Assembly (NCBI GenBank): GCA_022843845.1
Contig: JALHMW010000001.1
Location: 124,001-188,000, forward strand
DNA: 64,000 nt
Direction of reading: 5' to 3'
DNA from: Archangium sp.
GTDB taxonomy: Bacteria; Myxococcota; Myxococcia; Myxococcales; Myxococcaceae
Shown piece by piece: positions 1 through 64,000 of this stretch (positions are counted from its first letter, which is position 1; every line of letters starts with the position of its first letter). The notes below the pieces were generated by a model, which made no database searches, had not been told where the DNA came from, and was given only the letters and a program-made list of their open reading frames with translations. A program made the translations under genes and the position numbers.

Positions 1-495
1 TATGACGACACGCCCCTCGTCGTGCTCTGTGAAGGCGACTGCACCTTCCGCGCGCTCGATCTCGACAAGCTGCTGGCCTATGCGCCTCACGCCAGCGTGG
101 TGAACGGGACCCGCATCGTCGAGCAGCTCCGCGAGTACAACACGCAACTGTCGACGTTCATGTATTACGGCAACTTCGCCGTCGGAAAACTGCTCGAGAT
201 CAAACATCTCGGGCGAGGGACCTTCACGGACGTCGGCACCACCTACAAACTGATGCGACGCGAGGCGATCGCCCGGCTGCTGACGGTGACCGACCCGAAG
301 GTCAACCTCGAGTTCAACGCGCATTTCCTCGATCGTGCCCTCGGGTCCGGCGAGCGACTGGTCGAGTGCCCCATCACCTTCTACCCACGGATCGGCGAAT
401 CGAAGGGCGGTAACGTGAACAACTCCCGCGCCCTCAAGGTCGGCCTCAAGATGATCTGGGGGCTGTACACAGATTGGCGATGGAGCGCGGAATGA
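1..495 (+). CDS. Glycosyltransferase family 2, C-terminal part (5' end outside window)
   Basis: Open reading frame runs in from the window edge; GT2-like text '...TFTDVGTTYKLMRREAI...LGSGERLVECPITFYPRIGESKGG'; TGA at 493-495 overlaps the next ATG. Confidence 0.75.
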   Translation, partial: YDDTPLVVLCEGDCTFRALDLDKLLAYAPHASVVNGTRIVEQLREYNTQLSTFMYYGNFAVGKLLEIKHLGRGTFTDVGTTYKLMRREAIARLLTVTDPKVNLEFNAHFLDRALGSGERLVECPITFYPRIGESKGGNVNNSRALKVGLKMIWGLYTDWRWSAE

Positions 496-1130
496 GTGAC
501 GGCTACTTCGCCACCCGCCTGGAAGAAGACGCGCGTCGAGACGTGGTGTGGCACACCCTGTGGACGTCGTTCTTTTCCAAACGCATCGCGCCGACCGACA
601 CCGTGCTCGATCTCGGCGCGGGGTGGGGCTCGTTCATCAACCAGGTGAAGGCAGCGCGGCGAATCGCCGTCGACCAATGGCCCGAGCTGGCGCGCCACCT
701 CGCGCCCGGCGTCGAGGCCCACGTCGGCGACGTCACCAACCTCGACTTCCTCGCCGAGCGCTCCGTCGACTTCGCCTTCGCCAGCAACCTGCTGGAGCAC
801 CTCACGCGCGAGCAGAACGCCGCGCTGCTGAAGGCGCTGCGGCCACGACTGACGGCTGGCGGCACCTTGAACCTGGTGCAGCCGAACTTCCGGTACTGCG
901 CCCCGCAGTACTTCGACGACTTCACGCATGTCACCGTCTTCAGCCACGTCAGCCTGTGTGACTTCCTCGAGGCCAACGGCTTCGAGGTGACCGAGTGCCA
1001 GCCGAAGTTCCTGCCGCTCACCGTGAAGTCGCGGCTGCCGACCTGGCCCGCGTTGATCAAGGCCTACCTCGCCAGCCCCATCAAGCCGATGGCTGGCCAG
1101 ATGTACGTTCGCGCACGTGTTCGCAGGTAG
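492..1130 (+). CDS. Class I SAM-dependent methyltransferase
   Basis: Motif I 'VLDLGAGWGSFI', 'FAFASNLLEHL'; ATG at 492 overlaps upstream stop. Confidence 0.85.
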   Translation: MSDGYFATRLEEDARRDVVWHTLWTSFFSKRIAPTDTVLDLGAGWGSFINQVKAARRIAVDQWPELARHLAPGVEAHVGDVTNLDFLAERSVDFAFASNLLEHLTREQNAALLKALRPRLTAGGTLNLVQPNFRYCAPQYFDDFTHVTVFSHVSLCDFLEANGFEVTECQPKFLPLTVKSRLPTWPALIKAYLASPIKPMAGQMYVRARVRR

Positions 1131-1137
1131 CTCGCGA

Positions 1138-3774
1138 ATGGCCCGATCGACGAGGTGGGTGCTCGCGCTGGTGCTGGCGCTCGATCTGCTGGCCCTCGGG
1201 TGGCAGGGAGCGCTCCAACAGCTCCGGCTCGTCGTCGAGACACGCGGGCCCGGCACCCTCGAGCTCGACGATGGCGTGAGGCGAACCCTCGCGGTCGACC
1301 CCGCGCCAGAGCCGCTGCGGCTGACGATTCTCAACGCAACCGCCCAGGGAGCGACGAGCCTGATCGAGGTGCCTGCCCTCACCACGGCCCACCGGGCGCG
1401 GCTGTTCGATGCCTCGACCTATACGGCGACCCCCGGGTTCTCCGTCGAGGGGCTGCGAGAGGGGGGCGTCTGGCGCTCGAGCACGTCGGGGGCATCGCTC
1501 TCCTGGCAAGGGCGGGTCTCTGGGCTGTTCACGAGGGTGCCCTGTGGTCGCGACCGCGGAGTGGTTTGCATCGAAGGCACGGGCCTCGAGCGCGCGTGTC
1601 ACGATCTGTCGTCGTGCTCGGGAGACATCTCGGTCGACGTCATCAGTCCCCGACGTCTTCACACGGCGCTGATTCCCCTCTGGCGCTCAGGGCTCACGCT
1701 CTCGGCCGATCAACCGCTTCAGATCGAACGCCTCGAGCTGCGGTTCGGGCACCACGTCGTGCTCGAGCGGCCCGGCATGACGCTCGAGGCCGCTGAACGA
1801 ATCGAGCTGCCCGCGCTGGTCCGATTGGGTGCGCTCGGCGCCTTCATCGGCAATGGCGCGTTGCTGCTCCTGCAAGTGCTCTTGCTCGTCGTGGTGTCGA
1901 TCGTCCTGGGCGCGACGGTCGTGACGCCGTTCGTCGATCGCCTGGGCCTGCTCGAGGCGTTGCTCCTCTCGTTCTTCGCGGGTCAGGGCCTGATGTCGAA
2001 CCTGACGACCTCTCTCTTCTGGTTCGTGCCGACGACGGTCGGCTCGCCCGTGGTGGCCGGCGTGCTGGCGGTGATCAGCGTCTTTCAGCTCGCGCGAGGT
2101 GGGGCACGGCGGTGGCGGGCCGTCATCACGAACGTGTCTGCGGACGAGCGGGCGCGGCTGCTGACGGTCTCGTTGTTCGCAACCGTCACGACGCTCCTCG
2201 TCGCCGCGCCCGCCCTCACCTTCCCCGGCTGGTTCGTCGGTCACGGCTACACGGACTCGATGGACTACCCGACGTGGGCGTCACTGGCGCAAGAGGCACC
2301 ACTCGATCGCGGCCTGGCCGCCATTCGTTTTCAAGACTTCGTGCGCGTGTCGGTGACGGCGCAGACGCTCGGCGTCGACACCGTCGGGGCGCTCGGCCCG
2401 CAGCTCACCGTGCTCTGGTGGGTGCTGCCGTTCCTGGGGCTGGCGTTGCTGCGGCGCTTCGGCGTCTCGGATGAGGGCGCGCTCATCGGCGCCGCGCTGG
2501 CCGGGCACGGGCTCTGCTTCTGGGAGATCGCCACCCAGTGCTACCTGCCGCAGTACGAAGTGGCGCACTTCGCGGTGGCCGGGCTGTGGGCCGCGGCCTG
2601 GCTGCTGGGCGAGCAGCGCGAGCGGTCGTGGCAGCCAGAGCTGGCGGTCGCCTGTGTCTTCGCGGCGAGCGTGGGGCTGTACCCGTACCAGGCCTTCAGC
2701 GTGATGGGCTTCGGCGTCGCGGTCGTCGCGGCGGCGGCGTGGCGCAGACAATCGGCGCTGCTGCTGATGGTGGGCCGCGTCGGGCTCTTCACCGCGCTGG
2801 TCACGAACCTGAACCTCGAGGTGGTGTTCGACTTCGGGCAGGGCTCGATGCAACACCGCGCCGCGCTCAATGCCATCGGCAGGGGCGTCGTCTTCCCCTG
2901 GTACGCGAGCCCCGAGGCGAGGGCGATTCTCGCGGGCACCGACGACTTCGTGCGAACGAGCGCGCTGCGAGAGCCCATCTACGCCGAGGTGTTCGGAGGG
3001 CTGCCGAAGACGGGCCGCCGGTTCGCCGCCCTCGAGGCCTTCATCGGTCGCCTCGCGCCAGCGTTCACCTGGGTGATGCTGGGGGTGGCGGCCGGGGCGC
3101 TCTGGCTGATGGGCCGCCGGCGCGACGTCACGGCCTTCGTCGCCCTCGCGACCCTTGGTGTTCCGCTGATCATGACGTTCGGGCTGATGCGCAGTGACGA
3201 CGTCTACTTCTGGGTGAAGTCGCTGATGACGTTCAGCGCGTTGATGGTCGTGCCCTTCGTCGGCGCGGTGGGCTCGCTGGCCGCGTCGTCGGGGCGGGGG
3301 CCGCGGTGGCTCGGGGTCACCGTCGCGGTGGGCTTCGTCGCACTCTCGCTCCGCACGAGCTGGTTCGACACGCTCGCGTACCTGATCAGTCGCGAGTCGC
3401 CGGCGCTCGCAGCGACGAGAACCCACCTGCCCGTCCACACCGAGGCGCTCAGCCGGCTTCAAGCGTGGGTGCAGACGCAGCCTGCGCATCGGCGGGTGGT
3501 CTTCGTCGGCACTCTGCACGACCGGTATTGGACGGACGGAGACATCATTACCTACAACCGCCTGCTGGCGTTCTTCGAGGGCCACGAGGTTCGGTACGGA
3601 GATGACGTGCGCAAGCGCTACACCCGCAGCCGCCAGCCCAACTACGTCGGCCCCGAGGCCCTGGGCGCCTTCGACGTGATGGTCCGCTTCGATGACTGCG
3701 CAGCCGAGGGCTTCACGTCAGTTCTGGTCACCGACCTCTTCTGTGTGCTCCAACGCGGTCAATCGACGAGGTGA
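1138..3774 (+). CDS. Large polytopic membrane protein (GT-C-like), function unknown
   Basis: Long ORF with many hydrophobic segments and a soluble C-terminus; ATG 1138 chosen over GTG 1117. Confidence 0.7.
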   Translation: MARSTRWVLALVLALDLLALGWQGALQQLRLVVETRGPGTLELDDGVRRTLAVDPAPEPLRLTILNATAQGATSLIEVPALTTAHRARLFDASTYTATPGFSVEGLREGGVWRSSTSGASLSWQGRVSGLFTRVPCGRDRGVVCIEGTGLERACHDLSSCSGDISVDVISPRRLHTALIPLWRSGLTLSADQPLQIERLELRFGHHVVLERPGMTLEAAERIELPALVRLGALGAFIGNGALLLLQVLLLVVVSIVLGATVVTPFVDRLGLLEALLLSFFAGQGLMSNLTTSLFWFVPTTVGSPVVAGVLAVISVFQLARGGARRWRAVITNVSADERARLLTVSLFATVTTLLVAAPALTFPGWFVGHGYTDSMDYPTWASLAQEAPLDRGLAAIRFQDFVRVSVTAQTLGVDTVGALGPQLTVLWWVLPFLGLALLRRFGVSDEGALIGAALAGHGLCFWEIATQCYLPQYEVAHFAVAGLWAAAWLLGEQRERSWQPELAVACVFAASVGLYPYQAFSVMGFGVAVVAAAAWRRQSALLLMVGRVGLFTALVTNLNLEVVFDFGQGSMQHRAALNAIGRGVVFPWYASPEARAILAGTDDFVRTSALREPIYAEVFGGLPKTGRRFAALEAFIGRLAPAFTWVMLGVAAGALWLMGRRRDVTAFVALATLGVPLIMTFGLMRSDDVYFWVKSLMTFSALMVVPFVGAVGSLAASSGRGPRWLGVTVAVGFVALSLRTSWFDTLAYLISRESPALAATRTHLPVHTEALSRLQAWVQTQPAHRRVVFVGTLHDRYWTDGDIITYNRLLAFFEGHEVRYGDDVRKRYTRSRQPNYVGPEALGAFDVMVRFDDCAAEGFTSVLVTDLFCVLQRGQSTR

Positions 3775-3982
3775 CGGAGAGAACTACGGCGGACTGCACC
3801 AGTGGAACTTCGATGTTCGCGATGGCGAGTTCGTGCTGTGGACCCGCGTCGACGTGGCCGGCGACGTGCCGCTTCGGTATCAAGCGGTGGACGAGCTGAA
3901 CCAGCTGCTCACGGGTGCGCCCTTCGTGCAGCGGGCCTTGAAGCGGCTCGTGCGAGGGCTTCTGTGCCAGCGGCTCCCGTGA
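3692..3982 (+). pseudogene. Short orphan ORF / gene remnant ending in a PLRYQAVDELNQLL... tail
   Basis: Overlaps the 3' end of the upstream CDS; no convincing start; C-terminus matches the tail of the ORFs ending at 10484 (+) and 12426 (-). Confidence 0.4.
3869..3982 (+). other. Shared C-terminal tail motif, copy C
   Basis: PLRYQAVDELNQLLTGAPFVQRALKRLVRGLLCQRLP. Confidence 0.55.
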
Positions 3983-3988
3983 AATTCC

Positions 3989-4936
3989 GTGGTCCATGAG
4001 GGCTCGATGCGGCATGAGGGCGACATGGATCTCGCCACCATCACTGCGCAGAACACCCGTGCCCTGCTGTGTCTGCGCTCACCGAACATCGACTTCATGG
4101 CGGCCATTCGTGACTACCCCTACCGGGGCTTCATCGAGGCCCAGATCACCGGCTGCCAGCCCTTCGTCATGTTCTCGAACTACGACGACATCGTGGCGCA
4201 GCACTACCTGTTCCGGGGCCCCGACAGCTTCGAGTCGTTCAGCCTCAAGCTGTGGTCGCACCTCTCGCGCATGTCGAAGGTCGTCTTCGACGTGGGCGCC
4301 TTCAGCGGCGTCTTCGCGCTGGCCGCGACGCACTCGAACCCCGAGGTGAAGGTCGTCGCGTTCGAGCCGAGCCTGAACACCTTCGTGCGCCTGGTCACCA
4401 ACGTGCTCGCCAACGGCATGGGCGGTCGTATCGGCACGGTCAAGGCGGCGCTGGGTGAACGCGATGGCCAGCTGACCCTCAAACACCCGGCTGGCATTCA
4501 CTGCCTCGGCAGCGAAGAGACCCTCGTCGATGGTCGTCACGAGTCGGTGTGGTTCCAGGAAGAGGTGCGGGTCATGGCCGGCGACCAGCTCTCGGCCCAC
4601 TACGCCACCAACTCGCGTGACTTCGTCATCGAGGTCGACCCGGGAGCCGTCGATCTGATCAAGATCGACGTCGAAGGCTTCGAGCTGTCGGTGCTCCGCG
4701 GCATGACGGCCCTGCTCGACCGCCGGAAGCCGACCCTGCTCGTCGAGTGCCTCAGCCTTGGCCAGTTCGACGAGGTCTTCGCGTTCCTCCAGCCCAAAGG
4801 CTACTTCTTCCGCTTCATCGACGACGCCGGCAGCGCGGCCCACCAGGACCGCGACCGCTTCGCTCAACACCCCCGAAACGTCCTCTTCATGAGCAGTGAT
4901 GAGCTGCTCGAAGGCGTCGTGATGATCGCGCGGTAG
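3989..4936 (+). CDS. FkbM family methyltransferase
   Basis: 'VVFDVGAFSGVFALAA', 'VVAFEPSLNTFVRL', 'LIKIDVEGFELSVLRGM' typical of FkbM; in-frame ATGs at 4007 and 4025 are plausible starts. Confidence 0.85.
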   Translation: MVHEGSMRHEGDMDLATITAQNTRALLCLRSPNIDFMAAIRDYPYRGFIEAQITGCQPFVMFSNYDDIVAQHYLFRGPDSFESFSLKLWSHLSRMSKVVFDVGAFSGVFALAATHSNPEVKVVAFEPSLNTFVRLVTNVLANGMGGRIGTVKAALGERDGQLTLKHPAGIHCLGSEETLVDGRHESVWFQEEVRVMAGDQLSAHYATNSRDFVIEVDPGAVDLIKIDVEGFELSVLRGMTALLDRRKPTLLVECLSLGQFDEVFAFLQPKGYFFRFIDDAGSAAHQDRDRFAQHPRNVLFMSSDELLEGVVMIAR

Positions 4937-5022
4937 CGCGGGTGGTCGTCCTGAAAACGAGCCTCACTGGAAAACGAGCAGGCGTTGACCACCCCGTCAG
5001 CGCCTAGTACGCGCTGCCCGAG

Positions 5023-6288
5023 ATGCGCATCGGCTTCCTCGTCGGCGACATAGTCAACATCAGCGGCGGCTCGAACGTCATCATCGAGCACGCGGCTGGC
5101 TTGAGAGATCGCGGTCACGACGTCGTGCTCATTCCGTCAGCGACGCCGACGACTCCGCCGTCGTGGCACCCGCTGCTCGAAGGCCTGGCGATTCGACCGC
5201 TCGAGGCGTGCCGCGTCGAGCGCTTCGACTTCGTCTTCGCGACCTGGTGGGTGACGTGGTTCGACCTGCACCTGCTCGACTCGGCCGTCTACGGCTACTT
5301 CAACCAGTCCTACGAGTCGCGGTTTCACACCGAGCGTCACCACAAGCTGCAGAACCGCGCGACCTATTCGTTGCCCCTGTTCTTCATCACCGAGGCGCGC
5401 TGGCTCGAAGAGTTCATCACCCACCTGCTGCCGCAGGCGCGCGTCCGCCATGTTCCGAACGGGCTCTCGAGGAGCTACTTCCCGGTTCGCAACGCGCCGA
5501 CGCCACGATCTGGACCGCTGAAGGTCGTCGTCGAAGGCCCGTGGGGAGTGCCCTTCAAGGGTGTGCGCGAGTCATTCGGGGTGCTCGAGGCGGCCTCTCG
5601 CGAGATCGCCCTCGAGGTCAGTTGGCTCACCTCGAACGCAGGCGGCCAGCGGCCCAGCGTGGGCGGCCGGCCCGTCTCGGTGTACGAGCGCATTCCCATC
5701 GACCAGGTCGCCTCGTTGCTGCGCCAGCACGACGTGATGCTGAAGCTCTCGACGGTCGAGGGCATGTACGGGCCTCCGCTCGAGATGTTCAGCCAGGGTG
5801 GCACCGCCATCACCACGCCCGTCTCGGGCTGTGACGAGTACATCGTGCATGGGCACAACGCGCTGCTCGCCCCTTCGTACGACGAGCTCGCGCCCGTCAG
5901 GTACCTCACGCAGCTGGCGCAACCGACCGAGCTGCTCACGTCACTCAAACGAAACGCGCTGGCGACGGCGCGGGCCTGGCCCGACTGGCAGCAATCGACG
6001 CGCCACTTCGCCGAGGCGCTCGAAGAGGCGCATCACGAGGGGTACACCAACGCCCACCTGCGCTCTGCGCTCGCGGGGGTCTCGGCGATGCGAACCCACT
6101 GGGCCGACGAAGCGTGGCGCGAAGCGAGCCGACAGGTGCAGCCGCCGGCGCTCGGCCACTGGGAATCACTCGTGCTCAAGCAGGTTCGGGCCTTGAAGTC
6201 GTCTGCCTCGGTGAAGACGCTCAAGCGCGCGTCGCCCCGGTTGCTCAAAGACCTGGTGAAGCTCGCAGCCGCCCGGGTGCTCGAATGA
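5023..6288 (+). CDS. Glycosyltransferase, GT4/GT1-like
   Basis: 'MRIGFLVGDIVNISGGSNVIIEHAAGLRDRGHDV', C-terminal 'KLSTVEGMYGPPLEMFSQGGTAITTPVSGCDEYI'. Confidence 0.85.
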   Translation: MRIGFLVGDIVNISGGSNVIIEHAAGLRDRGHDVVLIPSATPTTPPSWHPLLEGLAIRPLEACRVERFDFVFATWWVTWFDLHLLDSAVYGYFNQSYESRFHTERHHKLQNRATYSLPLFFITEARWLEEFITHLLPQARVRHVPNGLSRSYFPVRNAPTPRSGPLKVVVEGPWGVPFKGVRESFGVLEAASREIALEVSWLTSNAGGQRPSVGGRPVSVYERIPIDQVASLLRQHDVMLKLSTVEGMYGPPLEMFSQGGTAITTPVSGCDEYIVHGHNALLAPSYDELAPVRYLTQLAQPTELLTSLKRNALATARAWPDWQQSTRHFAEALEEAHHEGYTNAHLRSALAGVSAMRTHWADEAWREASRQVQPPALGHWESLVLKQVRALKSSASVKTLKRASPRLLKDLVKLAAARVLE

Positions 6289-7187
6289 AGACGCGTATCG
6301 TCCCCGGTCTGCGGATCGCGTTCGTCGGTCACGATGAGCAGCGGTGCTCCCTTCCCGAAGGCGGCGCCTGGGCCCACGTCAGCTTCCACTCGTTGCGAGA
6401 GGGCTGGAAGTCGGCGCTTGCGCAGGCGTCGCTGCGCAACCCCGACGTCACCTTCCTGCTCCTCGACGACACCTTCGCGCCGACCGGGCCCCTGACGAGC
6501 CTGGGCGTGTGCATCGGCGTCGTCGGGCGGCCGCCCTGGGGCCCGAACGGCCGCTGGCCTTTGAACGTCTGGGCACGGCACGGCATCGATGGCTGGGTGT
6601 GGTACGAGGCACCGCCGTCAGACGCACCGCGCGTCGACGCGATTCTGCCCGCCCCCGTCAACCGCCACGGCCTGCGGCTTCCCGACTTCTCGAAGCAGCT
6701 GGTGGTGGTGCCCCAATGGGCAGCCCCCGACGCCGCGGCGCTCGAGCTGATGAACGCGCAGCGTCGTCTGTCGATGATCGAGCCGTCGCTGCCCATCGAA
6801 CGACAGCTCGAGTGTCTCGAAGGCGCGGGCACGTACCTCACCGTCGTGCGAGACGCGCTCGGTCGACTCGACCCGCTGCCGCTCCAGGCGATGGCGCGAG
6901 GGCTGCTGGTGGTCTCGACGAGCCCGTTCCCCTCGTCGTGGGGGGTCGAGCCCGAAGACGACTACCTCCTGCGAGCCGAGAGCGCCCTTCTCGAGACGGT
7001 GAACGAGGTGCGGCGCGTGCCCGAGACGTTCCACCCCGTTCGGCTGCGGGCCGCCCAGAAGGTGGCCGAGTTCTTCGACGCCGACTTCGTCTACCAGCGC
7101 CTCGTGTTCGATCTGCTGCTCTCGCGCGACGCGGGGCGCGTGATTGAAACGCCGCGGCGTGAGGTGAGGCTGAGGAGCGTTCGGTGA
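6285..7187 (+). CDS. Hypothetical protein, divergent glycosyltransferase-like
   Basis: ATG 6285 overlaps upstream TGA; 'PLPLQAMARGLLVVSTSPFPSSWGVEPEDDYLL' resembles a GT C-terminal segment. Confidence 0.6.
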   Translation: MKTRIVPGLRIAFVGHDEQRCSLPEGGAWAHVSFHSLREGWKSALAQASLRNPDVTFLLLDDTFAPTGPLTSLGVCIGVVGRPPWGPNGRWPLNVWARHGIDGWVWYEAPPSDAPRVDAILPAPVNRHGLRLPDFSKQLVVVPQWAAPDAAALELMNAQRRLSMIEPSLPIERQLECLEGAGTYLTVVRDALGRLDPLPLQAMARGLLVVSTSPFPSSWGVEPEDDYLLRAESALLETVNEVRRVPETFHPVRLRAAQKVAEFFDADFVYQRLVFDLLLSRDAGRVIETPRREVRLRSVR

Positions 7188-7408
7188 AGGAGGACGCCGA
7201 AGCCTTGGCGCGTGCGCTCATGCGTCACGCCGTGGAGCAGGCCCGGACGGTTCGCTTGTTGTGGACTGGCCAGCGCGAGCAGGACTCGAGGGTGCATCCC
7301 TCGTTGAGACAGCAGGCCTCGATGTGGTGGGCGGGGGCCGAGACGCCAGCGCGGCTGGCGGTGCTTCGGGCGCGCGTGCGCCTGGCGGTTCGAGCTCTGC
7401 GGCCATGA
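7184..7408 (+). CDS. Small hypothetical protein, translationally coupled on both sides
   Basis: GTG 7184 overlaps upstream TGA (GTGA); its TGA overlaps the downstream ATG at 7405 (ATGA). Confidence 0.5.
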   Translation: MKEDAEALARALMRHAVEQARTVRLLWTGQREQDSRVHPSLRQQASMWWAGAETPARLAVLRARVRLAVRALRP

Positions 7409-9483
7409 CTTCGACGCTCTCGCTGCACGAGCTGCCCACCCGCCTGCCGTCGATGGCACGAGGCTTCCGGGTTGTCGGCTTCGACGTCTTCAACACGCTG
7501 ATGCGGCGGAGCGTCGAAGGCGAGTGGATCAAACGCGCCTCGGCCCACGCGCTCAGGCAGCGGCTCGCGACGATGCTCCACCGCGATCATCTCCCCTCGG
7601 CCGCCCAGGTCCTGCTGCGCCGTCAGGAGCTCGAGCGGGAGCTCGTCGCCGAGCGCGTCGCCCGGGGCGAGGACAACGAAGTCGACTTCACCGAGCTCGT
7701 GCCGCGATGGGTCGGCACGTGGGTCCCCCGGGGCAACCAGACGCTCGTCGAGCTCTGCGAAGAAGACGAAGTGCGCCTCGAAGAGCGGGCGCTCTCGGCG
7801 ATGCCAGGGGTCGCCCAGACGCTCGCCACCCTCAAAGACGCCGGCCACCGGCTCATCTTCGTCAGCGACATGTACCTGCGCGCCCACCACCTCTGGCGCT
7901 TTCTCAAGGGGGTCGGGCTCGCCCGCTTCTTCGATGCTGGCTACGTCTCGAACGACGCCGGGCTGCGCAAGGCGACGGGGCGCCTGTTCCCCTGGGTGCT
8001 CGAGTCCGAGGCCATCTCGCGAAACGAGCTGCTGTTCGTGGGGGACGATATCGAGGCCGACGTCGTGCAGCCGAAGCGGCATGGCATCAAAGCTGTCCTG
8101 ATCGCCGATGCCCCTGAGCTGGCCCGTCGCGGCCGCCTGCAGGCCCTCGAGCGACTGTCGAAGGCGCAGACGACGTGGTGCGAGGCTTTCGTTCACGAGT
8201 TGATGCCAGAGGCCCACGACAGCGATCGCCCGGAGCACATTCACGAAGCGCTCGGCCGAACGTTGGCGCCGGGACTGGTGGCCTTCGTGATGGAGACGGT
8301 CGAGCTGGCCCGCCTCGAAGGCGCGCGGCGCATCTTCTTCCTGGCGCGAGAGGGCCTCACCTTTCTACGCATCTACGCCAGGCTGCGTCGGGCTGGAGTC
8401 TTCGGCCACGAGGACGTGCCCGAGGCCCGGTACCTGTTCGTCTCGCGGGCGTCGACGATTCTGCCCTCGATGCGCAGCCTGTCGTGGAGCGAGCTGTCGC
8501 GCTTCTGGCGGCAGTACCCGAACCAGAGCCTCAGGAGGCTCCTGAAGAACCTGGGGCTGAACGAGTCTCCTTTCGTCGAGAAGGGGGCCGAGCTCGGCCT
8601 GACGGACGCCGACCGGCCCCTCGGCCCGCCCGATCAGGACCTACCCTTCGCGGCCTTCCTCGCCTCTCGCGACGTTCATGCCGCGTTCCTGGCGGCGCGC
8701 GACGTGAGCCGTAGCGCCCTGCGCACGTACCTCGGGCAGACCGGGCTCTGGGGCGAGCAACGCGTCGTGCTGGCGGACATCGGGTGGAAGGGCTCGATGC
8801 AAGACAACCTGGCCCGCGCGTTCGAAGCAGAGACCGGTGCGCCCGAGCTCGTCGGCCACTACGTGGGCCTGGCGCAGCGAGGCGAAGCCACGGGCCGATC
8901 ACGCAAGGTGGGCTTCCTCGCTGATTGCCAACGGCCCGACCTCGACGAGGTCGACCTGTTTCGCAACACCGCGATCTACGAGATGGCGACCCAGGCCTCC
9001 CACGGCACCACGCGGCGCTACGGCCCGCACCCCCACGTCCAGGGTCGGGTGGTGCCGGTGCTCGAGCTCCACGAGGTCGAACGCGAGAACACCGCGCAGT
9101 ACTTCCGTCACGCCCAGCGCGGCATCGACGAGTGGACGCGCCAGTTCTGCGACGTCTTTCCGCTCGCGCCCTTCTCGGGGAAGGAGCTCAGGCCCGGGGC
9201 CCTGGCTCGGGCGCTCAACTACATTCGTTACCCCACGCGCGCACAGGCCGACGCCTTCTTGCGCTACTCGCACGTCGAGAGCTTCGGGGTCGACCACATC
9301 AGTCGTTTCGGCTTCGACGTCACCTTCGCCGAGCTGCTCGGCCGCACGCCACGCGCGACCGTTCACGAGCTTCAGCGCCGGTTCGAGCACACCATGTGGC
9401 GAGAAGGGGTCGTGCGTCGCTCTGGAGTACCCCTCGGCACGTTCCTGTGGGATCTCTGGGTCACTCTGCAGCGCGTGAGGTAG
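7405..9483 (+). CDS. HAD superfamily hydrolase, large COG5610-like protein
   Basis: 'VVGFDVFNTLMRR' motif I, 'FVSDMYLRAHHLWRFL' motif II, 'LLFVGDDIEADVVQPKRHGIKAVLI' motif IV; long C-terminal extension. Confidence 0.8.
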   Translation: MTSTLSLHELPTRLPSMARGFRVVGFDVFNTLMRRSVEGEWIKRASAHALRQRLATMLHRDHLPSAAQVLLRRQELERELVAERVARGEDNEVDFTELVPRWVGTWVPRGNQTLVELCEEDEVRLEERALSAMPGVAQTLATLKDAGHRLIFVSDMYLRAHHLWRFLKGVGLARFFDAGYVSNDAGLRKATGRLFPWVLESEAISRNELLFVGDDIEADVVQPKRHGIKAVLIADAPELARRGRLQALERLSKAQTTWCEAFVHELMPEAHDSDRPEHIHEALGRTLAPGLVAFVMETVELARLEGARRIFFLAREGLTFLRIYARLRRAGVFGHEDVPEARYLFVSRASTILPSMRSLSWSELSRFWRQYPNQSLRRLLKNLGLNESPFVEKGAELGLTDADRPLGPPDQDLPFAAFLASRDVHAAFLAARDVSRSALRTYLGQTGLWGEQRVVLADIGWKGSMQDNLARAFEAETGAPELVGHYVGLAQRGEATGRSRKVGFLADCQRPDLDEVDLFRNTAIYEMATQASHGTTRRYGPHPHVQGRVVPVLELHEVERENTAQYFRHAQRGIDEWTRQFCDVFPLAPFSGKELRPGALARALNYIRYPTRAQADAFLRYSHVESFGVDHISRFGFDVTFAELLGRTPRATVHELQRRFEHTMWREGVVRRSGVPLGTFLWDLWVTLQRVR

Positions 9484-9485
9484 CC

Positions 9486-10484
9486 ATGGCCGATCAGACC
9501 GAGTACTCCGGCGAACGTTACGATCCGCTCCAGGCCAACGCGCTCGCGCATTACGATCATCACGCGCGCTACCACTTCGTGAAGCGGTCCTTTCACGGCG
9601 GCCGGCTGCTTGACGTGGGCTGCGGCCTCGGCGTGGGCGCGGCGTTCCTCTCGGACTCGTTCGACGAGGTGGTCGGGATCGACGCCAATGATGCGGCGGT
9701 GCGAGAGGCCACGCAGCAGCGCGCCTCGTCACGACTTTCCTTCTCGAGCGTCGACGACTTCGTCGCCAGCAGCGCTTCGGGGTTCGACGTCGTCACCTGT
9801 CTCGAGGTCATCGAGCACACGGTGGCCCAGGACGAGCTGCTCCAACTGCTCAAGCGCGCCGTGCGCCCCGACGGGGTCGTCGTCATCTCGACCCCGAACC
9901 GCCGGTGGACCGAGCACAAGCGCATTCGCAACCCGTTTCACGTCAAAGAGCTTCACCACGACGAGTTCTTCGCGCTCGCGAGGCAGGCCTTCCCGCACGT
10001 GCAGGCGTGGTCGCAGGTTCAGGTCCAGGGAGCGTGCGTGACCCAGCCCGGGAGCGACGCCGCTCCATGGACGACGTTCTCGACGCCCGGAACGCTGCCC
10101 GACCCAGCGCTGGCGACGACGAACTTCGTGGCGGTGTGTTCGCTCTCTGCTCGAGCGCTGGCGCAGCCGGTCTCGGTGCTCGACGCAGCCTGTACCTTCC
10201 AGACACAGCTCGAGGCGATGATCACCAGCAATGAGCGCATGATCGACGCGCGCGACGTGCTCATTCGCGAGCAGGACGAGCTGGTCGCTGCGCTCAAGCA
10301 CGAACGGGCGACGCTCGCGGCGCAGCTCAGCGCGCTCGAGCTCCAGGTCGCCAGGCTGCGCCGCCTCGAAGAACCTCCCGATGCCGACGCGATGCCGCTT
10401 CGGTGGAAGCTGGCCGATCGCGCGAACTCCGCCTTCAAGAAGACGCCGCTGCACTCGTTGTTGAAGCGCGCGATTGGGCGTTGA
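9486..10484 (+). CDS. Class I SAM-dependent methyltransferase with C-terminal coiled coil and PLRW tail
   Basis: 'GGRLLDVGCGLGVGAAFLS', 'VVTCLEVIEHTV'; tail 'PLRWKLADRANSAFKKTPLHSLLKRAIGR'. Confidence 0.85.
   Translation: MADQTEYSGERYDPLQANALAHYDHHARYHFVKRSFHGGRLLDVGCGLGVGAAFLSDSFDEVVGIDANDAAVREATQQRASSRLSFSSVDDFVASSASGFDVVTCLEVIEHTVAQDELLQLLKRAVRPDGVVVISTPNRRWTEHKRIRNPFHVKELHHDEFFALARQAFPHVQAWSQVQVQGACVTQPGSDAAPWTTFSTPGTLPDPALATTNFVAVCSLSARALAQPVSVLDAACTFQTQLEAMITSNERMIDARDVLIREQDELVAALKHERATLAAQLSALELQVARLRRLEEPPDADAMPLRWKLADRANSAFKKTPLHSLLKRAIGR
10395..10484 (+). other. Shared C-terminal tail motif, copy A
   Basis: PLRWKLADRANSAFKKTPLHSLLKRAIGR. Confidence 0.6.
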
Positions 10485-10491
10485 GGCGGCC

Positions 10492-12429
10492 TCACGGCCT
10501 CCGCAGCAGAGTCCGAAGCGCGGCCCGGGCGGTGAGCGACGCCTCGTCGGGAGACCTCGCGATGCGCTGATACAGCGCGGCGGTCTCGGCGGCCGTTGTC
10601 TTCCAGTCGAACGAGCGCACCCGCCTCGTGCCGGCGGCGACGAGCCGCGCAGCCTCTGCAGGCTGGCCCAGAACCCTGATGATCGCCGCTGCGAGTTCCT
10701 GCGGTGACAACGAGGTCAGCGTCACGCCGGCATCGCCGACGACCTCGCGGAGCCCCGACACCCCCGCCGCGATGATGGGCACCCGACACACCATGGCCTC
10801 GAGCGCGAGCAGACCGAAGCCCTCGTAGACGCTCGGCAGGACGGCGACCGAGGCCCCCGCGAGCGTCGGGAGGACGTCTTCAGGCGGCAGTTCTCCGAGC
10901 AGTCGCACGCCCTCGGGCAAGGCGCGACCAGAGGTGTAGAGCGCTCCTGCGAGGTTCGACGGCGGCCCTGCGAGGACCAGGTCGACCTGCAGCTCCCGAG
11001 GCACCAACGCCCAAGCTTCGAGGAGCAGCTCGAGGTTCTTGTGGGGGTAGTCGCTCCCGGTGTGCACGACGTACCGCGCCGGCAGCGAACGCTCGCGCCG
11101 AACCCGTCGAACCTCTTCAGCCGATGGTGCAGCGCCGACATCGACCCCGAGGGGAGCCGTGGTGAGCCGCGAAGCGAGCGTGGGAAGCAACTCGAGCAAC
11201 TCACGGGCGGCGACAGCCGAGATGGCGACGACACCTTGCGCCGCCGACAACGCCGCCCACGTCAGCGCGCGAAACTCGCGGGTGCGCTCGAAGGCGCCGA
11301 GCGCGGCAGGAGAGCGATACGCGATCAGATCTTGCCAGGTGAAGACGAGGTGACCTTCGGCGTCGAGCAGCTCGAGCAGCTCGTCGACGCGGTAGACCTG
11401 CGTGGGCTTGTGAACGACGTGAAAGCCCTCGAGCGCAGTCCCTGCGTCGACGCAGCTGACGCCGTCGGGCGCCAACGCGTCGACCACGGCGGGGGTCGCG
11501 CGCACGGTGAGCGCGATGCCGGGGACCTGCGAGAGCGCTCTGGCGAGCTGGGTCCCGTAGACTGAGGTTCCGTGAATGGCAGGCGCGACGAGGTGTGAGA
11601 GGTCGAGACACACCTTCAACGGGCCGACCTGAGCAGAGACGGCGATGGCCGCCACGCGCGCATGGGGACCTGATTCGAAGTCTGCGTTCTGGGCGAGGTA
11701 CGAAGGGTACCGCGCCACCAGTCGCCTCCCATTGTGTTCATCGAGCTCGGCTCGGGCCCCCTGGAAAGAGACCTCGCCGTGATGGAAGACCAGGCAGCGA
11801 TTGGCGCGCACGACGCTGAACCCCAGGGCCCGCGCACGTTGGCACCAGTCGTTCTCTTCGTTGTACCCGCGCCCATACGCCGGGTCGAACAGGCCGATGA
11901 GGTTCAGCACCTCATCTCGCATCGCCAGGCAGAACCCCACGCCCGTCGGAGTGTCCGTCCACCGCGGCAAGCCCGAGAGGTCGACGCGAACGTCACGGAG
12001 CGAGTCGACGGTGACGCCGGCTCCGAAGGTCGGCACCGAAGCGAGCGTGGCGTTGTTCGACAGTGGCGTGACGGCGGCGATGCGGTCGTGCGAGTGGAGC
12101 ACTTCGACGAGTTCGGTCAGCCAGCCGACTGGCACCTCGGTGTCGCTGTTGAGGATCACCACGTCGCCACGCCGGACCGACATGCCGCGGTTCGCGGTCG
12201 CGACGAACCCCAGGTTCACCTCGTTCTGAAGAAGCCGCACTCTGTCGTCACGTCGGCGGAGGGCCTCGAGCATGGCGGGCATCTCGGGCTCCGGCCCTCG
12301 ATCGTCGACGATGATGAGGGTTCGGAGCGCAGGCCCGGAGTTCGCCAGGACCGATTCGAGGCACCGCCTCGTCACCTCGACATCGGCGTACACAGGCACC
12401 ACGACGTCTGCCTGGACGGGCGAGGTCAT
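10492..12429 (-). CDS. Two-domain glycosyltransferase (N-terminal GT2 + C-terminal GT4/GT1)
   Basis: N-term '[22 protein letters not shown]...[17 protein letters not shown]'; C-term '[24 protein letters not shown]...[26 protein letters not shown]'. Confidence 0.85.
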
Positions 12430-12536
12430 GCCTTCTTCCCGCGCCGGTTCAGCAGCTTCCTGGCTGCGCTGTGCACCGGGCCGAGAGCGCGCTTCGCCGA
12501 ATCGTTGATCGTATCGGCGAGCTGATACCGCAACGG
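12426..12536 (-). other. Shared C-terminal tail motif, copy B
   Basis: [36 protein letters not shown]. Confidence 0.6.
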
Positions 12537-12734
12537 CGCCGGGCCCAATCCAGTGCCGGCAGGAAACCTGGGCACCGACGCCTCGCCCTGATGTCGCACC
12601 TGCAGGCGCAGCGCGTTGGTGAGCTCGCGCTCGCGGGCCAGTGCCTCCAACGCCTCGTCGCGATCGCGCCGAGCCTGCGACAACGCACGTTCGAGGTCGC
12701 TCGCGGTCTGGGCCCGGGGAGTTCGTTTCGTCAT
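12426..12734 (-). CDS. Small coiled-coil protein with PLRY tail
   Basis: 102-aa reading of the larger ORF starting [20 protein letters not shown]; 4-bp ATGA overlap with downstream GT start; tail matches copy A. Confidence 0.65.
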
Positions 12735-12797
12735 CGGGTGGCGGATACCATGCTCGGCCTTGACCGGCAGTCTCCTACGCTCTACGGCCCCGATTCC

Positions 12798-13820
12798 ATG
12801 AACGTTCTCGTCACAGGAGGTTGCGGCTTCATCGGCTCCAACCTCGTCCACTGGCTGCGGAAGAACCGGCCCACGTGGACGGTCGTCAACCTCGACAAGC
12901 TGACCTACGCGGGGAACCTCGAGAACCTCTCGGCTTTGGAAGGCGATCCGAAACACGTCTTCATCCAGGGCGACATCGCGAACCGCGAGCTCGTCGATCA
13001 CGTCATCCGCACGCATCGCATCGACGCGATCATGCACCTCGCGGCCGAGAGCCACGTCGACCGCTCCATTCTCGGGCCCGAGGCCTTCATCAAGACGAAC
13101 GTGCTCGGCACCCAGGTGCTCCTCGAGGCCGCGCGTCACGCGAAGGTGAACCGGTTCCTCATGGTGTCGACCGACGAGGTGTACGGCTCGCTCGGGCCCA
13201 CGGGGCTCTTCACCGAGACCACGCCGTTGTCGGCCTCGAGCCCCTACTCCGCGTCCAAGGCGTCGTCCGATCTGATCGCGCTCGCGTACGAGCACACCTT
13301 CGGGCTCGACGTCGTCGTCACCCGCTGCTCCAACAACTACGGCCCGTACCAGTTCCCCGAGAAGCTGATCCCGCTGATGGTGATCAACGCGCTCAACGAC
13401 AAGCCGCTGCCCGTCTACGGAGACGGCCTCAACGTGCGTGACTGGCTGCACGTCGAAGATCACTGCGCCGCGCTCACCACGGTGCTCGAGAAGGGCAAAA
13501 AGGGCGGCGTCTACAACATCGGCGGCAACTCGGAGCGCACCAACATCGTCATCGTGAAGACGATCCTCCAGGCCGTCGGCAAGCCCGAGACGCTGATCAA
13601 GTACGTGCAGGATCGCCCCGGCCACGATCGCCGCTACGCCATCGACGCCACGAAGATCCGCACCGAGCTGGGCTGGCAGCCGACCTTCGTCTTCGAGAAG
13701 GCGCTCGCCGACACGGTGAAGTGGTACCTCGACAACCGCACCTGGTGGGAACGGGTCACCTCGGGGGCGTACCGGCAGTACTTCGACAGCCAGTACAAGG
13801 CTCGCCTCGAGAAGCACTGA
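12798..13820 (+). CDS. rfbB: dTDP-glucose 4,6-dehydratase
   Basis: '[20 protein letters not shown]', '[12 protein letters not shown]', '[45 protein letters not shown]'. Confidence 0.97.
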
Positions 13821-13821
13821 C

Positions 13822-14724
13822 ATGCGCGTCGCCGTCACGGGGAGTAACGGACTCGTTGGCCGACGGCTGGTCTCGCAGCTGATCGGGTCGGGCCATGAGG
13901 TGCTCGGGCTGTCACGCGGCGATCGTCGCGTCGAAGGCGCCTTCACGTACGCGGCCGTCGATCTCTCCGATGGCGCGCTGCTCTCGAAGACCCTCGGCGA
14001 TTTCAAGCCCGACGCCATCATCAACCCCGGCGGCATGACCGACGTCGATGGGTGCGAGCGCGATCCGCTCGCGGCGTATGAAGCAAACGTCAGCGGCGTG
14101 GCGAGCCTCGCGAAGGCGGCGCGCTCCACCGGCGCTCACCTCGTGCACGTCTCGACCGACTACGTCTTCGACGGCGAGGCCGGTCCGTATGCCATCGACG
14201 CGAAGCCGAACCCGCGCGGCACGTACGCCCTCACGAAACACGCCGGCGAGCAGACGGTGAAGGCGCTGCTGCCTGCCAGCCAGTGGACCATCGCGCGCAC
14301 CGCCGTCGTCTTCGGCTGGCCCTCCACCGGGAAGAACAACTTCGGGTTCTGGCTGGTGTCGACACTCGCGCAGGGCAAGCAGGTGCCGCTGTTCGAAGAC
14401 CAATGGGTGTCGACGAGCCACGCCACGAACGTCGCCGCGATGGTGAAGGAGCTGGCCGAGAAGAAGCTCGCCGGCCTCTGGCACACCTGCGGCGCCGAGG
14501 TGATGGACCGGGTGAGCTTCGGCCTTCGGGTCTGTGAGCGGTTCAGCTTCGACAAGGCCCTCGTCAAAGCCAGCCGCATGGCTGACGTGAAGCTCGCGAG
14601 CCCCCGGCCCGCGAAGAGTGGGCTCGACGTGACGAAGACGGCGCTGTCGCTCGATGCAAAGCCATGGGCCGTGGCGCGCGCCCTCGATGAGCTGTACCGC
14701 GAAAGACAGGAGCATCCATCATGA
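13822..14724 (+). CDS. rfbD: dTDP-4-dehydrorhamnose reductase
   Basis: '[17 protein letters not shown]', '[15 protein letters not shown]', '[14 protein letters not shown]'; rhamnose operon context. Confidence 0.9.
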
Positions 14725-15599
14725 AGGGCATCGTCCTCGCCGGTGGTTCAGGCACCCGGCTGTACCCACTCACCCGCGTCGTCTCGAAGCAATTGCTGCC
14801 GATCTACGACAAGCCGATGGTGTACTACCCGCTGTCGGCGCTGATGTTGGCGGGTATCAAAGACATCCTGATCATCTCCACTCCGCAGGATCTGCCCCGC
14901 TTTCGCGAGCTGCTCGGCGATGGCAGTCAGTGGGGCATCTCGCTCTCGTACGCCGAGCAACCGAAGCCCGAGGGGCTTGCGCAGGCCTTCATCATCGGCC
15001 GGCAGTTCATCGGCAACGACAAGGTCGCGATGGTGCTGGGCGACAACATCTTCTACGGCGACGGGTTCACGGGCCTGCTCCAACGCGCCGCACGTCTCGA
15101 GCGAGGCGCCACGGTGTTCGGCTACTGGGTGAACGACCCCGAGCGGTACGGCGTCGTCGAGCTCGACTCGGACAGGCGGGCCATCTCGATCGAAGAGAAG
15201 CCGAAGCAGCCGAAGTCGAACTACGCGGTGACAGGGCTGTATTTCTACGACAACCAGGTGGTCGATATCGCCGCCACGCTCAAGCCGGGTGCCCGAGGCG
15301 AGCTCGAGATCACCGACGTCAACCGCATCTACCTCGAGAGGAAGCAGCTCACGGTCGAGATGATGGGTCGCGGCTATGCGTGGCTCGACACGGGTACGCA
15401 CGAATCGCTGATGGAGGCGTCTGACTTCATTCACGTGATCGAGAAGCGCACCGGGCTCAAGGTCGCCTGCCTCGAGGAGATCGCCTGGCGTATGGGCACC
15501 ATCGACGACGCAAAGCTCGAACAGCTCGCGCAGCCGATGGCGAAGAACGAGTACGGCCAGTACCTGCTCGGACTGCTCAAGAACAAAGGCAAGATGTGA
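14721..15599 (+). CDS. rfbA: Glucose-1-phosphate thymidylyltransferase
   Basis: '[46 protein letters not shown]'. Confidence 0.97.
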
Positions 15600-16147
15600 A
15601 CGTCACGCAGACGGCCCTCCCGGGCGTGCTGTTGCTCGACCCGAAGGTGTTCGGCGACGCACGAGGGTTCTTTCTCGAGACCTATCGGGCTGAGCGCTAC
15701 CGGGAGTTCGGGATCTCCTTCCCCTTCGTTCAGGACAACTGGTCCCGCTCACGCAGAGGCATTCTGCGCGGGCTGCACCTGCAGCACCCCAACGCCCAGG
15801 GGAAACTGGTCATGGTGACGCGCGGGAGCGTGTTCGACGTCGTGGTGGACGTCAGGCGCGGCTCTCCTCACTTCGGCAAGTGGGTCGGCTACGACTTGTC
15901 GGAAGAGAACAAGCGCCAGATGTGGATTCCGCCCGGCTTCGCCCACGGGTTCTGCGTCACCTCAGACGAGTGCGACTTTCTCTACAAGTGCACCGAGATC
16001 TACGCGCCCGAGCACGAGCGCACGGTGCTCTGGAATGACCCAGCCATCGGCGTGCAGTGGCCGGTGAGCGCGCCTGTGCTGTCGAAGAAGGACGAGGTCG
16101 CGCTTCCGCTGAGCCAGCACACCAACCTGCCCGACTTCATCGGTTGA
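15596..16147 (+). CDS. rfbC: dTDP-4-dehydrorhamnose 3,5-epimerase
   Basis: '[31 protein letters not shown]...[22 protein letters not shown]'. Confidence 0.96.
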
Positions 16148-16151
16148 CAGA

Positions 16152-18011
16152 GTGGTCCCGGGGTGGTGTCTGCCCTTGGTGATCCACCCAGCATCTCCAC
16201 GATGGGTCTGGGCGCTCGGCCTGGGCGCGACGGCGGTTTTCCTGGTCTGGTCGTTCCGGATCGCCCTTGGCCTGCCCATCGACACGTGGGACGCGTACGA
16301 CTACCTCGTCAACGCGCGGTACCTCGCCGGCAACGATCTCTCTCACCTCGCGCAGGCGTACCGCACCGATCGCGCACCAGGCATCTCGCTGCTCATCGCG
16401 CCGTTCCTCAGCGTCGGCTACCAGCCGGGGCAGCGTGGGCTGACGGGGCTCATCCACCTCGTGCCCTGGAGCCTCGGCATTCTCGCGATCTTGATGACGT
16501 GGAGTGCCGTCGAGCGTGAAGCTGGTGTGACCGTCGCCTTCGTCGCGGCGGGCGTGCTCGCGTTGAACCCGCTCGTCCTCCACTTCCTGCCCTTCATCAT
16601 GGCGGACATCGCCTCGATGGCCTTTGTGCTGCTCGCCCTGCGGCTCTCGGAGCGCGTCACCTCCACCCGCCGTGGTGTCGACGTGCTCGCCCTCGCCCTC
16701 GCGGTCGGCCTCGCCCTGGTGACCAAGTACCCGATGGCGCTCCTCGGCCTGGCCATTCCCGTCGCCAACCTCGCCTGGGTCTGGACCGGGAAGGACCGGC
16801 CGGCCTCACTCAAGTCGAAGCTCCTCGCGTCGGTCGACTGGCGGCTCGCCACGGGCCTGCTCCTCGGCCTTGGGCTGTTCTTCGCGGTCCACGCCCTCAT
16901 CTACTCCCGCGTGGTGACGGGTGACGGAACGTGGATGGAGCGGCTGTCGACAGGCCTCAAGACCTTGTGGGGGGAAGGCGGCGGCCCCGGCGCGACCGAC
17001 CCGTGGTGGGAACTGCCCAACGCCGTGTGGTGGACCTTCGGTCCCCCCGTCACCCTCCTCGCGATCGCGGGCGCGGGCGTGGTCATCGTTCGTGATCGGG
17101 ATCGTGCCGGCTGGCTCCACCTCATCTGGGCGCTCGCCTTGATTGCGTCCTTCATGGTCCTCTTCGGCCACAAGGAGTCTCGCTACGTCCTGCCCGCCCT
17201 GCCCTCCATCGCCATCCTCGCGGGGCGTGGGCTCACGGTCGTCGGACGACGAGTCGCGCTCCAGGGTGCGCTCGCGGCGATCGCGTTGATCGGCATCGCG
17301 CCGTCGGCGCTCCGCGAGCTCCAGCGCATGGGCGACCCGCTCTACACGCGCCCCTCTCTGCTCGCGTGGGCCCGCTTCGCGCTCGATCGCGCCGGCGCCG
17401 ATCGCCCCATCATCCAGAACCCGAACATCTCGCCGTTCGCGCTCTACGCGAAGGATCCCGTCGTCTTCGCCAACGACGAGTTCTGGCACTACCACCACAT
17501 CAACCATGGTGGTCTCGAGTGGTTCTTCGATCGTCGCCTGCAGGCGCTCCAGGTCGGCCAGGGCCCGCCGAGCGTGTCGGTGCAGAACCCGTGGATTCGA
17601 GCGTCGGTGCCAGCCGAGTGGCTGCAGTCGCTCGGAGAGGACGCACTCTGGTTGGTCGCGCTGCCAAAGGGTGGGCTGTTGCTCTCGCCACCCCAGGGCT
17701 GGTTCGAGACCTCGAGCGCCGCGCAACAACCCGAGCCGCCGCCGCCCTTCGTCGCGATCGATCTCACGCGCGTCTCGCTCAAGCCGGGCGCGCGAAGCGA
17801 GACCTCGGCCGAATACTCCGACGGGAAGACGACGGTCGTCCTCAACCGGCAGGCCGACGGCTGGCGAATCACCTCGCCCCCGAAAGACAGCCGCTGGTTC
17901 GTGGGAGTCGCAGAGCAGGCCCCGAGACGGTGGACAGAGCCGTCACCCGACCTCCCGCCCTCGCTCGACGGGCTCTGGAGCGAGCGACAGGTCTTTCCCG
18001 TTCGCCCCTGA
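16152..18011 (+). CDS. GT39/PMT-like polytopic glycosyltransferase
   Basis: 'LPIDTWDAYDYLVNARYLAGNDLSHLAQAYRTDRAPGISLLIAPF'; many TM segments. Confidence 0.75.
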   Translation: MVPGWCLPLVIHPASPRWVWALGLGATAVFLVWSFRIALGLPIDTWDAYDYLVNARYLAGNDLSHLAQAYRTDRAPGISLLIAPFLSVGYQPGQRGLTGLIHLVPWSLGILAILMTWSAVEREAGVTVAFVAAGVLALNPLVLHFLPFIMADIASMAFVLLALRLSERVTSTRRGVDVLALALAVGLALVTKYPMALLGLAIPVANLAWVWTGKDRPASLKSKLLASVDWRLATGLLLGLGLFFAVHALIYSRVVTGDGTWMERLSTGLKTLWGEGGGPGATDPWWELPNAVWWTFGPPVTLLAIAGAGVVIVRDRDRAGWLHLIWALALIASFMVLFGHKESRYVLPALPSIAILAGRGLTVVGRRVALQGALAAIALIGIAPSALRELQRMGDPLYTRPSLLAWARFALDRAGADRPIIQNPNISPFALYAKDPVVFANDEFWHYHHINHGGLEWFFDRRLQALQVGQGPPSVSVQNPWIRASVPAEWLQSLGEDALWLVALPKGGLLLSPPQGWFETSSAAQQPEPPPPFVAIDLTRVSLKPGARSETSAEYSDGKTTVVLNRQADGWRITSPPKDSRWFVGVAEQAPRRWTEPSPDLPPSLDGLWSERQVFPVRP

Positions 18012-18157
18012 CGAGGCCGAAAGCGGCCACGACAAACCGAGTCCCGAGTCGTCTCACTCGAGGCGAAGGACGGTCGTGACCTGCTGAGCGCTCGTTCAGC
18101 TCGTTCTCGGAGCGTTCTCGCCCTTCGGCATCGAACACATTCAGGACGGCAACTGAC

Positions 18158-19096
18158 TCACGGCACGACGGCGGTGAGTCGCTGCGCCAGCACAGTCCCT
18201 GCCGCGACACACACAGGCACGCCCTCGAGCGCGCCGCAGTGAGCTCCGTGGAAGTCGCTCATGTAGTTCGGGTCGACGACGTACACGGTGTCGGTCGCCA
18301 CGGGCCCTGTGAAGCGCGCGTTGCACAGCGGCCCCACCGCGGCAGGGACCCGACCAACGAGGCCTGAGTTGATCGACAGCCCTTCACGAACCGCGACCTG
18401 CGACAGCCGGCCGATCAGCGCCTCGTTGTACCCGCACACCCACTGCACCTGAATCGGCACCACGCGCAGGTGTCGATAGTTGCCCCGCAACCCCGTCCAC
18501 GCTTCGCCGAAGGGCGGCGGCAGCGGCTGCACGTCGAACACGTTCGGCCGTGCCGGAATCTCGACGAGCTGCACCACCGCCGCGAGCACCAGGAGCGCTC
18601 CCCAGATGCGGCGCTTCCGCGCGGCGACGACCACGGCGACGATCGCAGAGATCGACACCAGGAAGTGGAGCGCCCAGACGAAGCGCCCCGACGTCCGGAA
18701 CATCGACGGGAGCGGCTCGAGCAGCTTGAAGAAGCCCCACAGCTCGACCAACACCTGCCCCGAGAACGTGATGCGCGCCGACGCGGCGTAGAACGCTTCT
18801 CCGAGCACCATCACGAGCAGCGGCGCCAGCAACCACGCCATGCGGAGCACCTGCTTCGGCTTCGTCACCCATGCGAGCAGCGCCGTCACCACCATCAGCA
18901 GCGTACCGAGGCCGAGATAGCTGAAGCCCTCTCCCTGCCTCGAGACGAAGAGCCCGACAACGCGCCCGAGCTCACACAGCCAGAACATCGAGTTCGTATA
19001 GAAGACGCTCGTGCCCCACGGGGCGAGCAGGGGCGGCGTCAGCCCGGGCGGCAACGCAATGGGATCCACTCGGTGTTGGAACGGGTCGGGGATCAC
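18158..19096 (-). pseudogene. DUF6311-like membrane protein, N-terminally truncated and internally deleted relative to 25883-27505
   Basis: 'PWGTSVFYTNSMFWLCELGRVV' and 'RQGEGFSYLGLGTLL...FRTSGRFVWALHFLVS...EAWTGLRGNYRHLRVVPIQVQWVCGYN' align to two separated parts of the intact paralog; in-frame TAG upstream of the GTG. Confidence 0.6.
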
Positions 19097-19172
19097 CAGA
19101 GCGAGCCCTTCGGCGACCGTTCGCCACCGCTACACGGGCTTCTCCGGTTCGACAGGCTCAGTCACGCGAGGC

Positions 19173-20594
19173 TCACTTCTCGGCAGCAAGCACCGGCGCC
19201 GGAGCGTCTTTCACGGCAGGCAGCAACGCGGCCACGAGGAAGAAAAAGGCGACGAAGTGGTAGTAGTTGCAGAACGCCTGTCGCGCGAACTCGAACATCC
19301 ACCCGTAGGCGAGGCCCACGAAGATGATGGCGCTGCGCAGGGTGGGGTTCTTCCGGCGCCAGAGCGCAGCCGCCAGCGCCAGGACCGCGGCCGGGCCGAT
19401 CCACCCGAGCTTCGAGTAGTGCTCCTGCATGCCGTCGGGCGTCGCGAAGTCGAGGGTGTGCGCGATGAAGGCGACCAGCGACAACGAGTCGGGTCGTGGC
19501 TTCGCGTCGGCCCACGAGCTCAAGGTGGCTTTCGCGAAGTTCCCCGGGTCGGACAGCAGGAAGGGGAGCACGATAGCCAGGGCGAAGCCTGCCGCGGCTC
19601 CGAAGAAGCGCAGCGCGGCCTGCTTTCCACCTGTTCGCCAGACCCAGATGAGCAACAGCCCGCCCGCGATGAAGGCGTACTGTTTCGTGGCGCAGGCCGC
19701 GCCGACGGCAATGCCCGCAGCCAGCCACCGACGCTTTGCCAGGAAGAAGAACGAGACGCCGAGCGCCGCGCTCAAGAGCGCGTCGATCCACGACTGCTCG
19801 AGGATGAAGAGCGAGATGGGGCACGCCAGCCACACGGCAGCGGCCAGGAGCGGGCGCTCCCATTCTTTCCAATACGCTCGCCCCAGACCGATCAACGCCC
19901 CGACGATGACGACGTCAGCCGCGACGAGCGAGGCCCGAACGTCGAACGCGCCCTTCCCGATCCACGCGAACGCACTCGACCAGAGCAGCCACATCGGCAG
20001 GTACGGGTATCTCGGAACGTAGTCGTAGCGGCCGCCATAGATGTCGACGTAGCTCTCGACGTACGGGTTCTTCCCATCGAGGAAGTAGCGCACGGCCTGA
20101 ACACTGAAGGTCCACACGTCGATGAACGGCTGCGGCGAGGACCAGAGCACGTGACGACGCGTCACCAGCAACAGCCCGATCACACCTACCGCCAGGACGA
20201 TCAGCACGCGCGACCGCCACGGCTTGTCGAAGAGCAGGGCCAACGGCATCAGCGAGGCGACCGTGAGCGCGGCGTTGATGGTGTTCACCAGCGCCTTCGT
20301 CTCAGGCACCTGCTGGGCGTAGATGAGCTGTGAGTTGGACCCGAGCAGGAAGGTGCCGACGATGATCGCGGCAATCCAGGCGAGCTTCGGCGAGGCGCCG
20401 TTGAGCGCGCTCTTCGGCCGCACCAACTCGATGACGGTGAGGCTCACCAGGATGCCGGTGAGGGCGAGCACGAACTGCGGCCCGAAGTGACCGTGCGAGA
20501 ACGTCAGCACGATCGACACTCCCAGAAAAGCCAGCAGAGGCACCGAGCCACCGTACCGTCGAGGCGTGTGGGAGTCGACGCGAAAACCGTTCAC
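19173..20594 (-). CDS. Polytopic membrane glycosyltransferase (GT87/DUF2029-like)
   Basis: 'YFLDGKNPYVESYVDIYGGRYDYVPRYPYLPMWLLWSS' with many TM helices. Confidence 0.7.
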   Translation of the reverse strand: MNGFRVDSHTPRRYGGSVPLLAFLGVSIVLTFSHGHFGPQFVLALTGILVSLTVIELVRPKSALNGASPKLAWIAAIIVGTFLLGSNSQLIYAQQVPETKALVNTINAALTVASLMPLALLFDKPWRSRVLIVLAVGVIGLLLVTRRHVLWSSPQPFIDVWTFSVQAVRYFLDGKNPYVESYVDIYGGRYDYVPRYPYLPMWLLWSSAFAWIGKGAFDVRASLVAADVVIVGALIGLGRAYWKEWERPLLAAAVWLACPISLFILEQSWIDALLSAALGVSFFFLAKRRWLAAGIAVGAACATKQYAFIAGGLLLIWVWRTGGKQAALRFFGAAAGFALAIVLPFLLSDPGNFAKATLSSWADAKPRPDSLSLVAFIAHTLDFATPDGMQEHYSKLGWIGPAAVLALAAALWRRKNPTLRSAIIFVGLAYGWMFEFARQAFCNYYHFVAFFFLVAALLPAVKDAPAPVLAAEK

Positions 20595-20680
20595 TCCTCC
20601 TCACTCGTCTGACAGAAGCCGCGCGCTTCCTTTCGCTGGTGGAAGCCGACACCCCACCCGGTGTACCCACGAGTCCGACC

Positions 20681-21067
20681 ATGGATACGACGCTCTACGA
20701 CGCACACGCCCGGCTCGACGACGAGCACTGGTGGTTCCTCGGCAGACGCTCCATCGTTCGCGACGCGCTCAAGCGGCACCTTCACCCGTTTCCGGGGACA
20801 CGACGCATCCTGGACGCGTGGGGCACGGCTGCGAAAGTGGGCTTCCGATGCTACTTCGACTCGCTCCAATGGGGCCCCTTCGCAGCGGTGGTGGCGGGCA
20901 CCGAGAGAGAGAGAGCCACCGGCTGGGTCGGCCGCATCAGCGACTGTGCGCTGACGAAACTCTTCTCGGCAGCGCGGCACGACGCGTCTCAAGTCCCGGT
21001 TTCGTTTGACGTGCCCCTGCTCGCAATCGCCACCCGCCCTGACTCGTCCGCTCGAGGATCCACGTGA
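20681..21067 (+). pseudogene. Internally deleted class I SAM methyltransferase paralog of 27766-28503
   Basis: N-term 'MDTTLYDAHARLDDEHWWFLGRRSIVRDALKRHL' vs 'MDRSVYQELASLDENDWWWFVGRRSIIRESLRRHL'; C-term 'LTKLFSAARHDASQVPVSFDVPLLAIATRP' vs 'LTRTFSAERHLVSRLRFPFGVSLLALATAR'; SAM-binding core missing. Confidence 0.65.
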
Positions 21068-22893
21068 CACCGGATCAGCCAGACAATCCCAGCGCGCGCA
21101 TCGACCATCGTCGGGCGAGAACGCCCTGGATGAAGCGAAACCTTGGCCGACTGCGCCGAGAAGCACCTCCGCTCGTCGTGATGGCGACGCTCGTCGCGCT
21201 AACGTGGGCGAGCACCTTTCGCATCTGGACGCCGACGGATTTCACGCACCCCATCGAGTACTACGCTGACGCGAACTACCAACTGGGCGTAATCCAGAGC
21301 GCGCGCGACCGTGGCTTCGGTTCCCTGATCGGGGCAGAGAACCCCTTCATCGGTGCGCCCAACGCCGCCCGGTGGACCGACTTTCCGCTGAGCGACGACA
21401 TCGTCTACTTCGGCCTTGGGTTCCTCAGCCGCTTCACCGGAACCACCGCCGCGTTGAACCTGGGCTACCTCGCAGCGGCCGTGCTTGCGGCTGTCGCGCT
21501 CTACCTCGTCGCCCGCAGGCTCAGAATTCCGGCGCCGCTGGCCTCACTCGCGGGCGCGCTGTTCGGCGCGTCTCCGTTCATCTTCTACCGCACGGTGCAC
21601 CACTTCAACCTGGTGAGCTACTGGCCGGTGGCCCCCTGCATTCTCACGCTCACCTGGGTGCTCTCACGCAGAGGGCTTCGGGTCGGTGAGCGTCGGTTCA
21701 CCTTCGCCTGCATCAGCACCGCCATCGTCGGCGTGCACAACATGTACTACGCGAACTACGTCTTTCAGCTCCTCGCGCTCGGTGCTGCTTTTCAACTCGC
21801 TCGCGCCAACTGGAAGGCGTTCCGGGCGACCGCGCTGATCGCGGCGGCGCTGGTGGCGGCGGTGTTCCTGGGCAACCTCGATTCGGCGATCGGGGTGTAC
21901 CAATTCGGCCGCAACCCGACGGCGACCCACCGCAGCATCGGAGAAACGCTCTTGTACGGCCTAAGGCCGCTCGAGCTTGTCGTTCCCAGCCCCCACCACC
22001 GGATCGGTCTCTTCAGCCAAGGTGGAGCCCGGTACCAAGCGACGGCTCCAGTGTTGGGAGAGTTCCCATCGAACTACCTGGGCATCATTCCCGGTCTGGC
22101 GTTCATCGCGATGATGTTCTCCGGGCTTCGCGCAACGCTTGGCATGGGTCGACGGGGGGCCTCGAGCCGATTCCTGGTGGTGTCGCTCTGGCTCTGCTTC
22201 ATCGCCATCGGCGGCGGTTTGATGCAGCTCTCGCAGATGGTGCTCGGTATCGTCGCGTTCCGTTCGAACAACCGCGCGTCAATCGTCCTCCTCGGTCTCG
22301 CGGTGTTGTACTTGGGCCGTGCACTCGCACCTGCGTTGCGTCGGTGTTCTCCTCGAATCGGCTGGGCGCTCGCGGGTGCGGCGATAGTCTTCGGCCTCTG
22401 GGAGCAGTCGCCAGACCTCACGAAGAAGCTCACGTACCCGGGTGGCGTGGGGCACTGGCAGATGCGCGAGCGCTGGGCCAAAGCGATCGTCTCGGACGAG
22501 CACTTCGTCGAGACGCTCGAGCGGGAACTCCCAGTGGGTTCGGCCGTCTTGCAGTTGCCCGCGTTCGGCTTCCCCGAGCATGGGGAGATCGGGCCGGTGT
22601 ACGACTACGAGCACTTCAGGCTGTATGCCGTGTCGCACCAGAAGCTGCGCTGGAGCTACGGTGCCATGAAGGGACGACCTGAGAACGCCTTTCAGCAGGA
22701 AATGGCGCAGCTGCCACCACCGGCCATGGTTGGCCGGTTGAAGGCCGCTGGTTTTGGTGCAGTCGTCTTCGCGAACGCGGCGTACGGGCCGGGAACCGCG
22801 CAAGCCTTCGCACAGCAGGCGGGCGCCGGCTTCAGGGTACTCACCGCGGAGGCTGGCGACTTCAGCGTGGTGCTCTTCCCTCCACCGAACTGA
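21064..22893 (+). CDS. Large polytopic membrane protein (GT-C-like)
   Basis: 609-aa ORF with many TM helices and soluble C-terminal domain; GTG overlaps upstream TGA. Confidence 0.7.
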   Translation: MTPDQPDNPSARIDHRRARTPWMKRNLGRLRREAPPLVVMATLVALTWASTFRIWTPTDFTHPIEYYADANYQLGVIQSARDRGFGSLIGAENPFIGAPNAARWTDFPLSDDIVYFGLGFLSRFTGTTAALNLGYLAAAVLAAVALYLVARRLRIPAPLASLAGALFGASPFIFYRTVHHFNLVSYWPVAPCILTLTWVLSRRGLRVGERRFTFACISTAIVGVHNMYYANYVFQLLALGAAFQLARANWKAFRATALIAAALVAAVFLGNLDSAIGVYQFGRNPTATHRSIGETLLYGLRPLELVVPSPHHRIGLFSQGGARYQATAPVLGEFPSNYLGIIPGLAFIAMMFSGLRATLGMGRRGASSRFLVVSLWLCFIAIGGGLMQLSQMVLGIVAFRSNNRASIVLLGLAVLYLGRALAPALRRCSPRIGWALAGAAIVFGLWEQSPDLTKKLTYPGGVGHWQMRERWAKAIVSDEHFVETLERELPVGSAVLQLPAFGFPEHGEIGPVYDYEHFRLYAVSHQKLRWSYGAMKGRPENAFQQEMAQLPPPAMVGRLKAAGFGAVVFANAAYGPGTAQAFAQQAGAGFRVLTAEAGDFSVVLFPPPN

Positions 22894-22914
22894 GCAACTC
22901 AGCGAATCTCAATG

Positions 22915-23784
22915 CTATCGCCTGCAGCAGAGCACCCCCGTAATCTGCGGTGTGTAGACGCACCCGGTGGAGTTCTGCGAGGCATCGGTTCTCATCGTCG
23001 AGGCGGGCAGACAGGAAGTCTGCGTCAACCTGAAAGGACAGGTAGCGCCCAGAGCAGACATATCGGGGTCCATGGGGTTGTTTGGCACGACACAACCCAT
23101 CCGGGTCGTTCCGACGGCGCCCCTACATGTTGGGAAGCAGACACCACAGTCATTGGCCGCGTCGTATGCGAAGCAGCCAGGCGTGCCGGTGGTGTCGCCG
23201 GTCGTGATTTGAGACAGGGCCGGACTGGTCCCGGTACAAACCCCCCAACCTGCCCCACACAGTGACTGTGCGCTCGCCTCATCAATCGCGCCAGCGAAGG
23301 AACCTGAACAAGCGGCCACGTTCGGCAACCTCGTCGCATCGAGCCCATCACGGGTCCCGTCAGCACACGGTGACACGGCCGCGCTTCCTCCAGCCGTTGC
23401 CCCTCCACCACCAGCGCCTCCGCCAGCAGTGCCACCGCCAGCTGCTAGGAGCCTGATCGAGACGGTCTCGGTGACACCCTCCCACGTTGCCGATACGACG
23501 AAGCTCTGCTGGCACTTCGTGTCAACGGCCACGTCACACGAAGCATCGACGGTCGCAGACCCGAACGAGTCCAGCGTGGCGCTTTTGGTACCCAGCGAGC
23601 CGACGGTGGACGAAATGGTCACGAGCCCGGAGCCCACTGTCGAGTTCGATCGTGTCGCGGTGATGGCGACGCGGGAAACGCTGCCATCCGGTGGAATAAC
23701 CTTCGGATTGGCTTCCAGAACCAGCGTGCCCCCAGACGGGCCAGGGCAAGCGCTGAACATCGCCAGAATCAAAACTCGCTTCAT
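22915..23784 (-). CDS. Cys-rich putative lipoprotein with Ig/Big-like N-terminal part
   Basis: 'MKRVLILAMFSACPGPSGG' lipobox-like; C-terminal 'CADGTRDGLDATRLPNVAACSGSF...DPDMSALGATCP...DASQNSTGCVYTPQITGVLCCRR'. Confidence 0.7.
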   Translation of the reverse strand: MKRVLILAMFSACPGPSGGTLVLEANPKVIPPDGSVSRVAITATRSNSTVGSGLVTISSTVGSLGTKSATLDSFGSATVDASCDVAVDTKCQQSFVVSATWEGVTETVSIRLLAAGGGTAGGGAGGGGATAGGSAAVSPCADGTRDGLDATRLPNVAACSGSFAGAIDEASAQSLCGAGWGVCTGTSPALSQITTGDTTGTPGCFAYDAANDCGVCFPTCRGAVGTTRMGCVVPNNPMDPDMSALGATCPFRLTQTSCLPASTMRTDASQNSTGCVYTPQITGVLCCRR

Positions 23785-23790
23785 CGTTGT

Positions 23791-23874
23791 TCCCGCCTTT
23801 CGAATCTTGCAGCACACGACACCGGTCGTCCTGATGGGGCTGTCGAGTTCTGTGTCGAGTCGTCCCGTGGCCAT
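23791..23874 (-). pseudogene. Decayed C-terminal remnant of a third copy of the Cys-rich lipoprotein family
   Basis: One frame reads 'RDDSTQNST', the adjacent frame 'PIRTTGVVCCK'; matches 'RTDASQNST...PQITGVLCC' and 'RVDSSQNSS...PMITGVACC' with a frameshift. Confidence 0.55.
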
Positions 23875-24075
23875 GCACGGACGAATCGGGTGTTTCAACC
23901 TGCTGGAATCAGCTTGCAATCCAAGGCCCCTCGTCATTCAGGCGACGCCTGACTCCTGTCGCTGGCGGATTTCTTCGGGTTTGTGGCCCACAGCCGAACG
24001 TCAAGGACTTCAACCCATTTTCCGGTTGTGCGCAACAGTTGGAAAGCATGCCGATTCGTGGGCGCGTTGAAGGAG

Positions 24076-24987
24076 TCAATTCCGACAACACGCGACGCCG
24101 GTGATCATCGGGTTCCATTGGCACCCACTCGAGTTCTGCGACGAGTCAACGCGACCCGAGGCGAGGCAAGAACCGCCAGAGCCCAGTGCCATCTGAATGC
24201 AGTTGGCACCGATACCTCCCATGTCGGGGTCGGTCGGCGCGCTTGAGACGCAACAAGCGAGACACATTCCAATCGAACCGCGGCAGGAGGGGTAGCACGC
24301 GTTGCAATCATGAGCGGTATCGAAAGCAAAACAGCCAAGAAACGAAGTGGCCTGCTGGAACGTCACGGTGCCAATGACCGAGTCAGTGCCCCGACAAACG
24401 TGCCAGCCTGGTGCGCAGAGGGATGCAGCCGACGGCTCGTCGATCCATCCGGTCCACACCCCATCGCATGCCGCAACATTCGGAAAGAGCGTCGCGTTCA
24501 CGAGCCCCTCGCGGGTGCCATCGGCACAACCCGGGGTGCCGCCGGCGCTTCCTCCAGCCGAGCCACCGGCACTTCCTCCAGCCGAGCCACCGGCACTTCC
24601 TCCAGCCGAGCCACCGGCACTTCCTCCCGCCGAGCCACCGGCACTTCCTCCCGCCGAGCCACCGGCACTTCCTCCCGCTGAGCCACCGGCACTTCCTCCC
24701 GCAGAGCCACCAGCACTTCCTCCCGCTGGGCCACCAGCACTTCCTCCTGCTGAGCCACCGGCACTTCCTCCCGCCCCGCCACCGCCACCTCCTCCCGCCG
24801 CGCCACCCGCGCTCCCTCCTGCGTGGCCACCCGCACTCCCTCCCGCCCCGCCACCCGCCGCGCCCGCGCTTCCACCTGACGTCGGTGTGCCGCCGTCTTC
24901 ATCGACTGGCTGGAAGCCGCAGCCTCCGCAGTTGGCGAATACGAATGCCGCCAGAGCCACGAACCAAGCCTTCCCAAAGAGTGCCAT
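24076..24987 (-). CDS. Cys-rich putative lipoprotein with (GGSA)n linker
   Basis: 'MALFGKAWFVALAAFVFANCGGCG' signal/lipobox-like; GGSA repeat; C-term paralogous to 22915-23784. Confidence 0.7.
   Translation of the reverse strand: MALFGKAWFVALAAFVFANCGGCGFQPVDEDGGTPTSGGSAGAAGGGAGGSAGGHAGGSAGGAAGGGGGGGAGGSAGGSAGGSAGGPAGGSAGGSAGGSAGGSAGGSAGGSAGGSAGGSAGGSAGGSAGGSAGGSAGGSAGGSAGGSAGGTPGCADGTREGLVNATLFPNVAACDGVWTGWIDEPSAASLCAPGWHVCRGTDSVIGTVTFQQATSFLGCFAFDTAHDCNACYPSCRGSIGMCLACCVSSAPTDPDMGGIGANCIQMALGSGGSCLASGRVDSSQNSSGCQWNPMITGVACCRN
24541..24870 (-). repeat. Imperfect tandem repeat, 24-nt unit (SAGGSAGG coding), about ten copies
   Basis: Repeated 'gccaccggcacttcctccagccga' and variants on the + strand, in frame with the minus-strand CDS. 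Confidence 0.85.
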
Positions 24988-25075
24988 ACCTCGTGATCAT
25001 ACCGCACCCGGACTCGCAGGCAGAGGATTGCCCCCTCGCAAGAAGTGGGCTTGAAACCGACCCGAAGGAGTCCAG

Positions 25076-25831
25076 ATGGCAACCCGCGACGCGACGTCCG
25101 TCAACCGTGACTACTACGAGCGAACCACTGCCGGCCGTGAAGACTATTGGCGGAAGATGGCGGCGCCACGCCATCGCGTCGAGGTGATCCGCCAGATCGT
25201 TCGTGAGCTGAAGCCGTCGTCCGTCGTCGATCTCGGCTGTGGCAATGGCGTGCTCATCACCGAGCTGCGCGATGCGCTGCCCAACGTTCGGTGGAGCGGG
25301 CTGGACCTCTCGCGCCCGCAGGTCGCTCAGAACGTCAAGAACCTGCCATGGGCGACCTTTCGCGATGGAAACCTCGAGGAGCCCTTTGCCGCTGATTTCG
25401 ACTGGCTCAGCCAGTTTGATGCTGCGATGGCCACCGAAGTGATCGAGCATCTTGATTCGCCAGGCGCCTTCCTCGACAACGTCGGCAGACTCGTCAAGCC
25501 CGGCGGCCATGTGGTGCTGTCGACCCAGTCGGGGCCTATTCGTCAGACCGAACAGCGCGTCGGCCACCGCCGACACTACAGCCAGCGTGAGATGAGCGAG
25601 CTCTTGCGGCGACACCATTTCGAGCCGGTACGCATCTGGAACACGGGCTTTCCCTTTCACGATCTCTCAAAGTGGTATGCGAACCTCGACGCCGACGGCT
25701 CGATGTCGGAATTCGGAGAGAGCGCATACGGGTTCAAGCAGAACATCATCTGCGCCGCGCTCCGCCTCGCGTTCAAGTTGAACTCAAGCGCCGCCGGCGC
25801 CCAGCTCTTCGCTATCGCGCGCAAGGACTGA
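25076..25831 (+). CDS. Class I SAM-dependent methyltransferase
   Basis: 'SSVVDLGCGNGVLITEL', 'FDAAMATEVIEHLDSPGAFLDNVGRLVKPGGHVVLSTQ'. Confidence 0.88.
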   Translation: MATRDATSVNRDYYERTTAGREDYWRKMAAPRHRVEVIRQIVRELKPSSVVDLGCGNGVLITELRDALPNVRWSGLDLSRPQVAQNVKNLPWATFRDGNLEEPFAADFDWLSQFDAAMATEVIEHLDSPGAFLDNVGRLVKPGGHVVLSTQSGPIRQTEQRVGHRRHYSQREMSELLRRHHFEPVRIWNTGFPFHDLSKWYANLDADGSMSEFGESAYGFKQNIICAALRLAFKLNSSAAGAQLFAIARKD

Positions 25832-25882
25832 CGTGCTCCGGCAAGTCACCACCCAGGCTCGCGTTGACGTATAGAGCCAGGC

Positions 25883-27505
25883 GTGTGGACGAACAGCGCG
25901 AAACAGCGTTGGAGTGAACGAGCAGAGGTGCTGGTGCTGGTCGTGGCTGGCCTCGGCTGGTGTGTCTCGCGGAGCGCGTGGCACGTTCTGGACCCGCACG
26001 AGACCGCCTGGATGCACAGCGGCGACTGGGCTGACTACTACCAGGCGTGGCTGCTGCACACGCGCGGCCCCTGGACTCTCCAGCTTGGGGCCATTCCAGG
26101 GCTCCTGTACCCGTTCGGCATGTCGACCTTCTATACGGGCGCCAACTTCTGGCTTTGCCTCGTCGGGAAATTGGTGGCGCCGTTCTTCAGTGGGGAGTTC
26201 CAACTCTACGGGCTGTTCTACCTCCTGAGCTTCGTCAGCCAGGGCCTCGCCGTCAGGTGGGTGCTGAAGGTTGCGGGTGTTGGTGCGCCCGCGCGCGTAG
26301 CCGGAGCGTTGCTGGGGTTGGTCGACCCGGTGTTGATGGCACGCATGGGCCACATCGCCCTCATGGCCCAGGCGATCACCGTGGTGCAGGTCGGTCTCGC
26401 CCTGCGAGCCTGGCGACGACCTGACGACGCCGCCCGAACGGCGCGAGTGGCGGTGGCCGTCGCAGTATTCTCGGTTGGCATCGAGGCGTACCTCGCTGGC
26501 CAGGCCATTCCCCTCGCAGTCGCAGTGTTGGTCATCACCCGCGTCGTGGCGAAGCGGCCCTGGAAGGACCTCGCCGTCGAACTCGCCGTGCTGGTCGGTG
26601 GCGTTCTGTTCATGCTGTGGCAGGTCGGGGCCATCGCCGCTGGAGATGTTGATCGGAGCGCCGACGGTTTCGGTCAGTTCTCGTCGGACCTGCTCGCGCT
26701 CTTCAACAGCCACGGCCACTCGAAGCTGGTGCCCCCGTTGCCGGCAGGGCCGCGACAGGCGGAAGGCTACGCGTATCTCGGAGTAGGAGTGTTGCTCCTG
26801 CTGCCATTCGGCATCATGTCGTTCTGGCTGTGGCTTCGTCGCAACGGGCTCCGCCGCTTGGCGCCGCTGTTACCGCTGCTCATTGTGGCGCTGTTGATGG
26901 CCGTCTATGCGTGGTCGTCGCACGTGACGGTCCGCGGCCAGGAGGTCCTGGATCTCGAGTGGGCGTTTGCGCCGTTTGGAGCGATTACCAACTCCTTTCG
27001 AACGTGCGGGCGCTTCATCTGGCCGCTTCACTACGTGGTGAGCCTCGGGGTGATGGTCCTCGTGACGAAGCTGCTTCCAACGAAATGGCCTGCGATGGCA
27101 GCGTTGAGCCTCGCGGCGGGGCTGCAGGGCTGGGAGCTAAATGCAAACAATCAAGCGTTCTTCGCACCGCCTCCTCCGGTGATTGGCCCTGCGTGGACGG
27201 GAATTGGCGGACAGTACAAACATATTAAAATTATCCCAATCCAGCTTCAGTGGATCTGTGAATACGACCCGGCGATCGTGTCTTACCTGACGCGCATCGC
27301 AGCGAGAGAGCGAATGACGATCAACAGTGGGTACGTCGGTCGCGTTCCGCATGCCGCGAGGGCCGCGTGCGGGGCAGTCTTCACCGGGCCGCTCGAGCCA
27401 GACACGTTGTACGTGGTCTCACCAACTCACACGAATGATAGTGGACTAGCCAACGCCAGGTGCGAGCGGGTCGACGGCATTGTTCGCTGTTCAGCCCCAC
27501 GTTGA
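25883..27505 (+). CDS. DUF6311-like polytopic membrane protein (intact copy)
   Basis: 'GLLYPFGMSTFYTGANFWL', 'ITNSFRTCGRFIWPLHYVVSL', conserved soluble C-terminus. Confidence 0.7.
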   Translation: MWTNSAKQRWSERAEVLVLVVAGLGWCVSRSAWHVLDPHETAWMHSGDWADYYQAWLLHTRGPWTLQLGAIPGLLYPFGMSTFYTGANFWLCLVGKLVAPFFSGEFQLYGLFYLLSFVSQGLAVRWVLKVAGVGAPARVAGALLGLVDPVLMARMGHIALMAQAITVVQVGLALRAWRRPDDAARTARVAVAVAVFSVGIEAYLAGQAIPLAVAVLVITRVVAKRPWKDLAVELAVLVGGVLFMLWQVGAIAAGDVDRSADGFGQFSSDLLALFNSHGHSKLVPPLPAGPRQAEGYAYLGVGVLLLLPFGIMSFWLWLRRNGLRRLAPLLPLLIVALLMAVYAWSSHVTVRGQEVLDLEWAFAPFGAITNSFRTCGRFIWPLHYVVSLGVMVLVTKLLPTKWPAMAALSLAAGLQGWELNANNQAFFAPPPPVIGPAWTGIGGQYKHIKIIPIQLQWICEYDPAIVSYLTRIAARERMTINSGYVGRVPHAARAACGAVFTGPLEPDTLYVVSPTHTNDSGLANARCERVDGIVRCSAPR

Positions 27506-27518
27506 GACGGGGCGATGA

Positions 27519-27660
27519 CTACGCCACCGCGGGCTGGGCTTCGGGGGGCATCCCCCCCACGTCGCCCAGCCAGCGACTCATGGTGCCCCTGTCCACGGTG
27601 ATCCCGTCGCGCAGCCAGGCCGCCTCGATGCGATGCAGCGGCATTGCCCGTCGTGCACCA
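27519..27660 (-). mobile_element. IS66-family transposase (TnpC) fragment
   Basis: Minus-strand reading 'MPLHRIEAAWLRDGITVDRGTMSRWLGDVGGMPPEAQPAVA*' matches the IS66 transposase core; no full ORF or terminal repeats seen. Confidence 0.55.
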
Positions 27661-27765
27661 ACCGTCGTACTGTCGACACGGGAGTGAGAGGGGCGGCGCT
27701 CCTGTCGGGACCCCTGTCGTCCGGACCGCTGGTGCTCCAGCCGCAGGCGGTGTACTCCCGAGAAT

Positions 27766-28503
27766 ATGGACCGCTCTGTCTACCAAGAGTTGGCGAGCCT
27801 CGACGAAAACGACTGGTGGTGGTTCGTCGGGCGACGCTCGATCATTCGCGAGTCGCTGCGGCGGCACCTCCCCGAATCCCGAGGTCGACGAGTGCTCGAC
27901 GCCGGCTGCGGGAGCGGAGGCAACCTCCTGATGCTCCGTGAGTTCGGAGAGGTCACTGGAATCGAGCTCTCGCCTTTCGCAGTGGCGGCAGCGAGGAAGC
28001 GATGCGGAGAGACTGTGAGAGTGCTCGAAGGATCAATCCCCGAAGGGTTGCCGGCAAACGAGGTCTTCGGCCTCATCGGGCTCTTTGACGTGCTCGAGCA
28101 TCTCGAGAACCCGGTGCCCGCGTTGCAGGCGCTCAGGAAGAATCTTGCACCAGGCGGTACGCTGGTGATCACGGTGCCTGCTTTTCCTTTTCTGTGGAGC
28201 AAGCACGACGAGAGCAACCATCACTTCCGGCGCTACACGAGAACCTCACTCGCCACCGAGCTGAACGCCGCAGGCTTCAGCATCACCTTCGATACCCACT
28301 ACAACATCGCGCTCTTTCCCCCAATCGCAGCGGTTCGGGTCTTGAGAAAGCTTCTGCCGGGTGAAGAGAGCGACAACAATTCGATCACCGGGGGGCTTGC
28401 AAACCGGATTCTCACGCGAACGTTCTCGGCCGAGCGTCACCTCGTCAGCCGGCTTCGTTTCCCCTTCGGGGTGTCATTGCTGGCGCTCGCCACCGCTCGC
28501 TGA
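27766..28503 (+). CDS. Class I SAM-dependent methyltransferase (intact copy)
   Basis: 'RRVLDAGCGSGGNLLML', 'LIGLFDVLEHLENPVPALQALRKNLAPGGTLVITVPAF'. Confidence 0.9.
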   Translation: MDRSVYQELASLDENDWWWFVGRRSIIRESLRRHLPESRGRRVLDAGCGSGGNLLMLREFGEVTGIELSPFAVAAARKRCGETVRVLEGSIPEGLPANEVFGLIGLFDVLEHLENPVPALQALRKNLAPGGTLVITVPAFPFLWSKHDESNHHFRRYTRTSLATELNAAGFSITFDTHYNIALFPPIAAVRVLRKLLPGEESDNNSITGGLANRILTRTFSAERHLVSRLRFPFGVSLLALATAR

Positions 28504-30417
28504 GCGGGTGGTCGGCCACTCGAAGAGCCAGAGCTGACCTCCCCCGACGACGCCGACCCTGCGCGCGCCAGCCTGCTCGAGCAACTGATCGGGGCCACCG
28601 GTGGCGACGATGCTCCAGCGGGCGCCCTTCTCTTTCGTGCGCTGCACCAGCGTCTCGAGCTCGGGCCGTGACTTCACGAAGACGATCTTCGTCCGCAGAT
28701 CGGGGCTGAACAGTTCGCCGGGGAACCCGACCGATTCGTCGCACGTCACCACGTCACCGGCCTTGAAGTTCTGCTCTCGGAAGATCGCCTCGGCCTCTGG
28801 CCAGTTCCACGAGACGACCTGCTTCGTGTTCCGCTGCAGTGGCGTCCACGAGGGCGCGTCTTTCAGCATCGACGGCCAGCCGTAGGCGGGGTTGTTCGCG
28901 AGCTCCTGCTGACACAGGAACAACGAGTACCCGAAGAAGGCCATCGTCACCGCCGAGACACCCACCCTCACCACGCGCCACGGAGCAAGCGCCCAGACGA
29001 GTCCAATCGCCGCGACCCCCGCGATGGAGCTGCCCATCGAGTAGCGCGGCCAGTACGCCGACGGCACCGAGACCGCCGCGAAGACCAGGTACCAGAGCGC
29101 GAGCGGCTGCCAGCGACGCCCCTTCTTCACGAGCGCGACGAGGCCGAGCACCAGACAGGGAATCGCGACGCAGGTGAAGGCGATGCCGAAGTACCCATCT
29201 CGCACGTCTGGGAAGTAGACGGCCTTGTCCCAGTGGCGGAGCTGATCGACGAAGCGCTCCAGCTCGCCGGGGATGCCGAAGAACGAGGCTCGCCCGCCCG
29301 GTGGCCCGCCGTACTGCGACGACGCGTCGTTCTCGCCTGGCAGCTTCCCGAGGAACGGCACGGTGATGACGAAGGGCCAGGCCGGGTTGCCCATCACCAG
29401 CGCGTTCTGCAGGTACTTGTGGCCGCCGAGGAGCAACAGCACTGCCGCGGAGCCGAGCTGATTGAAGAACACCGGCCTTCGCGCTGACGCTGCACGCAGC
29501 TCCACGACTGCGCGGAGCACCAGAATCGGTGCGTACAGCGCCAGGTGAAACAGCCCGGTGTGTTTGGTGCCGAGGTACAGCCCGAACGCGATCGCCGATG
29601 CCCAACGGTCGCGTTTTTCGATCGAGAACGCACTGAAGTACGCGCCAGTGCCTAGCAGCGCCGCGCACGCGACGTCGACGTGCACCGATGGCAGCTCGAG
29701 GAACACCGGAGAAAAACACAGCCACGCCGCGCCCAGCGCCGTCGAGAACGCGCGAGAGGCTCCGAACCTGCGCGCCCACGCGGCCGACACCAGCATGCCG
29801 ATGAGCCCGAACGGCAACTGCGGCGCGTCGTCGAGCGAGGTGTTGCCGAGGAAGAAGCCGTTCCACGCCGCCAGCAGATGGACGTTTCGCGGGTAGCCGC
29901 GCGCCTGGTGAAAGCTCGCGTCCATGAAGGCCAGCGAGCCGTCCTGCACGATCGTGTTGGTGATCGTGGTGTGGAACATGAGGACGTCCCACCCCCAGGA
30001 GCGGAAGAACAACACCATGAAGACGCACCAGCCGAGGATGAGCGCGGCCGGCACGAGGAGGAGCACCGCCGGCTCCTTCGTCTCGAGCGCGTCGGCGACC
30101 AGGCGCTTCGGAGCCCGCAGGTCGTCACGGAATTGAGCGAGCACCGCGGCTGGCCCCGTGCCGTTCAACGACACCCACCGCACGACGCCGACCGACGCTC
30201 CCAGCGAGATGAGGAACAGGCTCACCGCGCCGATGGGACGGACGAGATCAGCCAGCAGGAAGGTCACGACGATCAACGCGACGAAGCTCATCAACGCGAC
30301 GAGCAGGCGATCGAACACGCCACGATCGCGGAAGTAGTGCACCGAGACGGCGTAGCCCGCGACGACCGGCGCCAGCGTCGCCACCACCAACCAGAGAGCC
30401 CGGAGGACGTCGATCAT
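28474..30417 (-). CDS. Large polytopic membrane protein (GT-C-like)
   Basis: Long ORF with many TM segments, start MIDVLRALWLVVATL; overlaps the convergent upstream CDS by 30 bp. Confidence 0.7.
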   Translation of the reverse strand: MIDVLRALWLVVATLAPVVAGYAVSVHYFRDRGVFDRLLVALMSFVALIVVTFLLADLVRPIGAVSLFLISLGASVGVVRWVSLNGTGPAAVLAQFRDDLRAPKRLVADALETKEPAVLLLVPAALILGWCVFMVLFFRSWGWDVLMFHTTITNTIVQDGSLAFMDASFHQARGYPRNVHLLAAWNGFFLGNTSLDDAPQLPFGLIGMLVSAAWARRFGASRAFSTALGAAWLCFSPVFLELPSVHVDVACAALLGTGAYFSAFSIEKRDRWASAIAFGLYLGTKHTGLFHLALYAPILVLRAVVELRAASARRPVFFNQLGSAAVLLLLGGHKYLQNALVMGNPAWPFVITVPFLGKLPGENDASSQYGGPPGGRASFFGIPGELERFVDQLRHWDKAVYFPDVRDGYFGIAFTCVAIPCLVLGLVALVKKGRRWQPLALWYLVFAAVSVPSAYWPRYSMGSSIAGVAAIGLVWALAPWRVVRVGVSAVTMAFFGYSLFLCQQELANNPAYGWPSMLKDAPSWTPLQRNTKQVVSWNWPEAEAIFREQNFKAGDVVTCDESVGFPGELFSPDLRTKIVFVKSRPELETLVQRTKEKGARWSIVATGGPDQLLEQAGARRVGVVGGGQLWLFEWPTTRSASGGERQQ

Positions 30418-30533
30418 TCGCGGCGGGCACCGTACACCAGCGCTTCCAACGCTCTCGCGGAAACCACCACCATGCGCTTGGAAGGCCACCCGCAAACGGC
30501 TACACGCGCCGCTCTTTCGAGAGGTTCGAACCC

Positions 30534-31520
30534 ATGCGTGTCGAAGTCCTTCAGTGGCTGCAGTGCCCCGAGACGAACGAGCCCCTCGAGCTGGCGCCTG
30601 GCGCCGAGACGGCCTCTGACGGCCACGTGATGCGCGGCACCCTCTCCACGAAGGGCGGCAAGCGCTACGACATCGTCGACGGCGTGCCCGTGCTCATCCC
30701 CGGCTCGACGACGTCGCTCGAGAAAGAGACCGCCGACCGCTTCGCCGAAGAGTGGCACCGCTGGAGCGAGCTGCGCGACTACTACGAGAAGCAGTTCCTC
30801 GATTGGGTGGCGCCCGTCGGGAAGGACGACTTCAAGGACAAGGTCGTCTTCGAAGGCGGCTGCGGCAAGGGCCGGCACACGCACGTCGTCGCGAACATGG
30901 GCGTGAAGGCCATCGTCTCGGTCGACCTCGGCACCTCGGCGTACGTCGCCTTCCGCAACACGCGGCACCTCACCAACGCGCACGTCGTCATCGGCGACCT
31001 ACTGCAGCCGCCCGTGCAGCGGGTGTTCGATCTCGCGTTCTCGGTCGGCGTGCTCCACCACTTGCCCGATCCCCGCGCGGGCTTCCTGTCGCTGTCGTCG
31101 AGGGTCAAGCCTGGCGGCCGTTTGGTGTTCTGGGTCTACGGCCACGAAAACAACGAGTGGATCACCCGCTTCGTCGACCCCGTGCGCAAGCAGCTGACAG
31201 CGCGGCTCGATTCGAACGTGCTCCGCGCGCTCTCGGCGGTGCCAACGGCTGGCCTCTTCGGCCTCATCAAGGTGGCCTACGACAAGAAGCGCAACCCGTT
31301 CGTCGCCAGCCTGCCGTACGGCGAGTACTTCGCGTCGATGCACGACTTCCCGTTCGATGAGCTGCACAGCATCGTGTTCGATCAGCTCGTGACGCCGGTC
31401 GCGTACTACCTGCGCGGCGACGAGGTGCGGGCCTGGTTCGAAGGCAGGCCGTTCAGCAACGTCGAGGTGCGCTGGCACCGGAAGTACAGCTGGACCGGCA
31501 CCGCGCAGATCCCGAGCTAA
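30534..31520 (+). CDS. Class I SAM-dependent methyltransferase with N-terminal Trm112-like segment
   Basis: 'LQWLQCPETNEPLEL...YDIVDGVPVLIPG' then 'KVVFEGGCGKGRHTHVV...SVGVLHHLPDPRAGFLSLSSRVKPGGRLVFWVYG'. Confidence 0.87.
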   Translation: MRVEVLQWLQCPETNEPLELAPGAETASDGHVMRGTLSTKGGKRYDIVDGVPVLIPGSTTSLEKETADRFAEEWHRWSELRDYYEKQFLDWVAPVGKDDFKDKVVFEGGCGKGRHTHVVANMGVKAIVSVDLGTSAYVAFRNTRHLTNAHVVIGDLLQPPVQRVFDLAFSVGVLHHLPDPRAGFLSLSSRVKPGGRLVFWVYGHENNEWITRFVDPVRKQLTARLDSNVLRALSAVPTAGLFGLIKVAYDKKRNPFVASLPYGEYFASMHDFPFDELHSIVFDQLVTPVAYYLRGDEVRAWFEGRPFSNVEVRWHRKYSWTGTAQIPS

Positions 31521-32650
31521 GTCAGCGCGGCCTTCGCGAGCGCCGCGTCAGGTGAGGTCCGGTCACCTGCCCACTCCGAGAGGAGCGGCTGGGCCCAATC
31601 GCGCGCGCGAAGCCACTCGGTCGCGGCCGCCTTCACCTTCGACTTCTCGCCCGTCAACCGGAGCACGAGTCGCGCTGCGAGAGGCGATCGCAGGTCCGCG
31701 TACGACTCGAGCGCCTCGGGTTGCTTCGTGCCCGGATACTGACCGACGACCCGCAGCTCGGTCTCGAGCGCCTTGTCACCACCGATGAAGAAGAGGCGCG
31801 CAGGCGACGGTCCGATCATCTGCGGCTGCACCTTGAACTTGAACGCCGTCCACAACGCCTCGAACTGCGACGACACGAACTCCGGTTCGCCGTCGCAGAA
31901 GCAGAGGTCGAGCACGTTCGAGGGCTCGTCCTTGTCGCTGCGCCCGTACGCCTTGTACGTGAGGCTGTACTTGTAGCCGACGCGCGCGATGCCCTCGCGG
32001 CCGTGCAGCATGATGTCGAGGTTGGCAGCGGCGAACGTCTTCTGCCGCTCCTTGAACAACAGCTCGAGCCGGGCGCGCCCTTCGGCGGATTCCTTCGGCG
32101 GTGTGCGGAGCAGCAGGCCGTGAAGTAGCGGAAACAGGCCATGCAATCGCCCCGTGCCCCAGGCCGCCGTGGGGATGGCCTCGAGCCCGTCGACATACGC
32201 TGGCAGCACGCAGGAGGGCCCCACCATCGCTTCGAGCGCGCGGTAGTGAATCGGCTGGAGGTCGAGCGCCTCGAGGCGCTTGCGAACGATGGCCTGGGCC
32301 TCGTCTTCAGCGATCGGCGCCGGCGCCGCTTCGTGTGGAATCACGGCGCCAAAGGTCGCGGGAACGACGCGGAGTTCGGCGATGGCGACGTTGCGGTGAA
32401 TCTGCGTGTGCGAAGTGGGGCGCTTCGCGCCCAGCGGGAGATCGGCCAGCAACCGCACCGGTCCCATCGGCGAGCCGTGCCCGAGGGCGAAGGCGAGATC
32501 GAGCTCCGGTGTCAGCGCAAAGCCCGGTCGAAGGTACTTCGCTCCGAAGGCCTTCTCGCCGTGCTCCAGTGCGCGCGAGGGAAGCGCCTCGACGCCGCGC
32601 TTCTGTGTCGTCTTCTTCGCCTTCTCAACCTTCGCGGGAGCACGTGCCAT
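31517..32650 (-). CDS. Hypothetical protein
   Basis: 377-aa ORF with sensible composition, no recognised domain. Confidence 0.6.
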   Translation of the reverse strand: MARAPAKVEKAKKTTQKRGVEALPSRALEHGEKAFGAKYLRPGFALTPELDLAFALGHGSPMGPVRLLADLPLGAKRPTSHTQIHRNVAIAELRVVPATFGAVIPHEAAPAPIAEDEAQAIVRKRLEALDLQPIHYRALEAMVGPSCVLPAYVDGLEAIPTAAWGTGRLHGLFPLLHGLLLRTPPKESAEGRARLELLFKERQKTFAAANLDIMLHGREGIARVGYKYSLTYKAYGRSDKDEPSNVLDLCFCDGEPEFVSSQFEALWTAFKFKVQPQMIGPSPARLFFIGGDKALETELRVVGQYPGTKQPEALESYADLRSPLAARLVLRLTGEKSKVKAAATEWLRARDWAQPLLSEWAGDRTSPDAALAKAALT

Positions 32651-32694
32651 GGCCGGGCATCGTGCAACGCGTCTCCGAGGCTGTCAGCTGAACT

Positions 32695-33660
32695 TCACTT
32701 CCACCCGTCGGCGTCGCTCGTCTTGAACCACTCAGCGAAGCGCGCGAGCCCCTGGTCGATGGGCGTCGTCGCCTTCCAGCCCAGCAGTCGTTCGGCCTTC
32801 TCGGTCGCTGCGCACGTCAGCGGCACGTCGCCGGGCTGGTCCGGCTGGTGATCGAGCTTCGCCTTCTGGCCCAGCGCCTTCTCGATGCCTGCCACGAGAT
32901 CGCTCAAGCTGACGGGCCGCGAGCCGCCGAGGTTGAGCACCTCGAACTGTGGCCAGCGGTGATCGAGCGCCGCGATGACGCCGCGAGCCGTGTCGTCGAC
33001 GAACGTGTAGTCGCGCGCCGTCTTGCCATCGCCGAAGAAGGGCACGAGCTCATTGCGGCCGATCAGCCGGGCGAACTTCGCGATCGCGAGATCAGGCCGC
33101 TGCCGCGGGCCGTACACCGTGAAGAACCGCAGCGCGCACGTCTCGAGCCCGTACAGGTGCGCGAACGTGGCGCAGAGCATCTCGCCGGCGATCTTGGTCG
33201 CGGCGTACGGAGAGACGGGCCGATCGATGCGGTCTTCCTCGGAGAACGGAGCGTTCGAGCGCGCGCCGTACACCGACGACGACGACGCGAACACGAAGCG
33301 GCTCGCCTTCGCCTTCCGCGCGGCCTCGAGCATGTTCGTCGTGCCGTCGACGTTGACCTCGGAATAGAGCAGCGGCTGCGCGATCGACGGTCGTACGCCT
33401 GCGCGGGCAGCGAGGTGGATGACGCCCGCGCCCTGCCCTGCCGCCGCGAACGCCTTCTCGACGTCGGCCACGGTGCGCAGGTCGCCCTCGACGAACGTCA
33501 CGCCGAGCTTCGTCAGCCGCTCCGCCGTGCGTCGCTTGATGGCGGGATCGTAGAACGTGTCGAAGCAGTCGAGCACCGTCACGCGATCGCCGCGCTTCAC
33601 CAGGCCCTCGGCCACGTGCGAGCCGATGAAGCCCGCGCCTCCGGTCAACAAGACGTTCAC
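32695..33660 (-). CDS. NAD-dependent epimerase/dehydratase (UDP-sugar epimerase-like)
   Basis: 'NVLLTGGAGFIGSHVAEGLVKRGDRVTVLDCFDTFYDPAIK', 'SPYAATKIAGEMLC'; GTG 33660 overlaps upstream TGA. Confidence 0.9.
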   Translation of the reverse strand: MNVLLTGGAGFIGSHVAEGLVKRGDRVTVLDCFDTFYDPAIKRRTAERLTKLGVTFVEGDLRTVADVEKAFAAAGQGAGVIHLAARAGVRPSIAQPLLYSEVNVDGTTNMLEAARKAKASRFVFASSSSVYGARSNAPFSEEDRIDRPVSPYAATKIAGEMLCATFAHLYGLETCALRFFTVYGPRQRPDLAIAKFARLIGRNELVPFFGDGKTARDYTFVDDTARGVIAALDHRWPQFEVLNLGGSRPVSLSDLVAGIEKALGQKAKLDHQPDQPGDVPLTCAATEKAERLLGWKATTPIDQGLARFAEWFKTSDADGWK

Positions 33661-35564
33661 GGTGTCGTCCCCTTCGCGAGCCAGCGCCTTCGCCAGAGTT
33701 CGAACATCAACAGGGCCCACAGCGGCTTGCGGTGATCGACCCGATCAGCCTGGTGCTCGTCGATCAGTCGCCGCACCACCTTGGGCTCGAAGAAGCCGGC
33801 CTGCGCGACGGCCTGCGCCGAGAGCAGCTCTTCGATGAGCGGCCTCAGCGGCCCCTTGAGCCACGCGGCCACCGGCAACGCGAAGCCGTGCTTCTTCCGG
33901 TAGAGGATCTCGGCGGGCAGCAACGGCTCGAGCGCCTTCTTGAGCAGCCACTTGCGCGTGGTGCCCCGCATCTTGAGCGAGAACGGCAACGCCATCGCGA
34001 GCTCGACGACGCGCGTGTCGAGGAACGGCGCGCGCACCTCGAGTGACGCCGCCATCGACGCGCGGTCCACTTTCACGAGGATGTCGTCCTTCATGTAGAA
34101 GTGAACGTAGAAGCGCTCGACCTGCTCGATGCCCGACTCCCGGCGCGACGAGGCGAACGCATCGAGCGGCGCGTAGATGTCGGCGACGCCGTCACCTGGA
34201 GCCCGCCACGCCGGCGTCAGCACGTCCTGAACCGCCTCTGGCGTGAACGACGCGATCCACGCCTGGTGCCGGTGATGCGCGGGCCGCCCGAGGCCGCCGA
34301 GGACCTGGCGCGCCCGGAAGTCGAGGCTCATGTACGCGCCCGACTTCGGCAGCAATGAGGTGAGCGCGCCCGCCCGGTCCCACAACGAACGAGGGAGCCC
34401 GCCCAGCGCCACGCCGATCGGATGCGCGAGGAAGCTGTCGTAGCCCGCGAAGAGTTCGTCGGCGCCATCGCCACCGAGCGCGACCGTCACGTGCTTCCGG
34501 GTGAACTTCGAGAGCAGGTACGTCGGCACATACGACGGGTCGGCGAACGGCTCGTCGAGCTGGTCGGCCACCTGCGGCACGAGGTCGACACAGGCCTGGG
34601 CCGACAGCGTCTCTTCGTGGTGATCGGTGCCCAGGTGCTTCGCGACCAGCCGCGCGTAGCTGCTCTCGTCGAAGCTCGCCTCCGAGAAGCCGATGCTGAA
34701 CGTCTTGAGCGAGCCCTTCGGCACTTCACGCGCAGCAAGCGCGGTGACGGCGCTCGAGTCGATGCCACCCGAGAGGAAGACGCCCAGCGGCACGTCGGAC
34801 ACGAGGCGGCGCTTCACGGCTCCCGCGAGCTCGTCACGGAGCCGGTCGCACGCAGCGTCGACCGAGGCCGGCAGCTGCTCGATGAACGAGTGCTCGGGCG
34901 CGTCGGGCACGCGGTAGTACGGCTCCAGGCGCAGCCGGCCGTTCTCGTACACGGCGAAGTGCGACTCGGGCAGCTTGCGCACGCCGCCGAGAATCGAGTC
35001 AGGCGTCGGCACGCAGTCGAACGCGAGGTACCGCCGCAGCGCCGCAGCATCGACCTGCCGCGGACACGCCGGGTGCTGGAGCAGGCCCTTGAGCTCGCTT
35101 CCGAAGATCAGCCCCCACGGCCCCTCGGCCACGTACACCGGCTTCTTGCCGAACCGATCGCGCGCCAGCACCAGCCGACGGGCCTTCGCGTCCCAGAGGG
35201 CCACGCCGAACATGCCGTGAATGCGCTCGAAGATGCCGGTGCCCCACTCCAGGTAGCCGTGGAGGATCACCTCGGTGTCGGAGCGGTTCTGGAAGACGTG
35301 GCCCTTCTGCTCGAGCTCCACCTTCAGCGGCTGAAAGTTGTAGATCTCACCGTTGAAGACGATCGTCGCGTGCGCCGCCGTCATCGGCTGATGGCCACCC
35401 GAGACGTCGATGATCGACAGCCGGCGAAACCCGAGCGCGCACGGCCCGTCGAGGTGAAAGCCGTCGTCGTCAGGCCCGCGATGCGAGATGGCCGTGGCCA
35501 TCGCGCGGACGATCGGCTCCTCTGCTGGTGCTCCCGAGGTGACGAAGCCGACGATGCCGCACAT
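33657..35564 (-). CDS. asnB: Asparagine synthase (glutamine-hydrolyzing)
   Basis: 'MCGIVGFVTSG', 'ISHRGPDDDGFHLD', 'GVFLSGGIDSSAVTALA'. Confidence 0.93.
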   Translation of the reverse strand: MCGIVGFVTSGAPAEEPIVRAMATAISHRGPDDDGFHLDGPCALGFRRLSIIDVSGGHQPMTAAHATIVFNGEIYNFQPLKVELEQKGHVFQNRSDTEVILHGYLEWGTGIFERIHGMFGVALWDAKARRLVLARDRFGKKPVYVAEGPWGLIFGSELKGLLQHPACPRQVDAAALRRYLAFDCVPTPDSILGGVRKLPESHFAVYENGRLRLEPYYRVPDAPEHSFIEQLPASVDAACDRLRDELAGAVKRRLVSDVPLGVFLSGGIDSSAVTALAAREVPKGSLKTFSIGFSEASFDESSYARLVAKHLGTDHHEETLSAQACVDLVPQVADQLDEPFADPSYVPTYLLSKFTRKHVTVALGGDGADELFAGYDSFLAHPIGVALGGLPRSLWDRAGALTSLLPKSGAYMSLDFRARQVLGGLGRPAHHRHQAWIASFTPEAVQDVLTPAWRAPGDGVADIYAPLDAFASSRRESGIEQVERFYVHFYMKDDILVKVDRASMAASLEVRAPFLDTRVVELAMALPFSLKMRGTTRKWLLKKALEPLLPAEILYRKKHGFALPVAAWLKGPLRPLIEELLSAQAVAQAGFFEPKVVRRLIDEHQADRVDHRKPLWALLMFELWRRRWLAKGTTP

Positions 35565-35567
35565 GGG

Positions 35568-36548
35568 TCACTCCCGGCGTTCAGGAACCTTCGTCTGGCC
35601 CTTCGAGATCACCGAGCCGACCAGGTACGGCCGCTTGCCCTGGCTCTCGTAGTACGTGCGAATGACGACCTCGGCGAGCAGCCCCACGAGGATCGCCTGA
35701 ATGCCCGTCAGGCCGGCGATGCCAGCGAACAAGGGCAGCGGCGTCGCCACGAAGTCTCGCAGCCCGGCGATCTTCAGGCCCACGGCCGTCGCAGCGGCGA
35801 TGAACGAGAGCATCAGCGACACCATGCCGAAGCCGCCGAACACGTAGATGGGCTTGGCGAGGTACTGGAACAGGAACTTCACGACGATGAGGTCGAGCAC
35901 CACGCGCGGAATGCGGCCAAAGCCGTACTTCGACACCCCCGCGACGCGCGCGCGGTGGTTCACCACCATCTCGGTGACGCGGGCGCCCTGCCAGTGCGCG
36001 TAGATGGGAATGAAGCGGTGCATCTCGCCGTACAGCTTCACGCCTTCGATCACGTCGCGGCGGTAGGCCTTCAAGGTGCAGCCGTAGTCGTGCAGGTGAA
36101 CGCCCGACAACCACGAGATGAGCCCGTTCGCGACCTTCGACGGCAACACGCGCAGGCCAGAGTCCTGGCGGTTCTTCCGCCAGCCCGACACGCACTCGAA
36201 GCCCTCGGCAATCTTCGCGAGCATCTTCGGGATCTCGGCGGGGTCGTTCTGCAGATCGCCGTCCATGGGGACGATGATCTCGCCGCTCGCGCGCTCGATG
36301 CCGGCGGCCAGCGCCGCGGTCTGCCCGAAGTTGCGCCGGAACTTCACCAGCACCACCGTGTCGTCCTGCTTCGCGATGGCCTCGAGCACGCTGGAGGTCT
36401 TGTCGGTCGAGCCGTCGTCGACGAACACCATCTCGAACGACTTGCCGAACGCGACGAGCACACCCTTCAGCTCGTCGTAGAGGGCACGGGCGTTGTCTTC
36501 TTCGTTGAAGAACGGGACAACGACCGACAGGTCGATGGACGCAGGCAT
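35568..36548 (-). CDS. Glycosyltransferase family 2 with C-terminal TM helices (DPM1/ArnC-like)
   Basis: 'LSVVVPFFNEEDNARALYDELKGVL', 'VPMDGDLQNDPAEIPKML', two TM segments at the C-terminus. Confidence 0.9.
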   Translation of the reverse strand: MPASIDLSVVVPFFNEEDNARALYDELKGVLVAFGKSFEMVFVDDGSTDKTSSVLEAIAKQDDTVVLVKFRRNFGQTAALAAGIERASGEIIVPMDGDLQNDPAEIPKMLAKIAEGFECVSGWRKNRQDSGLRVLPSKVANGLISWLSGVHLHDYGCTLKAYRRDVIEGVKLYGEMHRFIPIYAHWQGARVTEMVVNHRARVAGVSKYGFGRIPRVVLDLIVVKFLFQYLAKPIYVFGGFGMVSLMLSFIAAATAVGLKIAGLRDFVATPLPLFAGIAGLTGIQAILVGLLAEVVIRTYYESQGKRPYLVGSVISKGQTKVPERRE

Positions 36549-36686
36549 CGACGCGCGCCGTAGCAGAACCCGATGGGCGGTCGACATGATTGTGCCTGCG
36601 GCTCCAACGAGGTCTCGCCCTCGCCCCTGTCCGTTGGTCGCCAGCCGGCTTGAACCCAACTCCCGGGGCCGTTACGTGCGGCGCCA

Positions 36687-39600
36687 ATGTTTTCGCCTGG
36701 CATCGACGGCTTCACCTTTGACGACCTCTACCAGCCAGCCGGCCTCGAACGTCTGTTCGGCCGGTTCTGCATGGAGCTCCGCGCGCTCTCACCCGACGTG
36801 GCCATTCGCTACGACGCGTACCGGGCCGCGCTTGCCGCAGGCCGCGCCCGGGGAGGCCTGACCGCCCCGCAGGAGTCGGACCTGCTCGTCGAGGTGGCCG
36901 CCTTCACCTCGAAGTTCATCTCGCGGCTGTTCCGCATCGATCGTGAGCTCGGCGCGCTGAAGAAGCAGCTCACCGGAGAGCTCGGCCTCTTCGACTTCAA
37001 GCGCGAGTTCGTCACCCGCCGCGTCTTCAAGAAGGGCGCGGGCGATCGGCCGAAGCGTGACGAGCTGCCCGAGCTCGACGGCCGCATGGCGCTGTTGCTC
37101 GCGCTGGGCTTCGGGGCCGAGCTCCCGCCGGTGCCGGAGGGCCACCCGCACCACGGGCCTGATCACGAGCGCGCGCTCGCGGAAGCCGTGCTGACGCTGA
37201 TGAACGTCGAGCGCCACTTCGCGGGCCAGAAAGAGGCTCAGGCGCTCGTCGAGACGTGGACGCGCGTGCGAACAGCGCTGCTCTCGACCGACGCGGGCAA
37301 GGCCGCCTTCGGCTCGACGTTGGTCGGCGACGAGCTCGTGCAGGTCCGTGGGCTGCTCTCGCTCGCAGACCGGTGGACGTACGCGCGCGCCAGCTTCACG
37401 CACACCTTCGAGGGCTGGAGCACGATTCACCAGCCGAAGCCGCTGGTGTTCGACTCGCTCGTCGAGCTCAAGACGCCGAACCCGCAGACGCCCGAGGTCT
37501 TCGAAGGCCCCGACGCGCACCTGCGCCGCCGCGATGGGTTCGGCCTGACCGACCCGCGCTTCACTCCGCGCGAGGTGATGAACGAGGTCGACTACTGCGT
37601 GGTGTGTCACGAGCGCGAGAAGGACTCGTGCAGCAAGGGCATCAAGGAGAAGGACCCGATCGCCGCGGGCAACACGTTCAAGAAGAACCCGCTCGGCGTG
37701 CCGCTCGCCGGTTGCCCGCTCGAGGAGCACATCAGCGAGATGCACGTGCTCAAGGGGCGCGGCGACTCGCTCGGCGCGCTCACCATGGTGATGCTCGACA
37801 ACCCGATGTGCCCGGGCACCGGTCACCGCATCTGCAACGACTGCATGAAGGCCTGCATCTTCCAGAAGCAGGAGCCGGTGAACATTCCGCAGATCGAGAC
37901 GAGCACGCTCACCGACGTGCTGGCGATGCCGTACGGCTTCGAGATCTACGGGCTGCTCACGCGATGGAACCCGCTCAACGCGCGCCGGCCGTACGCAGCG
38001 CCCGCCAACGGCAAGAACGTGATGATCGTCGGCCTGGGCCCGGCTGGCTACACGCTCTCGCACTACCTGCTCCACGAGGGCTTCACGGTCGCCGGCATCG
38101 ACGGCCTGAAGATCGAGCCGTTCCCCGACGCGCTGACTGGCAAGAACGGGCACGCGCTCACGCCGATTCGCGACTGGAAAGAGATCGCCTCGACGCTCGA
38201 CACCCGCATCCTCGAGGGCTTCGGCGGCGTCAGCGAGTACGGCATCACGGTGCGGTGGGACAAGTCGTTCCTCACGCTCATTCACCTCACGCTCGCGCGC
38301 CGCGAGGGCTTCAAGGCGTACGGCGGTATCCGCTTCGGTGGCACGCTGACGGTGGACGACGCGTGGGCGATGGGCGTCGATCACATCGCGATCGCGGCCG
38401 GCGCGGGCAAGCCGACCCTCGTGCCGATGAAGAACAACCTGCTGCGCGGCGTGCGCGCGGCGAGTGACTTCCTGATGGCGCTGCAGCTCACCGGCGCGTT
38501 CAAGAAGGACTCCCTGGCGAACATGCAGGTTCGGCTCCCGGCGATCGTCATCGGCGGCGGCCTCACTGGCATCGACACCGCGACCGAGCTGTTCGCGTAC
38601 TACCCGGTGCAGGTCGAGAAGGTGCTGAGCCGGCACGAGTCGCTGGCTGGCTCCATCGGCGAAGACGCCGTGTTCGCGAAGCTGAACCCCGAGGAGCTCG
38701 ACGTCTATCGGGAGTTCCTCGAGCACGGCCGCGCGATTCGGGCTGAGCGTGAGCGCGCAGCGAAGGCCCACGAGGCGCCTGACTTCGTTCCGCTGGTGCG
38801 CAGCTGGGGCGGCGTGTCGTTGTGCTACCGGCGCAGCCTCGCGGAGTCGCCGGCGTATCGCCTGAACCACGAGGAGGTCGCCGAAGCCCTCGAAGAAGGC
38901 ATTCGGTTCATCGAGCGCGTCACGCCGGTCGAAGCGGTGCCCGACGAGTTCGGCGCGGTGAAGGCACTGAAGTTCGAGCGCATGGCGGTGAGCGACGGAA
39001 AGCTGAAGGCCACTGGCACGTTCTACGAGCTGCCCGCGCGCACCGTGTGCGTCGCTGCCGGTACCGCGCCGAACGTCACCTACGAGCGCGAGTATCCCGG
39101 CACCTTCAAGCTCGCGGCCAACGGCTCGGTGTTCCGCAGCCACGTGCTCGAAGAGGTCGACGGTGCGCTCGTGCTGCGCGAAGCCCCGGAGCATTCCGAC
39201 ATCGGCCGCGACACCGGCTTCTTCACCTCGTACGAGAAGCACGGCCGCTTCGTGACGTATTACGGAGACAACCACCCCACGTACAACGGCAACGTGGTGC
39301 GCGCGATGGCGTCGGCCCGCGATGGGTACCCCTCGGTGGTGCAGCTGTTCGCGAAGGAGCTGGCGGCCCAGCGCGACGTCGATCAGCCCTCACGCGACGC
39401 AGGGCGCACGACGTTCTTCCAGCGGCTCGACTCGGCGTTCCTCGCGACCGTCGAAGCGGTGAACCGGCTCACGCCCACCATCGTGGAGGTCATCGTCAGG
39501 GCTCCGTACGCGGCGCAGCACTTCCTGCCCGGCCAGTTCTATCGGCTGCAGAACTTCGAGCGCACCGCGCCGATCGTCGAGGGCACGCGGCTGACGATGG

Positions 39601-40418
39601 AGGGCCTCGCGCTCACTGGCGCCTGGGTCGACAAGGAGAAGGGCCTGATGTCGACGATCGTGCTCGAGATGGGCGCGTCGTCTCGCATGTGCGCGATGCT
39701 TCAGGTCGGAGAGCCGGTGGTGCTGATGGGGCCGACCGGCGCGCCGACCGAGATTCCGCATGTGAAGGAGACCGTGCTGCTCGCGGGCGGCGGACTCGGC
39801 AACGCAGTGCTGTTCTCCATCGGCGCGGCGCTCAGGGCCGCTGGCTGTCGCGTGCTGTACTTCGCGGGCTATCGACGCGCGGAAGACGCGTACAAGTTCG
39901 ACGAGCTCGAAGCGTCGGCCGACCAGGTGATCTGGGCCGTCGACGCAGGCACGCCGCTGCTCCCGCGCCGGCCGAAGGATCGGCACTTCGTCGGTAACAT
40001 CGTGCAGGCGATGGTGGCCTACGCCGAGGGCCGCCTGGAGACGCGCGAGTTCGACCTGAAGACCGTCGACCGCATCATCGCCATCGGCAGCGATCGCATG
40101 ATGAACGCGGTGAAGAACGCGCGGCACGGCGTGCTGAAGCCGTTCCTCAAGCCCGAACACTGCGCCATCGGCAGCATCAACTCTCCGATGCAATGCATGA
40201 TGAAGGAGATCTGCGCACAGTGTCTGCAGCGGCACGTCGACCCACGCACCGGCAAGGAGTCGTTCGTCTTCTCGTGCTCCAACCAGGATCAGCCGCTCGA
40301 CTCGGTCGACTTCACGCACCTCGACATGCGGCTGCGGGCGAACTCGGTGCTCGAGAAGCAGGCTGATCTGTTCTTCGCGCACCTGCTGCGACGTCGCGAC
40401 GGCCTGCTGCGGGTGTGA
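36687..40418 (+). CDS. Fused Fe-S/FAD/NAD(P)-dependent oxidoreductase (GltD-like core + PyrK/ferredoxin-reductase-like C-terminus)
   Basis: 'NVMIVGLGPAGYTLSHYLLHEGFTVAGIDGL'; Cys cluster 'YCVVCHEREKDSC...CPGTGHRICNDCMKACIFQ'; C-term 'TVLLAGGGLGNAVLFSIGAAL...QCMMKEICAQCLQ...FSCSNQD'. Confidence 0.85.
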   Translation: MFSPGIDGFTFDDLYQPAGLERLFGRFCMELRALSPDVAIRYDAYRAALAAGRARGGLTAPQESDLLVEVAAFTSKFISRLFRIDRELGALKKQLTGELGLFDFKREFVTRRVFKKGAGDRPKRDELPELDGRMALLLALGFGAELPPVPEGHPHHGPDHERALAEAVLTLMNVERHFAGQKEAQALVETWTRVRTALLSTDAGKAAFGSTLVGDELVQVRGLLSLADRWTYARASFTHTFEGWSTIHQPKPLVFDSLVELKTPNPQTPEVFEGPDAHLRRRDGFGLTDPRFTPREVMNEVDYCVVCHEREKDSCSKGIKEKDPIAAGNTFKKNPLGVPLAGCPLEEHISEMHVLKGRGDSLGALTMVMLDNPMCPGTGHRICNDCMKACIFQKQEPVNIPQIETSTLTDVLAMPYGFEIYGLLTRWNPLNARRPYAAPANGKNVMIVGLGPAGYTLSHYLLHEGFTVAGIDGLKIEPFPDALTGKNGHALTPIRDWKEIASTLDTRILEGFGGVSEYGITVRWDKSFLTLIHLTLARREGFKAYGGIRFGGTLTVDDAWAMGVDHIAIAAGAGKPTLVPMKNNLLRGVRAASDFLMALQLTGAFKKDSLANMQVRLPAIVIGGGLTGIDTATELFAYYPVQVEKVLSRHESLAGSIGEDAVFAKLNPEELDVYREFLEHGRAIRAERERAAKAHEAPDFVPLVRSWGGVSLCYRRSLAESPAYRLNHEEVAEALEEGIRFIERVTPVEAVPDEFGAVKALKFERMAVSDGKLKATGTFYELPARTVCVAAGTAPNVTYEREYPGTFKLAANGSVFRSHVLEEVDGALVLREAPEHSDIGRDTGFFTSYEKHGRFVTYYGDNHPTYNGNVVRAMASARDGYPSVVQLFAKELAAQRDVDQPSRDAGRTTFFQRLDSAFLATVEAVNRLTPTIVEVIVRAPYAAQHFLPGQFYRLQNFERTAPIVEGTRLTMEGLALTGAWVDKEKGLMSTIVLEMGASSRMCAMLQVGEPVVLMGPTGAPTEIPHVKETVLLAGGGLGNAVLFSIGAALRAAGCRVLYFAGYRRAEDAYKFDELEASADQVIWAVDAGTPLLPRRPKDRHFVGNIVQAMVAYAEGRLETREFDLKTVDRIIAIGSDRMMNAVKNARHGVLKPFLKPEHCAIGSINSPMQCMMKEICAQCLQRHVDPRTGKESFVFSCSNQDQPLDSVDFTHLDMRLRANSVLEKQADLFFAHLLRRRDGLLRV

Positions 40419-40449
40419 ATTTTCGGGCAGGGCGCTCGGTCAGTGCCTC

Positions 40450-41925
40450 GTGCTCCGCCAGCTGGCCCTGATGCTCGTCCTCACCAGCGCCTGTTCGCTG
40501 CGTCAGGCCCGGCTGGAGACGACGAAAGAACGGCTGTCAGCGAAGGCCGCCGACCCGGAGTGTGGCCCCGTTGGCGTTCGTCGCGCGGCGCTCGCGAGTC
40601 GATGGGGCGAGTACCTGCGCGTTCACGTCAAGACGCCGGCGCTGCTGACCGGTGAAGCGCGACTGCACGTGGGTGCCAGGCCGATGCCACTCAAGGCGTT
40701 CTCCGTGACGGGTGACGAGCTGGTGTTCGAGGCGAAGTGGCCGAACGAGAAGCTGAGCGTGCCGTCGGGCCTCGAGAAGGATCTCGTGCTCGATCTCACG
40801 CTGACCGGCCTGTCGAGCGCGGCGGGGGACTGCAAAGGCGTCGAGGTCACCATCGAGCAGGGCGCGTTCCAGCCCACCGTCGAGGAACAGGCGTGGGTCG
40901 ACGAGCTGATTCGCCGAGGAGGCCCTGACGTCGAGGCGTGGCGCGCGCAGCAGGCGCCAAAGGCCGTGGCAGTTCGTTCGCCAGCACCACCTCCCGCGCC
41001 GCGAGTCTCCGCGCTCGTCGCCGCGCGACCGAAGACCGTCGTCCGCCACGTCTCCGACGAGACCGAGTGGGCCAGATGGGTCGGTGAAGAGGCCTCTGGC
41101 GCAGACGCGATTCGTTGGGCCGAGTGGCCGCTCGCCAACATCATCAGGAGCGCTGGTGAAGGCGCCGCGCTCGCCCGAGGCGCGTGGGTGGTGTTGGTCA
41201 GCCGTGGCGACGAGGTGCGCGCCAACACCGAAGCGGCGGCCGCGCACTACGAGGTGCCCGCGCCACGCACCGCTCGCGAGCTGACCAAGCTGCTCACCAT
41301 CATCCGAAGTGAAGTCGAGACCGACGACGCCGCGATGCTGACGCTCTTCGCCGGCCGGGCGACGACTGGCGAGGCGATCACGAAGGCCGGAGCGACGGCG
41401 CCCCTCGAGCGGCTCGCCTCCGTCCTTCCACGAGACAAGGCGCGCGCAGCCGAGGCGGCGTCACAGGCCCTGATGTTCGCGACCGCCTTCGAGCTGACCT
41501 GGCCGTTGCCGGCGACGACCCGGGTCTCATCTGGGTTCGGGTACCGGAAACACCCGACGCTCGGAGGCGTGCGCCTGCACACTGGCGTCGACCTCCCGGT
41601 GCCATCGGGAACACCAGTTCACGCGAGCGGCGCCGGCGTCGTGGTGCGCGCGGGCAGCGACTCGGTGAACGGCCGCTACCTCGTCATCGATCACGGCTTC
41701 GGCGTCACGACGGCCTACCTGCACAACTCGGAGGTTCTGGTCGTCGAAGGCCAACAGGTCGCAGCGAGCGACGTGGTGTCCATCTCGGGCAACACGGGCC
41801 GCAGCACGGGCCCGCACCTGCACTACCAGCTCGAGCTCGAGCGGCGTCCCGTCGATCCCCTGCTCTTCAACCCTCGCCCACAGGCCTCGCCGGACCTCGT
41901 CGCGACCACGCACACGCACTTCTAA
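40450..41925 (+). CDS. M23 family metallopeptidase, putative lipoprotein
   Basis: 'LVLTSACSL' lipobox; 'SGFGYRKHPTLGGVRLHTGVDLPVPSGTPVHASGAGVV...GRSTGPHLHYQLELERRPVDPLLF'. Confidence 0.92.
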   Translation: MLRQLALMLVLTSACSLRQARLETTKERLSAKAADPECGPVGVRRAALASRWGEYLRVHVKTPALLTGEARLHVGARPMPLKAFSVTGDELVFEAKWPNEKLSVPSGLEKDLVLDLTLTGLSSAAGDCKGVEVTIEQGAFQPTVEEQAWVDELIRRGGPDVEAWRAQQAPKAVAVRSPAPPPAPRVSALVAARPKTVVRHVSDETEWARWVGEEASGADAIRWAEWPLANIIRSAGEGAALARGAWVVLVSRGDEVRANTEAAAAHYEVPAPRTARELTKLLTIIRSEVETDDAAMLTLFAGRATTGEAITKAGATAPLERLASVLPRDKARAAEAASQALMFATAFELTWPLPATTRVSSGFGYRKHPTLGGVRLHTGVDLPVPSGTPVHASGAGVVVRAGSDSVNGRYLVIDHGFGVTTAYLHNSEVLVVEGQQVAASDVVSISGNTGRSTGPHLHYQLELERRPVDPLLFNPRPQASPDLVATTHTHF

Positions 41926-42344
41926 GCGCCGGGAGCCCACCCCGGTGGCGCGAGCTCGAAGTGCTCGAAGTCGAAGCCTGGCGCGACAGTGCAGCTCACC
42001 AGGGTCCACTCCCCCGTCGTCGCTGCCGCCTGCCACGCGCCTGCGGGAACGATGGCCTGAGGTCGCTCGCCAGCCAGCACGTTCGGCCCAAGGCGCACCG
42101 TCCGTTCTGCCTTGCCGTCATCCGACAGGCCCAGCTCGAGCGGCGCGCCGGCGTGAAAGAGCCACACCTCGACCGCGTCGACGCGATGCCAGTGCGACCG
42201 TTGGCCCGCCTTCAGCAGGAAGTAAATCGCGGTCGAGTGCGCGCGGCCGTTCGTCGACGCAGCGTCTCGAAACGTCTCGGCGTACCAGCCGCCCTCGGGG
42301 TGCTGCTTCAGACCCAACTCGCGAATGATCTCGTCGGCCGTCAT
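41922..42344 (-). CDS. DUF985-type cupin domain protein
   Basis: 'LGLKQHPEGGWYAETFRD...STAIYFLLKAGQRSHWHRVDAVEVWLFHAGAPLEL'. Confidence 0.88.
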   Translation of the reverse strand: MTADEIIRELGLKQHPEGGWYAETFRDAASTNGRAHSTAIYFLLKAGQRSHWHRVDAVEVWLFHAGAPLELGLSDDGKAERTVRLGPNVLAGERPQAIVPAGAWQAAATTGEWTLVSCTVAPGFDFEHFELAPPGWAPGA

Positions 42345-43309
42345 GTGCCCTCCATCTCCTGGAGCGTCGGCAGGCCAGCCACGGCGCCCAGCTTCGTCAC
42401 GACCCGCGACCCCACCGCACAGCCGAAGTGCGCCGCGTCTTCGAGGTCCTCGATGGGAAGCGCTGCGAGTTCCTGCCTCGTGCCCACGAGCGCCGCGAGC
42501 GTCGTCAGCAGGCCCGAGGTGAAGCCATCTCCAGCGCCTGTCGTATCGACGACCTTCACGCGCGGTGCAGGCACGCGTCGCGTCTCACCGTTGAACCGGA
42601 ACGCCGCGCCCTTCGCACCACACGTCACGACCGAGAGCAGCACGCCGTGCGCCTCGAGCCGCTCCAGGGCCTCGTCGACGTCGGTGGTGCCGGTGACGAA
42701 GCCGATCTCTTCGTCCGACAGCTTCACGATCGCCAGCATCGGGAGCAGCTCGTTCAGCAGCCCGCGCAGCTCGGACGCGTCGGGCCAGAGGTGCAGGCGC
42801 AGGTTGGGATCCGACGAGGTCAACCGCCCGGCCTTGAACGAGCGCCGCACGGTCGCCGTCACGGCCTTCCGCGCTTTCGGCTGCAAGAGCGAGTTCGTCC
42901 CGATGTGGAGGATTCGCGCCTTCGCGATCGTCGCCGCAGCCCGCTTCGTGTCGCGCTCGTCGAGGAACTGCTCGGCCGCCTGCGCCCGGTAGAACGTGAA
43001 CGAGCGCTCGCCCGATTTGGTGAGCGAGACGAAGCCGAGGCCGGTCTTCCCTTCATCCGTGTGGCGGAAGAACGTCGTGTCGACACCCTCGTCGTCGAGC
43101 CGCTGGTGCAGGAAGTGGCCGAACTCATCGTCACCGACGACGCCGACGATCCCGCTGCTCCCGCCCAGCCGCGCCACGCCGACCGTCACGTTCGCCGGAG
43201 CTCCACCCAGGCACGGCGTCCACCGCGTCACGTCACGCACGCGCTGCCCGCGTTGATCGGGAAGAAAGTCGACGAGCGCTTCACCAAGGCAAATGACGTC
43301 GTGGCTCAA
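42341..43309 (-). CDS. PfkB family carbohydrate kinase
   Basis: 'VICLGEALVDFLPD', 'PCLGGAPANVTVGVARLGG', 'VVDTTGAGDGFTSGLL'. Confidence 0.92.
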   Translation of the reverse strand: MSHDVICLGEALVDFLPDQRGQRVRDVTRWTPCLGGAPANVTVGVARLGGSSGIVGVVGDDEFGHFLHQRLDDEGVDTTFFRHTDEGKTGLGFVSLTKSGERSFTFYRAQAAEQFLDERDTKRAAATIAKARILHIGTNSLLQPKARKAVTATVRRSFKAGRLTSSDPNLRLHLWPDASELRGLLNELLPMLAIVKLSDEEIGFVTGTTDVDEALERLEAHGVLLSVVTCGAKGAAFRFNGETRRVPAPRVKVVDTTGAGDGFTSGLLTTLAALVGTRQELAALPIEDLEDAAHFGCAVGSRVVTKLGAVAGLPTLQEMEGT

Positions 43310-44043
43310 TCGGTGCCTACCTGTTCCATGAAGTCGACGGACTTGAGCTTTCGCCCGAGGTGGTGCGCGATGAAGACGTTGAGGATCTCCCGGCCGCGCG
43401 CCCGCAGGTCGGCAGACAACGGCGTTCGTTCACCCGCCTGGAGCCTCGACAGCGCCTCGACGATCTGCGGCGAGACGGGAAACCCACGAGGCACGCGCGG
43501 CGAACACGGGTAGCACACGACGCCGCCCTGCTCGGGGTCGAACCGGGGGCGCTCTCCCGTCGGCTGGCCGCACATGGCACACGGCGCGAAGCTGGGCATG
43601 AAGCCGGCCTGCGCGAGCGCGTCGAGCTCGAAGAGCAACAGGGACGTCGGGCCCGCCTCCTTCGCGTCGAGCTTCTGCAAATAGTCGCGAAGCCCATCGA
43701 ACAGCTGCGCGTGCGGCTCGTGATCACGGGTCAGCTCTCGAATGAGCTCGAGGCAATACAGCAGCCTCGCGATGCGCGGCAGATCGTCACGCAGCCGATG
43801 AAAGCTCTGCACGATGTCGACGCCGTCGAGGCGGTACACGTCTCCACGACGCTCGACCAACCTCGCACGCAAGTGGGTGCCGGCTTCGAGCGCGCCCGCG
43901 AACCGGCGCTTCGACTTCCGTGCACCGGCCGCGAACGCCGAGAGCCTGCCCCGGTCCTTCGTGAACAAGGTGACGATGCGATCGGCTTCGCCGTAGTCGA
44001 CCGTCGAGAGCACGAGCGCCTCGTCGACGATCTGCACGCTCAC
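43306..44043 (-). CDS. recO: DNA repair protein RecO
   Basis: 'VDEALVLSTVDYGEADRIVTLFTKDRGRLSAFAAGARKSKRRF', zinc-type 'CAMCGQ...CYPC'. Confidence 0.92.
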   Translation of the reverse strand: MSVQIVDEALVLSTVDYGEADRIVTLFTKDRGRLSAFAAGARKSKRRFAGALEAGTHLRARLVERRGDVYRLDGVDIVQSFHRLRDDLPRIARLLYCLELIRELTRDHEPHAQLFDGLRDYLQKLDAKEAGPTSLLLFELDALAQAGFMPSFAPCAMCGQPTGERPRFDPEQGGVVCYPCSPRVPRGFPVSPQIVEALSRLQAGERTPLSADLRARGREILNVFIAHHLGRKLKSVDFMEQVGTD

Positions 44044-44477
44044 CGAAGGCTCCACGACGCGCGCTGCACGAAGACCCACGCGGCCTGGAGGAAGAACCAG
44101 AGCGCTCCGGCGAGCAGCAGCGCCACCGTCGCCAGGACGCCTGCGATGGCGTGCTCCCGGCGAGCGACCTCGAGCGCCTGTGGATCGAACTCGAGCGGCT
44201 TCGGCGCCTCGGCCAGCGCATCGAAGCGCGACAACGTCTCGTCGACGGGGAGCCCGACCGCACCGGCGTACGTCCGCAGCGCGTTGAGCACGAAGACCCG
44301 CTCGGGCCACTTCTCGGACTCACCGTCTTCGATGGCGCCCACCAGCAGCGAGGGCAGCTTCGTCGCCTTCACCACGTCGGAGCGCGACAACCCGCGACGT
44401 TCGCGCTGCGTGACGAGGTACTTGCCGAACTCGAGCCGCGCGCGTTCGGCGGGCGCTCCTGACGACTCGGCGTTCAC
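44040..44477 (-). CDS. RodZ-like helix-turn-helix protein with TM segment
   Basis: 'FGKYLVTQRERRGLSRSDVVKATKLPSLLVGAIEDGE'; hydrophobic 'AGVLATVALLLAGALWFFL'. Confidence 0.75.
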   Translation of the reverse strand: MNAESSGAPAERARLEFGKYLVTQRERRGLSRSDVVKATKLPSLLVGAIEDGESEKWPERVFVLNALRTYAGAVGLPVDETLSRFDALAEAPKPLEFDPQALEVARREHAIAGVLATVALLLAGALWFFLQAAWVFVQRASWSLR

Positions 44478-44479
44478 GC

Positions 44480-45685
44480 TTACGACTGCTCCTTGAGCTT
44501 CAAGCAGAGGTCTTTGAGGTCGAGGTTGGTGGCCTTCTCGAAGCACTGCTGGAAGCTCTTGATGGCCTCGTCCTTCTTGCCGGCGCGCAGCTGGCACAGG
44601 CCAGTCTTCTGGAACCCGTCGGGCGCCTCAGGGCAGGCGTCGTGGTAGCGCGAGTACTGCTTGCACGACTCGTCTTCCTGTCCCTGCTCGCTGAACAGCT
44701 GACCGAGCTGCGAGTAGCCGAGGCAGTACTTCGGGTTGATGGTGACGGACGCCTTGAGGTGCTCGGTGGCGTTCTTCACGTCGCCCTTCTTGTAGAGCGC
44801 CCAGCCCATGTTGCCGTGGGCGATGAAGGGGGCTCCGTAGAGCACGTCGTTGAGCGCCTTCTCGTAGAGCGCGATGGCCTCGTCGTAGCGCTTCATGTCC
44901 ATGTACAGGTTGCCGAGGTTGGTCATCGCCTCTGAGAAGGGCTGCTTGAGCTCGATGGCCTTCTCGTAGGCGACCTTCGCCTCGTCGAGCTTCCCGAACG
45001 AGTGATGGAGCAGGATGCCCTTGACGTGCCACGCCTCGGCGAAGTTCCGGTTGAGCTCGAGCGCCTTCTCGATCTCGGTGTACGACTGCTGGCCGTTGCG
45101 CGAGATGAGGCCGACCGCGAGATCGTAGTGGCTCTGGGCCTTGTCGCGGTTCTCCTGGCTGACCCAGTGCGCGCACGACGAGACGAGGAACGAGAGACAG
45201 AACGCGGCGAAGAGCTTGCCGATGTTCACCACGCCGCCCTTCTGGCCGGTGGCGGGCTTGCCGCCTGGCTCCATGGGCACGCCGGGCACCGCAGACGGCG
45301 GCGGCGGCTCACGCTGGAAGACGGGAGCGCTGCGGATGATCGTCTCCTGCTCGTCGGGCGGGCGGCCGCGGAAGTTCAGGTTGTCCATGATGAAGCCCAT
45401 GGACTCGACGAAGCCCAGGGCCTCGGCCTCTTCGGCCTGGTACTTGTCGGCGGCCACGGTGCCGTTGGTGGGCACGTAGACGGCGCACTGCCCGGCGTCG
45501 CTCAGGTACAGGTAGACGAAGACCGCGAAGCCGCTGGGGCCCCGCAGACCGAGCACGTAGGCCGTCGCAGGCCCGGCGCTGCGGCCCGGCACGGCCAGGT
45601 GCGGCTGGTTGAGTGACTGGTAGAGCTGAACGACCTGCTCCTTGACTGCTGGCAGGCCCTTGAGGCGCTCGTCGATCGTGTACAT
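44480..45685 (-). CDS. TPR protein; Tgl/PilF-like C-terminal half behind an extra N-terminal domain
   Basis: 'NIGKLFAAFCLSFLVSSCAHWVSQENRDKAQSHYDLAVGLI' followed by TPR repeats; about 150-aa N-terminal domain precedes the lipobox. Confidence 0.75.
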   Translation of the reverse strand: MYTIDERLKGLPAVKEQVVQLYQSLNQPHLAVPGRSAGPATAYVLGLRGPSGFAVFVYLYLSDAGQCAVYVPTNGTVAADKYQAEEAEALGFVESMGFIMDNLNFRGRPPDEQETIIRSAPVFQREPPPPSAVPGVPMEPGGKPATGQKGGVVNIGKLFAAFCLSFLVSSCAHWVSQENRDKAQSHYDLAVGLISRNGQQSYTEIEKALELNRNFAEAWHVKGILLHHSFGKLDEAKVAYEKAIELKQPFSEAMTNLGNLYMDMKRYDEAIALYEKALNDVLYGAPFIAHGNMGWALYKKGDVKNATEHLKASVTINPKYCLGYSQLGQLFSEQGQEDESCKQYSRYHDACPEAPDGFQKTGLCQLRAGKKDEAIKSFQQCFEKATNLDLKDLCLKLKEQS

Positions 45686-45706
45686 GCGAGAGGTCTTCTA
45701 CACCCT

Positions 45707-46300
45707 TCAGCGCGTGGTGACGCTGAACTCCTGCCGTACGTCGTTGCTGTCGGCGGCGGTGCGCTCGAACTTGATGAGCGGCGTCTCGATGGTGACTTGA
45801 TCGGCCGTCATGGTGCCTTCTCCGATGATGACGCGGAAGAAGTGGTCGGCCCGGGTCGACTTGGGCTGGTCCTTCTGGTTCAGCACCTTGCGCGCCTGCA
45901 GCAGCACCTGGTTCTTCCCTGGAGCGAAGTGCTTGGTGATGTCAGAGACGATCTGCTCGTCGTCGCTGCGCAGCGTGCGGATGAACTTGCCGTTGATGTA
46001 GAGGTCGATGTCGTACTCGGTGCGGCCGAGCACGTTCTGCTCGGTGACGACGAAGTACTTCTTGGTGACGAGGCCTTCCTCCTTCACCCCGGTGTTCTGC
46101 TTGTCGGCCGAGATGGTGACCTTCTTCACCGCGTAGCCGGGCGCGTCGATGTGCACGTTGCCCTTCTCGTCGATGGTGACGTTCACCTTGGTGAAGTTCT
46201 GGTTCGAGAGGCCCTCGACGTTGACGCCGTTGACGTAGACGTCGGCCGCCGACGCGACGGTCGCGAGGAGCGCGGTGAGGAACAGGGTGGAACGGGTCAT
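45707..46300 (-). CDS. Hypothetical exported protein
   Basis: Signal peptide 'MTRSTLFLTALLATVASAADVYVNG'. Confidence 0.75.
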   Translation of the reverse strand: MTRSTLFLTALLATVASAADVYVNGVNVEGLSNQNFTKVNVTIDEKGNVHIDAPGYAVKKVTISADKQNTGVKEEGLVTKKYFVVTEQNVLGRTEYDIDLYINGKFIRTLRSDDEQIVSDITKHFAPGKNQVLLQARKVLNQKDQPKSTRADHFFRVIIGEGTMTADQVTIETPLIKFERTAADSNDVRQEFSVTTR

Positions 46301-46606
46301 CGAAGGAACTCCTGGAACGTCGCTCAGGTCCGGCCGGTGAGAACGGTCTAGCGCACCCGCACGGCCTTGGGGATGGGGCGATGTGCTTCGGAACGGCGAG
46401 ACAAGAACGACCAGAATGAGCGAGGGCCCTGTCGACCCGGGCAGGGAGGTCTGGCCCCGGAACACTCGAGCTTGTCGGTCCAGCCAGGAGCCCCTTGAAG
46501 GCGGCCCGTTGATCACGATTTCTGAGTTGCGCGCGGCCCGCGAGGAACATCGATGCAGCGTTCAGTGGATTGAGGGCACAATCGAAGACCTATACTTATC
46601 TACACG

Positions 46607-47017
46607 TCACCCAACAAAGAACCTGATTGACCAGACTTGATTCGAGACCGGCCTAAAGAGTGACATCTGTTCTGGCAAAATTCCGTCTGCGACAGAGATC
46701 CGGATCTCGTACGAACCTGGTTCGAGGACGCGTGATACGCGGAAATACACCCGCGTATCCGATGCTCCGGCATGTTCAAGTGTGGCAAGGCGGTCATTAC
46801 CCGACCAAACGCCCAGGGCCTTCAGCGAAAACGACTCAATCGTGCTTGAGCCAAAAAAGAACTCCATCGGAATCGATGCTACCGCAAGCGTCGCCCCGTC
46901 ACCGATACTTGGGATGAGCGGGAAAGCACCAATTGGAGGTGATGGTGTTCCACTGGTCAGCACAGGCGAGCAAGACCCAAACATCAGCAAAGCAAGTCCG
47001 AGGACTAAACCGCGCAT
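46607..47017 (-). CDS. Small putative lipoprotein
   Basis: 'MRGLVLGLALLMFGSCSPVLTS' lipobox. Confidence 0.55.
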   Translation of the reverse strand: MRGLVLGLALLMFGSCSPVLTSGTPSPPIGAFPLIPSIGDGATLAVASIPMEFFFGSSTIESFSLKALGVWSGNDRLATLEHAGASDTRVYFRVSRVLEPGSYEIRISVADGILPEQMSLFRPVSNQVWSIRFFVG

Positions 47018-47273
47018 GTTGGACCACCGACTTCAAACAACGAGTGAGGTGAGCAAGGGAGACAGTCAGTGCGTAGGGGCAAACTACAAAGCACCCAGCA
47101 CAGGGCACAAGAAGGCTGGCGCGCACCGCAACCGCGCGGACCGCTCATCAGTCGGCGGATTAGTCAGACCCGAAGGGCCTCCTGATTCAAAGAGGTTGGC
47201 GCGTTCGCCCGGCCGTCAGTGGGCCAAACCGTTGGCAACTCACGGCAACTTCGGTTAGCGCACCCATGCCCAC

Positions 47274-47792
47274 ATGAGCTTCTTCACGCGCCTCAAACTC
47301 GCCCTGATCTTCCTCTTCGGTGGAGCCGCATTGCCCGTCGCGGCCACGCCTGCGCTGCCTGCGCCGGAGCCGACGCCCGCTCCTCCGCCTGCGCCGTTGA
47401 CGCCGGAAGAGCAGCACGCCGCAGCGCTGTTCTTCCTCGGCCTGCTCCAGCGTGAAGGCCGCCTCATCGACTTCCTCCAGGAAGACATCGCGGGCGCGTC
47501 AGACGCCGATCTCGGAGCCGCCTCACGCGTCGTCCACACCGGCTGCAAGAAGGTCCTGTCCCAGTACCTCGCCCTCGCGCCGGTCGTCACCGACGGCGAA
47601 GGCTCGACGATCTCGGTGCCACAAGGCTTCGACGCCAGCCGCTTCCGGCTCACCGGCAACGTCACCGGCCAGGGCCCATGGAAGGGCAGCCTCAAACACC
47701 ACGGCTGGGCCTGCACGAAGATCGACCTGCCCACCGTGCCGACGACCGTCGACGTGAAGGTCATCGCGCCCGCTGAAGTCGAGCTGCCGTGA
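47274..47792 (+). CDS. DUF2760-like protein
   Basis: 'AALFFLGLLQREGRLIDFLQEDIAGASDADLGAASRVVHTGCKKVL' and adjacency to Hsp70 genes. Confidence 0.8.
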   Translation: MSFFTRLKLALIFLFGGAALPVAATPALPAPEPTPAPPPAPLTPEEQHAAALFFLGLLQREGRLIDFLQEDIAGASDADLGAASRVVHTGCKKVLSQYLALAPVVTDGEGSTISVPQGFDASRFRLTGNVTGQGPWKGSLKHHGWACTKIDLPTVPTTVDVKVIAPAEVELP

Positions 47793-49597
47793 GCGCGCGC
47801 TACGCCATCGGCATCGATCTCGGCACGACGCACTCGGCCGTCTCGTACATCGCGCTCGACTCGAAAGAAGGCCGCGGCCCGAACCAGGCCGTGCTGCCGG
47901 TGACGCAAGTGATCGCGCCGGGCACGGCCGAGGCGAAGCAGCTGCTCCCGTCATTCGTGTACCTCGCGGCCGAGACCGAGTTCCCCAAAGACGCGATGGG
48001 GCTGCCGTGGAAGACAGATCAACACATCATCGTCGGTGAGTTTGCGCGCACGCACGGCGCGAAGGTGCCGACCCGACAGGTCGCCTCGGCGAAGTCGTGG
48101 CTGTGTCACCCGGGCGTCGACCGCCGCGCGAAGGTGTTGCCGTGGCAGGCGCCCGCTGACGTCACGAAGATCTCTCCCGTCGAGGCGAGCGCTCGCGTGC
48201 TCGAGCACCTGCGCGCTGCCTGGAACAAGGAGTTCGGGAAAAAGGCCCCGCTCGATGAGCAGGAATTGATCGTCACGGTGCCCGCGTCGTTCGACGCCTC
48301 GGCGAAGGAGCTCACCCTCGAGGCCGCGACGCAGGCCGGCTTCCCCCGCGTGACGTTGCTCGAGGAGCCGCAGGCCGCCGTCTACGCGTGGCTCGAGGCG
48401 ATGGGCACGAATTGGCGCACGCACCTCGAGGCCGGGAGCGTGCTCCTCGTGGTCGACGTCGGCGGCGGCACGTCTGACTTTTCGCTGCTGCGCGTGGGCC
48501 AGCAGGGTGGCGAGCTGACCCTCGAGCGCCTCGCCGTCGGCGATCACATTCTGCTCGGCGGCGACAACATGGACCTCGCGCTCGCCTTCGCGGTGAACGA
48601 GCGCTTCAAGACGGCCGGCAAGACGCTCGACACCTGGCAGCTCGCCGCGCTCACGCAGGCCTGCCGCGTCGCCAAGGAGCAGCTCTTCTCGGACCCGAAG
48701 CTCGAGAAGGCCGCCGTCACCGTGCCAGGCCGGGGAAGCTCGCTCATTGGCGGCACGCTCAAGGGCGAAGTCACGCGGACCGAGCTGACGGCGCTGCTGA
48801 CCGATGGGTTCTTTCCGAAGTGCGCTGTGACCGACCTGCCCGCCTCGGCGCGGCGCTCCGGCCTCACGCAGGTCGCCCTCCCCTACGCGCAAGACGCCGG
48901 CATCACGCGCCACCTCGCCTCGTTCCTCTCTCGTCAGGCCGGTTCGCTGCACATGTCGACGGGCTTCGCGCAGCCGACGGCGGTGCTGTTCAACGGTGGC
49001 GTGTTCAAGGCTGACCCGCTGAAGAACCGCGTGCTCGAGGTGCTCAACGGCTGGTTGTCGACGGCCGGCGCGAAGCCCGCGAAGGAGCTGCCCGGCGCCG
49101 ATCTCGATCTCGCCGTCGCGCGTGGCGCTGCAGCATACGGCTGGGTGAAGAACGGCCACGGCATTCGAATTCGGGGCGGCACCGCGCGCAGCTATTACGT
49201 CGGCGTCGAGGCCGCGATGTTGGCGGTGCCTGGCTACGTGCCTCCGGTGAAGGCCTTGTGCGTCGCGCCGTTCGGCATGGAAGAAGGCACGCAAGCCGAC
49301 GTGCCTCCGCAGGAGTTCGGCCTGGTCGTCGGAGAGCCCACGCGCTTCCGCTTCTTCTCGTCGTCGACGCGCCGTGAAGACGTCGTCGGCTCGATGATCG
49401 AGAACGCCGACTCGGCGAAAGATCTCGAAGAGCTGCCGCCCATCGAGACGTCGCTCGCCGGCAATCAGCTCGGCCAGCTGGTGCCCGTCAACCTTCAGGC
49501 TGCAGTCACCGAGCTCGGCGCCCTCGAGGTGCGGTGCCTCGAGCGTGGCGGCAAAGGCCAGTGGAAGCTCGAGCTCAACGTTCGCGAGCGGGAGTAG
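47789..49597 (+). CDS. Hsp70 family protein (DnaK-like)
   Basis: 'YAIGIDLGTTHSAVSYI', 'LLVVDVGGGTSDFSLLRV', 'GGDNMDLAL'. Confidence 0.9.
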   Translation: MSARYAIGIDLGTTHSAVSYIALDSKEGRGPNQAVLPVTQVIAPGTAEAKQLLPSFVYLAAETEFPKDAMGLPWKTDQHIIVGEFARTHGAKVPTRQVASAKSWLCHPGVDRRAKVLPWQAPADVTKISPVEASARVLEHLRAAWNKEFGKKAPLDEQELIVTVPASFDASAKELTLEAATQAGFPRVTLLEEPQAAVYAWLEAMGTNWRTHLEAGSVLLVVDVGGGTSDFSLLRVGQQGGELTLERLAVGDHILLGGDNMDLALAFAVNERFKTAGKTLDTWQLAALTQACRVAKEQLFSDPKLEKAAVTVPGRGSSLIGGTLKGEVTRTELTALLTDGFFPKCAVTDLPASARRSGLTQVALPYAQDAGITRHLASFLSRQAGSLHMSTGFAQPTAVLFNGGVFKADPLKNRVLEVLNGWLSTAGAKPAKELPGADLDLAVARGAAAYGWVKNGHGIRIRGGTARSYYVGVEAAMLAVPGYVPPVKALCVAPFGMEEGTQADVPPQEFGLVVGEPTRFRFFSSSTRREDVVGSMIENADSAKDLEELPPIETSLAGNQLGQLVPVNLQAAVTELGALEVRCLERGGKGQWKLELNVRERE

Positions 49598-49603
49598 CGC
49601 CTC

Positions 49604-52360
49604 ATGTCGTTCATCATTGGCATCGATCTCGGCACCTCGAACTGTGCAGTCGCCTTCACCGATCCCAAAGGTGGCGCCAAGGCAGCCATCGTCGACTTCC
49701 CCGTGCCGCAGCTCGTTCGGCCCGGTGAGCAGTCGGCGCGCGCGCTGTTTCCGTCTGTCATCTACCAACCGCTCGACGGCGAGTTCCCACCTGGCTCGAC
49801 CGCGATGCCGTGGAGCGATCACTCCCGCGTCACCGGAGAGTTCGCCCGCTGGCAGGCCGGCCGCGTTCCGCAGCGCGCGGTGACGTCTGCGAAGAGCTGG
49901 CTGATTCACGCGGGCGTCGATCGTCAGGCGCCGATTCTTCCGTGGGGCGCGGCGGCGGATGTGCCGAGGATCTCTCCTGTCGAGGCGCAGGCGGAGCTGC
50001 TCCGTCACATCGCGCACGCGTGGAATCACTCACACCCGCAACACCCGCTCGCGCAGCAAGACGTCGTGTTGACGATCCCCGCGTCGTTCGATGAAGCCGC
50101 GCGTGCGTTGACGCTGCAGGCCGCGCGGGACGCCGGGTTCGAGCTGCAAAAGCTCACCCTCATCGAAGAGCCGCAGGCGGCGTTCTACGACTTCACGTCA
50201 CGGCATCGCGACTCGTTGGCGAAGGCGCTGAAGGACGTCCGGCTGGTACTCGTCGTCGACGTGGGCGGCGGCACGACGGACTTCTCACTCGTTCAGGTCG
50301 CGATGCTCCCCGAGGGGCCAGCGTTGCAGCGACTGGCGGTGGGCGATCACCTGTTGCTCGGCGGCGACAACATGGACGCCGCGCTGGCGAAGAAGCTCGA
50401 GGCGAAGCTCTTCACCGATGGGCGCACGTTCTCGGCCGCGCAGTGGGCGCAGGCGATTCAGCAGGCGCGGGCCGCGAAAGAGACGGTGCTCGCGCGCAGC
50501 GGGCCTGACCTCCACGCAGTGTCGATTGTCGGCGGCGGGAGCAAGCTGATCGGCAGCACGCTGTCGTCGCAGCTCACCCGTGACGAGGTCGTTCAGAGCG
50601 TCGTCGAGGGGTTCTTCCCGAAGGTGACGGCCGACGCGACGGTGACCAGCCCCGCGCGTGGTGGCGTCGTCGAGCTTGGCCTGCCGTTTGCGAAGGATCC
50701 CGCGATCACCCGGCACCTCGTCGCGTTCCTTCGAGCCCACGCCGAGGCGGGGTTCAAGGCGTTGGGATCGACCGGCAGCGGCCTCCCGCGCCCCGACGCG
50801 ATCCTGCTCAACGGTGGTGTCTTCAATTCACCAACGCTCGCTGACGCGCTCGTCGATGCCGTGTCTGCGTTGTTTCCGTCGTCCCCCCGAGTGCCGCTGC
50901 TGCCGCACGACTCGCTCGATCTCGCAGTCGCTCGTGGTGCCGCGTACTCCGGCCTCGCGCGACGCGCGTTGGGCAAGAAGATCGGCGGCGGTGCGCCGCG
51001 TGCGTTCTACGCCCTGGTCGGCACAGGGACCGCCGAGAAGCAGGGCGTCTGCATCGTCCCGCGTGGTCTGGAAGAAGGCTCGACCGTCGAATTGAAGGAG
51101 CGTGAGTTTCAGCTCACCCTCGGCCGCCCCGTGCAGTTCCAGCTGTACTCGACGACGGCCGATCGCCTGGACGCCGCCGGCTCGGTCGTCTCGCTCGACG
51201 ACGAGATCTTCAAGCCGCTCCCTCCGATTCACACGATCCTCTCTGGCGCGAAGGGCAGCACCATCGGCGTGCACCTGCTGTCGACGCTGTCTGAGGTCGG
51301 CACGCTCGCGCTCTCGGCGGTCGCGGGTGAGCAGCGGTGGAGGCTCGAGTTCGAGCTCCGCGGCGCGGCGCGGACGCAAGACATCACGGTCACCGAGTCG
51401 ATGCCCGCGCGGTTCATCGAGGCCAGCACCGAAGTGGAGCGCGTGTTCGGCACCAGGCCGCTCCCGGTGAAGCCGCAAGACGTGAAGCAGCTGTTCAAGA
51501 CGCTCGAGCGGGTGCTGGGCTCGCGTGACACGTGGCGACTGCCGGTGCTTCGCGAGCTGTGGACGGCGCTGTCGGCGGGCGTGTCGAAGCGCCGTCGCTC
51601 GGCCGATCACGAGCGCGTGATGTACCAACTGCTCGGCTACGCGCTGCGGCCCGGCGTCGGCTACCCGCTCGATGCGTGGCGATGCGAGCAGACGTTTGGC
51701 CTGTTCAAGGAGTCCGTCACCAACCACGGCGAGCAGGCGGTGTGGGCCGAGTTCTGGGTGTTGTGGCGTCGCATCGCGAGCGGGCTGAACGAAGCCGCGC
51801 AACAGAACATCTACACCGTGCTCGAGCCGCACCTCGCGAGGCGTGTGCCGGTGGGCCTGCCGGTGCCGAAGGAGAAGCTGAAGGGCATCGCGCCTGAGGC
51901 GCTCGACGAGATGGTGCGGTGTGCTGCGTCGCTCGAGCTGCTGCCCGTGGGAAAGAAAGCCGAGCTGGGCTCGTGGGTCGCGTCACGGCTGGGAGCTCCC
52001 GAGACCGTTGGTGGCCCGTGGGCGTGGGCGGTCGGTCGCCTCGGCGCTCGCGTCCCCATTCACGGGGCGGCGCATCGCGTGGTGAGCGCTGAGACAGCGG
52101 CGGCGTGGATCGCGCAGCTGCTCGCGCTCGATCCGAAGAAGCACGATACGGCCGGCTTTGCGTTGGCGTTGCTGGCCCGCAAGACCGGAGACCGCGTGCG
52201 TGACGTCGACGAGGCCTCGCGCGCGAAGGTGCTCGCGCACATCAAGGCTATCAACGCTCCCGAGTCGTGGTCGCAGCTCGTCGCCGAGGTCGTTCAGCTG
52301 TCGGCGGCCGATGAAGCCCGCGCCCTCGGAGACACGCTGCCCGTCGGTCTGAGCCTGTGA
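49604..52360 (+). CDS. Hsp70 family protein with long C-terminal extension (DUF3731-like)
   Basis: 'FIIGIDLGTSNCAVAFTD', 'LVLVVDVGGGTTDFSLVQV'; about 300-aa C-terminal extension 'RELWTALSAGVSKRRRSADHERVMYQLLGYALRPGVGYPLDAWR'. Confidence 0.9.
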   Translation: MSFIIGIDLGTSNCAVAFTDPKGGAKAAIVDFPVPQLVRPGEQSARALFPSVIYQPLDGEFPPGSTAMPWSDHSRVTGEFARWQAGRVPQRAVTSAKSWLIHAGVDRQAPILPWGAAADVPRISPVEAQAELLRHIAHAWNHSHPQHPLAQQDVVLTIPASFDEAARALTLQAARDAGFELQKLTLIEEPQAAFYDFTSRHRDSLAKALKDVRLVLVVDVGGGTTDFSLVQVAMLPEGPALQRLAVGDHLLLGGDNMDAALAKKLEAKLFTDGRTFSAAQWAQAIQQARAAKETVLARSGPDLHAVSIVGGGSKLIGSTLSSQLTRDEVVQSVVEGFFPKVTADATVTSPARGGVVELGLPFAKDPAITRHLVAFLRAHAEAGFKALGSTGSGLPRPDAILLNGGVFNSPTLADALVDAVSALFPSSPRVPLLPHDSLDLAVARGAAYSGLARRALGKKIGGGAPRAFYALVGTGTAEKQGVCIVPRGLEEGSTVELKEREFQLTLGRPVQFQLYSTTADRLDAAGSVVSLDDEIFKPLPPIHTILSGAKGSTIGVHLLSTLSEVGTLALSAVAGEQRWRLEFELRGAARTQDITVTESMPARFIEASTEVERVFGTRPLPVKPQDVKQLFKTLERVLGSRDTWRLPVLRELWTALSAGVSKRRRSADHERVMYQLLGYALRPGVGYPLDAWRCEQTFGLFKESVTNHGEQAVWAEFWVLWRRIASGLNEAAQQNIYTVLEPHLARRVPVGLPVPKEKLKGIAPEALDEMVRCAASLELLPVGKKAELGSWVASRLGAPETVGGPWAWAVGRLGARVPIHGAAHRVVSAETAAAWIAQLLALDPKKHDTAGFALALLARKTGDRVRDVDEASRAKVLAHIKAINAPESWSQLVAEVVQLSAADEARALGDTLPVGLSL

Positions 52361-52432
52361 AATTTGAATGAGTGCTCGGGCGGGCGAGTTGATGCATCGT
52401 TCGCTGGTCGTCAGCTCATCCCAGGGGGTCCC

Positions 52433-53419
52433 GTGTCGCGTTCGTGGTCACTCAGCATCGTGCTGGCAGCCAGTCTGCTCTCGTCCGTCGCATTCGCCGG
52501 CAGCGTCGGCACTCCCAGCGGGTGCAAGAATGCCTGTGAGAAGTGCGTCGCTGGCGGCAACTTCTACCAGCCGGGTCAGGGCTGCGGAATGGTCGAGGGC
52601 ATGCACGCCTCGAAGGCGTTCGCGACCGAGAAGCCACCTCCGCGTCCGACGTCGATGCCGAAGACGGGTAAGGACTACGTGACCATCGCTCCGGGCTCGT
52701 TCGAGATTGGCGCACGTGAGCGCGACCCCGACAAAGACGACGGCAAGGAGGTCTTCGAGTCGACCGTCACCCTCACCCGCCCCTTCCTGATGAAGACCAC
52801 TGAGGTCACCCAGGGTGAGTACCTGTTCATCGTCGGCGAGGTCACGACCTCGTACGACAAGAAGTGCGGCCTCGACTGCCCGGCCAACGCGCTGAGCTGG
52901 AGCAACGCGGTGGTGTACCTCAACCTGCTCTCGAAGAAGGAAGGCCTCGAGCCCTGCTACGCCATCAAGGGTGGCCTGGCGACGTGGACGAAGGGCTACG
53001 ACTGTACCGGCTACCGGCTGCCCACCGAGGCCGAGTGGGAATACGCCGCGCGCGGTGGCAATGAAGAGCCCCGCTACGGAGAGATCGACGAGATCGCCTG
53101 GTACTCCGAGAACAGCAGCAGCTCCGTGCACCCGGTCGGGAAGAAGAAGAAGAACGCGTACGGCCTGTACGACATGCTCGGCAACGTCTGGGAATGGACG
53201 TGGGACGCGATGGACTACAAGCCGTACACCGAGAACATGACCGACACGATCATCGGTGGCCTGTCACAGGAGTCAGAGGGCCAGGACCGGGTGGTTCGTG
53301 GCGGCGGCTACAGTGACTCCGCTGCGTACGTCCGCGCGTCGCACCGGTACCAGTATCCCGCGGGTTCCGGCGGCTCGACCTACGGCTTCCGGCCGGTCCG
53401 CACGGCGCCTGCGAAGTAG
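52433..53419 (+). CDS. Formylglycine-generating enzyme (SUMF1) domain protein, exported
   Basis: Signal peptide 'MSRSWSLSIVLAASLLSSVAFA'; 'TTEVTQGEY', 'GYRLPTEAEWEYAARGG', 'NVWEWTWD', 'VVRGGGYSD'. Confidence 0.88.
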   Translation: MSRSWSLSIVLAASLLSSVAFAGSVGTPSGCKNACEKCVAGGNFYQPGQGCGMVEGMHASKAFATEKPPPRPTSMPKTGKDYVTIAPGSFEIGARERDPDKDDGKEVFESTVTLTRPFLMKTTEVTQGEYLFIVGEVTTSYDKKCGLDCPANALSWSNAVVYLNLLSKKEGLEPCYAIKGGLATWTKGYDCTGYRLPTEAEWEYAARGGNEEPRYGEIDEIAWYSENSSSSVHPVGKKKKNAYGLYDMLGNVWEWTWDAMDYKPYTENMTDTIIGGLSQESEGQDRVVRGGGYSDSAAYVRASHRYQYPAGSGGSTYGFRPVRTAPAK

Positions 53420-53421
53420 CG

Positions 53422-54102
53422 TTACGGAACCCCCGGCGCGAGCGGCGTGGCCTGCGCACCTACGGCCTGGGCAGCGAGGCGTTCCTTCGTGCGCTTCTGC
53501 GCCTCGCGCTCGACGTTCTTGTACGTGTCCGTCACGCCCTTCTCGTTGCCCATGTTCGCCGCGAACGCCGGAATCCACCCGCCGGGGTCGACCGCGAACT
53601 TGTGCACCAGCCACGTCTTGCCGCCTTCACGTGACGTCGCCAGCCACATGCCGTCGTTGACCTGGAGCCTCGTCACGCCCGCGCGCTCCGGTAGATGCTT
53701 CGGCCGCGCGACCCACTTCGCCTCGAACGTGCCCGTACCATCGGCCTTCACCACCTGCGGTTGCCAGAGTTGCGTGACGTAGTCCCGCTTCCCCACCACG
53801 GGCAGCTCGATGAGCGTGTAGATGAAGATGCTCTTGTCCTCCGGCTGCTCGAGGATGACGCGCGCGTCTTTCATGTACGGCATGAACGACTTCAGCCGCG
53901 ACACGTTCATCAACGCGTCCTGCACGTCGATCAGCGGAGCGTTCACTTCGCCCTCGGCCCACACCTCTTTGATCGGAGAGCCCGGCACCGCGCGGTTCTT
54001 CACCATCACCGGCCCCGTCACCACCGTCTCCCACGCCGGCTCGGCCAGGCAGATCCCGGCCCAGAGCAGCGTCGACAACGAGAGGGCGGCTACGTGAGAC
54101 AT
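53422..54102 (-). CDS. START/SRPBCC domain protein, exported
   Basis: Signal peptide 'MSHVAALSLSTLLWAGICLA'; 'WETVVTGPVMVKNRAVPGSPIKEVWAEGEVNAPLIDVQDAL'. Confidence 0.75.
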   Translation of the reverse strand: MSHVAALSLSTLLWAGICLAEPAWETVVTGPVMVKNRAVPGSPIKEVWAEGEVNAPLIDVQDALMNVSRLKSFMPYMKDARVILEQPEDKSIFIYTLIELPVVGKRDYVTQLWQPQVVKADGTGTFEAKWVARPKHLPERAGVTRLQVNDGMWLATSREGGKTWLVHKFAVDPGGWIPAFAANMGNEKGVTDTYKNVEREAQKRTKERLAAQAVGAQATPLAPGVP

Positions 54103-54218
54103 GGAGAGTTCGTCACCTTGTCCCAGTGTAGCGCCCGTGAAACACGCGTGCTACGCGCGCTCCCGCCCAGTCGTCTTCGGGGTTTGCCTCTCGAAGAAAC
54201 GCCGCCCGAGGTGAAGTC

Positions 54219-56660
54219 GTGTCGCCTGACTCCCGCACCGGACACCTCCTCACCAGACTGGTGACCTTCAGCTTCTCGCGCCCGGCGCTGGTGTTCATGG
54301 TGCTGCTGACCCTGGGCGGCACCTTCGCATTCATCGCGAGCCAGCTCGGCTTCCGCGGCGACTTCATCGAGCTGCTGCCCGACTCGACGCGCGAGGTGCA
54401 GGACCTCAAGATCGTTCAGGAGATGGCCGGCGGCGGTGGCTACTTCGTCATTCGGGTCCGCGGTGACTCGAAAGAAGCCCGGCGCGCCTACGCGACCTCG
54501 CTCGCCACGCGGCTCGAGCAGGAGAAGGACCTCGTCTCGTACGTCGAGTACCGCTTCAACGCGTCGTTCTTCTCGAGCCGGGCGCTGTGGCTGTTGTCGG
54601 CCGAGAAGCTCGACGGCCTCGTCGGCGACGTCGACGCCCGCATCACCTGGGAGAAGCAACGCGCCCTGCCCGGCTTCGTCGATCTGCTCGGTGAAGCGCC
54701 GCCTCCGACGCTCGCCGAGATCGAGACGAAGTACGGCAGCCAGGCCCGCACCAGCGAGTACATCGAAGGCCGCACCGCGCCCGAGCTGTACTTGTTCGCC
54801 AAGCCGACGAAGCAGGCCGGCGACCTCGACTTCAACCGGCAGATCGTCTCGACGATCACCGACGTCACCGCCTCGATGAAGGCGCAGTACCCGGCCATCG
54901 ACGTCGACTTCACCGGCGCCTACGTCGCGCGCGTCGAAGAAGACGACGTGATGCGCGAAGACCTCGGCCGCGCCGGCATGGTGTCGTCGGTGCTCGCGCT
55001 CACCATCATCCTGCTCTCCACGCGCCGCATCACCGCGCTCTGGGTGGTGGCGCTGCCCGTCGCCCTCGGCATCTCGGCGACCTTCGCGTTCGCGTACTTC
55101 ACCATCGGGCACTTGAACCCTGTCACCGGCTTCCTCGGCGCCATCCTCGTCGGCCTGGGCCTCGAGTACGGCACGCACCTCGCGATGCGGTACTGGGAGG
55201 AGCGGCGCGAGGCCGACGTGCTCCCGGCGCTGCGCACCACCGTCATCAGCACCTTCCCCGGAGCCCTCACGAGCGCGCTGACGAACTCGGTCGCCTTTCT
55301 CGTGCTGCTGATGAGCGACTTCGACGCGTTCAAGCAGTTCGGCAGCATCGCCGGCTTCGGCGTGATGGCGACGGTCATCTCGGCGTACGTGATGGCGCCG
55401 GCGATTCTGCGCCTCAGCGAGCGGGTGCGGCCGTTCAAGGCCCGGCCCCTCGCGCTCGGCGCCGATGGCAAAGAGAAGTCGCTGCCTCGCATTCCCACCG
55501 GCGTCCTCATCGGGGTGATCGTCGGCATCACCGCGGTCGCTGCCGTCTCGGCCACGTACGCTCCGAAGGCGTCGTTCGAGAAAGATCTCAAGCGCCTCAA
55601 GGGCAAGTCGCCGGCCACCGAGCTCGACGAGAACATCAACGATCAGCTCGGCATCATCATGACCCCGGCGATCGTCGCGGTGAAGTCGCTCGACGAAGCC
55701 GAGACGCTCGCGGCCGTGTCCCGCGCGTTCAAGACCGAGCGCGGCGCCTCGTCGGCGATTCACGAGATCGCCTCGCTCAACGACTTCTTCCCGGCGCCTG
55801 GCGAGCTCGAGGCGCGTGGGGCCGCGATCGCGAAGCTGGGGCCCGTGCTCCAGCGCGTTCCCGAGTCGATTCGCACCGGCAAGGACAAGGCGCGCTTCGA
55901 CTCACTGGCCTCGATGATCGACTCGAAGCCGTGGGGCCCCGACGAGGTGCCCAACGAGATTCGCCGGCGCTTCCAGCCCATCAAAGGCACCGGCACCTTC
56001 GTGCTCATCTTCCCGTCGCTCACTGGCTACAACGCCGACTCGCTCGACAGGTGGGCCGCCGACCTCGACGAGGTGATCGCGCGGGGCATGAAGGTGGGCC
56101 TCGACCCGCGCGTGCTCGACACCAACCGCATCGCCTCACGCATCTTTACCATCGTGCGGCAAGACGGCCCGTTCATCATGGGCGCCGCCGGGCTGGTGGT
56201 CTTCGTGATGATCCTCATCAGCCTGCGCTCACTCACCCGCACCGTCCTCGTGACCGTGCCGCTCTACATCGGCATCACCTGCATCTTCGGAGCGATGCAG
56301 CTGTTCGACGTGAAGCTGAACTTCCTCAACGTCGTGGTGCTGCCGAACCTGCTCACCATCGCGGTCGACAACTCGGTGCACCTCTACCATCGGTACCTCG
56401 AAGAGGGCCCCGGCTCCATCGGCCACGCCTTGCGGCACACGGGCTTCGCGTCGTTCGTCGCCACCTGCAGCAACGCCGCGGGCTACGCCGCCCTCTTCGT
56501 CGCGAGGCACGAAGGCCTGAGGAGCATCGCGTGGCTGGCGGTGCTCGGCGTGCTCTGCTCGTTCCTGGGTACGACGATTCTGTTCCCCGCGCTGCTCGAG
56601 CTGGTGGAGCGCATCAAGCTCCGCGCCCGCCCCGCCGCGCCCGAGACGGTCGCGAAGTAG
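54219..56660 (+). CDS. MMPL/RND family transporter (HpnN-like)
   Basis: 'GFLGAILVGLGLEYGTHLAMRYWEER', second repeat 'NLLTIAVDNSVHLYHRYLEEG', duplicated RND topology. Confidence 0.88.
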   Translation: MSPDSRTGHLLTRLVTFSFSRPALVFMVLLTLGGTFAFIASQLGFRGDFIELLPDSTREVQDLKIVQEMAGGGGYFVIRVRGDSKEARRAYATSLATRLEQEKDLVSYVEYRFNASFFSSRALWLLSAEKLDGLVGDVDARITWEKQRALPGFVDLLGEAPPPTLAEIETKYGSQARTSEYIEGRTAPELYLFAKPTKQAGDLDFNRQIVSTITDVTASMKAQYPAIDVDFTGAYVARVEEDDVMREDLGRAGMVSSVLALTIILLSTRRITALWVVALPVALGISATFAFAYFTIGHLNPVTGFLGAILVGLGLEYGTHLAMRYWEERREADVLPALRTTVISTFPGALTSALTNSVAFLVLLMSDFDAFKQFGSIAGFGVMATVISAYVMAPAILRLSERVRPFKARPLALGADGKEKSLPRIPTGVLIGVIVGITAVAAVSATYAPKASFEKDLKRLKGKSPATELDENINDQLGIIMTPAIVAVKSLDEAETLAAVSRAFKTERGASSAIHEIASLNDFFPAPGELEARGAAIAKLGPVLQRVPESIRTGKDKARFDSLASMIDSKPWGPDEVPNEIRRRFQPIKGTGTFVLIFPSLTGYNADSLDRWAADLDEVIARGMKVGLDPRVLDTNRIASRIFTIVRQDGPFIMGAAGLVVFVMILISLRSLTRTVLVTVPLYIGITCIFGAMQLFDVKLNFLNVVVLPNLLTIAVDNSVHLYHRYLEEGPGSIGHALRHTGFASFVATCSNAAGYAALFVARHEGLRSIAWLAVLGVLCSFLGTTILFPALLELVERIKLRARPAAPETVAK

Positions 56661-56738
56661 TTCAGTCCGACAGGCCGAACGTCGCCATCACCTGCTGCCG
56701 CTCGAAGCTCGCGCGAACCCGGGCCTCGACCGCCAGAC

Positions 56739-57206
56739 TCACAGAGACTTCTTCATCTCGAGGTGCGGCATGCCCGCTTCTTCGAAGACCGCGCCGTCGG
56801 CCTCGTAGCCATGCAGCTTGTAGAACTCCATGGCCGAGAGCTGGGCGTGCAGCTTGATGCCCTTGAGCCCGCGCTTGCGTGCTTCAGCCTCGAGCGCCGT
56901 GAGCAGCTTCGCGCCGATGCCCGACTTCCGATCGCTCGACAACACGGCCATGCGGCCGATGCGGCCCCACGCGCCCGACTCACCGGGAGGCGGCTCGGAC
57001 AACATCACCAGCCGGCCCGTGCCAATGGCGTGGCCACCCTTGAGCGCGAGCACGTGAAAGGCGTTGGCGTCTTCGGCGTCGCGCTCGAGCACCTCGGGAA
57101 CGCTCTGCTCCTCGATGAAGACGACCTCGCGAATGGCCAGCGCCTGGAACAGCTCCCCCTCGTTCTGAACGGGGACGACGACGACAGGCGTGGCGGTGTT
57201 CGACAT
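56739..57206 (-). CDS. GNAT family N-acetyltransferase
   Basis: 'AIREVVFIEEQSVPEVLERDAEDANAFHVLAL', 'RIGRMAVLSSDRKSGIGAKLLTALE', 'HAQLSAMEFYKLHGY'. Confidence 0.9.
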   Translation of the reverse strand: MSNTATPVVVVPVQNEGELFQALAIREVVFIEEQSVPEVLERDAEDANAFHVLALKGGHAIGTGRLVMLSEPPPGESGAWGRIGRMAVLSSDRKSGIGAKLLTALEAEARKRGLKGIKLHAQLSAMEFYKLHGYEADGAVFEEAGMPHLEMKKSL

Positions 57207-57236
57207 CGCGGCGCGTGATAGGGCACTTCGCGGGTG

Positions 57237-58406
57237 ATGGCAAACGCGCGCAGCCTGAAGGTGTTCTACGGGCTCTTCTTCATGTTCGTCGGCGTCACGC
57301 TGCCGTTCCTGCCGGTGTACTACGAGACCCTCGGCATCGCGCCGGCGCGCATCGGCCTGCTGCTCTCGGTCGGCCCCCTGTTTGCGCTCGTCGCGCCGCC
57401 GCTCTGGGGGCAGGTCGCCGACCGCTCGGGTCGCCCCGGCCTGGTCCTCTTCGCCCTCGCCGCCGGCAGCCTCGTCGGCTTCGGGTTCCTGCTGACCGCG
57501 TCGACCTTCGAGGCCGTGTTCGCGTGCCTCGCGCTGTTCTCGCTCTTCAACGCCGCCACCACGACCGTCGCAGACAGCCTCGCCATCGGGCACGTCGAGC
57601 AGCACGGCGGCTCGTTCGCGGGCATTCGCTCCATCGGCTCGGCAGGCTTCGTGGTCTCGACCCTCGCGTTCGGGTTCTTCATCGACGCCGTCGACCGCCG
57701 CGTCGTCATCGTCGCCCTTGCCCTCATCGCTACCTACACGGTGTGGACCGGGCTGACCCTCGCACGCCTTCCCGCCCATCGTCGCGCTGGCCCTCGCGCC
57801 GATCTCGCGGGCGCGGCTTCGCTGCTGTCGAACCCGCAAGTGCGGTGGCTCCTCGTCGCCAGCGCAGGCCACTGGATCGCGAGCGCGCCGTACCACGGCA
57901 GCCTCGGAATTCACTTCAAGGCGCTCGGGTTCGCGCCGTGGGTCCTGAGCCTCTCGGCGAGCGTCGCCGTCACCAGCGAGGTCATCGTGTTCTCGACCTG
58001 GTCGCGGTGGTCGCACCTCGTGAAACCGCGCACGCTGTTGCAGCTCGCCTTCGTGGTGAGCGCCGTGCGCTGGGCCGCCATGAGCCTCACCTCGTCGCCC
58101 GTCGTGCTCATCGCCCTCGCGGCGCTCCACGGCATCAGCTTCGGAGCCTTCTACGTCGCGAGCATCTCGTGGGTGGCCGAGCGCGCGCCGGGCTCGCTGC
58201 GCTCGACGGGCCAGTCGCTCTTCGTCGCCGCCACCTTCGGCATCGGAGGCCTCATCGGCTTCACGGGGTCAGGCCGGCTGTACGACGCGATCGGCGGCTC
58301 CAGACTGTTCTTGATCGCCGCCGTGGCCGAGGTGATTCCCTTCGCCGTCGCTGCCCTGCTCCTCGTCGATCGGCCGCGCCTCGCCGAGCCGACCGCCACC
58401 AGCTGA
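57237..58406 (+). CDS. MFS transporter (LacY/NUP-like)
   Basis: 12-TM-like ORF 'LKVFYGLFFMFVGVTLPFLPVYYETLGI...PPLWGQVADRSGRPG'. Confidence 0.88.
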   Translation: MANARSLKVFYGLFFMFVGVTLPFLPVYYETLGIAPARIGLLLSVGPLFALVAPPLWGQVADRSGRPGLVLFALAAGSLVGFGFLLTASTFEAVFACLALFSLFNAATTTVADSLAIGHVEQHGGSFAGIRSIGSAGFVVSTLAFGFFIDAVDRRVVIVALALIATYTVWTGLTLARLPAHRRAGPRADLAGAASLLSNPQVRWLLVASAGHWIASAPYHGSLGIHFKALGFAPWVLSLSASVAVTSEVIVFSTWSRWSHLVKPRTLLQLAFVVSAVRWAAMSLTSSPVVLIALAALHGISFGAFYVASISWVAERAPGSLRSTGQSLFVAATFGIGGLIGFTGSGRLYDAIGGSRLFLIAAVAEVIPFAVAALLLVDRPRLAEPTATS

Positions 58407-58482
58407 GATGCGACACGCGGGCCGAGCGAATACGCCCAGAGCCACCTCGTCCCTCGTGGCACGTGGTACCCTCGGAGCCGTC

Positions 58483-59517
58483 ATGCGCCTGATGTCCTTC
58501 CTCCTCGTGTTCGCCGTCGGTGCCCCCGCGTTTGCCCAGAAAGACGAGCTCTTCGGCTCGGGCAAGCCCGTCGTCTATCGAGAAGAGACGATGGACCGGC
58601 GCTTCGCCAAGTCGCGCGTCGCGAAGATGCTCAAAGAAGGCTCGCCGGAGCAGGGCTGCGTGCAGTTGATGGGCGCGCTCTTCATCGCCCTCGCCGAGAT
58701 TGGCCCCAACCTGCACAAGCGCGACGAGAACTTTCTGCTCGACCCGAACCTGGTGGCCGCGATTCAGAACCAGGTCACCACGCCAAGCTTCCCCGCGATG
58801 GCCTACCTGCTGTCGATGGTGCGCCGGGTGCTGATCGACAAGCGACTGCCCGACGAGTGGTTCGAGACCGCCAAGGCGATCAACACCGTGGTGAAGATCA
58901 TCGATCTCGGGAAGCTGAAGTGGATGAACGAAGGCATCACCTTCGTCGACTCGAGCGCCTTCACCATTCCGCTGCTGAAGAACCGGTACTTCACCGAGGT
59001 GGTGGGCGCGAACAGCGCCGTCACGACCGACGTGGCCGGCTCGTTCCGTGACGCGTACCTCGATCGCGACGTGGCCTGGGGCGGCGCGACGTTGCTCGAC
59101 GCCGGCTCGAACGCGCCGAAGAAGAAGAAGGGCAAGAAGTACAACCCGGTGGAGTTCGGAGAGCTGATCGCGGTGCTCGAGTGGCTCCCGCCCGATCCGC
59201 GGAAGTCGGAGATCGACTTCTACGGTGACGACTCGAAGAAGCCGCCCCCGCCCGTCCGCATCCTCGCGAAGCTCGCGCCCAAGCAGTACACCGACCTCGA
59301 GAAGGTCTTCCGTGGGCAGCGCATGCTGGTGCGCGGCCGCTTCTGGGAGATGAACCGCGACGTCACGCAGGTCGAGGTTCGCGACGCGATGCTCTTCGAA
59401 GATCGCGACTGGTACGGCGCCCTGCTGGCCGACCCGAACACGATCGCCACCTGCCCAGCGGCCATCAACGAGCTGACCGGCATCGGCCCGCAGCAGCCGG
59501 GTGGCTTCAAGCACTGA
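58483..59517 (+). CDS. Hypothetical exported protein
   Basis: Signal peptide 'MRLMSFLLVFAVGAPAFAQ'. Confidence 0.75.
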   Translation: MRLMSFLLVFAVGAPAFAQKDELFGSGKPVVYREETMDRRFAKSRVAKMLKEGSPEQGCVQLMGALFIALAEIGPNLHKRDENFLLDPNLVAAIQNQVTTPSFPAMAYLLSMVRRVLIDKRLPDEWFETAKAINTVVKIIDLGKLKWMNEGITFVDSSAFTIPLLKNRYFTEVVGANSAVTTDVAGSFRDAYLDRDVAWGGATLLDAGSNAPKKKKGKKYNPVEFGELIAVLEWLPPDPRKSEIDFYGDDSKKPPPPVRILAKLAPKQYTDLEKVFRGQRMLVRGRFWEMNRDVTQVEVRDAMLFEDRDWYGALLADPNTIATCPAAINELTGIGPQQPGGFKH

Positions 59518-59648
59518 GCCGTCGAGATTCCGTGAACACTGAGGGTCCGGCCAGACGCACGGGTCCTGTCAGTTTCCTCACGGTGCTCCGAAGTGCTCGG
59601 AACTCCTGATGGTTAGCGATGGCATGGGCAGTGCTCACTTGCCCGCTC

Positions 59649-60428
59649 ATGACCTCGCGCGTGTCACGCCCGCCGCCCGTCGCTGAGCCCCTCAAGCCTG
59701 CTGCGAAGCAGCCGTTCAAGACCCTGCTCGACGAAGCGCGCAAGGCCCCACGAGCGCCGCCCGGGTTGATGGCAAAGGCCGCTGCTGCGACCACCCCTGC
59801 GGCACGGGCCTCAGCGCAGGGCGTCCTCTCCTCCCAGCCCACCGCCAAAGCCGAGGCGCACACGCTGACGGTGGCGCGCAGCCGGGTCGAGGCCGAGGCC
59901 GATCGACTGGGCGTCGCGCGTGCCCACCACACCTCGACCGCTGACGCAGCCACCACCGCGCGAAACGCACTCAACGAAGGGGCTGAGCAGAAGACGTCGA
60001 GCCGCGTCGTCGACTTGATCGTCAAGGAGCTGGTCGCCGAGTTCGAGACCCGCCCCGGTGGCGCCGCAGCCTCGAAGGTGGGCAACCCCGTTCAGCCGAT
60101 CTCGTCGCTCAACGAGGTGCCCTTTCACGTCGGCGCAAACTCGGCGACGCCGGCTCAACGCGCCGCGCAGACGGCCCAGCTGCGCGCGAACCAGGCGGCG
60201 GCCCTCATCGAGCGCATCGACACCTTCGTGAAGTCGCAGCGGCCCGCGCTCGCGCTGACGCTGAACAACTCCCTGGGCGCGCGGGTGGAGATCGAAAAGC
60301 TGGGCCCCGGCCGCATCGCCCTGCGCCTCATCGGTCAGAACGGGCCGCCCAACGCCGACACGGTCAACCGCATTCGCGACGAGCTGACGGCGCGCGGGCT
60401 GAAGGTCGGCGCCCTCTCGGTGGCCTGA
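59649..60428 (+). CDS. Hypothetical protein, possibly secretion-system/hook-length-like C-terminus
   Basis: 'MTSRVSRPPPVAEPLKP...' Ala-rich N-term; 'LALTLNNSLGARVEIEKLGPGRIALRLIGQNGPPNADTVNRIRDELTARGLKV'. Confidence 0.65.
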   Translation: MTSRVSRPPPVAEPLKPAAKQPFKTLLDEARKAPRAPPGLMAKAAAATTPAARASAQGVLSSQPTAKAEAHTLTVARSRVEAEADRLGVARAHHTSTADAATTARNALNEGAEQKTSSRVVDLIVKELVAEFETRPGGAAASKVGNPVQPISSLNEVPFHVGANSATPAQRAAQTAQLRANQAAALIERIDTFVKSQRPALALTLNNSLGARVEIEKLGPGRIALRLIGQNGPPNADTVNRIRDELTARGLKVGALSVA

Positions 60429-60764
60429 CTACTTCTGGCCCGACAGGTCGAGCAGCGAGCGCTTGCCTTCCTTGTCCTTGAACTGCTCGGCCTCGGGCAG
60501 CGGCTCCTTCTTCTCGGAGATGACCGGCCACTTCGTCGACAGGTCTGCGTTGAGCGCCTTGTACTCGTTCCACTTCTCGGGAAGGTCGCTCTCCGGGAAG
60601 ATGGCCTTGGTCGGGCACACCGGCTCGCACGCGCCGCAGTCGATGCACTCGTCAGGGTGAATGACGAGGAAGTTGGGGCCCTCGTAGAAGCAGTTGACGG
60701 GGCACACCTCGACACAATCGGTGTACTTGCACTTGATGCAGGGCTCGGCGACGACGTAGGCCAC
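60429..60764 (-). CDS. fdxA: Ferredoxin, 7Fe-8S type
   Basis: '[52 protein letters not shown]'. Confidence 0.93.
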
Positions 60765-61055
60765 GGCAGACTCCTTGGTTCGACAGGCGGTTTCGTCGAG
60801 TGGTTTACCGTCGCTCGGGGCCGATTTCACCCGAGAAAACCCCGCTCGCTCGCTGACCCTCGGCCCGGCTTGATCGGCGACCATGCCTGGCCGCGAGGAA
60901 CCAGTGGCCAGACGGCGGGGTGGGGCCTATCAGCACGACCGCAATTGCTTCATGACGCGGCCACAACGGGTAGTGTCCGCGCGCCTCACGACTGCCACTG
61001 ACCTTTCGAGGTCGCCGAAGAGCTCCGGCCGAGCGGAGCCCGACGAAGGAACCTG

Positions 61056-63668
61056 ATGCTCACGACGATCGTCGCCATGTTGACTGCCGCGAATGTGTTT
61101 TCGCCCACCATCGCTTTCGAGGCGAGACCGACGCCAGGCGCTGCGCCGACGCTGCAACTGGGGGTCCTCTCAGAGCCGCTGGCGGGCGACCTCGCCGTCG
61201 CCGCGAAGACCTGGGCCCTCACCAACCGGGTCAGGCTGGGGTTGCACCCGGCCTCGACGCTGACCTTCGACGTCGGCTTCGCGACGCGCTTCGGCGCCAG
61301 CCTTCACTACCTGCAGCGCATCGGTGACGTCGACGTGTACCAGGCGAAGCTCGTCATCACGGTCGACGAGAAGAGCCGGGTCGTCCAGGTGGCCTCCAGC
61401 GTCGTCGACGGCAGGCCCCTGCGCGCGGAGTTCGAGATGTCAGAGGCGGCCGCCCTGCACTTCGCCAGCAAGCAGGTGAGCTTCCCTGCCCTGCGCCACG
61501 ACGATCCGACGCGCCCCTATGGCGGTGCGAAGAAGGTGCTCTTCCCGGTGGGCGACGCGCTGCACGCAGGGTGGCTCGTGCACGTCGCCTCGTACGATCC
61601 CTCGAAGAACTTCTACGTCGGGCTCGACGCCGTGACGGGCGAGACGTTGTTCGTCCAGAACCGTGTGCACCGCGCCGAAGCCGATCTCAACGCGTACGCG
61701 ATCTCTCCGGGTGACCTCGACGGCGGCGTTGGCCGAACCCCGACCGAGGTGCGCTCCCTCGTGCGCGCTGGAGACGGCGGCTCGTTCATCGGTGACACCT
61801 GCGAGATCTTCCTGCCCGATGGCGGCTTCATCACCACCTCGAACGACGCGGGCGTGCTCTGCGGCGAGCAGCTGACGACCTACAACTGCTGCACGCGGGC
61901 GAACTGCGAGGCCGACGCTGGGCCGCGGCGCGTGGCGGGGCCGACCAACTTCATGGGCTTCATGCTGAACGTCGATCTGCCGGTGTGCGATCGCGTGAAC
62001 CAGGCGACCAACCAGCGCCCTGAAGGCGACTACCGCTATGCACCGGTCGATCCTCCGACCAACCGCACGACGGTCGACATCAACGACCCGGCGAACTCGG
62101 ACACGTTCGCTCACGTGCATGCCTTCTACCACGTCAACCGCGTCTACGACTGGGTGCGCGGGCTCTCGACGCGCGGAGCGACCCTCTTCCCCATGAACCA
62201 GCCGGCCATCGGGCCCTTCCGTATGCGTGACGAGCGCCGCATGCCTGCGCGCAAGCCTGCCGTATTGACCAACGTGATGATCCCGAACTTCCAGGACATC
62301 CAGGGCATCCCCCAGTGTCTGCCGCCGCCCATCGGCCAGGGCATGGGCGCGTGCGTCGTGGGCAGCTTCGGCCGCGTCGACAACGCCGCCTTCCTGCCGG
62401 TCGAGCAGTTCGCGCAGCTCCCCATTCCCGGCCTGTCGACCGGCGTCGACACGCTGATGATCTTCCAGGGCAACGCCGCGGACGCGGCCTACGACGCGAC
62501 CGTGCTGTGGCACGAGTTCGGTCACGGCGTCGTGTACGCGACCGCCGCGCTGACTTTCGAGGACATCGCCCTCGACGCGCGCTCGGCGAACAACGAAGGC
62601 GGCGCGCTGCACGAAGGGCTCAGCGACTACATCGCGGCAGCGTTCGGCAACACCCCAGACGTCGGCCCCTACTTCGGGCCCCGCGCCATCGGCGCTGCGG
62701 GGGTGATGGGCGTGCGCCAGGACAGCTACCTGCGCACGCTGTCGAACACCCTCGCCTGCCCCGACGTGCTCTGGGGACAGGTGCACAACGACAGCCAGCA
62801 CATCTCTGCGGCGCTGTGGGCTGGACGGCTCGCGAACCTCGGCACCGACAACGGCGCGACCTACGACGCGGCCTTCTACGCGATGCTCGTCTCGCTCGCG
62901 CCCAACGCCGACTTCGCGTCGGTGGCCCAGATCATGGCGGCACGGGTGTCGGGAGCGTTCAACGCAGGCGCCGGCGCGGCGCTCACGGCGACGTTCCAGG
63001 CCAAGGGCGTCATCGGCTGCTCGAAGGTGCTCGACGTGACGAACGCCGCCGGGCCACGTCCGGTCTTCGGAATCCCCGCGGCGTCGATGCTGCGGAACGC
63101 GACCGTGCCGGGCCCCCTCCAGTTCAAGCTGCGGGTGCCGATGGGCGCGCAGGGCATTCGTATTCGCGGCTCGCAGGGCGGTGGTGGCGGGTTCGGTGGT
63201 GGCGCGCCGCCTGCGGTGACGGTCCTCACGAAGGCTGGCGGCCCGATCGCCTTCACGAGGAACGGTGCGCAGCTGACCAACGACGCCGAGACGACGGCGA
63301 CGGTGATGGCGGCGGGCGGCAACATCGACAGCGTGGTGCCAGTGCGCGTGCCGTGTGGTGCGACGCAGGAGATCCACGTGGCGGTCGCGGCGCGGGGCGG
63401 CGGCACGACGATTCAGAGCCTCGACGTGACGGCTGAGCCGCTGGTGGGCTGCATGTTCCCGGTCGACGCCGGCATGCCGATGCCTGACGCGGGCATGATG
63501 GAAGAGCCCGACGCTGGCCCGGGCGTGACCGAGACGAAGATGCTGCCGCGCGCAGGCATCATCGCGCAACCGGCCGCGCAGACGGGCTGTGGCTGCTCGA
63601 GCTTCGATGGCTCCGCCGTTTTCGCCGCGCTCGCGCTCCTCGGCCTCGGTCGTCGGCGCCGCAGCTAA
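61056..63668 (+). CDS. M36-like (fungalysin-type) metallopeptidase with MYXO-CTERM-like tail
   Basis: Zinc motif 'LWHEFGHGVVY', 'NNEGGALHEGLSDYIAAAFGN'; C-term 'GCGCSSFDGSAVFAALALLGLGRRRRS'. Confidence 0.85.
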   Translation: MLTTIVAMLTAANVFSPTIAFEARPTPGAAPTLQLGVLSEPLAGDLAVAAKTWALTNRVRLGLHPASTLTFDVGFATRFGASLHYLQRIGDVDVYQAKLVITVDEKSRVVQVASSVVDGRPLRAEFEMSEAAALHFASKQVSFPALRHDDPTRPYGGAKKVLFPVGDALHAGWLVHVASYDPSKNFYVGLDAVTGETLFVQNRVHRAEADLNAYAISPGDLDGGVGRTPTEVRSLVRAGDGGSFIGDTCEIFLPDGGFITTSNDAGVLCGEQLTTYNCCTRANCEADAGPRRVAGPTNFMGFMLNVDLPVCDRVNQATNQRPEGDYRYAPVDPPTNRTTVDINDPANSDTFAHVHAFYHVNRVYDWVRGLSTRGATLFPMNQPAIGPFRMRDERRMPARKPAVLTNVMIPNFQDIQGIPQCLPPPIGQGMGACVVGSFGRVDNAAFLPVEQFAQLPIPGLSTGVDTLMIFQGNAADAAYDATVLWHEFGHGVVYATAALTFEDIALDARSANNEGGALHEGLSDYIAAAFGNTPDVGPYFGPRAIGAAGVMGVRQDSYLRTLSNTLACPDVLWGQVHNDSQHISAALWAGRLANLGTDNGATYDAAFYAMLVSLAPNADFASVAQIMAARVSGAFNAGAGAALTATFQAKGVIGCSKVLDVTNAAGPRPVFGIPAASMLRNATVPGPLQFKLRVPMGAQGIRIRGSQGGGGGFGGGAPPAVTVLTKAGGPIAFTRNGAQLTNDAETTATVMAAGGNIDSVVPVRVPCGATQEIHVAVAARGGGTTIQSLDVTAEPLVGCMFPVDAGMPMPDAGMMEEPDAGPGVTETKMLPRAGIIAQPAAQTGCGCSSFDGSAVFAALALLGLGRRRRS
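63585..63668 (+). other. MYXO-CTERM-type sorting tail (Cys-rich + TM + Arg cluster)
   Basis: GCGCSSFDGSAVFAALALLGLGRRRRS*. Confidence 0.75.
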
Positions 63669-63994
63669 TCGAACGTGCCGACGCCGCCATCCGAGGCGGC
63701 CGTCACGTTGCCTCCCTTCCCCGTGGAGGGAGGCGCGCCTGCATCGACGACGACCACCTCTCGGGCGGGCTTCTTGTCGTTGCGCAGACGCCTCACCGAA
63801 TCGATGGCCTCGAACGCCTTGATGGCGTCTTCGTCGGCGGGGCTGCGCATCTCCTGCTTGAGAGCGAGTGACTGGTGCTCGCTCACGAGATTCCACAGGC
63901 CCTTCTCCTCGGCGAAGACCCAGAGCACCCGGAACGGCGGGAGCACCTGCTGTTTCTTCCCGGCGCCGATCCGCAGCACGACGTTCGCGGCCAC
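63665..63994 (-). CDS. Hypothetical protein, probably truncated at window edge
   Basis: ORF reaches the window end; overlaps the upstream CDS stop by 4 bp. Confidence 0.5.
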   Translation of the reverse strand: MAANVVLRIGAGKKQQVLPPFRVLWVFAEEKGLWNLVSEHQSLALKQEMRSPADEDAIKAFEAIDSVRRLRNDKKPAREVVVVDAGAPPSTGKGGNVTAASDGGVGTFD

Positions 63995-64000
63995 CCAGCC

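Follow-up and report, generated by a model that had tools for sequence, protein, structure and literature searches.

To our knowledge, what is known of how cytoplasmic O-antigen enzymes come together at the membrane derives mostly from a handful of enterobacterial systems, where every protein solves the task in its own way. In WbdD, the chain terminator of E. coli O9a and K. pneumoniae O3/O5, the C-terminal region includes an amphipathic helix, and it is this region that recruits the polymerase WbdA (PMC11231755; PMC3482155), and a methyltransferase-only WbdD is known from E. coli O8 (PMC3482155). KpsC of group 2 capsule ends in a basic amphipathic helix on a disordered tether, described as a membrane anchor (PMC10148158). 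The O-antigen of M. xanthus is made by an ABC-transporter pathway (PMC7484181) and, according to the title of Perez-Burgos et al. (2019) as cited there, is needed for motility and development.

In this study, we analyzed a myxobacterial polysaccharide locus, several proteins of which share a tail with the consensus PLRYx[LV][AV]DxxNxxLKxxPxxHxxLK at the C-terminal end. Judged by sequence comparison, the tail is a C-terminal module of about 30-38 residues that has so far gone undescribed. For the window proteins and the other carriers, no Pfam or NCBIfam model covers it. A profile search of the PDB gave an unrelated best match (E 0.076) and no solved chain over the tail, and the open-licence literature searched held no description of a shared tail. 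The window, meaning the whole stretch of 64,000 nucleotides analyzed, is G000:C1:124001-188000 of an Archangium sp. draft genome of 4.95 Mb (54 contigs, about 86% complete). The features discussed below are as follows.

1117-3774, plus strand: 885-aa protein with about 12 predicted transmembrane segments, directly before the remnant at 3777-3982
3777-3982, plus strand: remnant, most likely of a SAM-methyltransferase gene: its 3′ end, about 70 codons long, in which tail copy 3 is intact
3869-3979, plus strand: tail copy 3, PLRYQAVDELNQLLTGAPFVQRALKRLVRGLLCQRLP, the last ~37 codons of that remnant
7261-9483, plus strand: HAD-domain protein without a tail, its gene immediately before that of P0002
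9486-10484, plus strand: class I SAM methyltransferase P0002, 332 aa, with methyltransferase domain, heptad coiled-coil segment and C-terminal tail
10395-10481, plus strand: tail copy 1, PLRWKLADRANSAFKKTPLHSLLKRAIGR, the end of P0002, running to the stop
10492-12429, minus strand: GT2-GT4 glycosyltransferase, 645 aa, by its Pfam GT2 and GT4 matches
12426-12734, minus strand: P0001, 102 aa, coiled coil plus tail, the stand-alone form of the tail
12429-12536, minus strand: tail copy 2, the end of P0001, with the motif at 12536-12513
12798-13820, plus strand: rmlB
13822-14724, plus strand: rmlD
14721-15599, plus strand: rmlA
15596-16147, plus strand: rmlC
G000:C1:121197-121298, minus strand, outside the window: tail copy 4, the C-terminus of a GT4-GT2 protein (L108:16182-18398, minus strand)

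P0002 matches Pfam Methyltransf_23 (E 1.7e-19) with no kinase domain, and its orthologue in genome G002 is 55% identical. It recalls WbdD in its order of N-terminal methyltransferase, coiled coil and C-terminal region, and in a probable ABC-transporter-dependent O-antigen pathway as the setting. Homology to WbdD was considered and rejected: a phmmer search of the PDB with P0002 returned generic class I methyltransferases, and WbdD is absent from the best 60 of 109 matches. The preliminary description of this DNA had placed tails at the ends of P0002 (10484, plus strand) and P0001 (12426, minus strand), each behind a coiled coil, and both placements are confirmed in the sequence. The coiled coil also holds for the two proteins and their orthologues. 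In P0002 the heptad pattern lies at residues 264-291, with a coil score equalled by one of 200 shuffles, and heptad segments likewise precede the tail in the G002 orthologue and in an M. xanthus-type methyltransferase. As a general rule, a tail that follows a coiled coil had to be given up, since it applies to the methyltransferases and the P0001 family whereas glycosyltransferase carriers have a disordered linker instead.

The segment at 3777-3982 is most likely what is left of a tailed methyltransferase gene, the rest of which is gone. This reading follows from the part before its tail, which matches the C-terminal portion of SAM methyltransferases (282-287 aa) from relatives, and from the completeness of the gene before it when set against its orthologue. 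That orthologue of the 885-aa protein, which itself has no Pfam match, is kept at the same locus in G002 (L113:15102-17789, minus strand; 41% identity). On the other side of the tailed genes lie the dTDP-rhamnose genes (12798-16147, plus strand), each assigned by falling in the same cluster as Pfam-typed genes of an M. xanthus-type genome; the M. xanthus-type locus likewise has its rml genes next to tailed ones. Elsewhere, the window holds a tandem repeat at 24538-24855 (24 bases, about 13 copies, 89% matches).

When up to two mismatches are allowed, a degenerate DNA motif of the tail is found twice in the window, where 0.04 occurrences would be expected. Across the whole draft genome there are exactly four tails above noise, all within 15 kb and on four different proteins; the fourth lies about 2.7 kb upstream of window base 1, and the next-best profile match in this genome, at E 0.14, is at noise level. 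The four are 31-48% identical to each other and no closer to one another than to the tails of other genomes, and on this ground we reject a recent copying of a single tail within the locus. Tails of orthologous carriers are the most alike, with 66% identity between the methyltransferase tails of this genome and G002.

A profile built from the three window tails found 16 new matches in other genomes among 60 related genomes (E<1e-3, best 1e-11). The reversed tail alignment, a control that keeps composition, conservation and periodicity, gave zero matches in the same genomes at that threshold (best 0.0043). Later profiles were grown from the matches found, so their E-values are not independent and the comparison of the three-tail profile with its reversed form is the independent one. 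Of 74 distinct carrier open reading frames, 73 have the end of their last tail copy no more than 25 aa from the stop, and in 58 this distance is no more than 10 aa; tandem tails, at least two per protein, are present in 20 of the 74. Pfam identifies the carriers as GT4-GT2, GT2-GT2 and FkbM-GT2-GT4 proteins, class I methyltransferases and one HAD-domain protein, to which short coiled-coil proteins and proteins with no Pfam match are added. Tail-less homologues exist as well: the HAD protein in the window has no tail whereas its relative in G086 (L123) has two, and one of the three methyltransferases that cluster with the G002 orthologue is tail-less. Present in some homologues and absent from others, the tail behaves as a module, which supports, at the level of sequence, the mobile module put forward in the preliminary description. 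Its further expectations, that the three-tail profile would outperform a control, that the tail would be confined to C-termini and that it would sit on glycan enzymes within glycan loci, agree with what we found. One carrier without a Pfam match is a 433-aa protein of a distant Myxococcota family with two terminal tails (L124:4075-5376, plus strand). Its gene lies about 5 kb from a wzm/wzt pair, and it is probably an unrecognised O-antigen enzyme.

The profile search covered three phyla. With the grown profiles, the tail was found in at least 61 of 195 Myxococcota genomes, a lower bound because part of the first-look candidates were scored. It is patchy in the other two phyla: 5 of 58 genomes from the phylum of a Bdellovibrio-named genome (Bdellovibrionota) and 6 of 392 sampled genomes from that of a Phycisphaerales genome (Planctomycetota) have it. 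Genera are unevenly sampled, and these genome counts are thus not counts of independent events. Related loci were gathered by a DNA motif scan, in which species of Myxococcus, Archangium and Citreicoccus are among the named genomes with a tail. Many of the genomes are drafts and not very contiguous, and some named contigs are mislabelled. One contig named Comamonas sp. KCTC 72670 (L106, BNCN01000007.1) has a Myxococcus-type O-antigen locus whose tandem tails are identical to those of genome G147 (Myxococcus-like genus g23), and the Comamonas name is probably wrong. Two metagenome-assembled genomes named Bdellovibrio sp. and Oligoflexales (L094 and L096) share nearly identical tailed GT2-GT2 genes, where either one name or bin is likely off or the gene moved recently. 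A viral origin of the tail was considered and rejected, as the motif scan of viral contigs gave 19 stretches of which none is a true tail: 17 fall on a helix inside a GT-like protein (PLRYQVADAQN...) and lie 44-272 residues short of its end, and the other two meet a stop after four residues. The PLRYQVADAQN of these phage-type GT-like proteins (L073-L091 viral contigs, and L101) resembles the tail core by coincidence.

The genomic setting points to the O-antigen exporter. With a profile for Wzm, the exporter permease, we detected it in all 61 Myxococcota carrier genomes vs. 89 of the 134 others (Fisher p 5e-9, uncorrected for relatedness); no tail was found in those 89 genomes, so Wzm is not dependent on tails. 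In 49 of the 61, a tail gene and Wzm (in most cases the genome's sole Wzm) are 2-14 kb apart. Recurrent neighbours of tail genes are glycosyltransferases, rmlB (18 loci), the Wzt ATPase (16) and the Wzm permease (13), with rmlA, rmlD and rmlC near tail genes at 12, 10 and 8 loci. The locus of the M. xanthus-type genome G158 runs from wzm through wzt (with Wzt_C) to an rfbC-like glycosyltransferase, a methyltransferase and a tandem-tail glycosyltransferase, which adjoins a second tailed GT4-GT2 and rml genes. In Bdellovibrionota genome G195, a tailed GT2-GT2 stands beside another GT2-GT2, wzt and wzm. In our own draft genome the one Wzm-type permease (G000:C36:7471-8277) and the tail locus are on separate contigs, and for that reason no linkage to Wzm is seen there; the draft has no Wzt_C domain. 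G158 also encodes a tailed coiled-coil methyltransferase 3.2 Mb from its O-antigen locus. Tailed enzymes encoded this far apart in one genome suggest that the shared tag could act in trans.

The stand-alone form may be a second case of action in trans. P0001 has relatives that are likewise short proteins made of a coiled coil and a tail, and the genes of this family lie directly upstream of the same glycosyltransferase gene (that of the 645-aa protein and its relatives) in 10 of 10 genomes where they were found, with an overlap or a gap of a few bases. In the window the ATG of the glycosyltransferase gene overlaps the stop of P0001 (ATGA, 12426-12429). In three genomes of the Bdellovibrionota group, a similar tail is fused to GT2-GT2 enzymes. 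Given this conserved pairing and these fusions, the simplest inference is that the 102-aa protein would be a tag supplied in trans to the glycosyltransferase. The Wzm/Wzt link, the tandem forms and the stand-alone forms all go beyond the preliminary description.

Conservation within the tail is uneven and concentrated in few positions. In an alignment of 30 tails from the three phyla, N is present in all 30, R and K in 29, P and L in 28 each, and D in 29 with E in the remaining one. H (25) or Q (5), K/R at position 29 and an aromatic residue or H at position 7 account for all 30 tails, with positions numbered by alignment column. On a helical wheel of tail helix 1, the hydrophobic moment points to 55 ± 13 degrees and Y7, D11, N14 and K18 lie opposite to it at 180-240 degrees. 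The mean net charge of the tails is +5.4. The expected amphipathic helix was in part borne out: the tail is predicted to be basic, amphipathic and helical on a flexible tether, but the amphipathic moment of helix 1 is moderate, with half of the tails exceeding their own shuffled mean by 1 SD. AlphaFold predicts a confident helix at residues 7-49 of P0001, a loose linker (50-67) and a helix at 68-101. For a Myxococcus tandem-tail glycosyltransferase it predicts catalytic domains, disordered linkers and then two helix-kink-helix tails, the tails in this full-length model being of low confidence (pLDDT 30-50); the input alignments were shallow (12 and 7 sequences). Fold searches gave zero matches for the P0001 model and glycosyltransferases for the tandem-tail model, which added nothing for the tail.

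We propose that the tail forms a tethered helix-kink-helix and that O-antigen enzymes dock through it at one common site on the inner membrane, in function like the C-terminal region of WbdD, and we put the probability of this reading at about 0.5. The membrane-association or docking role suggested in the preliminary description is plausible and consistent with the data. What we infer, i.e., docking, membrane contact, a shared partner and a ruler function, would work as follows. The tail would start with an N-cap P-L-R-[YHW] and an amphipathic helix 1, on which D, N and K are invariant; a proline kink would lead into a basic helix 2, and a disordered linker or a coiled coil would tether the tail to its enzyme. 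The tag could then bring the enzymes of Wzm/Wzt-dependent O-antigen synthesis to the same spot at the inner membrane, on its cytoplasmic side. Its hydrophobic face (L5, L9, A/V10, L17) would sit either in the membrane or in some groove; a face both hydrophobic and basic would be well suited to the membrane surface, the site of the lipid-linked acceptor. The opposite face (Y7, D11, N14, K18) would contact a partner common to the enzymes, for which Wzm/Wzt, another tail and a scaffold are candidates. For the coiled-coil methyltransferase, the tag may, as in WbdD, fix how far the site of capping or modification is from the polymerising enzymes, and the 102-aa protein may supply its tag in trans to the glycosyltransferase of the overlapping gene.

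The main rival is a plain amphipathic membrane anchor, by which enzymes working on a lipid-linked glycan would use the helix only for a seat at the inner membrane and have no specific partner. A C-terminal, tethered, amphipathic tail with a net charge of about +5 is what such an anchor would look like, but a generic anchor needs composition and not sequence, and the polar-side N, D, K, R and H/Q are near-invariant over three phyla and at least six carrier types. Since this is unexpected for a generic anchor, the near-invariant polar face suggests one specific partner common to all carriers. A stand-alone coiled-coil plus tail protein with a gene overlapping that of a glycosyltransferase is also hard to fit, and we hold the plain anchor to be possible but rather doubtful. 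The partner could be the tail itself, with tails binding one another and joining the enzymes into homo- or hetero-oligomers. The tandem copies in 20 of the 74 carriers, the coiled coils before some tails and the several different carriers per genome would fit such a module, but a single carrier was found in some genomes (counts that are lower bounds), and we consider oligomerisation unlikely.

It could also be argued that the tail is no tag but the ordinary C-terminal helices of each enzyme's own fold, kept by descent and with no targeting role, as most carriers are glycosyltransferases and orthologous carriers have the most similar tails. This is quite improbable given the same tail on methyltransferases, a HAD protein and coiled-coil proteins that have no fold in common with glycosyltransferases, the tail-less homologues in the HAD and methyltransferase clusters, and the predicted position of the tail after low-confidence linkers in the glycosyltransferase model. 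Coincidental likeness of short basic C-termini in GC-rich genomes deserves hardly any weight: the motif is short and has an internal look-alike in viral GT-like proteins, but the reversed-tail search and the C-terminal confinement rule out a chance origin, and the linkage to Wzm in 49 of 61 genomes is a further argument against it.

If docking at a common membrane site is correct, sequence would suffice to list the members of the assembly by their common tag, even those whose genes are elsewhere in the genome, and the question of assembly would become directly testable in M. xanthus. The tail would also serve as a label for proteins that now belong to no family, the 102-aa coiled-coil proteins among them. 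Tentatively, one could go further and see a dockerin-like assembly code, in which one C-terminal tag, duplicated or carried by a coiled-coil adaptor, would recruit glycosyltransferases and methyltransferases from unlinked loci to the Wzm/Wzt exporter complex; we would presently bet against this extended form.

The cargo peptides of microcompartments and encapsulins are short amphipathic C-terminal helices that gather unrelated enzymes in one place. The tail resembles them in being a short amphipathic helix on unrelated enzymes, but its context is the LPS O-antigen pathway, and no shell-protein family is among the typed neighbouring genes of tail loci. With KpsC it shares, by prediction, a basic amphipathic C-terminal helix on a flexible tether of glycosyltransferases. 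The carriers' Pfam matches (GT2, GT4, methyltransferase, HAD) include no Kdo-transferase family, which sets them apart from the KpsC family; the KpsC helix occurs within one enzyme family, whereas the tail spans enzyme classes and has an invariant polar face. P0002 differs from the kinase-methyltransferase form of WbdD in having no kinase, and the tail described here is a conserved module of ~30 residues on many unrelated enzymes, at times in tandem or as a separate protein. By analogy with the described chain terminator, P0002 may work like WbdD.
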